Below, one piece after another: positions 1-64,000 of a DNA stretch of 64,000 bases; the stretch's first letter is position 1; every line of letters starts with the position of its first letter. A model generated the notes under the pieces. It ran no database searches. It was not told the DNA's origin and worked only from the letters and a program-made list of their open reading frames with translations. The translations under genes were made by a program, and so were the position numbers. Location: the NCBI RefSeq assembly GCF_004364555.1, contig NZ_SOAM01000002.1, positions 620,001 to 684,000 on the forward strand, read 5' to 3'. The DNA is from Amnibacterium kyonggiense (GTDB taxonomy: Bacteria > Actinomycetota > Actinomycetes > Actinomycetales > Microbacteriaceae).

Positions 1-1
1 C

Positions 2-277
2 CGCTTCCGCAAGGGCAAGCGCACGCTGACGGCCGCGGCGGCGGAGTACGGCGTCGACCTCACCGACGCGCACGACGCCGGCGCGGACGCGATCGCTGCG
101 GGCCGGCTCGCGCAGGCCATCGCCCGGCGCCACCCCGACGCACTGGCGATGGAGGCGCAGGAGCTCCACGACGCGCAGGTGGCGTGGTGCGCCGACCAGG
201 CGGAGCGCTTCCAGGCCTACATGCGGGAGAAGCGGGATCCGGGGTTCACGGCGAGCGGCGGCTGGCCGCGGCGCTGA
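2..277 (+). CDS. 3'-5' exonuclease, DnaQ-like (C-terminal part)
   Basis: Only the last 91 codons are present; the gene enters from the left edge, with its first whole codon at base 2. The fragment carries AHDAGADA near its residues 23-30. This fits the final H-x-A-x-x-D motif of DEDDh exonucleases (ExoIII motif of the DnaQ superfamily), supplying the catalytic His and a metal-binding Asp. It ends in SGGWPRR, like other actinobacterial DnaQ-type exonucleases as I remember them. The protein would remove 3' nucleotides from DNA during repair or proofreading. Its stop lies 10 bases from the end of the convergent membrane glycosyltransferase gene. The N-terminal DxE motif is outside the window, so subfamily cannot be settled. 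Confidence 0.8.
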   Translation, partial: RFRKGKRTLTAAAAEYGVDLTDAHDAGADAIAAGRLAQAIARRHPDALAMEAQELHDAQVAWCADQAERFQAYMREKRDPGFTASGGWPRR

Positions 278-287
278 GCCGCAGGGG

Positions 288-1796
288 TCATCCGACCCAG
301 GCCGCCCGCTCCCAGATGCGAGTAATCGGCGTGAGCCGCCCCGTGCAGACGCGGACGGGCGCGCCCGTCTCCTGCGACACCACCCGGTCCGCGTCGGGCA
401 GCCGGGTGACCGTCTCGCACTGCGCGAAGTCCTGCCGCAGCCAGCCCATGGAGTAGCCGACGGCGACCACGACGTCCGTGGTCGCGGGCGGCGGTGCCGC
501 GTCGTGCATGGCGTTGTGGCCGCTGAAGGTGCGGCCGGCGAGGGACGGGGCGTAGCGCTCGATCGCACCGGCCTCCCCGTAGTTCCGGGTGAGCACCACG
601 GCGTCCGTGCCGTGCGCGGCGTCGACCGCGTCCACCCGATGCGCGAGCGCCGGCCAGCCGAGCTGGTCGCGGGCGGCCTGGTTCCAGGCGGGCACGACCG
701 TGCCGGCGAGCGCCGACGCCGGGACCACGGGCAGCGCGAGCAGCGCCGCGGCCGCCGCGTTCACGGCGACCGCCGCGACGAGCATGGCCCGGCGGCCTCG
801 CGTCCGGGCCCACTCGACCGCGGGCACGCATCCGACCGCGAACACCGCGGTGAGCACGCCGAGGTCGTAGTAGAGCTGCGCGCCCATCAGCACGACGAGC
901 GCAACGATCGCGACGAGCGCGACGGGCAGCCACCGCAGATCGCGCCACCGGCCCCGCCGGAACGGCGCGAGGAAGCCCGCCACGCAGACGGGCACCAGCG
1001 TCGGCCCGAGCAGCGCGACCAGGAAGGGCACGACGAACGGGCGGACGGCAGCGGCGTTCTGCGCGGAGAGGGCGGCGCCGATCCGCAGCTGGGGCAGCCC
1101 GTGCGTCGCCTGCCACACGAGGTTCGGCGCGCCGACGACGAGCACGATCAGGGCGCCCGCCGCGGCCCACCCCCACACCGCGGCCCGGCGGGGACCCGCC
1201 GCGGCGAGACCGATCGCGATCGCGAGCAGCAGCGCCAGCACGAGCAGCTTGTTGTAGAGGCTCGCGCCCGCGACGAGGCCGGCGAGCAGGAACCAGGCGC
1301 CCTGCCGCCGCAGGACCGCGCGGATCACGAGCAGGAGGACGAGGGGCCAGACGACGAGGTCGAAGGTGGCCGTGAACAGCACGTGCCCGAGGAGCAGCGG
1401 GTAGTAGCCGAAGCCGGCGCCCCATGCGGCGAGCGCCTGCGCGCCGCGGCCGCCGCCGACCTCCGCCGTGATCGCGGCGACGACGAGGACGGCGACCGCG
1501 GCGACGAGCGCCGCCACGAGGCGGAGCGCCCAGGCCTCGTCGACGACCCCGGCGACGACGCGCGCGACGAGCGGCGTGAACGGCGGCTGGTCGATGTACC
1601 CCCACGCGGGCGGCAGCATCCGGAAGTACAGCTCGTCGCGGTGGTACCCGTACCCGCCGGCCGTCGCGGTGAGGACGACGAGGAGCGCGAGCGCGGGCGG
1701 CAGGACCGCGCGGAGGTCGAGTCGCGCCCGCAGCGCTGCGGGTTCCCGACGGAGGTGCGCGGCCGCCGGCTCGAGGAGGACGGCGGTCGATGGCAC
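288..1796 (-). CDS. PMT/ArnT-type membrane glycosyltransferase (GT39-like)
   Basis: A 502-residue, strongly hydrophobic protein with about 10-12 predicted membrane spans. After the first span comes a loop with H-R-D-E (D54, E55) followed by a GYIDQPP segment. This is the pattern of ArnT/PMT (GT-C fold) glycosyltransferases, where the acidic pair in the first external loop is catalytic. Such enzymes move a sugar from a polyprenyl-phosphate donor to lipid, glycan or protein on the outer face of the membrane; substrate cannot be read from sequence. The GTG start is supported by a TAGCGT -10 hexamer six bases upstream (leaderless arrangement). It faces the partial exonuclease gene and is not obviously in an operon. 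Confidence 0.8.
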   Translation of the reverse strand: MPSTAVLLEPAAAHLRREPAALRARLDLRAVLPPALALLVVLTATAGGYGYHRDELYFRMLPPAWGYIDQPPFTPLVARVVAGVVDEAWALRLVAALVAAVAVLVVAAITAEVGGGRGAQALAAWGAGFGYYPLLLGHVLFTATFDLVVWPLVLLLVIRAVLRRQGAWFLLAGLVAGASLYNKLLVLALLLAIAIGLAAAGPRRAAVWGWAAAGALIVLVVGAPNLVWQATHGLPQLRIGAALSAQNAAAVRPFVVPFLVALLGPTLVPVCVAGFLAPFRRGRWRDLRWLPVALVAIVALVVLMGAQLYYDLGVLTAVFAVGCVPAVEWARTRGRRAMLVAAVAVNAAAAALLALPVVPASALAGTVVPAWNQAARDQLGWPALAHRVDAVDAAHGTDAVVLTRNYGEAGAIERYAPSLAGRTFSGHNAMHDAAPPPATTDVVVAVGYSMGWLRQDFAQCETVTRLPDADRVVSQETGAPVRVCTGRLTPITRIWERAAWVG

Positions 1797-1802
1797 CGGG
1801 CG

Positions 1803-1808
1803 ACGCTA
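1803..1808 (-). promoter_or_regulatory. -10 element of the membrane glycosyltransferase gene
   Basis: TAGCGT on the minus strand lies 6 bases before the GTG at 1796. Transcription would begin at or beside the start codon, giving a leaderless mRNA. No clear -35 is visible. Confidence 0.5.
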
Positions 1809-1874
1809 CCGGGGTGGAACGGAAGAGGCCGCCCCCCTTGCGGAGAGCGGCCTCTGGCGGCTGGCCCGGGTGGG

Positions 1875-2123
1875 CTACTTGCCGAAGTTCTTGAAGCGCT
1901 GGTTGAACTTCTCGACGCGGCCGGCGGAGTCGAGGATGCGCTGCTTGCCCGTGTAGAAGGGGTGCGAAGCGGAGGAGATCTCGACGTCGATGACCGGGTA
2001 GGTCTCGCCGTCCAGCTCGATCGTCTTGTCGCTGGTCGTCGTGGACCGCGTGAGGAACGTCTCGCCGGAGGCCAGGTCGCGGAAGACGATCGGGCGGTAC
2101 TCGGGGTGGATGCCGGACTTCAT
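1875..2123 (-). CDS. rpmE2: 50S ribosomal protein L31, type B
   Basis: An 82-residue protein starting [16 protein letters not shown] and ending in a [11 protein letters not shown] tail, the full length of type B L31. It contains no cysteine, so it is the zinc-free paralogue of L31 rather than the CxxC zinc-binding form. In many bacteria the type B form replaces the zinc form when zinc is scarce, usually under Zur control. I see no clear Zur palindrome upstream in this GC-rich DNA. A Shine-Dalgarno-like AGAGG precedes the ATG. It stands alone between the glycosyltransferase and an ABC ATPase, both on the same strand. Confidence 0.95.
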
Positions 2124-2246
2124 GACGGATGGACCTCTTCGGATCGAGATGCGGAACGACAGCGTGTCGAGGGCCGGCCCCGGGGGGCGGCGGGGCTGCG
2201 CGGAGCAGCCGACCGACGATGGTACCAGAGCGGCGGTGCGCCGGGG

Positions 2247-3038
2247 TCAGGCGCCGGCGGTCGCGCGGGCGGCGAACCGGCCGTCGCGCTCGGTGATCTC
2301 GACCTCCAGGCCGAACGTCGCACCGATGGCGTCGGAGGTGATCGTCTCGGCGATCGGACCGGCTGCGACCACCGCGCCCTGCTTCAGCAGCAGCGCGTGG
2401 GTGAAGCCGACAGGGATCTCCTCCACGTGGTGGGTCACCATTACCATGCCGGGCGCACTCGGGGCGCTCGCGTATCCGCCGAGCAGCTGCAGCAGCTCCT
2501 CGCGCGCGCCGAGGTCGAGGCTCGCGGCCGGCTCGTCGAGCAGCAGGAGCTCCGGGTCGGTCATCACCGAGCGGGCGATCTGCACGCGCTTCTGCTCGCC
2601 GTCGGAGAGGTCGCCGAAGCGGCGGTCGGCGAGGTGGTCGAGGCGCCATTCGGCGAGCACGCGGTTCGCGCGGCGCACGTCGATGTCCTCGTACTGCTCG
2701 TTCCAGCGCCCCGTCACGGAGTAGGCCGCGGTGAGGACGACGTCGAGCACGGCCTCCGTCGGCGGGATCCGCTTCGCCATCGCGCTCGAGGCGAAGCCGA
2801 TGCGCGGCCGCACCTCGAAGAGGTCCGCCTTGCCGAGCTGCGCGTCGAGCACCGTGACGGCGCCGCGCGTCGGGTGCAGCATCGCGGCAGCGAGCTGGAG
2901 GAGCGTCGTCTTGCCGGCGCCGTTCGGTCCGAGGACCACCCACCGCTCGGCGCTGTCGACCTCCCACGACACGTGATCGAGGATCGTGGTGGTGCCCCGG
3001 GTCAGCACGACGTCCGAGAACTGCAGCACCACAGGCAT
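2247..3038 (-). CDS. ABC transporter ATP-binding protein
   Basis: A 263-residue single-domain ABC ATPase. Walker A is GPNGAGKT at residues 37-44, the signature is the variant LSDGEQKR, and Walker B is LLLLDEP; a switch His follows in MVTHHVEE. It would hydrolyse ATP on the inner membrane face to drive a transporter. No permease or binding-protein gene lies next to it, so the partner and substrate are unknown; a ModF/YhbG-like cytosolic role is also possible. The ATG start is supported by TAGGGT seven bases upstream, as in a leaderless transcript. It is followed by rpmE2 on the same strand after 123 bases. Confidence 0.85.
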   Translation of the reverse strand: MPVVLQFSDVVLTRGTTTILDHVSWEVDSAERWVVLGPNGAGKTTLLQLAAAMLHPTRGAVTVLDAQLGKADLFEVRPRIGFASSAMAKRIPPTEAVLDVVLTAAYSVTGRWNEQYEDIDVRRANRVLAEWRLDHLADRRFGDLSDGEQKRVQIARSVMTDPELLLLDEPAASLDLGAREELLQLLGGYASAPSAPGMVMVTHHVEEIPVGFTHALLLKQGAVVAAGPIAETITSDAIGATFGLEVEITERDGRFAARATAGA

Positions 3039-3045
3039 GGGTCCA

Positions 3046-3051
3046 ACCCTA
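3046..3051 (-). promoter_or_regulatory. -10 element of the ABC ATPase gene
   Basis: TAGGGT on the minus strand, 7 bases before the ATG at 3038, in leaderless spacing. Confidence 0.5.
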
Positions 3052-3074
3052 CGGGCAGCCCGGCCCGGAAGTCC

Positions 3075-4268
3075 TCATACGAGCGACGCGTAGACCTCGA
3101 TCGTCTGCGCGGCGATCGCGTCCCAGTCGAAGACGGCCCGCGCCCGCTCGCGGCCGGCGGCCCCGAAGCGCTCGGCGACCTGCCGGTCCGAGACCGCGGC
3201 GCCGAGGACGCGCCCGAGGTCCGCGACGAACCGGTCCGGGTCGATCGGGGTGCCGGTGCCGTCCTGCACCTGCTCGATCGGCACGAGCCAGCCGGTCTCG
3301 CCGTCGACGACGACCTCCGGGATGCCGCCCGTGGCCGTGCCGACGACCGCGGTGCCGCACGCCATGGCCTCGAGGTTGACGATGCCGAGGGGCTCGTAGA
3401 CGGAGGGGCAGACGAACACGTCGGCCGCGGTGAGCAGCGCGGTCAGCTCCGGGCGCGGCAGGATCCGCTCGATCCACACGACGCCGCTGCGCTGCTGCTG
3501 CAGCTCCCGGACGAGGCCCTCGACCTCGGCCATGATCTCCTTCGTGTCCGGCGCACCGGCGCAGAGCACGAGCTGCACCTCCGGCGGCAGCGATGCCGCA
3601 GCGCGGAGCAGGTACGGCAGCCCCTTCTGCCGGGTGATGCGGCCGACGAAGATCACCGTCGGCCGGTCGGGGTCGACGCCCAGCGAACGCACGAGGTCCG
3701 CGTCGCGGTTCGGCTTCCAGGCGTCGAGGTCGATGCCGTTGTAGACGACGTGCAGGCGGGCCGGATCGACGCCCGGGTACGAGCGGAGGATGTCGTCGCC
3801 CATCCCGCGGCTGACGGCGATCACGGCGTCGGCCGCCTCGTAGGCGGTGCGCTCGATCTCGGAGGAGATGCGGTACCCGCCGCCGAGCTGCTCGGCCTTC
3901 CACGGCCGCAGCGGCTCGAGGCTGTGCGCGGTGACGACGTGCGGCACCCCGTGCAGGAGCTTCGCGAGGTGCCCGCCCGCGTTGGCGTACCAGGTGTGCG
4001 AGTGCACGAGGTCCGTCCCCGCGGCGCCCTGCGCCATCTGCAGGTCGACGCCGAGGGTCGAGAGCGACCCGTTCGCGCCCTCGAGCTCGGCGGGCGGCCG
4101 GTACGCGGTCACGTCCGCTTCGTCGCGCGGCGCGCCGAAGCAGCGGACCCGCACCTCGATGCGCGATCGCAGCGCGCGGGTCAGCTCGGCGACGTGCACC
4201 CCCGCTCCCCCGTAGATCTCCGGCGGGTACTCCTTCGTCAGCAGATCGACGCGCACGGGCGCCACCAT
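3075..4268 (-). CDS. glgA: Glycogen synthase, actinobacterial type
   Basis: A 397-residue GT-B glycosyltransferase. The N-terminus (residues 4-25) carries the [15 protein letters not shown] glycine-rich donor loop. The C-terminal half carries [15 protein letters not shown] and the E-x7-E motif region [20 protein letters not shown]. This matches the actinobacterial GlgA/GlgM family, which uses ADP-glucose to build alpha-1,4-glucan or maltose-1-phosphate rather than the longer E. coli-type GlgA. It is divergent from glgC, which makes ADP-glucose, so the two form a glycogen divergon with a 97-base shared control region. Whether the product is glycogen directly or maltose-1-phosphate cannot be decided here. 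Confidence 0.92.
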
Positions 4269-4352
4269 AGACCCCCGGCCGCCGAGTCGGCGGATACCCC
4301 CAATACGCCCGCTGATCGGGAATTTTCAGGGTGGCCGAATGTCGCTTGGGAG

Positions 4353-4358
4353 TACGGT
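4353..4358 (+). promoter_or_regulatory. -10 element of glgC
   Basis: TACGGT ends 7 bases before the ATG at 4366. This leaderless spacing argues for the 4366 start rather than the in-frame ATG at 4339. Confidence 0.5.
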
Positions 4359-4365
4359 GAGCGCC

Positions 4366-5607
4366 ATGCCATCGAAGAAGATATTCGGCATCGTGCTCGC
4401 CGGCGGCGAGGGCAAACGGCTCATGCCGCTGACCGAGGACCGCGCCAAGCCGGCCGTGCCGTTCGGTGGCGTGTACCGCTTGATCGACTTCGCCCTGTCG
4501 AACCTGCTGAACTCCGGTCTGACCCAGATCGTCGTGCTGACGCAGTACAAGTCGCACAGCCTCGACCGCCACGTCGCGGAGACGTGGCGGCTGTCGGGGC
4601 TGCTCAACTCCTACGTCGCCTCGGTGCCGGCGCAGCAGCGGCTCGGCAAGCGCTGGTACCTCGGCAGCGCCGACGCGATCTACCAGAGCCTGAACCTGAT
4701 CGGCGACGAGCAGCCCGACATCGTGGTCGTGGTCGGCGCCGACCACGTGTACCGCATGGACTTCGCGCAGATGATCGAGGCGCACATCGCCTCGGGCAAG
4801 AAGGCGACCGTCGCCGCGATCCGCCAGCCGATCGAGCTCGCGAGCGCGTTCGGCGTGATCGACGTCGACCAGAAGGACCCGACGGCGATCAACGAGTTCC
4901 TCGAGAAGCCGAGCGACCCGCGCGGCCTGCCGGACTCCCCCGGCGAGGTGCTCGCCTCGATGGGCAACTACGTCTTCGACACGGACGCGCTGATCGCGGC
5001 CCTCGAGGAGGACGCGGAGCGGCCCGGCTCGAAGCACGACATGGGCGGCGACATCATCCCCGCGTTCGTCGCGGCGGGCGAGGCGGGCGTCTACGACCTG
5101 AACCGCAACGAGGTGCCCGGCTCGACGGATCGCGACCGCTTCTACTGGCGGGACGTGGGCTCGATCGAATCGTTCTACGAGGCGCACATGGACCTCGTGT
5201 CCCCGGTGCCGGTGTTCAACCTGTACAACCGGCGGTGGCCGATCTACACCCAGACGCTGAACTCGCCGCCCGCGAAGTTCAACCGGGACGGGTACGGCAA
5301 CAACACGGTCGTCCACGACTCGATCGTCTCGCCGGGCTCGCTCTTCTCCGGCTCGCGCATCCAGAACAGCGTCCTGGGCCCGTGGGCGACCGTGGAGTCG
5401 GGCGCGTCCGTCACCGACTCGGTGCTGTTCGACCGGGTCCGCATCGGTGCCGGGGCGGTCGTGCAGCGCGCGATCCTCGACAAGAACGCGGTGATCGCCG
5501 AGGGCGCGCGCGTCGGTGTGGAGCACGAGCGCGACCGCGAGCGCGGGCTGACCGTCACGGACAGCGGCATCGTCGTCGTCGGCAAGGGCGTCCACGTCGA
5601 CCCCTGA
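4366..5607 (+). CDS. glgC: Glucose-1-phosphate adenylyltransferase (ADP-glucose pyrophosphorylase)
   Basis: A 413-residue enzyme that makes ADP-glucose from ATP and glucose-1-phosphate, the committed step of glycogen synthesis. The nucleotidyltransferase signature [16 protein letters not shown] is at residues 7-22, followed by [15 protein letters not shown]. The C-terminal third shows left-handed beta-helix hexapeptide repeats ([19 protein letters not shown] and similar). I chose ATG 4366 because homologues start M-x-S-K-K-x-F-G-I and a -10 hexamer sits just upstream; an in-frame ATG at 4339 would add nine residues. It is divergent from glgA, and serB follows after 26 bases. Confidence 0.95.
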
Positions 5608-5633
5608 TCCTCCCGGTCTGCCAGGCTGAGCGG

Positions 5634-6260
5634 GTGCCGCGCCTCCTCGTCGTCCTCGACGTCGACTCGACGCTGATCGGCGAGGAGGTCGTCGACCTCC
5701 TCGCCGATGCGGCGGGCGCGGGCGCGGAGGTCGCCGCGATCACCGAGTCGGCGATGCGCGGCGAGCTCGACTTCGCCGCCAGCCTCACGCGGCGCGTGGC
5801 GCTGCTCGCGGGGCTGCCGGAGTCGGCGCTGGTCGCCGTGCGCGACCGCATCACGGTCACCGACGGCGTGCCCGAGCTGATCGCGGCCGTGCACGCGCGG
5901 GGCGGCGCGGTCGGTGCGGTCTCCGGCGGCTTCGCGCAGGTGCTCGACCCGCTCGCGGACGCGCTCGGGCTCGACCGCCGGCACGCGAACGAGCTGGAGG
6001 TCCGGGACGGGCGTCTCACGGGCCGCGTGTCCGGGCGGATCGTCGACGCGACGGTGAAGCGCGAGCGGCTGCTCGCCTGGGCGGCGGAGCTCGACGCCGA
6101 CCGGACGATCGCGATCGGCGACGGCGCGAACGACCTGCTGATGATGGGGGCCGCCGACCTGTCGATCGCGTTCGACGCCAAGCCCGCGGTGCGGGCGGCG
6201 GCCGACCTCAGCCTCCCCGGCCGCTCGCTGCGACCCGTCGTCGGCCTGCTCCGAGCCTGA
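5634..6260 (+). CDS. serB: Phosphoserine phosphatase (HAD family)
   Basis: A 208-residue HAD phosphatase that releases serine from phosphoserine, the last step of serine synthesis. Motif I is LDVDSTL with nucleophile D9 and acid/base D11. Motif II is in AVSGGF, the motif III lysine is in TVKRERLL, and motif IV is GDGANDLLMM. The protein is the short SerB form with no N-terminal ACT domain. The GTG start begins directly at the HAD strand. An 11-base sequence ending at the stop (TCCGAGCCTGA, 6250-6260) is repeated at 6272-6282, and a small GC hairpin follows at 6290-6305. Confidence 0.88.
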   Translation: MPRLLVVLDVDSTLIGEEVVDLLADAAGAGAEVAAITESAMRGELDFAASLTRRVALLAGLPESALVAVRDRITVTDGVPELIAAVHARGGAVGAVSGGFAQVLDPLADALGLDRRHANELEVRDGRLTGRVSGRIVDATVKRERLLAWAAELDADRTIAIGDGANDLLMMGAADLSIAFDAKPAVRAAADLSLPGRSLRPVVGLLRA

Positions 6261-6289
6261 GCGCGTGCTGATCCGAGCCTGAACCGACC

Positions 6290-6305
6290 GCGCCCGGCGG
6301 GCGCC
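6290..6305 (+). terminator. Possible terminator after serB
   Basis: GCGCCC-GGC-GGGCGC hairpin 30 bases after the serB stop, without a U-tract. Weak on its own. Confidence 0.3.
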
Positions 6306-6345
6306 TCCGCGCGCTCGGCGACGGGCGGGGTGCCACAGTCGGGCC

Positions 6346-7521
6346 GTGCTCGACGACCTCCTCCTGATCGCCGCCGGCGCCGCGGGGCTCGCGGCCGTGC
6401 TCCTCGCGATCCGCGCCGGCCGGCGATCCGGGCGCGACCGCATGCTCGCCGGGGTCGGCGCGACGGTCGTGCTCGGCGTCGCGCTGGGCGGCGCCGGGCT
6501 CGTCGCGCTCCGGCCGGGCCCGACCGCGACGGCGGCGGCGTCGACCCCCGAGGCGTCGGCGACGGTGGAGCCGATGCCCGTCGCGACCTGGCGGCCGGTC
6601 GTCCTCCGCAAGGGCCCGGGCTACGCGCGCATCACCCGCTGGCGCCTCGCCGACTTCCCCGCGGCGCTCCGCACCGATCCGCGCCGCCCGGCGCAGGCGA
6701 TGCCGAAGCACGGGGAGGTGGCCTCCGTCGTGATCCCCGCGACGCGGTCGCACTTCGCGGCGCGGCCAGCGATCGTCTACCTGCCGCCGGCCGCGCTGGT
6801 CGCGCAGCCCCGGCTGCTGCCGGTGATCATCGCGTTCTCCGGGCAGAGCCGGGGCGCCGGTCCCCGGGACCTCGTCTGGAGCGCGGACCTGCGCGGGTTG
6901 ATGGACCGGATCGCCGCACGCCACCACGGCGTCGCGCCGATCGTCGTGGTGCCGGACCAGCTCGGTCCGGCCTCGGGGAACCCCATGTGCGTCGACTCGC
7001 GGCTCGGGAACTCCGCGACGTACGTCATGACGGACGTCCGCGGCTGGATCCTCGCCCACCTGCCGGTGCAGACGGCCCGGCGTGAGTGGACCGTCGCCGG
7101 GTTCTCGCAGGGGGGCACCTGCTCGATCCAGTTCGCCGCGGGGTTCCCGTCCGCGTTCGGCGCGGTCGTAGACGTCTCCGGCGAGGAGACCCCGTTCGTC
7201 CGATCCGAGGCGGCCACGATCGACCTCGGGTTCCACGGCAGCCGCACGGCGTGGATCCACGCGTCGCCGCGCTGGCTCCTCGCGCACCACCGCTACCGCG
7301 ACCTGCAGGCGTGGTTCTCCGCCGGCGCCCGCGACCGGACCTACGGTCCGATCACGCCGCGCGTGGCCGGCTGGGCTCGGGCAGCGGGCATGACGACCCA
7401 CGTCACGCGGTGGCCGGGCCTCGGCCACAGCTGGGTGACCGGGGCGTCCGGGCTCTCGTGGGGCTTCGATCATCTGGCGGGCTGGTGGGGCCTCGACCGG
7501 ATCGCCGAGGGCGTCGCCTGA
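6346..7521 (+). CDS. Membrane-anchored alpha/beta-hydrolase (putative esterase)
   Basis: A 391-residue protein. Two hydrophobic segments (about 4-22 and 34-54) precede a Thr/Ala-rich linker, so the catalytic domain is probably anchored and exported. The domain resembles the putative-esterase (EstD/antigen-85-like) alpha/beta-hydrolase family. The nucleophile elbow is AGFSQGG with S254, and a likely catalytic His is in GLGHSW (H361); the acid residue is not certain. The family includes esterases and mycolyl- or acyl-transferases, but the substrate here is unknown. The GTG start has a CACAGT hexamer six bases upstream. The gene ends 13 bases from the convergent fabG stop. Confidence 0.75.
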   Translation: MLDDLLLIAAGAAGLAAVLLAIRAGRRSGRDRMLAGVGATVVLGVALGGAGLVALRPGPTATAAASTPEASATVEPMPVATWRPVVLRKGPGYARITRWRLADFPAALRTDPRRPAQAMPKHGEVASVVIPATRSHFAARPAIVYLPPAALVAQPRLLPVIIAFSGQSRGAGPRDLVWSADLRGLMDRIAARHHGVAPIVVVPDQLGPASGNPMCVDSRLGNSATYVMTDVRGWILAHLPVQTARREWTVAGFSQGGTCSIQFAAGFPSAFGAVVDVSGEETPFVRSEAATIDLGFHGSRTAWIHASPRWLLAHHRYRDLQAWFSAGARDRTYGPITPRVAGWARAAGMTTHVTRWPGLGHSWVTGASGLSWGFDHLAGWWGLDRIAEGVA

Positions 7522-7534
7522 GGACGACCGGCCG

Positions 7535-8242
7535 TCAGTGCCCCATGCCGAGGCCGCCGTCGACCGGGATGACCGCGCCCGAGATGTAGGCGGCGTCGTC
7601 GGAGGCGAGCCACACGACCGCCTTCGCGACGTCGTCGCCCGAGCCGAAGCGCCCGACGGGGATGCGGCCCAGGTACTCCTGCTGCTGCTCGTCCGGCAGC
7701 GCGGCGGTCATGTCGGACTCGATGAACCCGGGCGCGACGACGTTCGCCGTGATGCCGCGACCGCCGAGCTCGCGGGTGAGGGAACGGGCGAAGCCGATCA
7801 GCGCCGACTTGGACGACGCGTAGTTCACCTGGCCGGCCGAGCCGAGCATGCCGACGACGCTCGAGATGAGGATCACCCGTCCGAACCGGGCCCGCAGCAT
7901 CCCCTTCGACGCGCGCTTGACCACGCGGAACGCGCCGCCGAGATTGGTCGCGACGACGGAGTCGAAGTCCTCCTCGGACATCCGGAGCAGGAGCGTGTCC
8001 TTCGTGATGCCGGCGTTCGCCACGACGACCTCCACCGGTCCGAGATCCGCCTCGACGGCCCGGAACGCGGCGTCGAGCGAGGCCGCGTCGGTGACGTCCG
8101 CCTGGACGGCGAGCACGCCCTCCGGACCGGACCCGGTGCGGGAGGTGACCGCGACGCGGTGGCCCTCCGCCGCGAAGGCGAGAGCGATGGCGCGGCCGAT
8201 GCCGCGGTTGCCGCCGGTCACGAGGACGGTGCGCTGGGTCAA
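7535..8242 (-). CDS. fabG: 3-oxoacyl-ACP reductase / SDR oxidoreductase
   Basis: A 235-residue short-chain dehydrogenase. The Rossmann NAD(P) motif TGGNRGIG is at residues 9-16, NAG at 76-78, catalytic S127/S128, Y141 and K145 (YASSK), and a C-terminal IPVDGGLGMGH. This full FabG-like pattern suggests NADPH-dependent reduction of 3-oxoacyl-ACP in fatty-acid elongation. It is a lone gene here, so another SDR substrate cannot be excluded. I chose the TTG at 8242 because an AGGAG Shine-Dalgarno lies nine bases upstream and the protein then begins just before the Rossmann strand. Confidence 0.85.
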   Translation of the reverse strand: MTQRTVLVTGGNRGIGRAIALAFAAEGHRVAVTSRTGSGPEGVLAVQADVTDAASLDAAFRAVEADLGPVEVVVANAGITKDTLLLRMSEEDFDSVVATNLGGAFRVVKRASKGMLRARFGRVILISSVVGMLGSAGQVNYASSKSALIGFARSLTRELGGRGITANVVAPGFIESDMTAALPDEQQQEYLGRIPVGRFGSGDDVAKAVVWLASDDAAYISGAVIPVDGGLGMGH

Positions 8243-8273
8243 AGGGGGCGTCTCCTTCCGCGAGGACTCCGAG

Positions 8274-8279
8274 AGCCTA
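8274..8279 (-). promoter_or_regulatory. -10 element of fabG
   Basis: TAGGCT on the minus strand, about 31 bases before the TTG start, would give a short leader that holds the AGGAG ribosome-binding site. Confidence 0.4.
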
Positions 8280-8311
8280 GTGAGCGGAGCCGGAAGTCCC
8301 GGAGCCCGGCG

Positions 8312-8317
8312 TAGGTT
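8312..8317 (+). promoter_or_regulatory. -10 element of the DUF3099 gene
   Basis: TAGGTT ends 9 bases before the GTG at 8327, nearly leaderless spacing. It lies 32 bases from the divergent fabG -10. Confidence 0.45.
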
Positions 8318-8326
8318 GAACCCACT

Positions 8327-8611
8327 GTGACTCATGACGTCGTGCAGTCCGCCACTGCCCTCCCCGCCGCTCCGGTCGACGACCGCAAGCGGCGGATGCG
8401 CGCCTACTCCACGGCCATGTCGATCCGCATGGTCTGCCTCGTCCTCGTGTTCGTCGTGCCGGGCTGGTGGAAGCTCGTGTTCGGCATCGGCGCCGTCGCC
8501 CTGCCCTACGTCGCGGTCGTGCTCGCGAACGCGGGCTCGCGCATCGGCACCGTCGCGGTGACCCCCGGGCCCGCGCCGGTGCGCGCGATCGAGCCGCAGC
8601 GCCCCGAGTGA
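8327..8611 (+). CDS. DUF3099 small membrane protein
   Basis: A 94-residue protein with two hydrophobic segments (about 33-46 and 50-66) after a basic stretch RKRRMRAYSTAMSIRMVC. This and the PYVAVVLANAGSR motif are the hallmarks of DUF3099, a small actinobacterial membrane family of unknown function. It starts a three-gene run: its TGA overlaps the GTG of the small Cys protein, which is followed by the SURF1 gene. The linkage to SURF1 hints at a role near the respiratory chain, but this is inference only. Confidence 0.85.
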   Translation: MTHDVVQSATALPAAPVDDRKRRMRAYSTAMSIRMVCLVLVFVVPGWWKLVFGIGAVALPYVAVVLANAGSRIGTVAVTPGPAPVRAIEPQRPE

Positions 8612-8829
8612 CGACCGCGCCCGAGCGGCACACGTGCTCGCGGGCCGGCTGCCGGTCGGAGGCCACCACGGCGATCGAGTGGCGGAACCCGCGCATCCAC
8701 ACCGGCGACCGCGTGAAGACCTGGCTGGCGTGCGACGAGCACGTCGAGGTGCTGCGCGACTTCCTCGCCGCGCGCGCCTTCCCGTTGCGGCTGCGGCCAC
8801 TGGGGGCTCCGGCCGACCCGGTACCCTGA
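8608..8829 (+). CDS. Small Cys/His-containing protein of unknown function
   Basis: A 73-residue protein starting with GTG, overlapping the DUF3099 stop by four bases (GTGA), so the two are probably translationally coupled. Cysteines sit at residues 10 and 14 (CSRAGC), with a third Cys and a His in LACDEHVE near residue 43. This spacing would suit a small zinc-binding site. I recall similar small proteins in this position in Microbacteriaceae, sometimes mislabelled as acetone carboxylase; that label has no support in the sequence. SURF1 follows after seven bases. Confidence 0.7.
   Translation: MTTAPERHTCSRAGCRSEATTAIEWRNPRIHTGDRVKTWLACDEHVEVLRDFLAARAFPLRLRPLGAPADPVP
8822..8827 (+). promoter_or_regulatory. 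-10 element of the SURF1 gene
   Basis: TACCCT overlaps the 3' end of the preceding small gene and ends 9 bases before the SURF1 GTG, nearly leaderless spacing. Confidence 0.35.
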
Positions 8830-8836
8830 AGCCCTC

Positions 8837-9700
8837 GTGGGACAGTTCAGCCGCATCCTCAAGGCGCTCGTCGCCGACGGCCGCTGGCACCGCTACCTGG
8901 CGCTGGCGATCGCCTTCGCGATCGGGTGCGCCCTCCTGTCCTGGTGGCAGTTCTCCCGGCGGGCGGACACGGCCGAGGCGAACGCGCTGATCACGGCGAA
9001 CGCCTCCGCGGGGCCGGTGCCGCTCGACGACCTGCTCCCCTCCCGCACCGCGTACCGGGCGAGCCTGCAGTGGCGCACCGTCGAGGTGCGCGGGCAGTAC
9101 CTCACCGACGACCAGCTGCTCGTCCGCAACCGGGTCGATCCGAACGGGAACCCGGGCTTCGAGGTCCTGACGCCGTTCCGGCTCGAGGACGGCGACGTGT
9201 TCGTGCTCGACCGCGGCTGGGTGTCCATCGGGACGAAGCAGGACCGCCCGGATCTCGTGCCGGCGCCGCCGACCGGCACCGTCACCGTGCTGGCGCGACT
9301 GCAGGCCGACGAGGGACCGCTCCCCGGTCGGACCGCGCCCACCGGGGAGATCCCGTCGATCGACCTGAAGCAGGTCGCCCACGACGTCGGGGCGCCGACC
9401 TACACGGGCGCCTACGGCCAGGTGCGGTCGGAGTCGCCCGCGGTCGCGACCACGCCCGAGCGCATCGAGCCGCAGCCGGCCGACACGGGCGTCGACGAGG
9501 GCACGCACCTCTCCTACGCGATCCAGTGGATCATCTTCGCCCTGCTCGGCTTCGTCGCCCTCGGCTGGTCGATCCGCCGCGACCTGCTCGACGCCGGCGA
9601 CGAGGTCGTGACGGCGGCGGAGGAGCGCGCCGTCGCACGCCGCGCCCGCCGGGCACCCTCCGACGAGGCCGTGGAGGACGAGCTCACCGACGCCCGCTGA
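8837..9700 (+). CDS. SURF1 family protein (cytochrome oxidase assembly)
   Basis: A 287-residue protein with the SURF1 layout: one N-terminal membrane span (about 21-37) ending in LLSWWQFSR, an external domain with WRTVEVRGQY, VRNRVDPNGNPGFEVLTPFRL and VLDRGWV, and a second span near 227-247 (YAIQWIIFALLGFVALGW). SURF1 proteins help insert haem into cytochrome c/quinol oxidase subunit I. The haem A synthesis genes ctaA and ctaB are in the same window (19.0-21.0 kb), which fits. The C-terminal tail is charged and cytosolic. The gene is convergent with the ABC-F gene, and the gap holds a large palindrome. Confidence 0.88.
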   Translation: MGQFSRILKALVADGRWHRYLALAIAFAIGCALLSWWQFSRRADTAEANALITANASAGPVPLDDLLPSRTAYRASLQWRTVEVRGQYLTDDQLLVRNRVDPNGNPGFEVLTPFRLEDGDVFVLDRGWVSIGTKQDRPDLVPAPPTGTVTVLARLQADEGPLPGRTAPTGEIPSIDLKQVAHDVGAPTYTGAYGQVRSESPAVATTPERIEPQPADTGVDEGTHLSYAIQWIIFALLGFVALGWSIRRDLLDAGDEVVTAAEERAVARRARRAPSDEAVEDELTDAR

Positions 9701-9702
9701 GC

Positions 9703-9804
9703 TCGCGGATCCGCAGAACCGTCGCGGATCCGCAGAAACTGCTCGACACGCCGCGGCGCACGGGCGCAGGCACGGCGTGTCGAGCCAGAACTGCGGATCC
9801 GCGA
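9703..9804. repeat. Long imperfect palindrome with an internal direct repeat
   Basis: Between convergent SURF1 and ABC-F genes. A 16-base sequence (TCGCGGATCCGCAGAA) occurs at 9703-9718 and again at 9722-9737. The second copy begins a 31-base arm (9723-9753) that pairs with 9773-9803: 26 of 31 positions match, with a 5-base internal mismatch and a 19-base loop. It could end both transcripts, but the size and the extra half-copy look more like a REP-type element than a simple terminator. Confidence 0.7.
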
Positions 9805-9814
9805 AGAGGTCTGG

Positions 9815-11413
9815 TCAGCTCACGCTGATGAGTTCGGCGTACTCCGGGGTCCAGAGGTCCTCGGTGCCGTCCGGCATGATCAGGACCCGCTCGGGGTTCA
9901 GCGCCTCCACCGCGCCCTCGTCGTGGCTGACGAGCACGACGGCGCCCGTGTAGTTCGCGAGCGCGCCGAGGATCTCCTCGCGGCTCGCCGGGTCGAGGTT
10001 GTTCGTCGGCTCGTCGAGCAGCAGCACGTTCGCCGCGGAGACGACGAGCATCGCGAGCGCGAGCCGCGTCTTCTCCCCGCCGGACAGCACGCCCGCCGGC
10101 TTGTCGCCGTCGTCGCCCGTGAACAGGAACGAACCGAGCACGCGGCGGGCTTCCGTCGCCGTGAGGTTCGGCGCGGCGGACACCATGTTCTCGAGCACGG
10201 AGCGCTTGACGTCGATCGTCTCGTGCTCCTGCGCGTAGTACCCGATGCGCAGGCCGTACCCCGGCTCGAGCTGGCCGGTGTCCGGCTGGTCGACGCCCGC
10301 GAGGATGCGCAGCAGGGTCGTCTTTCCGGCGCCGTTCAGGCCGAGGATGACGACCTTCGAGCCGCGGTCGATCGCGAGGTCGACGGCGGAGAAGATCTCG
10401 AGCGAGCCGTAGGACTTCGACAGGTCGGACGCCATGAGCGGCGTCTTGCCGGAGGGCGCCGGGTCCGGGAACCGCAGCTTCGCGACGCGCTCGACCTGAC
10501 GGACCTCCTCGAGCCCCGACAGCAGCCGCTCGGCGCGGCGGACCATGTTCTGCGCCGCGACCGCCTTGGTCGCCTTCGCGCCCATCTTCGCGGCCTGCAG
10601 CTGCAGGGCGGACGCCTTCTTCTCGGCGTTCTGCCGCTCGCGCTTGCGGCGCTGCTCGTCGGTCTCCCGCTGCTTGAGGTACTGCCGCCAGCCCATGTTG
10701 TAGACGTCGAGCACCTGGCGGTTCGCGTCGAGGTAGAACACGCGGTTCACGACCTCGCCGACGAGGTCGACGTCGTGGCTGATGATGATCGCGCCGCCCT
10801 TGTAGGTCTTCAGGAACTCGCGCAGCCAGATGATCGAGTCCGCATCGAGGTGGTTCGTCGGCTCGTCGAGGATCAGCGTGTCCGCGTCGCTGAAGAGGAT
10901 GCGGGCGAGCTCGATGCGGCGGCGCTGACCGCCGGAGAGCGTCTTCAGCGGCTGGTCGAGGATGCGGTCCGGCAGCGCGAGGTTCGACGAGATGGAGGCC
11001 GCCTCGGCCTCGGCCGCGTACCCGCCCTTCGCGGTGAACTCCTCCTCGAGCCGCGCGTAGCGGTTGATCGCCTTCTCGGCGACCTTCGGGTCGGCCGACC
11101 CCATGCGCTCCGTCGCCTCCGCCATCTGCAGCTGCAGCGTGCCGAGGCCGCGGGCGTCGAGGATGCGGGTACGGGCGAGCTGCTCGGGGTCGCCGGCACG
11201 CGGGTCCTGCGGCAGGTAGCCGATCTCGCCGGAACGCTCGACGCGGCCGTCGGCGGCCTGCGCCTCCCCCGCGAGCACCTTCGTCAGGGTCGTCTTGCCG
11301 GCACCGTTGCGCCCCACCAGACCGACCTTGTCCCCGTCGGAGACGCGGAACTCGACGTCCGCCATGAGCCGGCGGGCGCCCACGGTGATCTCGAGGCCGT
11401 GCACAGCGAGCAT
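9815..11413 (-). CDS. ABC-F family ATPase (translation factor type)
   Basis: A 532-residue soluble protein with two ABC domains and no membrane segment. The first Walker A is GRNGAGKT (about 35-42) with LSGGQRRR and ILDEPTNHLD. The second is GLNGAGKT with LSGGEKTR and LLDEPTNNLD. Between them is a basic alpha-helical linker of about 80 residues rich in K, R, Q and E, which in ABC-F proteins reaches into the ribosomal exit site. Members restart stalled ribosomes or protect them from antibiotics, but the subgroup cannot be told by eye. ATG start; it is divergent from bioY across a 132-base gap. Confidence 0.88.
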   Translation of the reverse strand: MLAVHGLEITVGARRLMADVEFRVSDGDKVGLVGRNGAGKTTLTKVLAGEAQAADGRVERSGEIGYLPQDPRAGDPEQLARTRILDARGLGTLQLQMAEATERMGSADPKVAEKAINRYARLEEEFTAKGGYAAEAEAASISSNLALPDRILDQPLKTLSGGQRRRIELARILFSDADTLILDEPTNHLDADSIIWLREFLKTYKGGAIIISHDVDLVGEVVNRVFYLDANRQVLDVYNMGWRQYLKQRETDEQRRKRERQNAEKKASALQLQAAKMGAKATKAVAAQNMVRRAERLLSGLEEVRQVERVAKLRFPDPAPSGKTPLMASDLSKSYGSLEIFSAVDLAIDRGSKVVILGLNGAGKTTLLRILAGVDQPDTGQLEPGYGLRIGYYAQEHETIDVKRSVLENMVSAAPNLTATEARRVLGSFLFTGDDGDKPAGVLSGGEKTRLALAMLVVSAANVLLLDEPTNNLDPASREEILGALANYTGAVVLVSHDEGAVEALNPERVLIMPDGTEDLWTPEYAELISVS

Positions 11414-11545
11414 GCGGAACCTCCTTGACGAGATCGACGGCGAACGGGCCCTGCGGTTGTGCGTTCCGCACAGAAGCGCGCTTCGGGCAGCGTCCTAGTG
11501 TAGTTCGGGCCGGCAGGTCGCCGGTCGCCCCCAAGGAGCCGCCCG

Positions 11546-12199
11546 GTGTCGCTGTCCCTCGCCCCGTCCCGCCCCGTCCTCGCGGACCGCGTCCTGCCCG
11601 CCGCCCTGAGGCTCTCGAAGGGGCGCTCGCTCGCAACGGACGCCGCCCTGGTCGTCGGCGGCGCGGCGCTCACGGCCGCGCTCGCCCAGCTCTACATCCC
11701 GATGTGGCCGATCCCCATGACGGGCCAGACCTTCGCGGTGCTGCTCGTCGGCACGGTCCTCGGCTCGCTGCGGGGCTCGCTGTCGATGGCCCTGTACCTG
11801 GTGGCAGGCGTCCTCGGCGCGCCGGTCTTCGCCGAGCACACCTCGGGCAGCCTGTTCGCCCTGACCTCCGGCGGGTTCATCATCGGCTTCATCGCGGCGG
11901 CGGCGCTCGTCGGCTGGCTGGCGCAGCGCGAGTGGGACCGCCGGGTCGTGGGCACGGTCGTGTCCTTCGCCGCCGGGACCGTCGTCATGTACGCCTTCGG
12001 CCTGCCCTGGCTCGCGGTCTCGCTCGGCGACCTCGGCCCCGCCGTCTGGCACGACTTCCTCCACTTCGACTCGCTCGGCGCAGCGGTCTGGGGTGCCGGC
12101 GTCGCCCCGTTCCTCGTCGGCGACGTCGTGAAGGCCGTCGTCGCGGGCCTCCTGCTCCCCGCGGCCTGGAAGGGCGTCTCGCACCTCCGGAGCCGCTGA
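11546..12199 (+). CDS. bioY: Biotin transporter substrate-binding subunit BioY
   Basis: A 217-residue membrane protein with about six spans, matching the BioY S-component of ECF-type biotin transporters. The characteristic segment PMTGQTFAVLLVGTVLGSLRGSLSMALYLVAG is at about 56-87. The GTG start has a clear AAGGAG Shine-Dalgarno eight bases upstream. A TAGTGT at 11496-11501 is a possible -10 and overlaps a TACACT on the other strand for the ABC-F gene. No BioM/BioN genes follow, so it either works alone or shares ECF components from elsewhere. A hairpin terminator follows. Confidence 0.92.
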   Translation: MSLSLAPSRPVLADRVLPAALRLSKGRSLATDAALVVGGAALTAALAQLYIPMWPIPMTGQTFAVLLVGTVLGSLRGSLSMALYLVAGVLGAPVFAEHTSGSLFALTSGGFIIGFIAAAALVGWLAQREWDRRVVGTVVSFAAGTVVMYAFGLPWLAVSLGDLGPAVWHDFLHFDSLGAAVWGAGVAPFLVGDVVKAVVAGLLLPAAWKGVSHLRSR

Positions 12200-12217
12200 G
12201 CCCGGTCCAGCTGCCCC

Positions 12218-12251
12218 GAAGGGCCGCCTCCCGCTGCGGGGGCGGCCCTTC
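12218..12251. terminator. Bidirectional terminator between bioY and the MocR regulator gene
   Basis: An 11-bp perfect stem GAAGGGCCGCC / GGCGGCCCTTC with a 12-base loop, located between the stops of two convergent genes. Confidence 0.75.
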
Positions 12252-12255
12252 GACG

Positions 12256-13683
12256 TCACAGGACGGGGGCGAACGCCTCCTGCACCGGGTGGTGCGCCCC
12301 CATCCCGCGCCACGCCTCCGCGAGCAGCCCCACCGCCGCGGCGGTCGGCCCCGGGGCGCCGCCGATCGGGATCCGGAGGTTGCGCTCGAACGCGCCGTCG
12401 ACGCCGAAGCGCGGCCCCGCGACGATCCGGACCCCGACGGCCGCGGCGGCCGGGACGAGCAGCGAGCTGCGCGGCTCCGGCAGCCCGGCCCAGATCGACA
12501 GCCCGCCTGCGGGCACGGGTGCGCGCCAGTCCGGCAGGTCCACCCCGAGGCGCTCGAGCACGGCGGCGCGGGTCGCTCGCAGCTGGACGGCCCGGTCGGC
12601 GAGCACCCGCCGCACGTCGGGCAGCAGCGCCGCGACGACGAGCTGGTCGAGCACGGGGGTGCCGAGGTCGCGCGCAGGCCGGGCGGCGGCGATCGCGGCC
12701 ACCGTTCTCGGGTCGGCCCGGATCCACCCGATGCGGAGGCCGTGCCAGACGGTCTTGCCGACCGACCCGACCGTCACGACGTGCGCGCCCGTGCCGACCG
12801 CGAGCGCGGCGAACGGCGGGTGCGGCTCCCCCGGGTCGATCGCGAGCTCCGCGGTCGTCTCGTCGACGATGAGGACGGTGCCGGCGGCGGCCGCCGCGCG
12901 GAGGATCCGGCGCCGTTCCTCCTCGTCGAGCGTGGACCCCGTCGGATTGTGGAAGTCGGGCATGAGGTAGGCGAACTCGGGCCGGGTCCGCGCGAGGACC
13001 CGCTCCCACTCGTCCACGTCCGGCCGCGCGTCCGGCATCGCGAGCGGCACGATCCGGGCGCCCGCGGCCCGGCACGCGTCGAGCGCGTGCGGGTAGCTCG
13101 GGACGTCGACCACGAGCCGGTCGGCGCGCCGCAGCAGGGCGTGGAGGACGAGCCCGATGCCGTGCTGGGCGCCGCTCGTCACGAGGATCCGGTCGGGCCC
13201 GGTGGGCAGGCCGCGGTCCGTGTATCGCGCAGCCAGGCCCTCGCGCAGCTCGAGCAGGCCCTGGTAGTCGAGCCGCGCCGCGTCGAGCACCTCCGGCAGC
13301 CGGGCCGCGGCGGCGGCGACGTAGCCGGGCAGGGCCGGCCACGCCGGCGGGATGGCGTTCGAGAGGTCCGCCACCGCCGGGGCGCTGCCGCTCGAACCCC
13401 GAGGCGCGTCCGGCAGCGCCAGGGCACTCCCGGAGCCCTGCACGCTCACGAGCCGCCCCCGCTCGCGGAGCAGGCCGTAGGCGGCGGTGACCGTCGTGCG
13501 GCTCACGCCGAGCTCGGCGGCGAGCACGCGCTCGGCGGGCAGCCGTCGTCCGGCGGCGAGCCGGCCGTCCTCGAGGAGCACGCCGATGCGCTCCGCGAGC
13601 GCACGGGCGGAGGTGCCCTCGCCGCGCCAGCCGGTGAGCAGCCGGGCGAGCTGCGGTGCGGAGGGACCGGGCGCGGTGGGCAT
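12256..13683 (-). CDS. MocR/PdxR-type GntR-family regulator with aminotransferase domain
   Basis: A 475-residue fusion. The N-terminal GntR winged helix (about 10-75) includes RLPAERVLAAELGVSRTTVTAAYGLLRERG. The C-terminal domain (about 110-475) is a class I/II aminotransferase fold with the PLP-lysine region TVGSVGKTVWHGLRIGW. MocR regulators bind PLP and usually control a neighbouring gene. Here it is divergent from a YczE-like membrane protein gene, the pairing known as YczR/YczE. I prefer the ATG at 13683 (GGAGGA is 11 bases upstream); a GTG at 13692 would be only two bases from that site. A dyad covers both start regions and is a likely operator. Confidence 0.88.
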   Translation of the reverse strand: MPTAPGPSAPQLARLLTGWRGEGTSARALAERIGVLLEDGRLAAGRRLPAERVLAAELGVSRTTVTAAYGLLRERGRLVSVQGSGSALALPDAPRGSSGSAPAVADLSNAIPPAWPALPGYVAAAAARLPEVLDAARLDYQGLLELREGLAARYTDRGLPTGPDRILVTSGAQHGIGLVLHALLRRADRLVVDVPSYPHALDACRAAGARIVPLAMPDARPDVDEWERVLARTRPEFAYLMPDFHNPTGSTLDEEERRRILRAAAAAGTVLIVDETTAELAIDPGEPHPPFAALAVGTGAHVVTVGSVGKTVWHGLRIGWIRADPRTVAAIAAARPARDLGTPVLDQLVVAALLPDVRRVLADRAVQLRATRAAVLERLGVDLPDWRAPVPAGGLSIWAGLPEPRSSLLVPAAAAVGVRIVAGPRFGVDGAFERNLRIPIGGAPGPTAAAVGLLAEAWRGMGAHHPVQEAFAPVL

Positions 13684-13748
13684 GAGAGCCACTTTCCTCC
13701 GATTGGCCCGCGTGCACGAGGGCCGATTCCGCTGAAGTGGCCCTCATG
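13681..13748. promoter_or_regulatory. Dyad operator candidate of the MocR/YczE divergon
   Basis: Arms CATGAGAGCCACTT (13681-13694) and AAGTGGCCCTCATG (13735-13748) are inverted copies with 13 of 14 bases matching, 40 bases apart. An inner GGCCC/GGGCC pair has the same symmetry. Each arm includes the start codon of its own gene. A regulator bound here would block both genes, as expected for autoregulation by the MocR protein. Confidence 0.6.
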
Positions 13749-14504
13749 GTCCTCGATCCCACGCTCGCCGTGACCGCCGCCGTCGGCGCGGTCGTCCTCC
13801 TCGCCGGGGCGGTCCGTCGCGAGGCCGTCCGGGACGGTTTCGGGCTCCGCCCGGGTCCGCGCTCCCACGATGCGGCGGTGCCCGCGGCCCGGCCCCTCGC
13901 CCTCCCGCAGCCAGCGGCGCTCCTCCGCGGCGGCCAGCTGGTCGTCGGCCTGCTCCTCTACGGCGCCTCGCTCGCCCTGATGCTGCGCGCGCAGCTCGGC
14001 GTCGGCCCCTGGGACGTGCTCGCGCAGGGCGTCGCCCGGGTCACGGGCGTCCCCTTCGGCCTGGTGACGAACGGGATCGGGGCGCTCCTGCTGCTGCTCT
14101 GGGTCCCGCTGCGCCAGCGACCCGGGATCGGCACGCTGCTCAACGTGCTGCTCGTCGGCACGGCCGCGCAGGTGGTGCTGGACCTGATCGCGGTGCCGGA
14201 GGGGCTCCTCCCCCGCATCGCCCTGCTGGTCGGCGGGATGCTGCTGCTCGCGGTCGCGACAGCGGTCTACGTCGGAGCGGGCCTCGGTGCCGGTCCTCGC
14301 GACGGCCTCATGCTCGGCCTGCATCGGCGCTTCGGCTGGCCGGTCTGGCTCGCTCGTGCGGTGGTGGAGGGCTCGGCGCTCCTGCTCGGCTGGCTGCTCG
14401 GCGGGAACGTCGGCATCGGGACGATCGCGTTCGCCCTCGGGATCGGCCCGCTCTGCGGCGTCGCGATCCGCCTCCTCGCTCCGTCCCAGCTCCGCCGCCA
14501 CTGA
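13746..14504 (+). CDS. YczE/YitT-type integral membrane protein
   Basis: A 252-residue protein with five to six membrane spans. Two related motifs, GVGPWDVLAQG and GAGPRDGLMLGLHRRFG, are the repeated GxGPxD signature of the YczE/YyaS/YitT family. Function is unknown; a role in transport linked to vitamin B6 has been suggested for genes paired with MocR regulators. The start could be ATG 13746 or an in-frame GTG at 13737. Neither has a Shine-Dalgarno, and both fall in the operator dyad. A hairpin and a dispersed repeat follow the gene. Confidence 0.82.
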   Translation: MVLDPTLAVTAAVGAVVLLAGAVRREAVRDGFGLRPGPRSHDAAVPAARPLALPQPAALLRGGQLVVGLLLYGASLALMLRAQLGVGPWDVLAQGVARVTGVPFGLVTNGIGALLLLLWVPLRQRPGIGTLLNVLLVGTAAQVVLDLIAVPEGLLPRIALLVGGMLLLAVATAVYVGAGLGAGPRDGLMLGLHRRFGWPVWLARAVVEGSALLLGWLLGGNVGIGTIAFALGIGPLCGVAIRLLAPSQLRRH

Positions 14505-14525
14505 GCGCTCGGGATGATCTCGAGG

Positions 14526-14566
14526 ACGACGAAGGACCGCCCCGCGAGGAGCGGAGCGGCCCTTCG
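14526..14566. terminator. Terminator between yczE-like gene and the SUF operon end
   Basis: Stem CGAAGG-CCGC / GCGG-CCTTCG with one mismatch, 26 bases after the YczE stop. Its foot begins ACGACGAAGG, the same as in two other terminators in the window. Confidence 0.6.
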
Positions 14567-14575
14567 AGAGGGATC

Positions 14576-14686
14576 CCGGGCGCAAAGCGCCCCGGCGCCT
14601 CATGGCGCCGAAGGCGTGCCGGAGCGAAGCGGAGGCACAGCGAGCGCGGCGGGGCCGGCGAAGCCGGTCGCGACGCGCTCGCTCCG
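14576..14686. repeat. Dispersed hairpin repeat, copy 1
   Basis: An 111-base hairpin-rich element whose right edge is 2 bases from the stop of the DUF59 gene. Its second copy is at 63414-63525. Order: GGGCGC-AAA-GCGCCC hairpin, CGGCGCC-TCAT-GGCGCCG hairpin, a variable imperfect hairpin, then GGCCGGC-GAA-GCCGGTC inside an outer GCGAGCGC/GCGCTCGC pair. No open reading frame worth calling. Confidence 0.85.
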
Positions 14687-14688
14687 AA

Positions 14689-15018
14689 TCAAATCTGGAA
14701 GCCGATCGCGCGCATCATGTCCTTGCCGTCGTCGGTCATGCGCTCCGGGCCCCAGGGCGGCATCCACACCCAGTTGATCCGGAAGCGCTCGACGTGGCCG
14801 TCGAGGGCCTGCGCGGTCTCGTCCTCGATCACGTCGGTGAGCGGGCAGCCGGCCGAGGTGAGCGTCATGTTGATGACGAGGGCGTCGTTCTCGTCGTCCC
14901 AGTTCAGGTCGTAGATCAGGCCGAGGTCGACCACATTGACGCCGAGCTCGGGGTCGACGACGTCCTTCAGCGCCTCGGAGATCTCGTCGAAGCGCTCCGG
15001 CGCGAGCTCGACCGTCAT
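14689..15018 (-). CDS. Fe-S assembly factor, DUF59/SufT-PaaD family
   Basis: A 109-residue DUF59 (MIP18/PaaD-like) protein. The family's VVDPELGVNVVDLGLIYD lies at about 20-37, and the conserved cysteine in TLTSAGCPLTD at about 52-62. Such proteins help mature or transfer iron-sulfur clusters. It is the last gene of the SUF operon: its ATG overlaps the sufC stop (ATGA), so translation is probably coupled. A dispersed repeat starts two bases after its stop. Confidence 0.92.
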   Translation of the reverse strand: MTVELAPERFDEISEALKDVVDPELGVNVVDLGLIYDLNWDDENDALVINMTLTSAGCPLTDVIEDETAQALDGHVERFRINWVWMPPWGPERMTDDGKDMMRAIGFQI

Positions 15019-15785
15019 CAGGCGGAGGCCGCCGCGGCGGCGACGTAGCGGTCGTAGCCCTCGTCCTCGAGACGGTCGGCCAGCTCGGGACCGCCCTCCT
15101 CGGCGACGCGGCCCGCGACGAAGACGTGCACGAAGTCCGGCTTGATGTAGCGGAGGATCCGCGTGTAGTGCGTGATGAGCAGGACGCCGAGGTCGGAGGA
15201 GCCCTTCGCCCGGTTCACGCCCTCCGAGACGATCTTCAGCGCGTCGACGTCGAGGCCGGAGTCGGTCTCGTCGAGCACCGCGAACTTCGGCTTCAGCAGC
15301 TCGAGCTGGAGGATCTCGTGGCGCTTCTTCTCGCCGCCGGAGAAGCCCTCGTTCACGTTGCGCTCGGCGAACGCGCTGTCCATGCGGAGGTTCTCCATGG
15401 ACTGGCGGACGTCCTTCACCCAGCCGCGGATGGCGGGCGACTTGCCGTCGATCGCCGTCTTCGCGGTGCGGAGGAAGTTCGACACGGTGACGCCGGGGAT
15501 CTCGACCGGGTACTGCATGGCGAGGAAGAGACCGGCGCGGGCGCGCTCGTCGACGCTCATCGCGAGGACGTCCTCGCCGTCGAGCGTGATCGAGCCCGAG
15601 TCGACGGTGTAGCGCGGGTGCCCGGCGATCGTGTAGGCGAGCGTCGACTTGCCGGAGCCGTTGGGGCCCATCACGGCGTGGGTCTCGCCGCTCGAGATGT
15701 CGAGGTCGACGCCGCGCAGGATCGGCTTCGTGCCCTGGTCGGTCTCGATGGAGACGTGGAGGTCGCGGATCGCGAGGGTGGACAT
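15018..15785 (-). CDS. sufC: Fe-S cluster assembly ATPase SufC
   Basis: A 255-residue ABC-type ATPase of the SufBCD scaffold. Walker A is GPNGSGKST (about 38-46), the signature is FSGGEKKRHEI, and the Walker B/D-loop is the SufC-specific AVLDETDSGLDVDALK. ATP hydrolysis reshapes SufBD so that an Fe-S cluster can form. ATG start, 13 bases downstream of the Rieske ferredoxin gene and overlapping the DUF59 gene. Confidence 0.97.
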   Translation of the reverse strand: MSTLAIRDLHVSIETDQGTKPILRGVDLDISSGETHAVMGPNGSGKSTLAYTIAGHPRYTVDSGSITLDGEDVLAMSVDERARAGLFLAMQYPVEIPGVTVSNFLRTAKTAIDGKSPAIRGWVKDVRQSMENLRMDSAFAERNVNEGFSGGEKKRHEILQLELLKPKFAVLDETDSGLDVDALKIVSEGVNRAKGSSDLGVLLITHYTRILRYIKPDFVHVFVAGRVAEEGGPELADRLEDEGYDRYVAAAAASA

Positions 15786-15798
15786 GCGGATTCCTTCG

Positions 15799-16155
15799 TT
15801 ACGCGGGCAGTTCGGATGCGGGGACCGGGGTCGGGTCGACGAGCACGTCGTCGCCCTCCACGGTCACCCGGAAGACGGGCACCGGCTGGTAGGCCGGCAG
15901 GGTGAGCGGCTTGCCGCTCGTGAGGGAGAACTTCGAGCCGTGCGCCCAGCACTCCAGCGTCGGTGTTCCACTTCCTGGCGTCTCGACGAACCCCTCCGCC
16001 AGGGAGATGTCGCCGTGGGTGCAGGTGTCGCCGATGGCGAAGACGTCGCCGTTCGCGTCCTTCACGACGGCCACGGGCGTGCCGCCGACGACGACCCGGA
16101 GCGCGGAGTCCTGCTCGAGCTCGGCGAAGGAGCAGACGCGCTCGGGGGCGCTCAT
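15799..16155 (-). CDS. Rieske-type [2Fe-2S] ferredoxin of the SUF operon
   Basis: A 118-residue non-haem Rieske protein. The cluster ligands are visible as CTHG (C45, H47) and CWAHGSKF (Cys and His near 69-72). It probably supplies electrons for cluster assembly, as inferred from its fixed place between sufD and sufC in many actinobacteria. The ATG overlaps the sufD stop by four bases. Confidence 0.9.
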   Translation of the reverse strand: MSAPERVCSFAELEQDSALRVVVGGTPVAVVKDANGDVFAIGDTCTHGDISLAEGFVETPGSGTPTLECWAHGSKFSLTSGKPLTLPAYQPVPVFRVTVEGDDVLVDPTPVPASELPA

Positions 16156-17390
16156 CGGGCCTCTCCAGCGAGCTCGGCCTCGATCGCCTGCTGCAGGCGC
16201 TCCTCCAGCTCGGGGACGCCGATCTTCTGCACGATCGACGACAGGAAGCCGCGGACGACGAGGCGGCGGGCGACCTCCTCCGGGATGCCGCGAGCCTGGA
16301 GGTAGAACAGCTGCTCGTCGTCGAAGCGGCCGGTCGCGGAGGCGTGGCCGGCCCCGGCGATGTCGCCGGTCTCGATCTCGAGGTTCGGCACGGAGTCGGC
16401 GCGCGTGCCGTCCGTGAGCACGAGGTTGCGGTTCTGCTCGTACGAGTCGGTGCCGGTCGCGTCCGGGCCGATCAGCACGTCGCCGATCCAGACCGTGTGC
16501 GCGCCCTCGCCCTGCAGGGCCCCGCGGTACTCGACGCGGCCCTTCGTGTGGTCCGCCTTGTGGAAGAGGAAGACCTGGCTCTCGAGGTGCTGCGCCGCGT
16601 CGGCGAAGTAGACGCCGAGCAGGTCGCCGTCCGCGCCGGAGCCGGCGAGCGTGACGGAGGGGTTCACCCGCACGACGGCGCCGCCGAACGAGACGACGAC
16701 GTGCTTCAGGTGCGCGTCGCGGCCGACCTGCGCGAAGTGGTTGGCGACGTGCTTCGCGTCGTCGTCCCAGTCCTGGACCGAGACGACGGTGATGTCCGCG
16801 CCGTCGCCGACGAGGATCTCGACGTTCTCGGCGAGGTGGGCGGTGCCGCGGTTGTCCAGCACCACGACCGCCTTCGCGAACGGCGCGGCGTCGACGATCG
16901 TATGGGCGGCGCGGGCGGCGCTCCCGAGCTCGGTGCGCACCACCGTCGCGGTGGAGGCCTCCTCGCCCGTCACGCGGACGACGAGCGCCTCCTGGAAGGA
17001 CGACCACGCGTTCGCAGCGGCCCGGTCCTCCGGGATGCCGGCCGTACCGATGCGCTCGTCCTCGCGACCGACCCAGACGACCTGCGCGCCACCGGTCGCG
17101 GTCGTGTCGACAGGGTATCGGGAGCCGTCGAGCCCACCCTCGATCAGGGCCTTCAGCTCCCCGATCGGCGTGAGCTTCCACGTGGCCTCGCGACCCGTGA
17201 CGGGCGGGAACGCCGCGACGTCGGTCGACGCGAAGCGCTCGTTCCGGGTCTGCACGGGGACGTCGCCGTGGCCGGTGGTGGCGTCGCCGATGATCGCCGG
17301 CCGCGTGCCGGTGCCGGTCACGACCGGGGTCGTGGTCCCCTGCGCCGGGTGCTCCGGATCCGTGGAGAGTGTCTGGACCTCCTCAGCCAC
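16152..17390 (-). CDS. sufD: Fe-S cluster assembly protein SufD
   Basis: A 412-residue SufD, partner of SufB and SufC in the scaffold complex. The C-terminal beta-helix core carries the family pattern DGTRADSVPNLEIETGDIAGAGHASATGRFDDEQLFYLQARGI, with the His of GHASATG that is conserved in SufD. The GTG start sits directly against the sufB TAG, without a gap. The N-terminal ~60 residues are Thr/Pro-rich and poorly conserved. Confidence 0.95.
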   Translation of the reverse strand: MAEEVQTLSTDPEHPAQGTTTPVVTGTGTRPAIIGDATTGHGDVPVQTRNERFASTDVAAFPPVTGREATWKLTPIGELKALIEGGLDGSRYPVDTTATGGAQVVWVGREDERIGTAGIPEDRAAANAWSSFQEALVVRVTGEEASTATVVRTELGSAARAAHTIVDAAPFAKAVVVLDNRGTAHLAENVEILVGDGADITVVSVQDWDDDAKHVANHFAQVGRDAHLKHVVVSFGGAVVRVNPSVTLAGSGADGDLLGVYFADAAQHLESQVFLFHKADHTKGRVEYRGALQGEGAHTVWIGDVLIGPDATGTDSYEQNRNLVLTDGTRADSVPNLEIETGDIAGAGHASATGRFDDEQLFYLQARGIPEEVARRLVVRGFLSSIVQKIGVPELEERLQQAIEAELAGEAR

Positions 17391-18809
17391 CTAGCCGACG
17401 CTCCCTTCCATGCCCATCTCGATCAGCTTGTTCAGCTCGAGGGCGTACTCCATCGGCAGCTCGCGCGCGATGGGCTCGATGAAGCCGCGCACGATCATCG
17501 CCATCGCGTCGTCCTCCGGCATGCCGCGGCTCATCAGGTAGAAGAGCTGCTCCTCGGACACCTTCGAGACGGTCGCCTCGTGGCCGAGCTGCACGTCGTC
17601 GACGCGGATGTCGATCGCCGGGTAGGTGTCGGAGCGGCTGATCGTGTCCACGAGCAGCGCGTCGCAGCGGACGGTGTTGGCGGAGTGGTGCGCGTTCGGG
17701 TCGACGCGGACCTCGCCGCGGTAGCCGGCCCGGCCGCCGCCGCGCGCGATCGACTTCGAGACGATCGACGACTGCGTGTACGGCGCCATGTGGATCATCT
17801 TCGCGCCGGCGTCCTGGTGCTGCCCGGGCCCGGCGAACGCCACCGACAGGGTCTCGCCCTTGGCGTGCTCGCCGACCAGGTAGATCGACGGGTACTTCAT
17901 CGTCACCTTGGAGCCGATGTTGCCGTCGATCCACTCCATCGTCGCGCCCTCGTGGGCGATGGCCCGCTTGGTGACGAGGTTGTAGACGTTGTTCGACCAG
18001 TTCTGGATGGTCGTGTACCGAACGCGGGCGTTCTTCTTCACGACGATCTCGACGACCGCGGAGTGCAGCGAGTCGCTCTTGTAGATCGGCGCCGTGCAGC
18101 CCTCGATGTAGTGCACGTACGAGCCCTCGTCGGCGATGATCAGCGTCCGCTCGAACTGGCCCATGTTCTCGGTGTTGATCCGGAAGTACGCCTGCAGCGG
18201 GATGTCGACGTGCACGCCCTTCGGGACGTAGACGAAAGAGCCGCCCGACCAGACGGCCGTGTTCAGCGCCGCGAACTTGTTGTCGCCCGCGGGGATGACG
18301 GTGCCGAAGTACTCCTCGAAGAACTCGGGGTGCTCCTTCAGGGCGGTGTCCGTGTCCATGAAGATCACCCCCTTCTCCTCCAGCTCCTCCTGGATCTGGT
18401 GGTAGACGACCTCCGACTCGTACTGCGCGGCGACGCCGCCGACGAGGCGCTGGCGCTCCGCCTCCGGGATCCCGAGCTTCTCGTAGGTGGTGCGGATGTC
18501 CTCGGGGAGGTCCTCCCACGTCTGCGCCTGGCGCTCGGTGGACTTCACGAAGTACTTGATGTTGTCGAAGTCGATGCCGGTCAGGTCGGCGCCCCACGTC
18601 GGCATCGGCTTGCGGCCGAACATGGAGAGGCCCTTGAGCCGGTTCTTCAGCATCCACTCCGGCTCGCTCTTGCGAGCGGAGATGTCCTCGACGACAGCTG
18701 CGGAGAGCCCTCGTTTCGCGGACGCTCCGGCCGTGTCGGAGTCGGCCCAGCCGAACTCGTACACGCCGAGCCCTTCGAGCTCCGGGCGGTCGATCAGCAC
18801 GTCTGACAT
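17391..18809 (-). CDS. sufB: Fe-S cluster assembly protein SufB
   Basis: A 472-residue SufB, the main scaffold on which the Fe-S cluster forms with SufC and SufD. Recognisable parts are [11 protein letters not shown] near the N-terminus, a central [20 protein letters not shown] stretch, and the C-terminal [22 protein letters not shown] chose ATG 18809 because AGGAGAGGAG lies just upstream and homologues start at this point; a longer in-frame reading lacks support. First gene of the operon sufB-sufD-Rieske-sufC-DUF59. The cysteine desulfurase (SufS) and SufU are not in the cluster, nor is a SufR regulator. Confidence 0.96.
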
Positions 18810-18985
18810 GACGGGTGCTCCTCTCCTTGCCGGTACCGAACCTGTCGGCGGTGTGCCGCATTCCGTCGCGCGCGGCGACCTCGTGGAGGTGGTGTGCGCG
18901 ACACGGTCCGAGGCCGCTGCTCGCGGACCCCGGGCCGCGGTGCCGATGATCTGCCGGGTCCCGATGGGGCTCCGACCGGACGTCG

Positions 18986-18991
18986 ATCCTA
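18986..18991 (-). promoter_or_regulatory. Possible -10 of the SUF operon
   Basis: TAGGAT on the minus strand within the 232-base gap between sufB and ctaA. It would give a leader of about 170 bases. The -35 match is poor. I see nothing else in this gap. Confidence 0.3.
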
Positions 18992-19041
18992 CTGCCGTGC
19001 GGTCCTCGGACGGTGTGCCGGACGGAAGGGTGCGGGCGGGC

Positions 19042-20034
19042 TCAGCGACCGGGGGCGGCGACCGGCTCGCGCACCTCGGTTTCGTGCACCGGGACGACGC
19101 GGCCGAACAGCGCCGGGTGGGTGTCGAGGAGCACTCGGAGCACGCCGACCCAGACCAGTGCGGCCCCGAGGAGGTGCAGGACGACGAAGGCGCCCGGCAG
19201 CCCGGTGAGCGCCTGGACGATCCCGATGACGGCCTGCGCGGCGAGGACGGCGAGCAGCACGGCGACACGACGGGCGGCGAGCACCGCGCCCTCGCGCCGC
19301 AGCTGGACGAGCAGCACCGCCGCGAGCGCGATGACGACGAGCGCCGATGCGCCGTGCACGACGGTGACGGCCGTCCAGCTCACGCCGATCCGGTGGACCT
19401 CCGCGGAGTCCCCGGAGTGCGGGCCCGCGCCGGTCACGATCGTCCCGAGCACGACGAGCAGCGCCGCGACCCCCGTGAGCGCCCACGACGTCCGGCCGGC
19501 GGTGGCGCTGACCGGCTTCGCGGCGGCGGACTGCCGCGATCGGTGCCAGGCGAGGGTGGTGGTGGTCAGGAGGGCGATCGCGAGCACGAAGTGGAGCGCG
19601 ACGACGTAGGGGTTCAGCTTGACCAGGACCGTGATGCCGCCCGCGACCGCGTTGATCACGACGAGCCAGAACTCGGACCAGGTGAGCCGCGCGAGGGTGC
19701 GCTGCCAGCGGCGCTGCAGCGCCGCGGCGATGATCGCCCAGCCGACCGCGACGATCAGCACGGACGTGAGCGCGCGGTTGCCGAACTCGATCACCCCGTG
19801 GACGCCGAGCGCCGGCGTCGTCGTGAGCGACCCCGCCTCGCACTGCGGCCAGGTCGGGCAGCCGAGGCCCGAGCCGGTGATCCGCACGACCCCGCCGGTG
19901 ACGATGATGAGGATGCTGACGACGAGCGCGGCGGTGGTCCCCCACCGCAGGGCGCGGGGCCCGAGCGCGACGCGGTCCGCCAGCCACGCGAACGGGGTCC
20001 GCGGGCGGGGCCGGTCCGTGCCGGGGGCGCTCAT
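19042..20034 (-). CDS. ctaA: Haem A synthase (CtaA/COX15)
   Basis: A 330-residue membrane protein with about eight spans that converts haem O to haem A for cytochrome c oxidase. The first external loop holds [10 protein letters not shown], the redox cysteine pair of the Gram-positive CtaA type. Conserved histidines occur in [27 protein letters not shown] and LHLLGAA. The ATG overlaps the ctaB stop (ATGA), so ctaB-ctaA is an operon in pathway order. It lies directly upstream of the SUF operon on the same strand. Confidence 0.93.
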
Positions 20035-20969
20035 CGGAACAGGAGAGCGTCGACGGCGATGCCGAGGAAGACGAGCGAGAGCGAGCCGATGGAGGCGTGG
20101 AAGACGCGCATCGGCGCGATCTCCTCGCCGGCGAGGGCCCGGGCGTAGAGGCGGTGCGTCTCGAGCACGAACCAGCCGCCCGCGCCGAGGGCGACGAGCG
20201 CGTAGACGGGCCCCATGCCGGCGACCGGGATCAGGAGGAGCGAGCACGCGAGCGTCGCCCACGCGTAGAGGACGGTCTGCAGCCCGACGCTCGCCGGACC
20301 GCGGACGGCGCCGAGCATCGGCACGCCGACGGACGAGTAGTCGTCCCGGTACCGCATGGACAGGGGCCAGTAGTGCGGCGGGGTCCACAGGAAGATCAGC
20401 GCGAACAGCACCCAGGCCGCCGGCGCGAGCGTGCCGGTGACCGCGGCCCAGCCGATCAGCACCGGGAAGCACCCGGCGATCCCGCCCCAGATGATGTTCT
20501 GGCTCGTCCGCCGCTTGAGCCACATCGTGTAGATGAAGACGTAGAAGCCGATCGCCGCGAGCGACAGCGCCGCGGCGAGCCACGTCGTCAGCAGCCCGAG
20601 GACGAGCGTCGACACGACGGTCAGCAGCAGCGCGAAGACCAGGGCCTGGCGGGGCGTCAGATCGCCCGTCACGAGCGGGCGGTGCCGCGTGCGGTGCATG
20701 ACGCGGTCGATGTCGCGGTCGATCACCATGTTGAACGCGTTGGCGGCCCCGGCGGACAGCGTCCCGCCGACGAGCGTGGCCGCGACGACGAGCAGATCGG
20801 GCACGCCGCGGACGGCGAGGATCATCACCGGGATCGTCGTCACGAGCAGCAGCTCGACGACCCGCAGCTTCATCAGCGCGACGTAGCCGCGCACCTGCCT
20901 GCCGAATGGGACGCGGTCCCGACGGGAGGGCTGGGCCCGCCCGCTCTCCGCCCTGACCGTGGTGCTCAC
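20031..20969 (-). CDS. ctaB: Protohaem IX farnesyltransferase (haem O synthase)
   Basis: A 312-residue UbiA-family prenyltransferase with about eight to nine membrane spans. The Mg-prenyl-diphosphate motif NMVIDRDIDRVMHRTRHRPL (N-x3-D-x3-D) is at about 85-105, and YTMWLKRRTSQNIIWGG follows. It attaches a farnesyl chain to haem B to give haem O. The GTG start has TAGAAT eight bases upstream, so the mRNA may be leaderless. Divergent from tkt with a 159-base shared control region. Confidence 0.95.
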   Translation of the reverse strand: MSTTVRAESGRAQPSRRDRVPFGRQVRGYVALMKLRVVELLLVTTIPVMILAVRGVPDLLVVAATLVGGTLSAGAANAFNMVIDRDIDRVMHRTRHRPLVTGDLTPRQALVFALLLTVVSTLVLGLLTTWLAAALSLAAIGFYVFIYTMWLKRRTSQNIIWGGIAGCFPVLIGWAAVTGTLAPAAWVLFALIFLWTPPHYWPLSMRYRDDYSSVGVPMLGAVRGPASVGLQTVLYAWATLACSLLLIPVAGMGPVYALVALGAGGWFVLETHRLYARALAGEEIAPMRVFHASIGSLSLVFLGIAVDALLFR

Positions 20970-20977
20970 TGCTGAGG

Positions 20978-20983
20978 ATTCTA
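20978..20983 (-). promoter_or_regulatory. -10 element of ctaB
   Basis: TAGAAT on the minus strand, 8 bases before the GTG at 20969; near-leaderless spacing. Confidence 0.5.
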
Positions 20984-21066
20984 GGTGAATCGGACGCCGC
21001 TCGAAGCGGGCGCCCATCGGGACGCGGGAGCATCGACCGGGCGTACGACGGGTGTTCTGCCTTCCG

Positions 21067-21072
21067 TAGACT
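21067..21072 (+). promoter_or_regulatory. -10 element of tkt
   Basis: TAGACT, about 57 bases upstream of the GTG at 21129, giving a short leader that includes the GGAAGGA ribosome-binding site. The -35 is unclear. Confidence 0.4.
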
Positions 21073-21128
21073 GCCCTGCGGCCGTCGTACAGCCATCGCT
21101 TATGAACTCCACCGACGGAAGGATCGTC

Positions 21129-23243
21129 GTGACCGACCTCAAGACCCGCACCGGAACCGAGCTCGAGTGGACGGAGCTCGACCAGAAGGCGGTCGACACG
21201 ACCCGCGCGCTCGCCGCCGACGCCGTGCAGAAGGCGGGGAACGGACACCCCGGCACCGCCATCAGCCTGGCCCCGCTCGCCTACCTGCTCTTCCAGAAGG
21301 TGATGCGGCGCGACCCGTCCGACTCCACCTGGCTCGGCCGGGACCGCTTCATCCTCTCGAACGGCCACTCGTCGCTCACGCAGTACCTCCAGTTCTTCCT
21401 CGGCGGCTACGGCCTCGAGATCGAGGACCTCGAGCAGCTGCGGCAGTACGGCTCGAAGACTCCGGGCCACCCGGAGTACGGCCACACCGACGGCATCGAG
21501 ATCACGACCGGCCCGCTCGGGTCCGGCCTCGCCGCCTCGGTCGGCTTCGCCTACGCCTCCCGTTTCGAGCGCGGCCTCTTCGACCCGGACGCCGCGGCCG
21601 GCGACAGCCCCTTCGACCACTACATCTACTGCGTCGCCGGCGACGGCGACATCGAGGAGGGCGTGACCAACGAGGCGTCCTCCCTCGCCGGCACGCAGCA
21701 GCTCGGCAACCTGATCGTCTTCTACGACGACAACCAGATCTCCATCGAGGACGACACGAACATCGCCCTCTCGGAGGACGTCGCGAAGCGCTACGAGGCG
21801 CTCGGCTGGCATGTCCAGACGGTCGACTGGAAGAGCGGCGCGGACTACCACGAGGACGTCCCGGCGCTCTACGCCGCGATCCTCGAGGCGCAGCGCGTCA
21901 CCGACAAGCCGTCGTTCATCGTTCTGAAGACGATCATCGGCTGGCCCTCCCCCACCCTCCGCAACACCGGCAAGATCCACGGCTCCGCCATGGGCGAGGC
22001 CGAGATCAAGGGCCTGAAGGAGGCGCTCGAGCTCGACCCCGAGAAGACTTTCTTCGTCGAGCCCGAGGTGCTCGCCCACACCCGTCGGGCCGTGGGCCGC
22101 GGCCAGGCGCAGCACGCCGAGTGGAACCAGGGCTTCGACGCCTGGGCCGAGGCGAACCCGGAGCGCAAGGCGCTCCTCGACCGCGTGCTCGCCGGCGACC
22201 TGCCCGAGGACGCCTTCGCGGACGTGCCGGAGTTCCCGGCCGGCAAGGCCGTGTCGACCCGCGTCGCGTCCGGCAAGGTCATCAACGGGCTCGCCAAGCG
22301 CTTCCCGGAGTTCTGGGGCGGCTCGGCCGACCTCGCCGAGTCGAACAACACGACCATCGAGGGCGTCGGCAGCTTCCTCCCGCCGGAGCGCGCGACCGCG
22401 ATGTGGAAGGCGAACCCCTACGGGCGCGTGCTCCACTTCGGCATCCGCGAGCACGCGATGGGCAACATCCTGAACGGCATCGTGCTGCACGGGAACACCC
22501 GCGTGTTCGGTGCGACGTTCCTGATCTTCAGCGACTACATGCGCCCCGCCGTGCGGCTCGCCGCGCTGATGAAGGCGCCGACGATCTACGTCTGGACGCA
22601 CGACTCGGTCGCCCTCGGCGGCGACGGCCCGACCCACCAGCCGGTGGAGACCCTGTGGGCGCTGCGCCTCATCCCGCAGCTCGACATCATCCGGCCCGCC
22701 GACGCGAACGAGACCGCCGCGGCGTGGAAGCAGATCATGTCGCGCCGCATGGGCCCCGCGGGTCTCGCGCTCAGCCGGCAGAACCTGCCGGTGTTCGAGC
22801 GCGGCGAGGGCGAGGCGTCCGGCGACGTCTTCGCGTCGACGGACGGCGTCGCGAAGGGCGCCTACGTGCTCGCCGCCGCGAAGAAGGACGTGCCGGACGT
22901 GATCCTCATCGCGACGGGCTCGGAGGTGCAGGTCGCCGTCGCCGCGCGCGAGGCGCTCGCCTCGGAGGGCATCGACGCGTCCGTCGTCTCCGCGCCGTGC
23001 CTCGAGTGGTTCGACGAGCAGAGCGCCGAGTACAAGGAGTCGGTGCTCCCCGCCGCCGTCAAGGCGCGGGTGTCCGTCGAGGCCGGCGCCACGCTCGGCT
23101 GGGCGAAGTACATCGGCGACCAGGGCCGGGCGGTCGGCATCGACCACTTCGGCGCGAGCGCCGACGGCGACTTCCTGCTGCAGGAGTTCGGCATCACCCA
23201 CGAGCACGTGGTCGCCGCCGCCAAGGAATCACTGGGCCGCTGA
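21129..23243 (+). CDS. tkt: Transketolase
   Basis: A 704-residue transketolase that moves two-carbon units between sugar phosphates, using thiamine diphosphate. Seen: AVQKAGNGHPGTAISLAPLAYLLF near the N-terminus, the ThDP motif GDGDIEEGVTNEASSLAGTQQLGNLIVFYDDN, and the pyrimidine-domain segment HFGIREHAMGNILNG. I chose GTG 21129 because GGAAGGA lies 6 bases upstream and this gives the usual length; ATG 21102 in the same frame has no ribosome-binding site. First gene of the pentose-phosphate operon tkt-tal-zwf-opcA-pgl. Confidence 0.96.
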   Translation: MTDLKTRTGTELEWTELDQKAVDTTRALAADAVQKAGNGHPGTAISLAPLAYLLFQKVMRRDPSDSTWLGRDRFILSNGHSSLTQYLQFFLGGYGLEIEDLEQLRQYGSKTPGHPEYGHTDGIEITTGPLGSGLAASVGFAYASRFERGLFDPDAAAGDSPFDHYIYCVAGDGDIEEGVTNEASSLAGTQQLGNLIVFYDDNQISIEDDTNIALSEDVAKRYEALGWHVQTVDWKSGADYHEDVPALYAAILEAQRVTDKPSFIVLKTIIGWPSPTLRNTGKIHGSAMGEAEIKGLKEALELDPEKTFFVEPEVLAHTRRAVGRGQAQHAEWNQGFDAWAEANPERKALLDRVLAGDLPEDAFADVPEFPAGKAVSTRVASGKVINGLAKRFPEFWGGSADLAESNNTTIEGVGSFLPPERATAMWKANPYGRVLHFGIREHAMGNILNGIVLHGNTRVFGATFLIFSDYMRPAVRLAALMKAPTIYVWTHDSVALGGDGPTHQPVETLWALRLIPQLDIIRPADANETAAAWKQIMSRRMGPAGLALSRQNLPVFERGEGEASGDVFASTDGVAKGAYVLAAAKKDVPDVILIATGSEVQVAVAAREALASEGIDASVVSAPCLEWFDEQSAEYKESVLPAAVKARVSVEAGATLGWAKYIGDQGRAVGIDHFGASADGDFLLQEFGITHEHVVAAAKESLGR

Positions 23244-23276
23244 GGCGGTTCACCCCTACGCAACCGAGGAGCAGAC

Positions 23277-24404
23277 ATGAGCATCACCACCGAGCCCACC
23301 ACCGGGTCGAACACCGAAGCGCTCTCGAAGGCGGGCGTCAGCATCTGGCTCGACGACCTCTCGCGCGAGCGGATCGTGACGAAGAACCTGCAGCAGCTGA
23401 TCGATGAGAAGAACGTCGTGGGCGTCACGACGAACCCGACGATCTTCGCGTCGGCGCTGGCCAAGGGCGAGACCTACGACGAGCAGGTCCGCGAGCTGAA
23501 GGCGAAGGGCGCCGACACGGCGCAGGCGATCTTCGAGATCACGACGAAGGACGTCTCCGACGCCGCCGACGTGTTCCGCGGCGTGTACGACGCCACGCAC
23601 GGCTACGACGGCCGCGTCTCGATCGAGGTGTCCCCCGAGCTCGCTCACGACACCGAGGCGACCATCGCCGAGGCGAAGCGGCTCTGGAGCACCATCGAGA
23701 AGCCGAACGTCATGATCAAGATCCCGGCGACCGTCGAGGGCCTGCCCGCGATCACCGCCGCGATCGCCGCCGGCATCAGCGTCAACGTCACGCTGATCTT
23801 CTCGCTCGAGCGCTACAAGGCGGTCATCGCCGCCTACCTCGAGGGGCTGAAGCAGGCGAAGGACGCCGGCATCGACCTGTCCACGATCCACTCGGTCGCC
23901 TCGTTCTTCGTGTCCCGCGTGGACACCGAGATCGACAAGCGGCTCGACGCGATCGGCACGGACGATGCGAAGGCGCTCAAGGGCAGGTCGGCCGTCGCGA
24001 ACGCGCGCCTCGCGTACGAGGTCTTCGTCGACGCGTTCGGCGCCGAGGACGCGATCGAGCTGCAGGAGGCCGGCGCGAACCGCCAGCGCCCGCTGTGGGC
24101 CTCGACCGGCGTGAAGGACCCGTCGCTCCCGGACACGTTCTACGTCGTCGACCTCGTCACCCACGGCGTCGTCAACACCATGCCGGAGAAGACGCTCGAC
24201 GCCGTCGCCGACCACGGCGACGTGCAGGGCGACACCATCGTCGGCAAGTACGACGAGGCCCGCGAGGACCTCGAGAAGCTGAAGGCCGTCGGCGTCGACC
24301 TCGACGAGGTCACCGACCTGCTCGAGCGGGAGGGCGTCGACAAGTTCATCGTCTCCTGGCACGAGCTGACGGACACCGTCGCGAAGGCGCTCGAGTCCGC
24401 CTGA
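23277..24404 (+). CDS. tal: Transaldolase
   Basis: A 375-residue transaldolase of the long actinobacterial type. The N-terminal motif [13 protein letters not shown] and the Schiff-base lysine segment [16 protein letters not shown] are present, followed by [14 protein letters not shown]. It exchanges a dihydroxyacetone unit between sugar phosphates in the non-oxidative pentose-phosphate branch. ATG with a GAGGAG upstream, 33 bases after tkt. A strong hairpin follows, yet zwf starts only 62 bases later. Confidence 0.96.
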
Positions 24405-24418
24405 CGACCACTGCAGAC

Positions 24419-24444
24419 CGGCCGGCGCCTTCGGGCGCCGGCCG
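24419..24444 (+). terminator. Hairpin with UUCG loop between tal and zwf
   Basis: An 11-bp perfect GC stem closed by a canonical C(UUCG)G loop, with no U-tract. Being inside the operon, it may be a partial terminator or an mRNA-stabilising 3' end for tkt-tal. Confidence 0.6.
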
Positions 24445-24466
24445 TCTCCATGAGAAGGAGGAGCCG

Positions 24467-26020
24467 GTGAACTCGCCGCTCGTGAGCCCCGGCTCGAACC
24501 CGTTGCGCGTCCCGACGGACCGGCGGCTGAACCGCATCGCCGGCCCGTCGGCGCTCGTGATCTTCGGCATCACCGGGGACCTGGCGCGCAAGAAGCTGAT
24601 GCCCGCCGTCTACGACCTCGCGAACCGCGGGCTGCTCCCGCCGGGGTTCGCGCTCGTCGGCTTCGCCCGCCGCGACTGGACGGACGAGCAGTTCGTCGAG
24701 GTCGTCCGCGAGTCGGTGCGCGCGTCCGCGCGCACCCCGTTCCGCGAGGACGTGTGGGCGCAGCTCGCGCGCGGCATCCGGTTCGTGCAGGGCACGTTCG
24801 ACGACGCCGCCGGGTACGACCGGCTGCGGGAGACCCTCGACCGGCTCGAGGCCGAGCGGGGCACTCTCGGCAACGCCGCGTTCTACCTGTCGATCCCGCC
24901 GAAGGACTTCCCGCAGGTCACCGAGCACCTGTCCGCCGCCGGGCTGTCCTCCACCGACGCCGCGAAGCAGCGTGACGGCCAGTGGCGCCGGGTCGTCATC
25001 GAGAAGCCGTTCGGCTCCGACCTGCAGACCGCCCGCGAGCTGAACGCGGTCGTCGAGCGCGTCTTCCCGGCCGACGCGGTGTTCCGCATCGACCACTACC
25101 TCGGCAAGGAGACCGTCCAGAACATCCTGGCGCTCCGGTTCGCGAACATGCTCTTCGAGCCGATCTGGAACGCGAACTTCGTCGACCACGTGCAGATCAC
25201 GATGGCCGAGGACATCGGCGTGAGCGGCCGCGCCGGCTACTACGACGGCATCGGCGCCGCGCGCGACGTCATCCAGAACCACCTCCTGCAGCTCCTCGCG
25301 CTGACCGCGATGGAGGAGCCCGTGTCCTTCGACGCGAAGGACCTCCGCGCGGAGAAGGAGAAGGTGCTGTCCGCCGTCCGGCTGCCGGACCTCGCCCTCG
25401 CGACGGCTCGCGGCCAGTACTCCTCCGGCTGGCAGGGCGGCGAGCGCGTCGTCGGCTTCCTCGAGGAGGACGGGATGAACCCCGCCTCCACGACCGAGAC
25501 CTACGCCGCGCTGAAGCTCGACATCGGCACGCGGCGCTGGGCGGGAGCGCCGTTCTACCTGCGCGCCGGCAAGCGGCTCGGGCGCCGCGTCACCGAGATC
25601 GCGGTGGTGTTCAAGCGGGCCCCGCACCAGCTCTTCGCGGAGAGCCAGACGTCGCTGCTCGGTCAGAACGCGCTCGTCATCCGGGTGCAGCCCGACGAGG
25701 GCGTCACCATCCGCTTCGGCTCCAAGGTGCCGGGCGCCGGCATGCAGGTGCGCGACGTCACCATGGACTTCGGGTACGGGCACGCCTTCACCGAGGCGAG
25801 CCCGGAGGCCTACGAGCGCCTCATCCTCGACGTGCTCCTCGGCGACCCGCCGCTGTTCCCACGCCACGAGGAGGTCGAGCTGTCCTGGATGATCCTCGAC
25901 CCCGTCGAGCGGTTCTGGGAGGGCGCCGGCCAGCCGGAGCAGTACCGTCCCGGGACCTGGGGTCCCTCGTCCGCCGATGCGCTGCTGGCCCGTGACGGCC
26001 GGATCTGGAGGCGTCCGTGA
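24467..26020 (+). CDS. zwf: Glucose-6-phosphate 1-dehydrogenase
   Basis: A 517-residue enzyme that oxidises glucose-6-phosphate to 6-phosphogluconolactone, making NADPH. The coenzyme motif FGITGDLARKK is at about 30-40 and the substrate/catalytic signature RIDHYLGKETVQNI, with the active His, near 205-218. The GTG start has AAGGAGGAG 6 bases upstream. Its last codons overlap opcA by four bases, so zwf and the activator gene are coupled. Confidence 0.97.
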   Translation: MNSPLVSPGSNPLRVPTDRRLNRIAGPSALVIFGITGDLARKKLMPAVYDLANRGLLPPGFALVGFARRDWTDEQFVEVVRESVRASARTPFREDVWAQLARGIRFVQGTFDDAAGYDRLRETLDRLEAERGTLGNAAFYLSIPPKDFPQVTEHLSAAGLSSTDAAKQRDGQWRRVVIEKPFGSDLQTARELNAVVERVFPADAVFRIDHYLGKETVQNILALRFANMLFEPIWNANFVDHVQITMAEDIGVSGRAGYYDGIGAARDVIQNHLLQLLALTAMEEPVSFDAKDLRAEKEKVLSAVRLPDLALATARGQYSSGWQGGERVVGFLEEDGMNPASTTETYAALKLDIGTRRWAGAPFYLRAGKRLGRRVTEIAVVFKRAPHQLFAESQTSLLGQNALVIRVQPDEGVTIRFGSKVPGAGMQVRDVTMDFGYGHAFTEASPEAYERLILDVLLGDPPLFPRHEEVELSWMILDPVERFWEGAGQPEQYRPGTWGPSSADALLARDGRIWRRP

Positions 26021-26982
26021 TCGTCGATCTGCCGGAGACCACCGTCGCGAAGGTGAGCCGCGCGCTCGTCACGCTGCGGGAGGAGGGCGGCGCCGTCGCC
26101 CTCGGACGGGTGCTCACCCTCGTGATCAGCACCGTGAGCGGCGCGGCCGAGGAGGCGGTCCAGGCCGCGAACGACGCCTCGCGCGAGCACCCGATGCGGG
26201 TGATCGTCGTCGTCCACGAGCCCGGCGGGCTCGAGGCCGAGCCTCGGCTCGACGCGCAGATCCGCGTCGGCGGGGACGCCGGTGCGAGCGAGGTCGTGCT
26301 GCTCCACGTGTGGGGTCCCGCCGGTGCGGACGAGGAGGGCCTCGTGACCGGCCTCCTGCTGCCCGACGCGCCCGTCGTCGCATGGTGGCCGGGGCGCGAG
26401 GTGCCCGACGTCGTCGCCGAGTCGCCGCTCGGCCGGATCGCGCAGCGGCGCATCACCGACGCGTCGGCGCAGGCCGACCCGCAGCGGGCGATCGACCACC
26501 TCGCCGCCACGTACCGGCCCGGCGACAGCGACTTCGCGTGGACGCGCCTGACCCTCTGGCGCGCCGTGCTCGCCGCCGCGCTCGACCAGCCCCCCTACGA
26601 GGCCGTCGAGGCCGTCGAGGTGTCCGGCGCGGCCGACTCCCCCTCCACCGAGCTGCTGGCCGCGTGGCTGCGCTCCGCCCTCGACGTGCCCGTCACCGTG
26701 GTGCTCTCCGACCGGTCCACCGGCTCGAGCGGCATCCACGGCGTCCGGCTGCTGCGGCCGTCCGGCGCGATCGAGCTCGAGCGGAACGTGCCGGACGTCG
26801 CGACCCTGTCGCAGCCCGACCAGCCGACGCAGGACGTCTCCCTGCCCAGGCGCAGTCTGCGAGACTGCCTCGCGGAGGAGCTGCGGCGCCTCGACCCGGA
26901 CGACCTCTTCGGGCAGGTGCTCACGGAGGGACTCGCCGGGCTGGACCGCGGTCTCGCCGCGACCGCGACTGGAGGACTGTGA
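26017..26982 (+). CDS. opcA: Glucose-6-phosphate dehydrogenase assembly protein OpcA
   Basis: A 321-residue protein of the OpcA family, which is needed for full activity of Zwf in actinobacteria and cyanobacteria. It begins MIVDLPETTVAKVSRALVTLREEGGAVALGRVLTLV and contains LLLPDAPVVAWWPG, typical of the family. There is no catalytic motif. Its position overlapping zwf upstream and pgl downstream (four bases each) supports the call. Confidence 0.95.
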   Translation: MIVDLPETTVAKVSRALVTLREEGGAVALGRVLTLVISTVSGAAEEAVQAANDASREHPMRVIVVVHEPGGLEAEPRLDAQIRVGGDAGASEVVLLHVWGPAGADEEGLVTGLLLPDAPVVAWWPGREVPDVVAESPLGRIAQRRITDASAQADPQRAIDHLAATYRPGDSDFAWTRLTLWRAVLAAALDQPPYEAVEAVEVSGAADSPSTELLAAWLRSALDVPVTVVLSDRSTGSSGIHGVRLLRPSGAIELERNVPDVATLSQPDQPTQDVSLPRRSLRDCLAEELRRLDPDDLFGQVLTEGLAGLDRGLAATATGGL

Positions 26983-27758
26983 CCAACGAACGCCGAGTGC
27001 TCGTCCACCCCGATGTGGAGGGCCTCATCGCCGCCGTCGCGGCCCGCTTCCTCACGAAGCTGACCGATCTCATGGACGAGTACCGCGACGTGAACGTGGT
27101 GCTCACCGGCGGCACGGCGGGCGGCCAGGGCGTCCAGCACGCGATCGCCACCTCGCCCATGCGCGGCGCGATCGACTGGAGCCGCGTCCACTTCTGGTGG
27201 GGCGACGAGCGCTTCCTCCCCGCCGGTCACGAGGACCGGAACGAGACCCAGGCGCACGAGGCGCTCCTCGACCACATCCCGGTGCCGCCGCAGAACGTCC
27301 ACCCGTTCCCCGACTCCGACGCCGTGCCGGACATCGAGGAGGCGGCGCGGGTGTACGCCGCCGAGCTCGCGGCGCACGCGGACCCGGCGCTGCGCCTGAC
27401 GGTGCCGCGCTTCGACATCACGTTCCTCGGCGTCGGCCCCGACGGGCACATCGCGTCGCTCTTCCCGGAGCACGACGTCCGCGTCGACGACGACCGGCTC
27501 GTCATCGCCGACCGGAACTCGCCGAAGCCGCCGCCCGAGCGCCTCAGCCTGACACTGCCGGTGATCAACAGCTCGCAGCGCATCTGGATGGTGCTCTCCG
27601 GCGCGGAGAAGGCGTCGGCGCTCGGTCTCGCGCTAGCCGGCGCCTCCCCCATCGAGGTCCCGGCCGCCGGCGCGCAGGGCCGCCGCCGCACGGTGTTCTT
27701 CGTCGACCAGGAGGCTGCGCAGGACGTGCCGCAGAACCTGATCGCCTCCAGCTACTGA
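26979..27758 (+). CDS. pgl: 6-phosphogluconolactonase
   Basis: A 259-residue enzyme of the NagB/DevB fold that hydrolyses 6-phosphogluconolactone. Seen: VVLTGGTAGGQGVQ near residue 40, the HFWWGDERFLPAGHEDRNE motif near 70, and LGVGPDGHIASLFPEH with the active-site His near 150. The GTG overlaps the opcA stop; GGAGG lies only 3 bases before it, so coupling is probably important. It is the last gene of the operon, followed by a bidirectional terminator. Confidence 0.95.
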   Translation: MTNERRVLVHPDVEGLIAAVAARFLTKLTDLMDEYRDVNVVLTGGTAGGQGVQHAIATSPMRGAIDWSRVHFWWGDERFLPAGHEDRNETQAHEALLDHIPVPPQNVHPFPDSDAVPDIEEAARVYAAELAAHADPALRLTVPRFDITFLGVGPDGHIASLFPEHDVRVDDDRLVIADRNSPKPPPERLSLTLPVINSSQRIWMVLSGAEKASALGLALAGASPIEVPAAGAQGRRRTVFFVDQEAAQDVPQNLIASSY

Positions 27759-27765
27759 CCCGAGC

Positions 27766-27803
27766 ACGACGAAGGCCCGGACCGTTCGGTCCGGGCCTTC
27801 GTC
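27766..27803. terminator. Bidirectional terminator between pgl and rbpA
   Basis: A 16-bp perfect stem (GACGAAGGCCCGGACC, loop GTTC) between convergent genes. The foot shares ACGACGAAGG with two other terminators here. Confidence 0.85.
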
Positions 27804-27817
27804 GTCAGGTCTGCTGA

Positions 27818-28186
27818 TCAGCTGTCGGCGCTGATCTTCCCGCGACGGATGCGGAGCTGCTTCAGCGCGTCCTCGAGCAGGACGGCCGCCTCCTCGTCGG
27901 TGCGGCGCTCTTTCACGTACGCGAGGTGCGTCTTGTAGGGCTCGTTCTTCTGCACCGACGGCGGGTTCGCCTTGTCGCGACCGGCCGGGAGACCGCTCGA
28001 CGGGGAGTCGATCGTGGCCGGGATCTCGTCCGCCGGCAGGTTCGCCGCGAAGTACCGGACCGTCTCGTTGCCGAGCGCGTCCCAGTAGGAGATCGCCACG
28101 CGCTCTGCGTGGTGCCCGTGGTCCTGCTCGCCCATCGGTCCCGCGCCGACGCGGGAGCCGCGGATCGCACTGCCGCCAGAAGCCAT
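27818..28186 (-). CDS. rbpA: RNA polymerase-binding protein RbpA
   Basis: A 122-residue RbpA, the actinobacterial factor that binds RNA polymerase and the housekeeping sigma factor and stabilises open promoter complexes. It has the N-terminal AIRGSRVG core and the C-terminal sigma-interacting helix HLAYVKERRTDEEAAVLLEDALKQLRIRRGK. It contains no cysteine, so it lacks the zinc site found in Streptomyces RbpA. ATG start; it follows secG by 20 bases on the same strand and is probably cotranscribed. Confidence 0.95.
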   Translation of the reverse strand: MASGGSAIRGSRVGAGPMGEQDHGHHAERVAISYWDALGNETVRYFAANLPADEIPATIDSPSSGLPAGRDKANPPSVQKNEPYKTHLAYVKERRTDEEAAVLLEDALKQLRIRRGKISADS

Positions 28187-28206
28187 GTGTTCTCAGTTCC
28201 TTGTCG

Positions 28207-28455
28207 TCAAGCGCCGTTGAAGCGGGTGATGAGGCCGAGGACGACGATGCACGCGAACCACACCAGGCCGAGCACGACCGTGATGCGGTTGAGGTTCCGC
28301 TCCGCCACTCCCGATGCACCGAGGCTCGAGGTGACGCCGCCGCCGAACATGTCCGACAGCCCGCCTCCGCGACCCTTGTGCAGCAGGATCAGCAGCGTGA
28401 GCAGGATGCTCGTGATCGCCAGGACCACGAGCAGGACGGCCTGCAGGATCTGCAT
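28207..28455 (-). CDS. secG: Preprotein translocase subunit SecG
   Basis: An 82-residue membrane protein with two spans (about 3-25 and 58-77) separated by a glycine-rich loop, LLHKGRGGGLSDMFGGG, the SecG signature. SecG assists SecYE/SecA in protein export. ATG start with AGGAGGAG upstream. It lies between tpiA and rbpA, the usual actinobacterial arrangement. Confidence 0.95.
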   Translation of the reverse strand: MQILQAVLLVVLAITSILLTLLILLHKGRGGGLSDMFGGGVTSSLGASGVAERNLNRITVVLGLVWFACIVVLGLITRFNGA

Positions 28456-28498
28456 CCGGATCTCCTCCTGTCGTCGCAGCCGACTTTCAGCCGCGATG

Positions 28499-28504
28499 AG
28501 TATA
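28499..28504 (-). promoter_or_regulatory. -10 element of secG-rbpA
   Basis: TATACT on the minus strand, 43 bases before the secG ATG. It suggests that secG-rbpA has its own promoter apart from the gapA-pgk-tpiA operon. Confidence 0.5.
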
Positions 28505-28530
28505 ACCGCCGGTTCCGCGATGGGCCGGGC

Positions 28531-28546
28531 GGCGGGGTGTCCCGCC
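28531..28546 (-). terminator. Possible terminator after tpiA
   Basis: GGCGGG-GTGT-CCCGCC hairpin 8 bases after the tpiA stop. Short stem, no U-tract. Confidence 0.4.
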
Positions 28547-28553
28547 TGTCGCG

Positions 28554-29348
28554 TCAGGTGCCGACGTGGTCCGGGAAGCGCGCGATGGCCGCGAACTCCG
28601 TCGGGTCGAGGCTCGCGCCGCCGACGAGCGCGCCGTCGACGTCCGGCTGCCGCAGGAAGCCCGCGATGTTGCCGCTCTTCACGGAGCCGCCGTAGAGGAT
28701 CCGCGTCGCGGCCGCGTCGTCGGCCGACAGCGCCTCGGCGACGGCGGCGCGGATGGCCGCGCCGACCTCCTGCGCCGTCTCCGGCGTCGCGACCTTGCCG
28801 GTGCCGATCGCCCAGACCGGCTCGTACGCCACGACGACGGGTGTGCCGACCGGGACGCCAGCCAGTGCGGCCTTCGTCTGCGCGACCGGGACGGCGCTGG
28901 TGCCGTGCTCCTCGAGCTCCGCCTCCGTCTCGCCGACGCAGATCACGGGCACGAGCCCGTGCTTCACCGCGGCGAGCACCTTCGCGTTGACGACCTCGTC
29001 CGTCTCGCCGTGCAGCTGACGCCGCTCGGAGTGGCCGACGATCACGTAGGTGCAGCTGAGCGCCTTGAGGAACGCGCCGGAGATGTCGCCCGTGTAGGCG
29101 CCGGAGTCGTGCGGGGACAGGTCCTGCGCCCCGAACGCGAGCGTGAACCGCTCCGCGTCGATGAGCGTCTGCACGCTGCGCAGGTCGGTGAACGGCGGGA
29201 AGACCGCGACCTCGACGGACGTGCCGTCGAACTTCGCGTCCTTCAGCGTCCACGCCAGCTTCTGCACGAGGGCGATGCTCTGGAGATGATCCATGTTCAT
29301 CTTCCAGTTGCCCGCGATCAGTGGTCGTCGCGCGTCGATCCTGGTCAT
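28554..29348 (-). CDS. tpiA: Triose-phosphate isomerase
   Basis: A 264-residue TIM barrel interconverting the two triose phosphates. Catalytic residues are in NWKMN (Lys, residues 14-18), VGHSERR (His) and the loop-6 motif [12 protein letters not shown] (Glu). The C-terminal phosphate-binding GGSVKSGN and GALVGGASL are complete. The ATG overlaps the pgk stop by four bases. Last gene of gapA-pgk-tpiA. Confidence 0.98.
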
Positions 29349-30550
29349 GCGTCCGCCTCCCAGCCGAGCACCTCGAGGCCCGGCAGCCGCTTGCCCTCGA
29401 GGAACTCGAGGCTGGCCCCGCCGCCGGTCGAGATGTGCCCGAACCGGTCGTCCGCGAACCCGAGTGTCCGGACCGCCGCGGCCGAGTCACCGCCGCCCAC
29501 GACGGACAGCCCCTCGACCTCGGTCAGCGCCTGCGCCACGCGCTTCGTGCCGTCCGCGAAGGCCGGGAACTCGAACACGCCCATCGGGCCGTTCCAGAAC
29601 ACGGTCCGCGACGCCGCGATCGCCGTCGCGAACGCCGCCGCCGTGTCCGGACCGATGTCGAGCCCGATGCCGTCGGCGCCGAAGGAGGACGACTCGATCG
29701 CGTCCGCCGGCACGGTCTCGTGGTCCGCGTCCGGCGCGAACGCCGCCGCGACGACCACGTCGGTCGGGACGAGCAGGGTCACCCCGAGCTCGTCCGCGCG
29801 CCGCAGGTACTCCTGCACGGTCGGGATCTGGTCCTGCTCGAGCAGGCTCTTCCCGACCGCGTGGCCCTGCGCGGCGAGGAACGTGAAGAGCATGCCGCCG
29901 CCGATGAGGAGCGAGTCCACGCGGGGCAGCAGGTGGTCGATGACGCCGAGCTTGTCGCTGACCTTCGAGCCGCCGAGGACGACCGCATAGGGCTTCTCCG
30001 GGCGCTCCGTCAGGCGCTCGAGCACGGAGAGCTCGTTCGCGATGAGGAGGCCGGCCGCGCTCGGCAGCACCTGCGCGAGCTCGAAGACGCTCGCCTGCTT
30101 GCGATGCACGACGCCGAAGCCGTCGGACACGAACGCCGAGCCGTGCTGCGCGAGCGCCTCCGCGAAGGCGCGCCGCTCCCCCGCGTCCTTGCTCGTCTCA
30201 CGCGGGTCGAATCGGAGGTTCTCCAGCACGGTCACCGCGCCGGTGCCGGGCGCCGCGTCCGCGGGGCTGCCGGGGACGAAGGTCGCCTCGCGATCGAGCA
30301 GCTCGCCGAGGCGCTGCGCCACCGGCGCGAGGCTGTACTTCGGGTTCGGCTCGCCGTCCGGGCGGCCGAGGTGGGAGATCACCGTCACCGAGGCGCTCGC
30401 GTCGAGCAGGCGGGTGAGGGTCGGGAGGCTCGCGCGCACGCGGCCGTCGTCCGTGATCGCGCCGTCCTTCAGGGGGACGTTGAGATCGCAGCGGACGACG
30501 ACCCGCGTGCCGGCGAGGTCCCCGAAGGAATCGAGGGTGCGCAGCGACAT
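29345..30550 (-). CDS. pgk: Phosphoglycerate kinase
   Basis: A 401-residue enzyme making ATP from 1,3-bisphosphoglycerate. The N-terminal substrate motif [15 protein letters not shown] is at about 15-29, ENLRFDPRE near 110, and the nucleotide-binding [15 protein letters not shown] and [15 protein letters not shown] in the C-terminal domain. ATG start 19 bases after gapA. Confidence 0.98.
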
Positions 30551-30569
30551 GGGGCCCAGAGGAATCCGG

Positions 30570-32280
<1,711 letters not shown>

Positions 32281-32398
32281 GATGCCTCCTCCTTGACGTT
32301 CGCTCAGGAGCCTATGACCGGCGGTCGCAGGCCCGCTGGGACTTCCACGAGGAGGAACCGGAGGCGGCCCGGAGCATTCCCGGACGCTCGGGAGGACG

Positions 32399-33376
32399 TC
32401 AGTCCGCGATCTCCGCGGGGACGGCTGCCTCGGTGTTCGGGATGCCCTCCTCGGCGGCGCGCTTGTCGGCGAGCGCGAGCAGGCGGCGGATGCGGCCGGC
32501 GACGGCGTCCTTCGTCATGGGCGGGTCGGCGTGGTGCCCGAGCTCGTCGAGGCTCGCGTCGCGGTGGTCGAGCCGCAGCTGACCGGCGTAGCGGAGGTGC
32601 TCCGGGATGGTCGGGCCGAGGATCTCGAGCGCGCGCTCCACCCGGGCGCAGGCGGCGACCGCGGCCTGCGCGCTGCGGCGGAGGTTCGCGTCATCGAAGT
32701 TGACGAGGCGGTTGGTGTTCGCCCGCACCTCGCGGCGCTGGCGGAGCTCCTCCCAGTTCCGCACGCTGCGACGGGCGCCCATGTGGCCGAGCATCTCGCT
32801 GATCGCCTCGCCGTCGCGGATCACGACGCGGTGCACGCCGCGGACCTCCCGCGCCTTGGCCTGCACCTGCAGGCGGCCGGCGGCCCCGACGAGCGCCATC
32901 GCGGTCTCGTTGCCCGGGCAGGTCACCTCGAGCGCGGCGGAGCGACCCGGATCGGTGAGCGAGCCGTGCGCGAGGAAGGCCCCGCGCCACACGGCCTCGA
33001 TCTCGTCCGGCGAGCCGGTCGTGAGCCGGTTCGGCAGACCCCGGATCGGCCGACGCCGCGCGTCGAGCAGGCCCGTCTGCCGGGCGAGCGTCTCACCGCC
33101 GTCCACGACCCGCACGAGGTAGTGGTTGTTGCGCCGCACCCCGGACGCCGAGAGGACGGTCATCTCGCTGCGGACGCCGTAGAGCTCGCTCAGGTCGCGC
33201 CGAACCCGGCGTGCGAGCTGCGGGGTGTCGAGCTCCGACTCCACCGCGATCCGCCCCGAGATGAGGTGGAGTCCGCCGGAGAACCGGAGGATCGTCGCCA
33301 GTTCCGCTGCCCGGACGGACGTCTTCCCGACGTCGACCTGGGTCAGCTCGTCCTTCACCTCAGCGGTCAGTGCCAA
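32399..33376 (-). CDS. whiA: DNA-binding protein WhiA
   Basis: A 325-residue WhiA. The N-terminal two-thirds is a degenerate LAGLIDADG homing-endonuclease-like domain, and the C-terminal helix-turn-helix is in [29 protein letters not shown]. WhiA is a sporulation regulator in Streptomyces and a conserved division/chromosome factor in other Gram-positives. The start is a TTG ([16 protein letters not shown]). It is the last gene of the uvrA-uvrC-rapZ-whiA cluster, 159 bases after rapZ, so it may have its own promoter. Confidence 0.95.
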
Positions 33377-33535
33377 TGCTCGCGACTCCCCGTCTCTCCC
33401 CCGGCGTCACCCCAGCTGCGCTGCTGCTTCCCTGCCCGGCGCCGGATGGGTGACGGCGTTCGGACCAGTGTCGCACCCGTTGCGCCTCGGCGCCTATTCA
33501 GCGGACGCTCAGCGGAATCTGCTGCTGGAAGGGCC

Positions 33536-34435
33536 TCACTCGCGACCGAGGTCGCGGTGCTTCACGTTCACGACGACGCCCGGCTGAGCGCCGATCAGCC
33601 CCGCGATGCGCTCGACGACGGCCACGGAGCGGTGCTTCCCGCCGGTGCAGCCGATCGCGATCGTGGCGTGGCTCTTGTTCTCCCGCTGGTAGCCGGCCAG
33701 GACCGGACGGAGCGCCTCCGCGTACCGCTCGACGAACTCGAGCGCGCCCGGCTGCCGCAGGACGTAGTCCCGCACGTCCGCGTCCTTGCCCGTATGCGCA
33801 CGCAGCTCCGGCACCCAGAACGGGTTCGGGAGGAAGCGGGCGTCGGCGACCATGTCGGCGTCCGTCGGGACGCCGTACTTGAACCCGAAGCTCGTGATGG
33901 TCACCCGCACGCCCGGGGCGTCGTCGTCCGCGAACAGCTCGTTGATCGCGTTCGCGAGCTGATGGATGTTCAGCTCGGAGGTGTCGATGATGATGTCGCT
34001 CTGCTCGCGCACGGCGGCGGTCATCGCGCGCTCCGCGGTGATGCCGTCGAGGATCGTGCCGCTGCCCTGCAGCGGGTGCGGACGGCGGACCGCCTCGAAC
34101 CGGCGCACGAGCGCGGCGTCGTTCGCCTCGAGGAACAGCAGGCGGACCTGCGGCCCGTCGACCGCGCCGGCGTCCTTCAGCTCCGAGAGGAGCTGGCCGC
34201 CGCGCACGTCGACGACGACCGCGATGCGGGCCAGCCGGTCGTCCGAGTGCCCGGCGAGGTCGAGCAGCGGTCGCAGCATCTGCGGCGGGAGGTTGTCGAC
34301 GACGTACCAGCCGAGGTCCTCGAGGGCGTTGCTCACCGTCGATCGACCGGCACCGGCCATGCCGGTGACGACGAGCACGGAGCGGGCCGTGGGTTCGGCG
34401 GCCGGCGCGGGTGCCTCGGACGTGGCGTCCGTCAT
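33536..34435 (-). CDS. rapZ: RNase adapter / nucleotide-binding protein RapZ (YvcJ)
   Basis: A 299-residue RapZ/YvcJ family protein. The P-loop is TGMAGAGRST (about 24-33); the C-terminal domain has FGFKYGVPTDADMVADARFLPNPFW and the IGCTGGKHRSV phosphate loop. In E. coli RapZ controls GlmS through small RNAs. In Gram-positives the function of the rapZ-whiA pair is less clear. ATG start. It follows uvrC by 45 bases. Confidence 0.95.
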   Translation of the reverse strand: MTDATSEAPAPAAEPTARSVLVVTGMAGAGRSTVSNALEDLGWYVVDNLPPQMLRPLLDLAGHSDDRLARIAVVVDVRGGQLLSELKDAGAVDGPQVRLLFLEANDAALVRRFEAVRRPHPLQGSGTILDGITAERAMTAAVREQSDIIIDTSELNIHQLANAINELFADDDAPGVRVTITSFGFKYGVPTDADMVADARFLPNPFWVPELRAHTGKDADVRDYVLRQPGALEFVERYAEALRPVLAGYQRENKSHATIAIGCTGGKHRSVAVVERIAGLIGAQPGVVVNVKHRDLGRE

Positions 34436-34480
34436 GACGAGGGGTTCCTCCGTGCGTTCGAGCGGCGTTCGAGCACCAGC

Positions 34481-36448
34481 CTATCCGGCGGCCCGGCCGG
34501 GGAGCGCCGCGGTCACCGACTCCGCCGGGGCGTCCTCCGCCTCCTGCGTACCAGGATCCTGCTCCCCCTCGTGCAGCCGCTCGACGACCGCGGCCGCGAG
34601 CACCGGCCCGAATCCCGGCACGTCCGCCACGTCCTCCGCGGTCGCCGCGCGCAGGCGGGCGACCGAGCCGAAGTGACGGAGCAGCTGCTTCACCCGCGCC
34701 TCCCCCAGTCCCGGAACGGTTGCCAGCTGGGAGCCGATGTCCCGCTTGCGCCGCGTGCGCTGGTGGGTGATGGCGAACCGGTGGGCCTCGTCGCGCAGGC
34801 GCTGCACGAGGAAGAGCGCGTCGCTGTTGCGCGGGAGGATCACCGGGAAGTCGCTGTCGGGCTGCCAGAGCTCCTCGAGCCGCTTCGCGATGCCGGCGAG
34901 CGCCACGCCGGTGACCCCGGCGTCGTCGAGCGCGCGCTTGGCCGCCGCGACCTGCGGCTGCCCGCCGTCGACGAGCAGCAGGTTCGGCCGGTACGCGAAC
35001 CGTGTCGCGCCCTGCTCCGACGGCGCGGGCTCCTCGTCGTCGAGGTGCGCGACCCGGCGACTCAGCACCTGGTAGATCGAGTCCGTGTCGTCCGTCGTCG
35101 ACGCGACGTTGAACCGCCGGTACTGGTCCTTGCGCGGCAGACCGTCCTCGAAGACCACCATCGACGCGACGACGTTCGTGCCGGACAGGTGCGAGACGTC
35201 GAAGCACTCGATGCGCAGCGGCGCCTCGTCGAGTCCGAGCGCCTCCTGCAGGTCCGAGATCGCCTGCGACCGCGCGGTGAAGTCCGCGCTGCGCCGCGTC
35301 TTGTAGAGCATCAGCGCCTGGGCGGCGTTCCGCGCGGCGGTCTCGGCGAGCTGTGCCTTCTCGCCGCGCTCGGCGACGTGGATGCGCGTGCGGCCGCTCC
35401 CCCGCAGGCCCTCGTTCTCCCGGCCGACCGCGCGGCGCTGGGACAGCCAGGTGGCGAGCTCGTCCGCGTCGTCGGGTAGCTCGGGCACGAGCACCTCGCG
35501 CGGCGGGTACACGTCCTCGTCGTAGGCGTTCCGGAGCACGGTCTCGACCAGCTCGCCGAGCGGGAGGTCGAGCTCCTTGTCGACGACCCAGCTGCGGGTG
35601 CCCCGGATGCGGCCGCCCCGCACGATGAACTGCTGCACCGCCGCGGCGAGCTCGTCGTCGGCGATGCCGAAGACGTCCGTGTCGACGTCGTCGCGCAGCA
35701 CCACCGCCGTCTTCGACAGCGCCGCGTCCATCGCGCCGATGGCGTCGCGGAGCCGGGCCGCCTCCTCGAAGTTCAGCGCGGCCGAGGCCTCCTGCATGCG
35801 CCGGGTCAGGTCGCCGCGGAAGCGCTGGTCCCCGCCGCCCATGAAGGACGCGAGGTCGCCGGCGAGGTCGCGGTGCGCCTCCTTCGGGATGCGCCCGACG
35901 CACGGCGCCGCGCACTTGCCGATGTCGCCGAGCAGGCACGGCCGGCCGGTCTGCTCGGCGCGCTTGTACGTCGTCTCGGAGCAGCTGCGCACCGGGAAGA
36001 CCTTGAGCATCAGGTCGAGCGTCTCCCGGATCGCCCACACCTTCGTGTACGGCCCGAAGTACCTCGCACCCTTCAGCTTCCGGTTCCGCGTGATGAGCAC
36101 GCGGGGCACCTCGTCGCCCATCGTGATCGCGAGGTACGGGTAGGACTTGTCGTCGCGGAACTGGACGTTGAACGGCGGCGAGAACTCCTTGATCCAGCTG
36201 TACTCGAGCTGCAGCGCCTCGAACTCCGTGCCGACGACGGTCCACTCGACGCTCGCCGCCGTGAGGACCATCCGCCGCGTGCGGTCGTGCAGGGCGCGGA
36301 GCGGCTGGAAGTAGTTCGAGAGCCGGGCGCGGAGGTTCTTCGCCTTGCCGACGTAGAGCACGCGGCCGCGCGGGTCGCGGAAGCGGTACACGCCCGGCGA
36401 GACGGGGATCTCCCCCGTCCTCGGCCGCCAGGAGACGGTCTCGGCCAT
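34481..36448 (-). CDS. uvrC: Excinuclease ABC subunit C
   Basis: A 655-residue UvrC, the nuclease that cuts on both sides of DNA damage after UvrA/UvrB recognition. Domain order: GIY-YIG (about 14-95; PGVYRF...[20 protein letters not shown]), the Cys-rich linker ([28 protein letters not shown]), a UVR motif, the RNase H-like endonuclease with [21 protein letters not shown], and C-terminal helix-hairpin-helix motifs ([13 protein letters not shown]). Starts 16 bases after uvrA. Confidence 0.98.
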
Positions 36449-36464
36449 CAGGCCCGCGTCCCGG

Positions 36465-39350
<2,886 letters not shown>

Positions 39351-39356
39351 CGCAGA

Positions 39357-39362
39357 AGCTTA
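39357..39362 (-). promoter_or_regulatory. -10 element of uvrA
   Basis: TAAGCT on the minus strand, 6 bases before the GTG at 39350; leaderless spacing. Confidence 0.5.
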
Positions 39363-39406
39363 CGAACCCCCTCGGACATCCCCGTGCGCGTTCGCCGAGC
39401 GCGCGC

Positions 39407-40660
39407 TCAGGTGCCGGTCGCCCCCGCGGCGACGAGCGCCGCGCGCAGCCGGTCGCGCTCGGCGACGAGCTCGCCGCAGACCGCGACGAACCGCTCCGCC
39501 GACCGGTCGGGCCAGTACGGCGAGAGGTAGTAGGCGACGAGCTCCTCGAGCACCGCGCGGCCGCCCTCGTCCGCGAGCTCGGCGGCGAGGACCGCCGGCG
39601 CGTCCGCGGCCTCGTCGGGCACGAGCCGGCGCACGCGGGCGAGCATGCCGGAGTCGGCGCTCACCGAGGCGCCGCCGGCCGGCGCGGTCACGACGAGCGG
39701 ACGCAGCGACGGCATCCACGCGGTGGCGACCGCGGAGACGTCGCAGACCAGCACGTCGGCGCGGGCGAAGCTCGCCTCGAGGGGCTCGTCGGTCGCCGCG
39801 AGGACCCGGTGGTCCTGGCCGGCCTGCTCCACGGCGGTGCGGATCGCCGCGTTCGCGCCCGCGTAGTCGCCGGAGGTGACGCCGGTGAGCGGGTGCGGCC
39901 GGTACAGCACGCGGTAGCGGCCGTCCGCGAGCAGCGCCTCCACGAGCCGCGGGCCGTGCGTGAGGACGGAGCTGTAGGCGACGGAGGGCTGCGCGCCCTC
40001 CCACGTCGGCGCGTAGAGGACCGTCGTCCGGCCGCCCGGGGACGGTGCCGCCTGCGGCGGGGCGGAGAGCGTGGTCGGCTGCCCGACGACGATGCAGCGG
40101 CGCTCGGCGTCGAAGCGCATCAGGCGGGCGACGATCCGGTCGACGGCGGCCTGCCCCGGCGCGAGCACGGCGTCGTAGGCCTTCAGCTGGTTCGACGCCG
40201 AGACGCCCTTGTCGCTGTCCCCGTGCCCGATGTAGGCGTGGAGCAGCGAGGCGAACCGCAGGCACTCGAAGTTCGCCGAGGCGTGGCCGACGTAGAGCGC
40301 GAGCGCGACGTCGCTGCGGCCGATGACGCCGTCGAGCGCGCCGTAGCGCGCGAAGGTCACCACCTGCACCGTCGTGCGCTCGCGGATCGCCTCCGCGACC
40401 CGGGAGTCCTGGCAGACGACGGCCACGCCGAGGGCGGCGTCGACCGCCTCGAGCGTCGGCAGCCACGGCAGCAGCTGGTACAGCTGGTCGGGCGGACCGG
40501 GGAAGAAGACGATGACGCGGGCGTCGAGCCGCCGGTCGGCGTAGGCGGCGTCGTCGCCGAGGCGGTCGATCATCGACTGCGGGAAGAACCGCGATCGGCG
40601 CACCGCCAGGATCGCCCGGCTCTGGGCGCGGCGCCGCAGGCCGTGGAGGGTCGGTCGCAT
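39407..40660 (-). CDS. CDP-glycerol glycerophosphotransferase-like protein
   Basis: A 417-residue protein. The C-terminal half has [23 protein letters not shown] and [18 protein letters not shown], the pattern of the CDP-glycerol glycerophosphotransferase (TagB/TagF-like) family with its conserved His. The N-terminal half is less typical. Such enzymes build glycerol-phosphate or related cell-wall polymers at the membrane. It is divergent from a GlfT2-like glycosyltransferase gene with promoters back to back, so both probably serve one envelope glycan. The ATG start is backed by TACACT seven bases upstream. The exact donor is unknown. Confidence 0.75.
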
Positions 40661-40667
40661 CGGGCCG

Positions 40668-40673
40668 AGTGTA
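40668..40673 (-). promoter_or_regulatory. -10 of the CDP-glycerol-type transferase gene
   Basis: TACACT on the minus strand, 7 bases before the ATG at 40660; leaderless spacing. Confidence 0.5.
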
Positions 40674-40707
40674 TCGACGGGCGGGCGTTGCCCGCCGTCC
40701 CGCTGCC

Positions 40708-40713
40708 TAAGCT
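40708..40713 (+). promoter_or_regulatory. -10 of the GlfT2-like glycosyltransferase gene
   Basis: TAAGCT, 7 bases before the ATG at 40721. It lies only 34 bases from the divergent -10, so the two promoters share their upstream DNA. Confidence 0.5.
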
Positions 40714-40720
40714 TGCGGGG

Positions 40721-42565
40721 ATGGCTGGAGCACCCGACCGCGACGAGGTGGACGGCGACGCCTGGACCGTCGTGCAGGACGTGATCGGGCCGCTGGACGG
40801 CGGCGTCGACGGCGATGCGCTCTATGCGACCGGTGCCCGCTTCGGCGCGCCCGTCCCCACGGGGTCCGGCGTGCGCGCCCGCCTGCTCGTCCCCGCCGGC
40901 GGCACCGCGTCCTTCGGCGCGTACTTCAACGCCTTCCCGGCCGCGGTGTGGCGGAGCGCCACCGCCGCCACCGCCGTGCGCCTCCGGCTCCGGCTGAGCG
41001 GGCCGGCCGCGGTGACGCTCCTGCGCTCGGACGCGCGGGGCGCGACGGCGCTCCGCGAGGAGCACGCGGTCGGCGACGACGGGCTGCTCGCGGTGACGAC
41101 GCCGCTCGGCGGCGCGACGGGCGGGTTCGTGTGGTTCGAGATCGCGGCCGCCGAGGAGGTCGAGGTCCTCGAGGGCTCGTGGGCCGTCGATGCCGTGCCG
41201 CTGCGCGGCGGCCGCGCGGTGCTCGGCATGCCGACGATGGACCGCGGCCCCTTCGTCGCCGCGAACCTCCGGCGGCTCGCCTCCGCCCCCGAGCTCCTCC
41301 GCCGCGTCCGGCGGATCGTGGTCGTCGACCAGGGCGGCTCCCCCGTCGCCGACGACCCGGCGGTCGCCGCGGCCGCAGACGACCTCGGTGACGTCGTTCG
41401 CCTCCTCCGGCAGGCGAACCTCGGGGGCTCCGGCGGGTACTCGCGGATCCTGCAGGAGGCGCTCGCCGAGCAGGGCGCCGACGTCGCGGTGTTCCTCGAC
41501 GACGACATCCAGATCGAGCCCGCGTCGCTGCTGCGGTCCATCGCTTTCGGGCGGCTCACGGGCCGGCCGACGATCGTCGGCGGGCAGATGCTCGACCTCG
41601 GCGAGCCCGGCACGGTCCAGGCCGCGGCGGAGCGGGTGGTGCGGAGCACCTTCTGGTGGGCCGCCGCCGACGAGCGCACCTCGACCCACGACCACGTCGC
41701 GACCCCGCTGCCGTCCGCACCGTGGGTGCACGAGCGCCGCGACGCCGACTACAACGGCTGGTGGATGTGCCAGTTCCCGCTCGAGACCGTGCGGCGGATC
41801 GGCCTCGTGCTGCCGCTGTTCCTGAAGTGGGACGACGCCGAGTACAGCCTCCGCGCCGCGGGGATCGGCGTGCCGACCGTGAGCCTCCCCGGCGCGGCGG
41901 TGTGGCACGTGGCGTTCCGGACGAAGGACGACTCGATCGAGTGGCAGGCGTTCTTCCACGCCCGCAACCGCGTCGTCGTGGCGATGCTGCACGGCGGCCG
42001 GGCGGCGGCGGTCGCCGGGTACAGCCTCGCGCTCGACGTGAAGCAGCTGCTGGCGAAGCAGTACCCGGCCGCGCGGCTGCGGCACGCGGGCATCCGCGCC
42101 GCGCTCGACGGACCGGACGCGCTGGAGCGGCGGGACGACCTGGCCCGCGCCCGGGCGATCGCGGCGGCCGAGCCGGCTCTGCCGCGCCTCCCCCGCGAGG
42201 CGTGCGACGGCGTCCGCGCGGTGCGCCCTCGGCTCCGGGCGCCGAGTGGCGCCGACCTGGGGACGTGGGCCGCTCGGACCGCACTGCAGCAGCTGCTCCG
42301 CGGAGCGTCGGGCCCGATCGTGCGCGTGCCCCGCGCGGACTGGTGGGTGCTCGCCCGCTTCGGGCGTGTGCTCGCGCCGACCGCGGACGGCGAGGCACTG
42401 CTGCGCTTCGACACGGATCGGCGCGCGCTGGCCGCCGGTCTGCTCGAGTCCTTCGCGCTGCACCTCCGGCTGGTGCTGCAGTGGGACCGGACCGCCGCCG
42501 CCTACCGGCGCGCGGCGGTCGACCTCGCGTCGCCGGAGGCCTGGCGCCGCCGCTTCACCGCCTGA
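40721..42565 (+). CDS. GlfT2-like galactofuranosyl/glycan glycosyltransferase
   Basis: A 614-residue protein with the layout of GlfT2, the mycobacterial galactan polymerase: an N-terminal beta-sandwich domain (about 1-160), then a GT-A domain. The metal-binding LDDDI is at 259-263, the acceptor/catalytic WDDAE at 370-374, and a conserved metal His in VWHVAF near 396. The C-terminal ~190 residues are helical. It probably adds galactofuranose or a similar sugar from a UDP-donor to a cell-envelope glycan; the exact sugar is inference. Microbacteriaceae lack the mycolyl-arabinogalactan of mycobacteria, so the acceptor must differ. It is convergent with uvrB. Confidence 0.8.
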   Translation: MAGAPDRDEVDGDAWTVVQDVIGPLDGGVDGDALYATGARFGAPVPTGSGVRARLLVPAGGTASFGAYFNAFPAAVWRSATAATAVRLRLRLSGPAAVTLLRSDARGATALREEHAVGDDGLLAVTTPLGGATGGFVWFEIAAAEEVEVLEGSWAVDAVPLRGGRAVLGMPTMDRGPFVAANLRRLASAPELLRRVRRIVVVDQGGSPVADDPAVAAAADDLGDVVRLLRQANLGGSGGYSRILQEALAEQGADVAVFLDDDIQIEPASLLRSIAFGRLTGRPTIVGGQMLDLGEPGTVQAAAERVVRSTFWWAAADERTSTHDHVATPLPSAPWVHERRDADYNGWWMCQFPLETVRRIGLVLPLFLKWDDAEYSLRAAGIGVPTVSLPGAAVWHVAFRTKDDSIEWQAFFHARNRVVVAMLHGGRAAAVAGYSLALDVKQLLAKQYPAARLRHAGIRAALDGPDALERRDDLARARAIAAAEPALPRLPREACDGVRAVRPRLRAPSGADLGTWAARTALQQLLRGASGPIVRVPRADWWVLARFGRVLAPTADGEALLRFDTDRRALAAGLLESFALHLRLVLQWDRTAAAYRRAAVDLASPEAWRRRFTA

Positions 42566-42593
42566 GCGCCCACGGGCCGGCCGATCGCGGTGG

Positions 42594-44660
42594 TCACACC
42601 AGGTGGCCCGCCTTCGACATCTGGCGGAGCTCGCCCTTCAGCTCGGAGAGCTCGTCGCGGAGGCGGCCGGCGAGCTCGAACTTCAGCTCGCTCGCGGCCT
42701 GGAGCATCTGCGTGTTGAGGTCGGCGATGATCGCCTCCAGCTCCGCCGCGCCGTTGGCGGCGAGGCCCTCGCGGCGGAGGTTCGGCACCGGCGTCTTTTT
42801 GCCGCCCTTGCTGTTCGACAGCATCTGGGCGGTGTCCGCCGCCTCGCGGGCGAGCTGGTCCGTGATGTCCGCGATCTTCTTCCGGAGCGGCTGCGGGTCG
42901 ATCCCGTGGTCGAGGTTGTACTGGACCTGCTTCTCGCGGCGGCGGTTCGTCTCGTCGATCGCGCGGGCCATCGAGTCGGTGATCGTGTCCGCGTACATGT
43001 GGACCTCGCCCGACACGTTGCGGGCGGCGCGGCCGATCGTCTGGATCAGTGACGTCGACGAGCGGAGGAAGCCCTCCTTGTCGGCGTCGAGGATCGCGAC
43101 GAGCGACACCTCCGGCAGGTCGAGGCCCTCGCGCAGCAGGTTGATGCCGATCAGCACGTCGTAGACGCCCTGGCGCAGCTCGGTCAGCAGCTCGACGCGG
43201 CGGAGGGTGTCGACGTCCGCGTGCAGGTAGCGGACGCGGACGCCGGCCTCGCCGAGGAAGTCCGTGAGGTCCTCCGCGCTCTTCTTCGTCAGCGTGGTGA
43301 CGAGCACGCGCTCGTTCTTCTCCGCGCGCTTGCGGATCTCCTCGAGCAGGTCGTCGACGCGCCCCTTCGAGGGCTTGATGACGATCTCCGGGTCGACGAG
43401 GCCGGTCGGGCGGATGATCTGCTCCACGACGCCGTCGGCCATGCCGAGCTCGTAGCGGCCCGGGGTCGCGGAGAGGTACACGGTCTGGCCGACCCGGTCG
43501 GAGAACTCCTCCCACGTCAGCGGCCGGTTGTCGAGCGCGGACGGCAGGCGGAAGCCGTGCTCCACGAGCACGCGCTTGCGGGACGCGTCGCCCTCGTACA
43601 TCGCGCCGATCTGCGGGACGGTCACGTGCGACTCGTCGATGACGGTCAGGAAGTCGTCCGGGAAGTAGTCGAGCAGGCAGTGCGGCGCCTCGCCGGGCTG
43701 GCGGCCGTCGATGTGGCGCGAGTAGTTCTCGATCCCGTTGCAGAACCCGATCTGCTCCATCATCTCGAGGTCGAAGCCGGTGCGCATGCGGAGGCGCTGC
43801 TCCTCGAGCAGCTTGCTCTCGCGCTTCAGCACGCCGAGCCGGTCGTCGAGCTCCTCGCGGATCGTCCCCATGGCGCGCTGCATCGTCGCCGGGCTCGCGG
43901 CGTAGTGCGTCGCGGGGAAGATCGAGACCGCGTCGAGCTTCGCCAGCACCTCGCCGGTGAGGGGGTGGAGGGAGTACAGCGCCTCGACCTCGTCCCCGAA
44001 CATCTCGACGCGGACCGCGTGCTCCTCGTACACCGGGATGATCTCGATCGTGTCGCCGCGCACGCGGAACCGACCGCGGGAGAAGTCGAAGTCGTTCCGC
44101 TGGTACTGCATGCCGATGAAGCCGCGGATGAGCGCGTCGCGGCTGATCCGCTGGCCCACCTGCAGCGCGACCATCGCCTCCAGGTACTCCTCCGCCGCGC
44201 CGAGGCCGTAGATGCAGGACACGGTCGACACGACGACGACGTCACGGCGGCTGAGCAGCGAGTTCGTGGTCGAGTGCCGGAGGCGCTCGACCTCCGCGTT
44301 GATCGACGAGTCCTTCTCGATGAAGGTGTCCGTCTGCGGGACGTACGCCTCGGGCTGGTAGTAGTCGTAGTACGAGACGAAGTACTCGACCGCGTTGTTC
44401 GGGAGCAGCTCGCGGAACTCGTTCGCGAGCTGCGCGGCGAGGGTCTTGTTGTGCGCGAGGACCAGCGTCGGGCGCTGCACCTGCTCGATGAGCCACGCGG
44501 TGGTCGCGGACTTGCCGGTGCCCGTCGCGCCGAGCAGCACGATGTCCGGCTCACCGGCCTTGACCCGGCGCGCGAGGTCGGCGATGGCCGTGGGCTGGTC
44601 GCCGCTCGGGGTGTACTCGCTGATCACCTCGAAGGGGCGGACGGCACGCGTGGGTCGCAT
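42594..44660 (-). CDS. uvrB: Excinuclease ABC subunit B
   Basis: A 688-residue UvrB, the helicase-like subunit that verifies damage and loads UvrC. Walker A is [11 protein letters not shown] (about 40-50), the beta-hairpin region is [21 protein letters not shown], motif II is VIDESHVT, and motif VI is QTIGRAARN. The C-terminal UVR motif that binds UvrC is present near 650-685. The ATG has TAGCGT six bases upstream. It is separated from uvrA-uvrC by the two envelope genes. Confidence 0.98.
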
Positions 44661-44666
44661 GCCATA

Positions 44667-44672
44667 ACGCTA
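44667..44672 (-). promoter_or_regulatory. -10 element of uvrB
   Basis: TAGCGT on the minus strand, 6 bases before the uvrB ATG. It is 28 bases from the divergent exporter -10. Confidence 0.5.
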
Positions 44673-44700
44673 CGTCCGGGGTCCGACAGCGCGGCGCGCT

Positions 44701-44706
44701 TACGCT
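44701..44706 (+). promoter_or_regulatory. -10 element of the EamA exporter gene
   Basis: TACGCT, 6 bases before the GTG at 44713; leaderless spacing. Confidence 0.5.
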
Positions 44707-44712
44707 GCAGGC

Positions 44713-45609
44713 GTGCAGACGGGGAGGACGCCGCCCCGCCCGGGTCGCGAGGGCGCCGGTCCCGTCGCCGCCGTGGCGTTCAGCGCCTCCTCCGTCCAGG
44801 CCGGCGCCGCGTTCGGCGCGACCCTCTTCCCGCTGATCGGCCCGTTCGGCGTGACGGGCATGCGCCAGCTCGTGTCCGCGGTCGCGCTGCTGGCGATCGC
44901 CCGGCCGCCGCTGCTGCGACTGGGGCTCCGGCGGCTGCTGCCCGCCGTGCTGCTCGGGGTCGTGCTCGTCGGGATGAACTTCACGCTCTACTCGGCCGTG
45001 CAGCGCATCGGCCTCGGGCTCGGCGTCACCGTCGAGTTCCTCGGTCCCCTCGGGGTCGCGCTGCTCGGCGCCCGCGGCGGCGGGGCGCGGGCGGCCGCCG
45101 CGCGGGCCGGGTGCGGTGCGCTCGCGCTGATCGGCGTCGTGCTCATCACCGATCCGCTGACGGGCGCGCGGGTGGACGTGATCGGACTCGCGTTCGGCGC
45201 CGCCGCCGCGATCCTCTGGGCGGCCTACATCCTGCTCAGCGAGCGGGCGGGCGCCCTGCCCGGCGTCACCGGCACGGCCGTCGCCGGGCTCACGGGCACC
45301 GTGCTGACCCTGCCGGTGCTCGTGCTCCTCCTGCTCGCGGTGCCGCGGGAGGCCCTGCCGCACGTCCTGCTGATCGGCGCGATCACCGGGGTGCTGTCGA
45401 GCGCCCTGCCGTACTCGATCGACCTGATCGTGCTCCGGCGGATGCCGCGATCGCTGTTCGGGATGCTGCAGAGCCTGCACCCCGTCGCCGCAGCCGTGTT
45501 CGGCCTGGTCGTCCTGCACCAGCTGCTCGGCCCGGTCCAGGTCGGCGGGATCGCCGCGGTCTGCGCCGCGAACGTGCTGGCGGTGCTCGTCGCCCGCCGC
45601 GCGCGCTGA
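44713..45609 (+). CDS. EamA/RhtA-like drug/metabolite exporter
   Basis: A 298-residue inner-membrane protein with about ten spans arranged as two EamA repeats (about 20-140 and 155-290). It resembles RhtA-type threonine/homoserine exporters (MNFTLYSAVQRIGLGLGVTVEFLGPLGVALL; ALPYSIDLIVLRRMP), but the substrate is not readable from sequence. GTG start with a leaderless-type -10. Divergent from uvrB; its stop is four bases from the convergent coaE stop. Confidence 0.82.
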   Translation: MQTGRTPPRPGREGAGPVAAVAFSASSVQAGAAFGATLFPLIGPFGVTGMRQLVSAVALLAIARPPLLRLGLRRLLPAVLLGVVLVGMNFTLYSAVQRIGLGLGVTVEFLGPLGVALLGARGGGARAAAARAGCGALALIGVVLITDPLTGARVDVIGLAFGAAAAILWAAYILLSERAGALPGVTGTAVAGLTGTVLTLPVLVLLLLAVPREALPHVLLIGAITGVLSSALPYSIDLIVLRRMPRSLFGMLQSLHPVAAAVFGLVVLHQLLGPVQVGGIAAVCAANVLAVLVARRAR

Positions 45610-45613
45610 GCGC

Positions 45614-46207
45614 TCAGGGGCGCAGGCGGGACCAGAGGGCGTCGGTCTGCGCCAGCGTCCGCTCGAGCGAGCCGCTCGTGTCGACGAGGTCCGTGGCGAG
45701 GGCGCGGCGGTCCTCGTCGGAGAGCTGCGCGGCGACGCGCGCGCGGGCGTCCTCCTCCGTCATGCCCCGCAGCCCGACCAGCCGCTCGATCCGCACGTCG
45801 GCCGGCGCGTCCGCGACCACGATGCGGTCGAACTCGCCCACGCCGCGGGCGTCGATGAGCGGCACGTCGTAGACGACGACCGCGCCCCGGTCCCGCTTGA
45901 AGGCGGCGTCGAAGGCGGCGTGCGAGCGGTGCAGGACGGCCGGGTGGACGATGCCGTTCAGGACGTGGCGGCGCTGCGGGTCGCTGAAGACGATCCGGCC
46001 GAGCGCCGCCCGGTCGAGGGAGCCGTCCTCGCGGAGGACCGCGTCGCCGAAGGCGTCCTGGATCGCCCGGAGCGCAGGCTCGCCCGGTTCCACGACCTCC
46101 CTGGCCAGGGCGTCCGCGTCGACGACGGCGGCGCCGAGCTCGGCGAGGCGGGCGGCGATCGTGGACTTGCCGGACGCGATGCCGCCGGTGAGCGCGATCA
46201 GGGGCAC
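45614..46207 (-). CDS. coaE: Dephospho-CoA kinase
   Basis: A 197-residue P-loop kinase for the last step of coenzyme A synthesis. Walker A is GGIASGKST (about 8-16), followed by [17 protein letters not shown], the FSDPQRRHVLNGIVHP lid region, and YDVPLIDARG. GTG start with TACGCT six bases upstream (leaderless). As is usual in actinobacteria, it lies close to rpsA and uvrB. Confidence 0.95.
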   Translation of the reverse strand: MPLIALTGGIASGKSTIAARLAELGAAVVDADALAREVVEPGEPALRAIQDAFGDAVLREDGSLDRAALGRIVFSDPQRRHVLNGIVHPAVLHRSHAAFDAAFKRDRGAVVVYDVPLIDARGVGEFDRIVVADAPADVRIERLVGLRGMTEEDARARVAAQLSDEDRRALATDLVDTSGSLERTLAQTDALWSRLRP

Positions 46208-46213
46208 GGTTCG

Positions 46214-46219
46214 AGCGTA
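46214..46219 (-). promoter_or_regulatory. -10 element of coaE
   Basis: TACGCT on the minus strand, 6 bases before the GTG at 46207; leaderless spacing. Confidence 0.5.
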
Positions 46220-46323
46220 GGGGTCCGGCCTCGTCGACGGCGACCGTGGGCGAGGCCGAGCACCCGGACGCCCCATCCTGCGGGACCCGCGCGACAGGCC
46301 GGGCCTTCCGCGTGGGATGCTTT

Positions 46324-46336
46324 CTACGGCTCGTAG
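46324..46336. promoter_or_regulatory. Candidate BlaI-type operator
   Basis: Perfect dyad CTACG-GCT-CGTAG, 45 bases before the blaI-like start. BlaI/MecI operators contain TAC/GTA half-sites, so this is a reasonable autoregulatory site. Confidence 0.45.
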
Positions 46337-46381
46337 TCGCTCGTGACCGCACGCGTGCGAGAGCAGTCCTCGGGAGGTCGC

Positions 46382-46738
46382 ATGGAGTCGCTCGGTGAGC
46401 TCGAGCGCACGGCGCTGGAGCAGCTCTGGGACGCCGCCGCGCCGCTGACCCCGGGCGAGCTGCGCGACCGGCTCGCGACCGGCGATCAGCGCGGCCTCGC
46501 GCTGACGACGGTGATGACCGTGCTCAGCCGGCTCGAGAAGAAGGGCTTCGTCGCCCGCGACCGCACCGTCCGGCCGGCGACGTACGCCCCGGTCTCCGCC
46601 CGCGAGGAGTACGTCGCCGAGCTGATGCACGACGCGCTCGGCGCCGCGGGCGACCGCACCGAGGCGTTGGCCCGCTTCGTCGGCCGCGCCAGCGCCGACG
46701 AGACCGCGGCGCTGCGGCGCCTCCTCGGACTCGGTTGA
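46382..46738 (+). CDS. BlaI/MecI/CopY-family transcriptional repressor
   Basis: A 118-residue winged-helix protein: LGELERTALEQLWDAAAPLTPGELRDRL, then the recognition segment LALTTVMTVLSRLEKKGFVARDR, then a C-terminal dimerisation helix. I chose ATG 46382 because GGGAGG lies four bases upstream. Thirteen bases after its stop comes an M56 peptidase gene, the sensor partner in BlaR/BlaI-type systems. In this family the membrane peptidase leads to cleavage or release of the repressor in response to a signal. What it controls besides itself is unknown; no beta-lactamase is nearby. Confidence 0.88.
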   Translation: MESLGELERTALEQLWDAAAPLTPGELRDRLATGDQRGLALTTVMTVLSRLEKKGFVARDRTVRPATYAPVSAREEYVAELMHDALGAAGDRTEALARFVGRASADETAALRRLLGLG

Positions 46739-46751
46739 CCCGAACCCGCCG

Positions 46752-47681
46752 ATGATCCTCGCGGCGTCGCTGCTCGCCGTCCTGGCGGTGCTGCTCGCCT
46801 GGCCGGTGCCGCTCGCGGTCGCGCGGAGCACCTGGCCCGACCGGGCGCCCGGCACCGCCCTGCTGCTCTGGCAGGCGATCGCGCTGGCCGGCGTCCTGTC
46901 CCTGCTCGGATCGCTGCTCGTCGCGGGCCTCGCGCCGTACGGGCCGCACCCGATCGCGGCCCTGCGGGTGCTCACGTCCGACGTCGGGCACGGCGAGATC
47001 CCACCGGCGACCTCCTACGCCTCCGCGCTGGCGCTGGCCGCCGCGGTGCTGCTCGGCGTGCACCTCGTCCTCAACCTCGTGGCGACGGTGATCCGGACGG
47101 AGCGGCAGCGCGCGCGCCACCGCAGCCTGCTGCTCATGCTGAGCGCGCCGATGCCGGAGGCGCCGCGGACGAGGCTGCTCGACGCGACCGCGCCGATCGC
47201 CTACTGCCTGCCGGGCACCGCGAGGAGCCTGACCGTGCTCTCGGCGGGGCTGCTCGACCTGCTCACGGAGCAGGAGGTGCTCGGCGTCGTCGAGCACGAG
47301 CGGGCGCACCTCCGCCAGCATCACGCGCTCGTGCTCGTGGCGTTCCGGGCCTGGCGCATCGCGCTGCCGTGGTTCCCGGTCGCGCGGCGCGCGCAGCACG
47401 CGGTGGGCCTGCTCACCGAGATGCTGGCCGACGACCAGGCGCGCCGGTCGGTGCCCGACCCGGTCCTGGCCCGCGCGATCGTGGTGACGTCCGGCGGCAC
47501 GGGCGGCGAGCCCGTCGAGGACGGGCCGGCGTCGGATCCGGTCTCCGTGGAGCGCCGCGTCCGGCGGCTCGTCTCCCCCGCGCCGATCCCTGCGGGTGTC
47601 CGGATCGCGGTTCCGGTCGCGGCGCTGGCGCTGGTGGTCGTCCCCCCGCTGCTGCTCGCGCTCCCGGCCTTCGCCGGCTGA
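46752..47681 (+). CDS. M56-family (BlaR1-like) membrane metallopeptidase
   Basis: A 309-residue membrane protein with about four spans (near 2-23, 37-61, 89-112 and 283-304). The zinc-binding HERAH motif is at 182-186, preceded by LTEQEVLGVVE, the M48/M56 active site. Unlike staphylococcal BlaR1 it has no penicillin-binding sensor domain at the C-terminus. It pairs with the upstream BlaI-type repressor. Substrate and signal are unknown. Followed by a bidirectional terminator shared with rpsA. Confidence 0.85.
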   Translation: MILAASLLAVLAVLLAWPVPLAVARSTWPDRAPGTALLLWQAIALAGVLSLLGSLLVAGLAPYGPHPIAALRVLTSDVGHGEIPPATSYASALALAAAVLLGVHLVLNLVATVIRTERQRARHRSLLLMLSAPMPEAPRTRLLDATAPIAYCLPGTARSLTVLSAGLLDLLTEQEVLGVVEHERAHLRQHHALVLVAFRAWRIALPWFPVARRAQHAVGLLTEMLADDQARRSVPDPVLARAIVVTSGGTGGEPVEDGPASDPVSVERRVRRLVSPAPIPAGVRIAVPVAALALVVVPPLLLALPAFAG

Positions 47682-47724
47682 GCCGCAGCACCTCGGCGCG
47701 AACGAGGCGGATCGCGCTGGAACG

Positions 47725-47764
47725 CCGGAAGGCGGGCCCTCCGTGAGGAGGACCCGCCTTCCGG
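47725..47764. terminator. Bidirectional terminator between the M56 peptidase gene and rpsA
   Basis: A 12-bp perfect stem CCGGAAGGCGGG / CCCGCCTTCCGG with a 16-base loop between convergent genes. Confidence 0.75.
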
Positions 47765-47778
47765 GTGCGATCGGACGA

Positions 47779-49218
47779 TCAGCGGCTGGCGAGCCGCTCG
47801 CGGAGCGCGGCGAGCGCCTCGTCGTCGGCCAGCACGCCGCCGGAGGACGACTCGCTCGAGAAGGTGTTCTCCGCAGCGGCGGTCGCCTCGTCGGCGAGCT
47901 GCTTCTGGATCTGCGCCTTGTGCGCCTCCCAGCGGGCCTGCGCCGCGGCGTACTCCTGCTCCCACTTGTCGCGCTGCTCCTCGAAGCCCTCGCGCCACTC
48001 GTTGGTCTCCGGGTCGAAGCCCTCGGGGTACTTGTAGTTCCCCTGCTCGTCGTACTCGGTGAGCATGCCGTAGAGCGCCGGGTCGAACTCGGTGCCCTCG
48101 GGGTCCACGTCCTCGTTCGCCTGCTTCAGCGAGAGCGAGATGCGGCGACGCTCGAGGTCGATGTCGATGATCTTGACGAAGACCTCCTCGTTGACCGACA
48201 CGACCTGCTCCGCGAGCTCGACGTGGCGGCTGGACAGCTCGGAGATGTGGACGAGGCCCTCGATGCCGTCCGCGACGCGGACGAACGCGCCGAACGGCAC
48301 GAGCTTCGTGACCTTGCCCGGCGCGACCTGACCGATCGCGTGGGTGCGGGCGAAGACCTGCCACGGGTCCTCCTGCGTCGCCTTCAGCGACAGGGAGACG
48401 CGCTCGCGCTCGAGGTCGACCTCGAGCACCTCGACGGTGACCTCCTGGCCGACCTCGACGACCTCGCTCGCGTGCTCGATGTGCTTCCACGAGAGCTCGG
48501 AGACGTGCACGAGCCCGTCCACGCCGCCCAGGTCGACGAACGCGCCGAAGTTGACGATCGAGGAGACCGTGCCCTTGCGGACCTGGCCCTTGTGCAGGTT
48601 GTTGAGGAACGTGGTGCGGGACTCGGACTGCGTCTGCTCGAGCAGGGCGCGGCGGGAGAGGACCACGTTGTTGCGGTTCTTGTCGAGCTCGAGGATCTTC
48701 GCCTCGAGGCTCTGGCCGAGGTACGGCGTGAGGTCGCGGACGCGGCGCAGCTCGATGAGCGAGGCCGGCAGGAAGCCGCGGAGGCCGATGTCGACGATGA
48801 GGCCGCCCTTGACGACCTCGATGACGGTGCCGGTGACGACGCCGTCCTCCTCCTTGATGCGCTCGACGTCGCCCCAGGCGCGCTCGTACTGCGCGCGCTT
48901 CTTGGAGAGGATCAGGCGGCCTTCCTTGTCCTCCTTCTGGAGGACGAGGGCCTCGACGTTGTCGCCGACGGCGACGACCTCGTTGGGGTCGACGTCGTGC
49001 TTGATCGAGAGCTCGCGCGAGGGGATGACGCCCTCGGTCTTGTAGCCGACGTCGAGGAGGACCTCGTCGCGGTCGATCTTCACGACCGTGCCCTCGATGA
49101 GGTCGCCGTCGTTGAAGAACTTCAGGGTCTTCTCGACCGCGGCCAGGAAGTCCTCTGCAGAGCCGATGTCGTTGATCGCGACCTGCTTGGGGGCCGATGC
49201 GGTCGGTGTGAGAGTCAT
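47779..49218 (-). CDS. rpsA: 30S ribosomal protein S1
   Basis: A 479-residue S1 with four S1/OB repeats (about 35-105, 122-190, 205-280 and 290-365), each with the pattern G-x-V..V..G-F/A-D...GLVH.SE (for example GTVSSIVNFGAFVDLGGVDGLVHVSELSW). It helps mRNAs bind the small subunit. I chose ATG 49218 (MTLTPTASAPKQVAINDIGS), where actinobacterial S1 proteins start; the longer frame is unsupported. The 239-base upstream gap holds a -10-like TAGACT and two perfect palindromes. Confidence 0.97.
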   Translation of the reverse strand: MTLTPTASAPKQVAINDIGSAEDFLAAVEKTLKFFNDGDLIEGTVVKIDRDEVLLDVGYKTEGVIPSRELSIKHDVDPNEVVAVGDNVEALVLQKEDKEGRLILSKKRAQYERAWGDVERIKEEDGVVTGTVIEVVKGGLIVDIGLRGFLPASLIELRRVRDLTPYLGQSLEAKILELDKNRNNVVLSRRALLEQTQSESRTTFLNNLHKGQVRKGTVSSIVNFGAFVDLGGVDGLVHVSELSWKHIEHASEVVEVGQEVTVEVLEVDLERERVSLSLKATQEDPWQVFARTHAIGQVAPGKVTKLVPFGAFVRVADGIEGLVHISELSSRHVELAEQVVSVNEEVFVKIIDIDLERRRISLSLKQANEDVDPEGTEFDPALYGMLTEYDEQGNYKYPEGFDPETNEWREGFEEQRDKWEQEYAAAQARWEAHKAQIQKQLADEATAAAENTFSSESSSGGVLADDEALAALRERLASR

Positions 49219-49304
49219 GGAGTTGATGAGGTGGTTTCGTGTCGGGCCGCGACGTGCCGGATGGCCGCCGCAGCGGAATGCGGATGGAGTTGTGGCGGGT
49301 GGGG

Positions 49305-49318
49305 CGGACCGCGGTCCG
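49305..49318. promoter_or_regulatory. Perfect 14-base palindrome in the rpsA leader
   Basis: CGGACCGCGGTCCG. It lies between the putative rpsA promoter and the start codon, so it is either an operator or an mRNA hairpin. Confidence 0.4.
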
Positions 49319-49339
49319 ACCGGCACCCGACGGTCGGCC

Positions 49340-49355
49340 GGCGGTGATCACCGCC
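49340..49355. promoter_or_regulatory. Perfect 16-base palindrome in the rpsA leader
   Basis: GGCGGTGATCACCGCC, 22 bases from the first palindrome and on the same transcribed leader if the -10 at 49401 is used. Confidence 0.4.
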
Positions 49356-49400
49356 GCCGGACCTGACGCCGCACGACGGAAGTCGCGGACGCGATCCGTC

Positions 49401-49406
49401 AGTCTA
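49401..49406 (-). promoter_or_regulatory. Possible -10 of rpsA
   Basis: TAGACT on the minus strand, about 180 bases before the rpsA ATG. The -35 is not convincing. Confidence 0.35.
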
Positions 49407-49457
49407 CCCGCATTCCCCCGAGCGCGGGACGGTCGTCCGCCGCTTGCGCACCCGCCG

Positions 49458-51116
49458 TCAGCCCAGCACGGCGGTGCGGAGGGTGTCCATCCCCATGCCG
49501 CCCATCAGCAGGACCCGGCGGTGCCACGCCCGCACGTCGAAGGCGGCGCCGGCCCGCCCGGCGGACTCCGCCCGGAGCTCCTCCCAGAGCCGCTGGCCCA
49601 CCTTGTAGGACGGGGCCTGACCCGGCCAGCCGCAGTACCGGTCGACCTCGAACCGGAGGAACGCGTCGTCCATGTGCACGTGGCGCCGCAGCAGGTCGAG
49701 CGCGGCGCCCCTGGTCCAGACGTCCCCCGCCGGGTCGCGCTTGCCGAGGTGGAGGCCGATGTCGACGACGACGCGCGCCGCGCGCATCCGCTGCCCGTCG
49801 AGCATGCCGAGCCGGTCCGGGTCCGCGTCGAGGTGGCCGAGCTCGGCCATCAGCCGCTCCGCGTAGAGCGCCCAGCCCTCCCAGTACCCGGAGGTGCCGG
49901 CGGTGCGGCGCCACGTGTTGAGGGACCGGTTCGTCATCGCGGTCGCGATCTGCAGGTGATGACCGGGGACGCCCTCGTGGTAGACGGTCGAGGTCTCCCG
50001 CCAGGTCGTGAACCGCTCGACGCCGGCGGGCACGGACCACCACATGGCGCCGGGCCGCGAGAAGTCGTCGGACGGCGGCGTGTAGTAGATGACGCCGGAG
50101 CGGGTCGGCGCGATGCGGCACTCGAGGGTGCGCACGGGACCCTCGATCGCGAAGTGGGTCGCGCCGAGCGACTCGATCGCGGCGTCGGAGAGGCGCTGCA
50201 TCCACGCCTGCAGCGCTGCGGTGCCGTCGAGCCGCTGGGCCGGGTCGGCGTCGAGCGCGGCGATGGCGTCCTCGACGGAGCCGCCCGGGACGATGCGGGA
50301 GGCGACCTCCTCCTGCTCCTCGGCCATCCGGGCCAGCTCGGCGAGGCCCCACTCGTAGGTCTCGTCCAGATCGATCGCGGCGCCGAGGAACCGGCGCGAC
50401 TGCAGCGCGTACAGCTCGCGGCCGATCGCGTCCTCCGGCGTCGCCGCCGGGGCGATCTCCTGCTCGAGCGCGGTGCCGAGGCCGCCGTACGCCGCCGCGG
50501 CGGCGATCGCGGCCGACTCGATCGCGGCCGTCAGCGAGGCCGGGACCGCGTCGTGGGCCCCGGCCCGGGCCGCGAGACCCGCGAAGAACCCGTCCGCCGC
50601 GGCGAACTCCGCCGCCTGCGCGGCGGCGAGCCCGACCTGCCGGACGGCGGGCACGACGCCCTCCCGGACGCCTGCACGCAGTCGCTCGAGGTAGCCGTCG
50701 AGCGCGGGGGCGACGCCGCGGAGCCGCCGCTCGATCGCGGCCCAGTCCTCCGCCGTCGCGGTCGGCTCGAGGTCGAAGACGTCGCGCACCGCCTGCACGG
50801 GCGACTCGATGGTGTTCACGTCGCGGAGCGGGAGGCCCGCGTCGCGGCTCTCGATCGACAGCTCGAGCTCGCGCGTCAGGTCCGCCTTCGTGACCCGGTC
50901 CACCTCGTCGGCCGGGGTCGCGGCGGCGAGGCGGCGCAGCACCGACCGCTCGGCCGCGTCGTCGGCGGCGAGGCCGTCGGGCGAGTAGTCGCCGTACCGG
51001 CCCTCCTGCCCGGGGCGGCCGAGGACCACCGCGAGCTCCGGGTGCAGCGCCACGGAGGCGTCCACCCAGTCCTCCGCGATGCGGTCGATCTCGGTCGGGA
51101 CGCGCTCGTCGGTCAC
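49458..51116 (-). CDS. DUF885 family protein (putative metallopeptidase)
   Basis: A 552-residue DUF885 protein. The central motif YHEGVPGHHLQIA provides an HExxxH-like metal site, and GWALYAERLMAELG supplies the downstream Glu of peptidases of this kind. The family is widespread in actinobacteria with little characterised biochemistry; cytosolic peptidase activity is inference. I chose GTG 51116 (VTDERVPTEIDRIAEDWVDAS), which has TACCGT seven bases upstream. Divergent from the glutamine amidotransferase gene. Confidence 0.88.
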   Translation of the reverse strand: MTDERVPTEIDRIAEDWVDASVALHPELAVVLGRPGQEGRYGDYSPDGLAADDAAERSVLRRLAAATPADEVDRVTKADLTRELELSIESRDAGLPLRDVNTIESPVQAVRDVFDLEPTATAEDWAAIERRLRGVAPALDGYLERLRAGVREGVVPAVRQVGLAAAQAAEFAAADGFFAGLAARAGAHDAVPASLTAAIESAAIAAAAAYGGLGTALEQEIAPAATPEDAIGRELYALQSRRFLGAAIDLDETYEWGLAELARMAEEQEEVASRIVPGGSVEDAIAALDADPAQRLDGTAALQAWMQRLSDAAIESLGATHFAIEGPVRTLECRIAPTRSGVIYYTPPSDDFSRPGAMWWSVPAGVERFTTWRETSTVYHEGVPGHHLQIATAMTNRSLNTWRRTAGTSGYWEGWALYAERLMAELGHLDADPDRLGMLDGQRMRAARVVVDIGLHLGKRDPAGDVWTRGAALDLLRRHVHMDDAFLRFEVDRYCGWPGQAPSYKVGQRLWEELRAESAGRAGAAFDVRAWHRRVLLMGGMGMDTLRTAVLG

Positions 51117-51123
51117 GGGCGCG

Positions 51124-51129
51124 ACGGTA
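51124..51129 (-). promoter_or_regulatory. -10 element of the DUF885 gene
   Basis: TACCGT on the minus strand, 7 bases before the GTG at 51116; leaderless spacing. Confidence 0.5.
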
Positions 51130-51280
51130 GCGCGGGCCGCCGATGCGTGCACATGACCTCCCGTGTCGTGCAGCGGCGCGTGTTCACACGCCTGGAACAC
51201 GGGCGGGCGTAGCGTGGAGGCATAGCCCGCCGGCGTCAAGGGTGTCGCTGGACGACATACCGACGTGCGCTGGAGGAGAC

Positions 51281-52102
51281 ATGTGCCGATTGCTCGGTGC
51301 GGCCTCGCCCGCGCCGGCCACGGTCGAGGCCGTGCTCGGCGCCGGGCAGCGACAGGTGTTCGCCGACATGGCGCACCTGCACCGCGACGGCTGGGGAACG
51401 GCCTGGCGGGACCCGGAGGGCGTTGTGCGGCGCCACGTCCGCCACACGAGCGGCGTCGGTGACGCCGAGCTCGAGCAGACCCTCGCGTCGGGGCCGGCGT
51501 CCGCGCGGATCGTGCACCTGCGGCTCGCCACCATGGGCCTCGCCTGCACCCGGGAGAACACCCACCCGTTCGTCGCCGACGGCATGGCCTTCGCGCACAA
51601 CGGCTCGCTCGAGCCGACCGGCCCGGTGGAGCGTCTGATCGGTCCCGAGCAGCGCGCCTCGCTGACCGGGACGACGGACAGCGAGCGCTACTTCGCGGCC
51701 GTCCGCACCGTCGTGGCGAGCGGCGCCTCCGTGTTCGACGCCCTCGTGGACACCGTCGCCGTGCTGCGCGGCGCCTACCCGGACCGCAGCCTGAACGCGC
51801 TGCTCCTCACGCCGACCGAGCTGTTCGCGGTGCATGCGAGCGAGGGCGTGCCGATCCCGCACGGCGTCTTCGCGGCCTCCGGCATCCCGACCGACCTGCT
51901 GCCGCGGCACCACGTCGACGCCTACTACCAGATGCGCACGCGCCGGGGCGAGGACGGCTCGATCCTCTTCGCGTCGAGCGGGCTGGACGTCGCCGGCTGG
52001 GACGCGGTCCCCGCCGAGACCGTGACCCGCGTCGACCTCGCCACCCTGACGACGGAGACCGTGCCGCTCAGCGCGGCGACGCCGACCCGCCTCGTCGCCT
52101 GA
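51281..52102 (+). CDS. Class II glutamine amidotransferase (YafJ/EgtC-like)
   Basis: A 273-residue N-terminal-nucleophile glutamine amidotransferase. The mature nucleophile Cys2 follows the initiator Met (MCRLLGAA); HRDGWGTAW, HLRLAT, ENTHPF and AHNGSLE make the glutaminase site. It has no synthetase domain, so ammonia would pass to a separate partner or the enzyme acts as an amidohydrolase like EgtC. No ergothioneine genes are adjacent. ATG start with TGGAGGAG 4 bases upstream. A very strong terminator separates it from the PTS genes. Confidence 0.88.
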   Translation: MCRLLGAASPAPATVEAVLGAGQRQVFADMAHLHRDGWGTAWRDPEGVVRRHVRHTSGVGDAELEQTLASGPASARIVHLRLATMGLACTRENTHPFVADGMAFAHNGSLEPTGPVERLIGPEQRASLTGTTDSERYFAAVRTVVASGASVFDALVDTVAVLRGAYPDRSLNALLLTPTELFAVHASEGVPIPHGVFAASGIPTDLLPRHHVDAYYQMRTRRGEDGSILFASSGLDVAGWDAVPAETVTRVDLATLTTETVPLSAATPTRLVA

Positions 52103-52111
52103 CCCGCTTCC

Positions 52112-52163
52112 CCGGCACGACGAAGGGCCCCGCGGACGCCCGCGGGGCCCTTCGTCGTGCCGG
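52112..52163. terminator. Strong bidirectional terminator between the amidotransferase and HPr genes
   Basis: A 24-bp perfect stem with a 4-base loop (ACGC), seven bases from the HPr stop. Its foot contains ACGACGAAGG, shared with two other terminators. Confidence 0.9.
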
Positions 52164-52169
52164 TGTCGG

Positions 52170-52439
52170 CTACTCCTTGTCGAGGTCCGTCGACAGCAGC
52201 TCGACGAGCGAGTCGAGCGCCGCGTCGGCGCCGTCGCCCTCGGCCTTGAGGGTGACCTCCTCGCCGTGGCCGATCCCGAGGGACAGGATCCCGAGGATGC
52301 TGGCGGCGTTGACGCTCTTCCCCGCCTTGGTGGTCAGCGTGACGGGCACGCCGGCCTTCGCCGCCGCCTGGCTGAACAGGGACGCGGGCCGGGCGTGGAG
52401 GCCGACGCTCGACGCGATGGAAACGGTGCGTTCAGGCAT
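52170..52439 (-). CDS. ptsH: PTS phosphocarrier protein HPr
   Basis: An 89-residue HPr that passes phosphate from Enzyme I to PTS IIA domains. The active His15 is in GLHARPAS. The serine region around residue 46 reads KSVNAASILGILSLG, which resembles the regulatory Ser46 site of Gram-positive HPr. ATG start with AAGGAG upstream. It is the last gene of the set IIC-IIB-IIA-HPr; no Enzyme I gene lies within the window. Confidence 0.97.
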   Translation of the reverse strand: MPERTVSIASSVGLHARPASLFSQAAAKAGVPVTLTTKAGKSVNAASILGILSLGIGHGEEVTLKAEGDGADAALDSLVELLSTDLDKE

Positions 52440-52478
52440 GGTGCTCCTTCAGTTCGGTGACCGGGCGCGCGCCCGGGG

Positions 52479-52934
52479 TCAGTCCTCGTCCTCGTCGGGC
52501 GCCAGCAGGGCGTAGACCTGCTCGGCGCTCGTGGCGGTGCGCAGCTGCTCCGCCTTCTCGGGGTCGAGCAGGATCTCGGCCAGCTGGGACAGGAGGGCGA
52601 TGTGCCCGCCGCCCGCTGCGGCGATGCCGACGCAGACGGAGACGGTGTTGCCCTCCCAGTCGACGCCGTCGGGGAAGCGCAGCACGACGAGCGCGTCGTG
52701 CTTGACCGCCTCCTTGCCGGCCAGGGTGCCGTGCGGGATCGCGACGCCCTCTCCGACGAAGGTGGAGACGGTCTCCTCGCGCTGGATCATCGCGTCGACG
52801 TAGGACTCGTCGACGGCGCCGGCGGCGACGAGGGCGGCGCCGCACTGGCGGACCGCGTCGAACCGGTCGGTGGCGGTGCGGTCGAGCAGGATCGACCGCT
52901 CGGCGAGCAGGGACGTGAGCGCGGAGTCGGCCAT
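52479..52934 (-). CDS. PTS mannitol/fructose-type IIA component
   Basis: A 151-residue IIA domain of the mannitol/fructose family. The phospho-accepting His68 is in GEGVAIPHGT. As a separate polypeptide it receives phosphate from HPr and passes it to IIB. ATG start, three bases after the IIB stop; 39 bases before HPr. Confidence 0.93.
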   Translation of the reverse strand: MADSALTSLLAERSILLDRTATDRFDAVRQCGAALVAAGAVDESYVDAMIQREETVSTFVGEGVAIPHGTLAGKEAVKHDALVVLRFPDGVDWEGNTVSVCVGIAAAGGGHIALLSQLAEILLDPEKAEQLRTATSAEQVYALLAPDEDED

Positions 52935-52937
52935 GGG

Positions 52938-53246
52938 TCAGACCTCGACGGTCGAGCCGTCCTGGATCGCCTTGACGATCTTCGCGACCTTCGGGTCGCC
53001 CAGGAACAGCTGGAAGGGGACGACGGGCACGTCGGGCACGACGCCGCGGGCGCGGTCCGCGAGCCCGGCCTGCGTGACGACGACGTCGGCGTCCTGCGGG
53101 ATGTGCGCGACCGGCGAGTGCTCGACGGTGACGCCGTTCTTCTTCAACTGCTTCTTCAGCTGCCCGGCCAGCATCACGCTGCTGCCCATGCCGGCGTCGC
53201 ACGCGACGATCAGCTTCTTGATGCTCGAACCGTCGATGGTCGTCAT
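52938..53246 (-). CDS. PTS mannitol-type IIB component
   Basis: A 102-residue IIB domain. The phospho-cysteine loop ACDAGMGSS is at 15-23 (C16), the mannitol-type P-loop. It passes phosphate to the sugar during uptake through IIC. ATG start. The 109-base gap to IIC contains a strong hairpin. Confidence 0.92.
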   Translation of the reverse strand: MTTIDGSSIKKLIVACDAGMGSSVMLAGQLKKQLKKNGVTVEHSPVAHIPQDADVVVTQAGLADRARGVVPDVPVVPFQLFLGDPKVAKIVKAIQDGSTVEV

Positions 53247-53306
53247 CTGGTGGTGTGCTCCTTCGATCCCGGGTCGTCGCCGACCCTACTTCACGCTTGT
53301 CTAACG

Positions 53307-53341
53307 CACTCAGGGCGGGGGCAATGCCCCCGCCCTGAGTG
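53307..53341 (-). terminator. Intercistronic hairpin between PTS IIC and IIB genes
   Basis: A 16-bp perfect stem CACTCAGGGCGGGGGC with an AAT loop, 14 bases after the IIC stop. No U-tract. It may partly terminate transcription or protect the IIC mRNA end, setting the ratio between membrane and soluble components. Confidence 0.7.
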
Positions 53342-53355
53342 TTCGTACCGGTCTG

Positions 53356-54618
53356 TCAGGCGCCGGCGACGGCGGTCTTGCGACCCTTGTTCGCGGCGTT
53401 CTGCGCGTTGGCCTCGTCGAGGTCCATCGCGACCTTCTCGTTGCGGCCGAAGCCGAGCAGGAGGGAGCCGACGATGAACGAGACGCCCGCCGAGATGATC
53501 ACGCCGATGAGGTTCGGCAGGAGCGTGGCGGGGGCCGACGAGATGATGTAGGCGATGATCGAGCCCGGCGAGGCGACGGCGACGAGGCCGCCGCCGAAGA
53601 GCACGAAGCTCAGCACGCCGATGCCGCCGCCGACGATCGTCGCGATGACGAGGATCGGCTTCATGAGCACGTACGGGAAGTAGATCTCGTGGATGCCGCC
53701 GAGGAAGTGGACGATCATCGCGGACGGCACCGTCGGGCGGACGGCGCGCGGGCCGAAGAGCCACATCGCGACGAGGATGCCGAGGCCCGGGCCGGGGTTC
53801 GACTCGATCATGAACAGGATCGAGGTGTGGCTCGCCGCCGTGGAGGCCTGCTGCGTCGCGAGCGGCACGAGCACGCCGTTGCCGATCGCGTTGTTGAGGA
53901 ACAGGACCTTCGCCGGCTCGACGATGATCGAGATCAGTGGCAGCAGGCTCGCGCTCGTGAGCACGTCTACCAGCCATCCGAGCAGTGACGCGATGAAGTT
54001 CACGATCGGGCCGAGGATGTAGATGCCGAAGATCGCCATCGCGCCGCCGATGATGCCGGCGGAGAAGTTGTCGACGAGCATCTCGAAGCCGGAGGCGAGC
54101 TTGCCGTCGACGAGGCGGTCCCAGAGCTTCAGGATCAGCGCCGTCAGCGGGCCGATGATCAGCGCGCCGAGGAAGTTCGGGCTCAGGTCCGCGATCGAGG
54201 CCGGGGGCTTGAGGGCGGTCTGGTCGGCCGAGAAGGCGATCGGCGCGTACTGCAGGGCGACCGGGGCGACGACGACGCCGACCGTGGCGATCGCGCCGAC
54301 GACGGCGCCGCGCTGGCCGTGGACCTGGCGGCCACCGGTGTAGCCGATGAGGATCGGCAGCAGGAACACGATGATCGGCCCGACGACCACGCTCACCGTC
54401 GAGGCGAAGGCGACGGAGCTGGTGGCCGTGTTCGGGATGGCTCCGGTCGCGCGAGCGATCAGGTTGATCCACCCGTTGGGGATGGTCAGCGCGGTGATGA
54501 GGCCCCAGGCGATGAACGCGCCGAGGTTCGGCATGATCATGCCGGCGAGGAAGGCGCCGAAGCGCTGGACCGCCGCGCGCGGGCCTGTGCCCGTGACGGT
54601 CGGCGAGTATGCGGACAT
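53356..54618 (-). CDS. mtlA: PTS mannitol transporter subunit IIC
   Basis: A 420-residue membrane IIC component with about eight to ten spans. The N-terminus QRFGAFLAGMIMPNLGAFIAWGLITAL and the central NAIGNG and GIHEIYFPYVLMKP segments are typical of mannitol permeases (MtlA). It carries no fused IIB/IIA domains; these are separate genes downstream. Substrate is by similarity only: another hexitol is possible and no mtlD is nearby. I chose ATG 54618 (AAGGA, four bases upstream). The upstream region has a good promoter and nested inverted repeats. Confidence 0.88.
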   Translation of the reverse strand: MSAYSPTVTGTGPRAAVQRFGAFLAGMIMPNLGAFIAWGLITALTIPNGWINLIARATGAIPNTATSSVAFASTVSVVVGPIIVFLLPILIGYTGGRQVHGQRGAVVGAIATVGVVVAPVALQYAPIAFSADQTALKPPASIADLSPNFLGALIIGPLTALILKLWDRLVDGKLASGFEMLVDNFSAGIIGGAMAIFGIYILGPIVNFIASLLGWLVDVLTSASLLPLISIIVEPAKVLFLNNAIGNGVLVPLATQQASTAASHTSILFMIESNPGPGLGILVAMWLFGPRAVRPTVPSAMIVHFLGGIHEIYFPYVLMKPILVIATIVGGGIGVLSFVLFGGGLVAVASPGSIIAYIISSAPATLLPNLIGVIISAGVSFIVGSLLLGFGRNEKVAMDLDEANAQNAANKGRKTAVAGA

Positions 54619-54638
54619 TGTCCTTGTTACCCCTTTGT

Positions 54639-54760
54639 AGCGAGTCCGAGTGTCGGATGCAGCGTGTGCAGCGGTGGCCCTGCCATCAGGACCGACTGCA
54701 TCCAAGCCTCTAACGTTGATGGTGTCAACCACGGCAGCGTCGGACTCGCTCCGCACCCCC
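54639..54760. repeat. Nested inverted repeats around the mtlA promoter
   Basis: Outer pair AGCGAGTCCGA (54639-54649) / TCGGACTCGCT (54750-54760), 11 of 11 matching. Inner pair GGATGCAG (54655-54662) / CTGCATCC (54696-54703), 8 of 8 matching. The inner right arm overlaps the -10 and the outer arms bracket the whole promoter, a layout that suits operators. Confidence 0.5.
54700..54728 (-). promoter_or_regulatory. Promoter of the mannitol-type PTS genes
   Basis: On the minus strand, TTGACA (54723-54728) and TTGGAT (54700-54705) are 17 bases apart, about 80 bases before the mtlA ATG. It is the only textbook -35/-10 pair I found in the window. Confidence 0.7.
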
Positions 54761-54786
54761 ACTCCGGGGCGGGACGGGGGCGTCGA

Positions 54787-57462
54787 TCAGTGCGCGGCGG
54801 CGTCCCAGTCGTGCCCGGTGCCGACCTGGACCTCGAGCGGCACGCGGAGCGTCGCGGCGTCGCGCATGCGCCGCTCGACGATCTCCTCGAGCACCTCCTG
54901 CTCCCCCTCCGCCACCTCGAGCACGAGCTCGTCGTGGACCTGGAGCAGCAGCCGCGAGCGCAGCTCACGCTCCGCCATGTCCCGGCCGACGCCGATCATC
55001 GCGATCTTCATGATGTCGGCCGCGGTCCCCTGGATCGGCGCGTTGAGCGCGGCGCGCTCCGCGTTCCCGCGGAGCACCCGGTTCGGGCTGTTCAGGTCCG
55101 GGAACGGGCGGCGGCGGCCGAAGATCGTCTCGGTGTACCCGTCGACGCGGGCCTGCTCGACGACGTTCCGCAGGTAGTCGCGGACGCCGCCGAAGCGCTC
55201 GAAGTAGCCCTGCATCAGGTCCTCCGCCTCGCGGCGGTCGATGCGCAGCTGCTGCGAGAGGCCGAAGGCGGAGAGCCCGTAGGCGAGCCCGTACGACATC
55301 GCCTTCACCTTCGTCCGCATGAACGGCGTGACCTCCGCGGGCTCGACCCCGAAGACGCGGGAGCCGACGAAGCGGTGCAGGTCCTCGCCCGAGTGGAACG
55401 CCTCGATCAGGCCGGCGTCCTCCGAGAGGTGCGCCATGATCCGCATCTCGATCTGCGAGTAGTCGGCGGTGAGCAGCGTCGGGTACCCCTCCCCCGCCAC
55501 GAAGGCGGCGCGGATGCGCCGGCCCTCCTCCGCCCGGATCGGGATGTTCTGCAGGTTCGGGTCGTTCGAGGAGATCCGGCCCGTGGTCGTGCCCGTCTGC
55601 ACGTACGTGGTGTGGATGCGGCCGTCCGCCGCGATCCCGCGCTGCAGCGTCTCGATGATCTGCCGCAGCTTCGACGCGTCGCGGTGCTGCAGCAGCACGT
55701 CGAGGAACGGGTGCGGGTTCGTCGCCTGCAGGTCGGCGAGCGAGTCGGCATCCGTCGAGTAGCCGGTCTTCGTGCGACGCGTGCCCTTCATTCCGAGCTC
55801 GCCGAAGAGGACCTCCTGGAGCTGCTTCGGCGAACCGAGGTTCAGCTCGTGGCCGACGATCGAGTACGCCTCGTCCGCGAGCTCCGCGATCCGCGTGGAG
55901 AGCTCGGTGTTCAGCGCGTCGAGCGCGAGCGCGTCGATCGCGACGCCGTTCGCCTCCATCCGCGCGAGGACCTCGAGCACCGGCAGCTCGAGGTCGACGA
56001 GCACCTGGAGGGTGCGCTCGTCGAGGCCCTCCCGCAGCACGTGCGCCGAGCGGAGGACGTACCAGGCGTGGGTCGGCGCCGGGCTGCCGCCGGCCACGTC
56101 GGGCACGAGCTGGTTGGGGTCCGCCTCGGGCAGGCGCTCCTGCAGGTAGCGGTCGACGACCTGCGCCAGCGTCTTCTCCTGGCCGCTCGGCCGCAGCAGC
56201 CAGCCGGCGAGGAGCGTGTCGAAGGCGACGCCGCGGAGCAGCAGGCCGCTGGCGGTCAGCGCCTTGAGCTGCGTCTTCGCGTCGTGCAGCAGCTTGGGCG
56301 CCTCCGCGTCCGCGAGCCAGCGCTCGAGGGGGGCGTAGTCCGGGCGGCCGGGCTGCCAGGGCAGGTCGAGCGTCTCCTCCGTGCCGGCCACGCCGATCGA
56401 CACGACGCGGCCGTCCATCGACTCGACCTGGAGGCCGAGGCCGGCGGGGTTCGCCGCCCGCTGGCGGTCGAGCCAGCCCTGCAGCTCCTCGTCGAGCAGC
56501 TGCTGCGGCGCGGGCGCCGGCGGGGCCGCGTCCGCGTCGGCCTCCGCCTCGGGCGCGGAACCGGACACCCCGCCGCCCTCGAGCTTGAGCACGCGGTCGA
56601 GCAGGGTGCGGAACTCGAGCCGCTTGAAGACCGCGCGGACCGCCTCCTCGTCGATCGGACGACGGGCGAGGTCGCCCGGTGCGACCGGCAGCTCGACGTC
56701 GGTGTGCAGGCGGTTGAGCCGGCGGTTGCGGGCGGCGTTCTCCCACTGCTCGCGGAGCTTGTCGCCGACGACGCCCTTCACCTCGTCGCGGTGCTCGAGC
56801 AGGTTCTCGAGCGAGCCGTACTGCTTGATCCACTTGACGGCGGTCTTCTCGCCGACCTTGTCGATGCCCGGCAGGTTGTCGCTCGTCTCGCCGACCAGCG
56901 CGGCGATCTCCGGGTACTGGTACGGCTCGATGCCGTAGCGCTCGTTCACCTTCGCGACGTCGTAGCGGGTCAGCTCGCTGACGCCGCGGACCGACGGGTA
57001 GAGCAGCGTCACGTCCTCGTTGACGAGCTGGATCGAGTCGCGGTCGCCCGAGACGACGAGCACCTCGTAGCCCTGCTCGCGCCCCTGCACGGAGAGCGTC
57101 GCGAGGATGTCGTCCGCCTCGAAGTCCTCCTTCGTGACGGTCGGGACGTTCATGGCCGCGAGGGCCTCCTGCAGCAGCGGCACCTGCCCCTTGAACTCGG
57201 GCGGCGTCTCGGAGCGGGTGCCCTTGTACTCCGGGTACTCGCGGGTGCGGAAGGAGAAGCGCGAGATGTCGAACGCGACCGCGAGGTGGCTCGGCCGCTC
57301 CTTCTGCAGGAGCAGCAGCAGCATCGACAGGAACCCGTGGATGGCGTTCGTGTGCTGGCCGTCGGAGGTCGTGAAGCTGTCGACGGGGAGCGCGTAGAAG
57401 GCGCGGAACGCGAGCGAGTGCCCGTCGACCACGAGCAGCGTCGGTTTCGACGATTCGGGCAT
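54787..57462 (-). CDS. polA: DNA polymerase I
   Basis: An 891-residue Pol I. The N-terminal 5'-3' exonuclease is complete (VVDGHSLAFRAFYAL; FEADDILATL; GDRDSIQLV). The middle 3'-5' proofreading domain has lost its DxE metal residues (VESMDGRVVSIGVA at that place), as is usual in actinobacteria, so it should not proofread. Polymerase motifs are intact: A in DYSQIEMRIMAHLS, B in RTKVKAMSYGLAYGLSAFGLS, C in QVHDELVLE. ATG 57462 has TACGCT six bases upstream. It fills gaps left by UvrABC and removes primers. Confidence 0.97.
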   Translation of the reverse strand: MPESSKPTLLVVDGHSLAFRAFYALPVDSFTTSDGQHTNAIHGFLSMLLLLLQKERPSHLAVAFDISRFSFRTREYPEYKGTRSETPPEFKGQVPLLQEALAAMNVPTVTKEDFEADDILATLSVQGREQGYEVLVVSGDRDSIQLVNEDVTLLYPSVRGVSELTRYDVAKVNERYGIEPYQYPEIAALVGETSDNLPGIDKVGEKTAVKWIKQYGSLENLLEHRDEVKGVVGDKLREQWENAARNRRLNRLHTDVELPVAPGDLARRPIDEEAVRAVFKRLEFRTLLDRVLKLEGGGVSGSAPEAEADADAAPPAPAPQQLLDEELQGWLDRQRAANPAGLGLQVESMDGRVVSIGVAGTEETLDLPWQPGRPDYAPLERWLADAEAPKLLHDAKTQLKALTASGLLLRGVAFDTLLAGWLLRPSGQEKTLAQVVDRYLQERLPEADPNQLVPDVAGGSPAPTHAWYVLRSAHVLREGLDERTLQVLVDLELPVLEVLARMEANGVAIDALALDALNTELSTRIAELADEAYSIVGHELNLGSPKQLQEVLFGELGMKGTRRTKTGYSTDADSLADLQATNPHPFLDVLLQHRDASKLRQIIETLQRGIAADGRIHTTYVQTGTTTGRISSNDPNLQNIPIRAEEGRRIRAAFVAGEGYPTLLTADYSQIEMRIMAHLSEDAGLIEAFHSGEDLHRFVGSRVFGVEPAEVTPFMRTKVKAMSYGLAYGLSAFGLSQQLRIDRREAEDLMQGYFERFGGVRDYLRNVVEQARVDGYTETIFGRRRPFPDLNSPNRVLRGNAERAALNAPIQGTAADIMKIAMIGVGRDMAERELRSRLLLQVHDELVLEVAEGEQEVLEEIVERRMRDAATLRVPLEVQVGTGHDWDAAAH

Positions 57463-57468
57463 GATTCG

Positions 57469-57474
57469 AGCGTA
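57469..57474 (-). promoter_or_regulatory. -10 element of polA
   Basis: TACGCT on the minus strand, 6 bases before the polA ATG; leaderless spacing. Confidence 0.5.
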
Positions 57475-57514
57475 GTGAGCGCAGCCGACGCTCCCCCGAG
57501 CGCCAGGAGGCAGC

Positions 57515-57940
57515 ATGCGGATCCCCGACGGACTCGATCCCGAGCTGGTCGCCCGACTCGTCGAGACGGAGGGCGGCGAGCTCGCGAGGAAGATGGGCAT
57601 CGAGCTGCTCGAGCTGTCCGCGTCGCACTCCGTGGCGCGGATGCCCGTCGAGGGGAACCGCCAGGTGGTCGGGCTGCTCCACGGCGGTGCCCACGTCGTG
57701 CTCGGCGAGAGCCTCGGCAGCCTCTCCTCCGCGATCCACGCCGGGCCGGGACGCTATGCGGTCGGGATCGAGATCAACGCGACGCACAGCCGCTCCGCGA
57801 CGGAGGGCTTCGTCACCGCGACGTGCGAGGCCCTCGTACTGGGCCGCACCCTCTGCACGCACGAGATCGTGATGCGCGACGACGCGGGCTCGCGCCTGAG
57901 CACCGTCCGCATGACGAACATGCTCCGCGACGCGCGCTGA
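57515..57940 (+). CDS. PaaI-family hotdog-fold thioesterase
   Basis: A 141-residue hotdog protein. The active-site segment VVGLLHGGAHVVLGESLGSLSS matches the PaaI/YdiI group (HGG, then the catalytic acid E on the long helix). It would hydrolyse an acyl- or aryl-CoA; related genes beside polA in actinobacteria act on unknown CoA esters. ATG start with AGGAGG four bases upstream. Divergent from polA. A palindrome begins five bases after its stop. Confidence 0.88.
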   Translation: MRIPDGLDPELVARLVETEGGELARKMGIELLELSASHSVARMPVEGNRQVVGLLHGGAHVVLGESLGSLSSAIHAGPGRYAVGIEINATHSRSATEGFVTATCEALVLGRTLCTHEIVMRDDAGSRLSTVRMTNMLRDAR

Positions 57941-57944
57941 GGCG

Positions 57945-58002
57945 TTCGCGTCGCGATCCGTGCCGCATCCGCGCGCTGAATGCGGCACGGATCGCGACGC
58001 GG
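57945..58002. repeat. Palindrome E, left of the nuclease gene
   Basis: A perfect 22-bp stem (57947-57968 with 57980-58001) and an 11-base loop. Its first 22 bases (57945-57966) are identical to the left arm of palindrome F at 58971-58992, on the other side of the gene at 58059-58964. Confidence 0.85.
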
Positions 58003-58058
58003 ATCGCCTGTGGAGGATCCACGACGCGTCCGCCGCGACCTCGGCACGATGTGTGGGC

Positions 58059-58964
58059 ATGGCTGAGCGCATCCCCATGCCGGACTCCCTCACCGGATCC
58101 GGGTTCACGAGAGCCCAGGCGGCGGAGGCCGGCATCACGCAGGGGCGCCTCCGACGGAAGGACGTGACACGGCCCTTCCACGGCGTCCAGGCGACGGCGG
58201 TCCCGGAGACGACGCTCGCGCGGTGTCACGCGTACGCCGTGCGGCTGAAGCCGGGGCAGTTCTTCACCCACCAGACGGCGGCGCGACTCCACCGGCACAC
58301 GCTGCCGTCGGACGACGACGCGTCCGTGCTCCACGTCGGCGCGGTGCGACCGGCCGACGCGCCGCACAGCCGCCGCGTCCGCGGCCACCGACTCCTGACC
58401 CGCGGCGAGGCGTGGGAGGTGGAGGGGCTCCCGGTCCCGGATCCGCCCGAGGTGTTCTGCCAGCTGGGCGCCGACCTCGCCCACGAGGACCTCATCGTCA
58501 TCGCGGACGAGCTGCTGAACCGGACGGCGCTCGACGAGCAGGCGGCGCGCGACCGACTGCTGCAGGTCGTCGCCCGGATCCGGCGGGTGGGTGCCGCCGC
58601 GCTCGTCCGGGCCGTCCGCTCCTCCCGCCGCGGCAGCCGCTCCCCCGCCGAGACGAGGATCCGGCTCGTCCTCGACGCGGCCGGGATCCCGCCCGCCGAG
58701 CTGAACGCGCCGATCACCGAGTCCGTCACCGCTCGGTACCTGGGCGCGCCCGACTTCGTCTGGCGAGCGCAGCGCGTGGTGCTCGAGTACGAAGGCGATC
58801 AGCACCGGACGGACCAGTGGCAGTTCCGGACCGACATCGTCCGCTACGACGACCTGATGGCGGACGGCTGGCGGGTGATCCGCGCGACGGGCGACCACCT
58901 CTCCGCCGCGGGTCGCGCCGACCTCGTCCGACGCGTGCGCCGAGCGCTCGAGCAGGCGCGCTGA
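58059..58964 (+). CDS. DUF559/Vsr-like endonuclease-domain protein with AbiEi-like N-terminus
   Basis: A 301-residue protein. The N-terminal ~50 residues (GFTRAQAAEAGITQGRLRRKDVTRPFHGV) look like the winged-helix head of AbiEi-type antitoxin proteins. The C-terminal domain has a PD-(D/E)XK pattern: P231-D232, then E243-Y-E-G-D-x-H249, as in DUF559/Vsr-like nucleases. No toxin partner gene is adjacent. I chose ATG 58059; an upstream in-frame ATG would run through the palindrome. The gene is bracketed by two palindromes with the same 22-base arm. DNA cleavage is inference from motif only. Confidence 0.78.
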   Translation: MAERIPMPDSLTGSGFTRAQAAEAGITQGRLRRKDVTRPFHGVQATAVPETTLARCHAYAVRLKPGQFFTHQTAARLHRHTLPSDDDASVLHVGAVRPADAPHSRRVRGHRLLTRGEAWEVEGLPVPDPPEVFCQLGADLAHEDLIVIADELLNRTALDEQAARDRLLQVVARIRRVGAAALVRAVRSSRRGSRSPAETRIRLVLDAAGIPPAELNAPITESVTARYLGAPDFVWRAQRVVLEYEGDQHRTDQWQFRTDIVRYDDLMADGWRVIRATGDHLSAAGRADLVRRVRRALEQAR

Positions 58965-58970
58965 CACGGC

Positions 58971-59029
58971 TTCGCGTCGCGATCCGTGCCGCGTCCTCGC
59001 GGACGAGGCGGCACGAGTCGCGACGCGAA
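58971..59029. repeat. Palindrome F, right of the nuclease gene
   Basis: 22-base arms (58971-58992 and 59008-59029) pair at 20 of 22 positions around a 15-base loop with its own GTCC/GGAC pair. The left arm is identical to that of palindrome E. It lies between two convergent genes and may also end transcription. Confidence 0.85.
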
Positions 59030-59039
59030 CGGGGTGGGG

Positions 59040-59642
59040 CTACTTCTTGGGGGCGGAGAGCTGCTCAATGACGGCCTGCGCGACGTCGTGCATCGTCAGG
59101 CGGCGGTCCATGGAGGCCTTCTGGATCCAGCGGAACGCCTCGGGCTCCGACAGGCCCATCTTCTCGTTGAGGAGGCCCTTCGCGCGGTCGACCAGCTTGC
59201 GCGTCTCGAAGCGCTCGACCATGTCGGCGACCTCGGTCTCGAGCGCCACGATCTGGGCGTAGCGGGCGAGCGCGATCTCGATCGCGGGCAGCAGGTCCGC
59301 CGGCGTGAACGGCTTGACGACGTACGCCAGCGCGCCGGCCTCGGTCGCCTGCTCGACGAGCTCCTTCTGGCTGAACGCGGTGAGGAGCACGACGGGCGCG
59401 ATGTGGTCCTTCGTGAGCCGCTCGGCCGCCTTGATGCCGTCGAGCTGCGGCATGCGGACGTCCATCACGACGAGGTCCGGACGGAGCTCCGTCGCGAGCT
59501 GGACAGCGGTCTCGCCGTCGCCCGCCTCGCCCACGACGTCGAATCCGTTGTCCCGCAGGATCTCGACGATGTCGAGACGGATCAGGGATTCGTCCTCCGC
59601 GACGACGACGCGGCGAGGAGCGTTGGATGCGTTCTCGGCCAC
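59040..59642 (-). CDS. pdtaR: ANTAR-domain response regulator (PdtaR-like)
   Basis: A 200-residue regulator. The receiver domain (about 10-125) has acidic pair E16-D17, phospho-acceptor D61 (MDVRMP), T88 and K110 (VVKPF). The C-terminal ANTAR domain (about 135-195; RAKGLLNEKMGLSEPEAFRWIQKASMD) binds paired RNA hairpins and prevents transcription termination. It matches mycobacterial PdtaR, whose sensor PdtaS is encoded elsewhere. GTG start with TAGGGT six bases upstream. It lies near pyk and a tRNA-Leu gene. Confidence 0.93.
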   Translation of the reverse strand: MAENASNAPRRVVVAEDESLIRLDIVEILRDNGFDVVGEAGDGETAVQLATELRPDLVVMDVRMPQLDGIKAAERLTKDHIAPVVLLTAFSQKELVEQATEAGALAYVVKPFTPADLLPAIEIALARYAQIVALETEVADMVERFETRKLVDRAKGLLNEKMGLSEPEAFRWIQKASMDRRLTMHDVAQAVIEQLSAPKK

Positions 59643-59648
59643 GCCGCA

Positions 59649-59654
59649 ACCCTA
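59649..59654 (-). promoter_or_regulatory. -10 element of pdtaR
   Basis: TAGGGT on the minus strand, 6 bases before the GTG at 59642; leaderless spacing. Confidence 0.5.
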
Positions 59655-59731
59655 GGGCACACGGCGCGGCGGAGCGGCGCGCCCGGACGCACGTGCACGC
59701 CCGGTGCAGCCCTAGGGTGGACCCGTCACGA

Positions 59732-59814
59732 GCCGGTGTGGCGGAACGGCAGACGCGGCGCACTCAAAATGCGCTGTCCGAGAGGGCATGTGGGTTCGAG
59801 TCCCACCACCGGTA
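59732..59814 (+). tRNA. tRNA-Leu (anticodon CAA)
   Basis: An 83-base class II tRNA. Acceptor GCCGGTG pairs with CACCGGT (ending in a G-U pair), anticodon stem GCGCA/TGCGC with loop CTCAAAA and anticodon CAA at 59765-59767, a long variable arm (TGTCCGAGAGGGCAT), T-arm GTGGG-TTCGAGT-CCCAC, and discriminator A. It reads the rare codon UUG. The 3' CCA is not encoded. A dispersed repeat fragment follows within about 15 bases. Confidence 0.95.
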
Positions 59815-59826
59815 CTGGGTCGTGGT

Positions 59827-59887
59827 CTCGAGTCCCTCGGCCGGGAACACCGGCCGTGGGGCCCATCGCTGCGCTCGCACCTCGACC
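59827..59887. repeat. Repeat element after tRNA-Leu, with a 22-base box shared with the gltB-gltD gap
   Basis: Starts with GGTCTCGAG and ends with CTCGACC, with a perfect inner CGGCCGG-GAACA-CCGGCCG hairpin. Bases 59866-59887 are identical to 63369-63390. I remember similar GGTCTCGA...CTCGACC elements from Microbacteriaceae genomes. It could also end the tRNA transcript. Confidence 0.65.
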
Positions 59888-59916
59888 GGCGGGGTGCAGC
59901 GGGAGCGGGCGGGCGC

Positions 59917-60309
59917 TCAGCGGAGGCGCGTGACCGGGGCGCCCTGCGCGATCGCCCTCGGGATCTCCGCGACCGCCTCCACGCGGTCCAGGAGGACCGC
60001 CACGTCGGCGTCCGGCGCGGCCGCGTCGACCTCCGCGGTCCAGGTGACGCCCGTCGACGCCCAGGTCGCCGGGTCGAAGCCGCCCGCGACCGCGACGCGC
60101 ACGCCGAGCACGTCCAGACCGAGGTCCTCCGCCTCGCGGTAGACGTCGTTCAGCACGCAGCCGCCCACCGCGACGTGCAGCAGGTGCGCGCCGGTGAAGG
60201 CGCCGACCACGGACACGCCGCCCTCGGTCCACCGGTGCGGACTCGTGAACAGCGCCCCGTCGTCGCGCAGCGTTCCCGCCGAGACGGTCACGGGGAACGT
60301 CTCGGCCAC
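59917..60309 (-). CDS. OsmC-family protein
   Basis: A 130-residue OsmC/Ohr-fold protein. Recognisable: FTSPHRWTEGG, then the helix AHLLHVAVGGCVLNDVYREAEDLGLDVLGVRVAVAGG with a single cysteine where OsmC proteins carry one of two reactive cysteines. With only that Cys visible, peroxide reduction of the Ohr type is uncertain. I chose GTG 60309, which avoids overlap with pyk (stop at 60314); a longer frame would overlap it. It probably follows pyk in one transcript. Confidence 0.78.
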   Translation of the reverse strand: MAETFPVTVSAGTLRDDGALFTSPHRWTEGGVSVVGAFTGAHLLHVAVGGCVLNDVYREAEDLGLDVLGVRVAVAGGFDPATWASTGVTWTAEVDAAAPDADVAVLLDRVEAVAEIPRAIAQGAPVTRLR

Positions 60310-60313
60310 GCGC

Positions 60314-61762
60314 TCACGCCAGCCGGGCGTAGGCGGGCGCGGCGCCGCCGATCGCATCGCCCATCACGTGGACGCGCATGTCGTTCGTGGAGCCGGTGAT
60401 GCCGGGAGGGCTCCCGGCGATCACGACGACCTTCTCGCCCCGGGCGATCCGGTCGATGCCGAGCAGCACGTCGTCGACCTGGTGCATGAGCTCGTCCGTC
60501 GTCGTCACGCGCGGCACGAGGAACGTCTCGACGCCCCAGGACAGGGCGAGGCGCGAGCGGATGCCGGGCTCCGGCGTGAAGGCGAGCACGGGGATCTTCG
60601 AGCGGAGGCGCACCATGCGGCGGACGGAGTCGCCGGACTCCGTGAAGACGCAGAGGAACTTCGCGCCGACGAAGTCCGCGACCTCGGCGGCCGCGAGGGT
60701 GATCGCGCCGCCCTGCGTGCGGGGCTTCGTGCCGAGCGGCTTGATGCGCTCCAGGCCGTGGTCCTCGGTCGAGGTGACGATGCGCGCCATCGTGGACACG
60801 GTGACGACGGGGTACTCCCCCACGCTCGTCTCGCCCGAGAGCATGACCGCGTCCGCGCCGTCGAGCACCGCGTTCGCGACGTCGGACGTCTCGGCGCGCG
60901 TCGGCACCGGGGAGGAGATCATCGACTCGAGCATCTGCGTCGCGACGATCACGGGCTTCGCGAGGCGGCGGGCGATCTCGCACGCCTGCTTCTGCACGAT
61001 CGGCACCTGCTCGAGCGGCAGCTCCACACCGAGGTCGCCGCGGGCGACCATGACGCCGTCGAAGCTGTCGATGATCGCCTCGAGGTGCTCGACGGCCTGC
61101 GGCTTCTCGATCTTCGCGATGACCGGCACGCGGCGGCCGACCTCGTCCATGATCTCGTGGACGCGCGTCAGGTCCTCCGGGCTCCGCACGAACGAGAGCG
61201 CGATCAGGTCGGCGCCGAGCTGCAGGCCCCAGCGGAGGTCCGCCTCGTCCTTGTCGGAGAGCGCGGGCACGTTCACCGCGACGCCCGGCAGGTTGATGCC
61301 CTTGTTGTTCGAGACGGTGCCGGCGACGACGACGCGGGTGCGCACGCGGACGCCGTCCGTGTCGAGCACCTGGACGCGGACCTTGCCGTCGTCGATCAGG
61401 AGGAAGTCGCCCGCCCGCACGTCCTGGGGCAGCCCCTTGAACGTCGTGCCGACGAGCTCCTTCGTGCCGAGGACGTCCTCGGTCGTGATCGTGAAGACGT
61501 CGCCCTCGGCGAGCTCGTGCGGTCCGTCGGCGAAGCGGCCGAGGCGGATCTTCGGGCCCTGCAGGTCGACGAGCACCGCGACGGCGCGGCCGGACGCGTC
61601 GGAGGCCTCGCGCACGTTGCGGTAGACGCCCTCGTGGACCTCGTAGCTGCCGTGGCTGAGGTTCATGCGGCACACGTCGACGCCCGCGTCGATGACGGCC
61701 CGGATGTTCTCGAGGCTCGAGGTGGCGGGGCCGAGCGTGGCGACGATCTTGGCGCGTCTCAT
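60314..61762 (-). CDS. pyk: Pyruvate kinase
   Basis: A 482-residue enzyme making pyruvate and ATP from phosphoenolpyruvate. Seen: KIVATLGPATSS at the N-terminus, CRMNLSHGSYEVH, the active-site PVIAKIEKPQAVEHLE with its lysine, MVARGDLGVELP, and ATQMLESM. Complete A, B and C domains. ATG start. A TAGCCT about 50-60 bases upstream is a possible -10. The OsmC gene follows after four bases. Confidence 0.97.
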   Translation of the reverse strand: MRRAKIVATLGPATSSLENIRAVIDAGVDVCRMNLSHGSYEVHEGVYRNVREASDASGRAVAVLVDLQGPKIRLGRFADGPHELAEGDVFTITTEDVLGTKELVGTTFKGLPQDVRAGDFLLIDDGKVRVQVLDTDGVRVRTRVVVAGTVSNNKGINLPGVAVNVPALSDKDEADLRWGLQLGADLIALSFVRSPEDLTRVHEIMDEVGRRVPVIAKIEKPQAVEHLEAIIDSFDGVMVARGDLGVELPLEQVPIVQKQACEIARRLAKPVIVATQMLESMISSPVPTRAETSDVANAVLDGADAVMLSGETSVGEYPVVTVSTMARIVTSTEDHGLERIKPLGTKPRTQGGAITLAAAEVADFVGAKFLCVFTESGDSVRRMVRLRSKIPVLAFTPEPGIRSRLALSWGVETFLVPRVTTTDELMHQVDDVLLGIDRIARGEKVVVIAGSPPGITGSTNDMRVHVMGDAIGGAAPAYARLA

Positions 61763-61850
61763 GCGGTGGGGATCCAGCTTTCGTGGCGGTGACGGGTGGG
61801 CCGGGTCGAGGCTAGCCGCATGACGCGGACGGCGACGAACCGGCAGCGCG

Positions 61851-63308
61851 TCAGATGGAGATGGCCCGGTCGGTGGGGCGGACGGGCGCCGGGAGCTCCG
61901 TCCGGCCCTCGAGGTAGGCGTCCACCTCGGCGGCGACGCTGCGCCCCTCGGCGATCGCCCACACGATGAGCGACTGCCCGCGTCCCGCGTCGCCGGCGAC
62001 GAACACGCCGGGCTCCGAGGTCTCGAAGCGGCCGTCGCGGGCGACGTTCCCGCGCTCGTCGAAGGGCAGGCCGAGCTGGTCGGCCAGCTCGTCCTGCTCG
62101 GGGCCGGAGAAGCCCATCGCGAGGAGCACGAGGTCGGCGGGGATGAGCCGCTCGGTGCCGGCGCGCGGCACCCGCTTGCCGTCGACGTACTCCGTCTCGG
62201 CCACGCGCAGCTGCTTCACACGGCCGGCGCCGTCCGAGAGGAACTCGACGGTCGACGCGAGGTACTCGCGGCGGCCGCCCTCCTCGTGGGCGCTCGAGAC
62301 CTCGAACACGGTCGGCATCATCGGCCACGGCTGCGAATCGCTGCGGGTCGCGGGCGGCTGCTTCCCGATCGCGAGGTTCGTGACGCTCGCGGCGCCCTGC
62401 CGGTGCGCGGTGCCGATGCAGTCGGCGCCGGTGTCGCCGCCGCCGATGACGACGACGTGGCGGTCCTCGGCGGTGATCTGCGCGGGGACGTCGTCACCGG
62501 CGACCGCCTTGTTCGACTGGGTGAGGTACTCCATCGCGTAGTGGACGCCCTCGAGGTCGCGGCCCGGCACGGGGAGGTCGCGCGGCACGGGCGCGCCGGT
62601 CGCGACGACGACCGCGTCGTACCGGCGGCGCAGCTCGTCCCAGGCGATGTCCCGGCCGATCTCGACGCCCGCGCGGAAGCGCGTGCCCTCCGCGATCATC
62701 TGGTTCAGCCGCTGGTCGAGGCGGTGCTTCTCCATCTTGAACTCGGGGATGCCGTAGCGGATCAGGCCGCCGATCCGGTCGTCGCGCTCGTAGACGGCGA
62801 CGGTGTGGCCGGCCCGCGTCAGCTGCTGCGCGGCGGCGAGCCCCGCGGGGCCGGAGCCGACGACCGCGACGGTCTTGCCGGTCAGCCGCTGCGGCGGGTG
62901 CGGCTGCACCCAGCCGTTCTCGAAGGCCTGATCGATGATCGAGATCTCGACCTGCTTGATCGTCACCGCGGGCTGGTTGATCCCGAGGACGCACGAGGAC
63001 TCGCACGGCGCCGGGCACAGCGTGCCGGTGAACTCCGGGAAGTTGTTCGTGGCGTGGAGGCGCTCGATCGCGAGGCGGCCCTCGCCGCGGTGGATGAGGT
63101 CGTTCCACTCCGGGATGAGGTTCCCGAGCGGGCAGCCCTGGTGGCAGAACGGGATGCCGCACTGCATGCAGCGGCCGGCCTGACGGCGCAGCTCGCCGGA
63201 CTCCTGCTGCTCGTAGACCTCCTTCCAGTCCATGAGCCGGAGGGAGACCGGACGCCGCGGCGGGAGCTCGCGCTCCCGCGTCTTGAGGAACCCCTTGGGG
63301 TCAGCCAT
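61851..63308 (-). CDS. gltD: Glutamate synthase small subunit (NADPH)
   Basis: A 485-residue GltD, which passes electrons from NADPH through FAD and Fe-S clusters to the large subunit. The N-terminal cluster cysteines are CMQCGIPFCHQGCPLGN and CPAPCESSCVLG; the FAD motif is VAVVGSGPAGLAAAQQL (about 150-166), and the NADPH motif is VVIGGGDTGADCIG. Near the C-terminus GVFVAGDAGRGQSLIVWAIAEGR is intact. ATG start. It follows gltB after 230 bases that hold repeats, an unusually large gap for this pair. Confidence 0.97.
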   Translation of the reverse strand: MADPKGFLKTRERELPPRRPVSLRLMDWKEVYEQQESGELRRQAGRCMQCGIPFCHQGCPLGNLIPEWNDLIHRGEGRLAIERLHATNNFPEFTGTLCPAPCESSCVLGINQPAVTIKQVEISIIDQAFENGWVQPHPPQRLTGKTVAVVGSGPAGLAAAQQLTRAGHTVAVYERDDRIGGLIRYGIPEFKMEKHRLDQRLNQMIAEGTRFRAGVEIGRDIAWDELRRRYDAVVVATGAPVPRDLPVPGRDLEGVHYAMEYLTQSNKAVAGDDVPAQITAEDRHVVVIGGGDTGADCIGTAHRQGAASVTNLAIGKQPPATRSDSQPWPMMPTVFEVSSAHEEGGRREYLASTVEFLSDGAGRVKQLRVAETEYVDGKRVPRAGTERLIPADLVLLAMGFSGPEQDELADQLGLPFDERGNVARDGRFETSEPGVFVAGDAGRGQSLIVWAIAEGRSVAAEVDAYLEGRTELPAPVRPTDRAISI

Positions 63309-63368
63309 GGGAGATGCCGTTCTTGCTCAGGATGGTCACTGCGAGAGCCTCAGTACAGCGCTCGAGGC

Positions 63369-63390
63369 TCGCTGCGCTCGCACCTCGACC
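63369..63390. repeat. 22-base box in the gltB-gltD gap
   Basis: Identical to 59866-59887 downstream of tRNA-Leu; both are followed by GCGGG after one base. It overlaps a GAGCCTC (63345-63351) / GAGGCTC (63364-63370) hairpin. Confidence 0.7.
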
Positions 63391-63413
63391 AGCGGGAAGT
63401 GAGTGAGTGGACA

Positions 63414-63525
63414 CCGGGCGCGAAGCGCCCCGGCGGCTCATGCCGCCGAAACGCGGAGGCGCGCCAGCGCCGAAGCAGCGCGCCGCGGCGGGGCCGGCGA
63501 AGCCGGTCGCGACGGGGACGCTCCG
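63414..63525. repeat. Dispersed hairpin repeat, copy 2
   Basis: The second copy of the element at 14576-14686, in the same orientation and again just after the stop of a minus-strand gene (gltB, 13 bases). Hairpins: GGGCGC-GAA-GCGCCC, CGGCGGC-TCAT-GCCGCCG, a variable GCGCG-rich part, and GGCCGGC-GAA-GCCGGTC. The second stem differs from copy 1 at a paired position on both sides, so pairing is kept. Confidence 0.85.
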
Positions 63526-63538
63526 CGGGCGGAGCCCG

Positions 63539-64000
63539 CTATCCATTCGTCACCTCCAGGATGCGCTTCCAGACGACGTCGCCGTCCGGGTCGAGGCCCT
63601 CCCCCTCGGCCTCCGCGCGGGTCGCGAGGACCGCGGCGTAGTTGCGCGGGAGGACCTTCACGAACTCGCCGACCACGGTGTCGAAGTCGGCGAGCATGCG
63701 CGTCGCGAGCGCGGAGTCCGTCGTCTCGACGTGCCGCTGGAGGAGGTCGCGGAGGATCTCCGCGTCCGCGCTGTCCATGGGCACGAGGTCGAGCTCGCCG
63801 GCGAGGGCGTCGATGTTCACCTGCTCCGGGGTCAGCGCGTGCACGTACGCGGTCCCCCCGGACATCCCGGCGCCGAGGTTGCGGCCGGTCGCGCCGAGGA
63901 TCACCGCGAGGCCGCCCGTCATGTACTCGAGCGCGTGGTCGCCCACGCCCTCGACGACGGCGGTGGCGCCGGAGTTGCGGACGAGGAACCGCTCGCCGAC
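63539..64000 (-). CDS. gltB: Glutamate synthase large subunit (C-terminal part)
   Basis: The last 153 codons of GltB; the gene runs off the right edge on the minus strand. The fragment shows the C-terminal GXGXG beta-helix domain: LVRNSGATAVVEGVGDHALEYMTGGLAVILG, then RNLGAGMSGGTAYV. GltB releases ammonia from glutamine and makes glutamate from 2-oxoglutarate. It pairs with gltD, with a repeat-filled gap between. Confidence 0.95.
   Translation of the reverse strand, partial: VGERFLVRNSGATAVVEGVGDHALEYMTGGLAVILGATGRNLGAGMSGGTAYVHALTPEQVNIDALAGELDLVPMDSADAEILRDLLQRHVETTDSALATRMLADFDTVVGEFVKVLPRNYAAVLATRAEAEGEGLDPDGDVVWKRILEVTNG

Follow-up and report, generated by a model that had tools for sequence, protein, structure and literature searches.

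The window, a 64,000-nt stretch of DNA (G000:C2:620001-684000) from the 3.7-Mb genome G000, contains two copies of an array of hairpins, both lying behind minus-strand genes and oriented in the sense of those genes. Copy 1 follows a gene of the Pfam family FeS_assembly_P, which we take to be SufT-like; the ABC ATPase gene directly ahead of it is presumably SufC-like. Copy 2 occupies the gap between gltB and gltD. The arrays begin 2 nt (copy 1) and 13 nt (copy 2) behind the stop codons, as the first-pass annotation had reported. The copies are homologous: in a genome BLAST search, the copy 1 query matched copy 2 (G000:C2:683414-683525, aligned to query positions 11-121) on the same strand with 81% identity and an E value of 5.1e-22. 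The features of both loci are collected in Table 1.

Table 1. Window features at and around the hairpin arrays, in window coordinates
Feature	Position	Strand	Remarks
Terminator-like hairpin beyond copy 1	14530..14566	-	predicted; counterpart in G002 alike by eye
Copy 1	14576..14686	-	same sense as upstream gene; model match 14573-14691; from direct reading, BLAST and covariance model
Copy 1, hairpin 1	14578..14592	-	GGGCGC/GCGCCC, AAA triloop on + strand
Copy 1, hairpin 2	14593..14610	-	loop ATGA in sense, TCAT on + strand
Copy 1, hairpin 3 (variable hairpin)	14616..14638	-	
Copy 1, hairpin 4	14640..14682	-	core 14653-14669 with GAA triloop on + strand, within longer outer stem
Upstream gene of copy 1, Pfam FeS_assembly_P	14689..15018	-	
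ABC ATPase gene	15018-15785		FeS_assembly_P gene stands directly behind
Unfilled place, no element	27759..27765	+	between Glucosamine_iso gene (6-phosphogluconolactonase-type, stop 27758) and terminator-like hairpin 27766-27805
Downstream gene of copy 2, gltD	61851..63308	-	Fer4_20, Pyr_redox_2
Copy 2, gltB/gltD gap	63414..63525	-	model match 63411-63530
Copy 2, hairpin 1	63416..63430	-	GAA triloop on + strand
Copy 2, hairpin 2	63431..63448	-	paired stem changes relative to copy 1, loop unchanged
Copy 2, hairpin 4 core	63492..63508	-	GAA triloop on + strand
Upstream gene of copy 2, gltB 3' part	63539..64000	-	C-terminal GXGXG motif

Read in the RNA sense (minus strand), the array comprises hairpin 4 with its outer stem, the variable hairpin 3, hairpin 2 and hairpin 1. 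The stems of hairpins 1 and 4 are identical in the window copies, and the loop of hairpin 1 is AAA in copy 1 and GAA in copy 2. The stems of hairpin 2 are CGGCGCC/GGCGCCG in copy 1 and CGGCGGC/GCCGCCG in copy 2 around a common TCAT loop, a paired change that is read directly from the letters; the earlier description of these homologous copies, their shared stems and the paired change is therefore correct. Including the copies described below, the unit is ~110-150 nt long, and the letters CATGAG and CGACCGGC..GCCGGCCCCG are retained in most copies. In the suf copies (window 14573-14691 and locus L126), GATC-like letters are seen by eye at both ends (GATYCGG ... CCCGGGATC) and may form a short terminal repeat.

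Further copies were found with covariance models in the seven genomes of the genus (G000 to G006). The first model, built from 7 copies, gave three strong matches in G000, namely both window copies and a copy in the fusA-tuf gap (C1:640267-640402), followed by a next-best match with an E value of 0.039. Across the genus, this model yielded at least 15 matches in six of the seven genomes. Two of these, G000:C3 (E 0.039) and G004:C42 (E 0.056), are not array-like, were missed by the second model and are excluded from the counts. The second model, built from 13 matches, returned at least 13 matches at E values up to 0.1 in five of the seven genomes (three in G000, six in G001, two in G002 and one each in G003 and G006), up to 150 candidates having been scored per genus genome; the models re-find the matches from which they were built, so that the counts depend in part on the building sets. 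The first-pass annotation would have been refuted by a genome with no further copies; instead, the window pair is joined by one more full copy in its own genome and by ten further matches in relatives. Half-elements comprising hairpins 2 and 1, or the portion of the array with hairpin 4, occur in G001 (L135, L134). Three full copies in the 3.7 Mb of G000 are few for a REP family, and the number of matches rises to six in G001.

The element is restricted to one genus. In a stricter scan of 299 genomes of the family (Microbacteriaceae, as judged from named relatives), with up to 12 candidates scored per genome, at least four genomes carry a match at E values up to 0.001, and all four belong to this genus. 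Plain BLAST against 60 relatives gave matches in 22 genomes; the listed matches outside the genus are all 21-78 nt long and were rejected as copies, one of them (L008) looking coding by eye, as do the short matches L003, L012 and L018 within the genus. A search of the suf 3' regions of 80 named relatives produced 108 matches at E values up to 10 (best E 0.025), all judged to be noise. An exact scan for the core pattern of hairpin 2 found mostly known copies; with one mismatch, reversed control matches equal or exceed the true ones in most genomes, and no copy count can be obtained. Against Rfam, the window matches only a tRNA at the gathering score, and the seven copy loci searched at E values up to 1 give three sub-gathering matches, none on an element. 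A phage source was considered and rejected, with no exact match to the hairpin-4 core in viral contigs; the hairpin 2-1 junction pattern has three matches there, possibly by chance. A single 50-nt match to plasmid sequences lies on a Streptomyces plasmid (E 2e-4).

The homologous copies occupy seven unrelated loci. The upstream genes are FeS_assembly_P (G000, G001), gltB (G000, G002) and fusA (G000, G002, G006 and, inverted, G003), and in G001 only, ndk and genes of the 6-phosphogluconolactonase type, the PspA type and for a polyprenyl synthetase. All 12 placed copies are extragenic, lying behind the stop codon and outside the upstream gene; the 13th match, G001:C256, stands outside this count. 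At the suf and pgl loci, the only two with a readable comparison, the element lies between the stop codon and a terminator-like hairpin. The suf copy of G001 may derive from another strain, because this assembly of 350 contigs is 4% contaminated and has two FeS_assembly_P loci.

Relatives without the element are found at the same places. With the element in place, gltB and gltD stand 230 nt (G000) and 161 nt (G002) apart. Without it, the distance is 95 nt in G004, filled by other sequence, and 21 nt in G003, 14 nt in G005 and 13 nt in G006; in G001 the genes overlap by 8 nt. Between fusA and tuf, the four genus members examined have 289-377 nt, compared with 71-178 nt at the 28 other-genus loci obtained from 58 other-genus genomes searched. 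Behind the FeS_assembly_P gene of G002, a terminator-like hairpin follows 13 nt past the stop codon with no element between; the element is also absent behind this gene in G003, G004 and G006, no FeS_assembly_P gene was found in G005, and the G001:C49 locus stops short of the place where its presence could be read. At the pgl locus, compared in two genomes, 7 nt separate the stop codon from the terminator-like hairpin in the window, and the element lies between them in G001 (L133). Behind ndk, only G001 among the seven genomes carries it. These unoccupied places identify the array as a dispersed, insertion-like element, with the qualification that, where several species have a copy at one locus, it may go back to a single old insertion.

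The core of the array is conserved as structure. In the 13-row alignment, 96.8% of the 278 pair cells of the modelled stems are standard (9/278 non-standard), and 9 of the 25 modelled pairs show two-sided change. The covariation score is 0.224; shuffled alignments score 0.065 (0/500 reach the real value) and slid structures no more than 0.038. The score is favored by the fitting of the alignment to the model, and rows that share ancestry can outscore shuffles even when no structure is present. That the modelled core is kept as structure while its sequence changes is supported. Over the whole predicted folds (290 pairs, sense reading), 20 changes are two-sided and kept, 8 are one-sided and kept, and 26 pairs are broken, a tally of seven pairwise comparisons that are mutually non-independent. 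The core hairpins are therefore well kept and the remainder less so: unpaired changes, which the first-pass annotation had named as evidence against a structural element if numerous, are few in the modelled stems but less rare across the whole folds. Fold energy alone does not single out the copies in a window of 72% GC. After GC correction, they rank 133 and 523 on the minus strand and 32 and 190 on the plus strand among 3195 scanned segments. The case rests on homology, core covariation and loop type, not on fold energy.

The loops follow a rule on one strand. On the strand antisense to the upstream gene, 21 of the 24 triloops are GNA (GAA, GGA or GCA) and none is TNC, as counted from perfect hairpins with stems of at least 5 bp in 13 copies; by distinct hairpin sequence, the fraction is 15/18. 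In the rest of the window, leaving out 400 bases around copy 1 and everything past 63300, 13 GNA and 8 TNC loops make 21 of 206 triloops of either polarity, and 14 loci of the genus without the element (stem at least 6) have 2 GNA and 2 TNC loops among 41 triloops. The enrichment corresponds to a Fisher p of 2.7e-15 under the assumption of independent copies, which does not hold: the copies are related by descent, and neither their loops nor their pairs can be counted as independent. Tetraloops follow no overall rule (GNNA in 7/20) and are dominated by the ATGA/TCAT loop of hairpin 2. In the window copies, which the antisense-strand shuffle test covered, the antisense strand folds better relative to shuffles than the sense strand, with z scores of -4.53 versus -2.19 for copy 1 and -2.87 versus -0.68 for copy 2. 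Beside hairpin 4, one position is A-C in the sense strand (G-U in the antisense) in 11 of the 12 rows with letters there. GNA triloops form very stable DNA minihairpins, according to Yoshizawa 1997 as cited in PMC6479982. The antisense GNA loops and the better antisense fold hint at a structure in single-stranded DNA, with an antisense RNA as the alternative, and a plain mRNA 3'-end element would seem less favored than either; the stem wobble counts given below do not agree, leaning slightly to the sense strand.

Several features of the element are reminiscent of known repeats. REPs are found at the 3' ends of genes and combine into composite BIMEs. According to PMC3116915 and PMC12306157, REP, BIME and REPIN sequences are extragenic, palindromic and dispersed with a shared consensus, and their doublets are predicted to fold into hairpins as ssDNA or as mRNA. 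Similar to the REPs and BIMEs of E. coli and Pseudomonas, the element is extragenic, palindromic with stem-loops, dispersed and built on a consensus common to its copies. It differs from REPs in its stems, which drift while the triloops remain GNA, in its small number of full copies in G000 and in its unit length, which is 14-40 nt for a REP of E. coli (PMC12306157). REP-like elements are also tied to RAYT transposases (PMC3116915), and this hallmark is lacking: no Y1/RAYT/IS200-type transposase (PF01797) was found in any of the seven genus genomes, in a search that was positive in 5 of 14 control genomes. The element is therefore REP-like in dispersal and form, yet is not a RAYT-dependent REP or REPIN. 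It belongs to the REP/BIME-like kind, with no RAYT-type mover found in those seven genomes.

Resemblances to other mobile elements are partial. The MIRUs of mycobacteria are actinobacterial elements of ~100 nt inserted at stop/start junctions within operons; they are tandem-prone and are not known as hairpin arrays. Likened by this general description rather than by sequence, the element shares the actinobacterial host, the approximate size and the gene-junction position of MIRUs and differs in being a hairpin array. The ends of IS200/IS605 elements form strand-specific ssDNA hairpins. These elements are named in PMC3116915, and the strand-specific loops of the element, along with the conserved A-C beside hairpin 4, resemble them; in contrast to IS200/IS605, no Y1 transposase was found in the genus genomes (0/7), and no target tetranucleotide was recognized by eye. 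With respect to MITE features, no terminal inverted repeat that the copies share was seen by eye, and no target duplication was seen in flanks that are too diverged for such a reading.

We give about an even chance to the reading that the array is a REP/BIME-like hairpin element of ~110-150 nt, dispersed in few copies and confined to one genus, whose antisense strand would fold as ssDNA. Among the three options offered by the first-pass annotation (a 3'-end RNA element, a REP/BIME-like unit or a protein-binding hairpin array), the REP/BIME-like unit fits best, given the seven unrelated loci and the relatives without the element there. The evidence supports both its dispersal at gene ends and the conservation of its core fold; a mode of movement and any function we infer as follows. 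The element would have spread as a non-autonomous unit, its antisense strand folding as single-stranded DNA through the GNA-looped hairpins, and some enzyme would recognize or copy this folded form. Landing between a stop codon and a terminator would do little harm. Once there, the element would enter the transcript as a structured spacer or 3' UTR, which may slow 3'-5' decay or lower the expression of the next gene. A more specific version, in which the array is an actinobacterial non-autonomous mobile element recognized as ssDNA by its GNA hairpins, moved by a non-Y1 enzyme and placed in fixed orientation between stop and terminator, is doubtful.

Blocking of 3'-5' exonucleases and tuning of expression have been proposed as functions of REPs. 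By analogy, the array could be a sense-RNA 3' element, that is, a selected mRNA hairpin array that blocks these exonucleases or tunes the next gene of an operon, a reading that we regard as fairly unlikely. Its orientation is that of the upstream gene in 11 of the 12 placed copies, nine of these 11 sense copies have a GGAG at their 5' end, 2-17 nt past the stop codon (the aligned GGAG of the ndk copy is ~39 nt behind the stop, and the fusA copy of G000 has none), and copies are present within the gltB-gltD and fusA-tuf gaps; the core covariation is likewise as such an element would have it. As sense RNA, the two fusA copies fold strongly (z -6.56 and -8.81). Sense G-U wobbles in the modelled stems slightly exceed those of the opposite type (7 versus 2), although the wobble test of strand is indecisive, with whole-fold sums of 41 sense and 25 antisense G-U pairs. 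Against this reading, copy 2 in the sense strand folds about as its shuffles do (44/200 fold equally well or better), with a best fold that differs from the four-hairpin form; the triloop rule belongs to the opposite strand; and the same genes stand without the element in several relatives. In addition, the array is inverted behind fusA in G003, where the whole of it is reversed, the GNA strand included, as matched part by part to G006 by eye. Of the earlier proposal that selection acts on structure, the upkeep of the core stands, as its covariation indicates, whereas selection as a 3'-end RNA element is not demonstrated: the GNA loops and the better fold of the window copies are antisense, the G003 copy is inverted, and the excess of two-sided changes is also what template switching produces (PMC8794818).

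In the account of template switching given there, two-sided pair changes arise without intermediates, so covariation alone is no proof of selection on RNA. The array could accordingly be a mutational by-product, in which ssDNA hairpins are re-copied arm to arm and acquire paired changes without functional selection; this we hold to be quite unlikely. Like hairpins made in this way (PMC8794818), the array has perfect stems and double compensatory changes, and the predominance of two-sided over one-sided kept changes (20 versus 8) is a pattern discussed in the same paper. In the sense reading, the suf pair has 5 two-sided changes to 1 and the fusA pair 7 to 1, but two comparisons do not fit: suf versus ndk in G001 has 2 two-sided and 5 one-sided changes, and the glt pair has 0 and 1. 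At the 3' end of fusA in G003 (L128), a perfect hairpin (15 bp, GAA loop) has the last codons and stop of fusA as its first arm, which looks like one template-switch event. Template switching is a mutational mechanism, however, and would not on its own account for homologous copies dispersed as a family over unrelated loci. Loop inversion would be its strongest footprint according to PMC8794818, yet the triloops keep one polarity (21 GNA, 0 TNC), and the conserved letters noted above are retained in most copies.

A transcription terminator or protein-binding hairpin array, arisen by duplication and acting as a 3'-end roadblock, would suit the 3'-end position and strong GC hairpins but is highly improbable, as a scan of 14000-16000, which covered copy 1, found neither a U-tailed terminator nor the hairpin plus U-tract of an intrinsic one, the suf and pgl copies are already followed by separate terminator-like hairpins, and copies within gltB-gltD and fusA-tuf would cut operons.

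Regarded as a REP-like family without a detected Y1 enzyme, the element offers a compact and manageable system in which to ask what else can spread such sequences. Its paired stem changes could reflect selection on RNA, recognition of ssDNA or template switching, and the strand rule of its loops makes these readings testable.

Other hairpins and repeats were seen in the window and its relatives. Among the strongest folds of the window are those at 57947-58001, a perfect 22-bp inverted repeat with an 11-nt gap, at 52112-52163 and at 9703-9804. The last is a long imperfect palindrome, probably intergenic, that contains three copies of GCGGATCCGC and 32-nt arms with 84% complementarity, a hairpin repeat of a different kind from the element. 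Behind ndk in G000 (L212, at the 3' end of the gene) and G004 (L214), a very long quasi-palindrome of repeated GCACGACAGCAGGAA-like units is apparently a second hairpin-repeat family. In G002, the 18-nt repeat TGCATGAGCCGCCGG occurs four times in tandem at C2:1169706-1169774. The terminator-like hairpins at window positions 27766-27805 and 52112-52163 have the arm GAAGG...CCTTCGTCGT in common.
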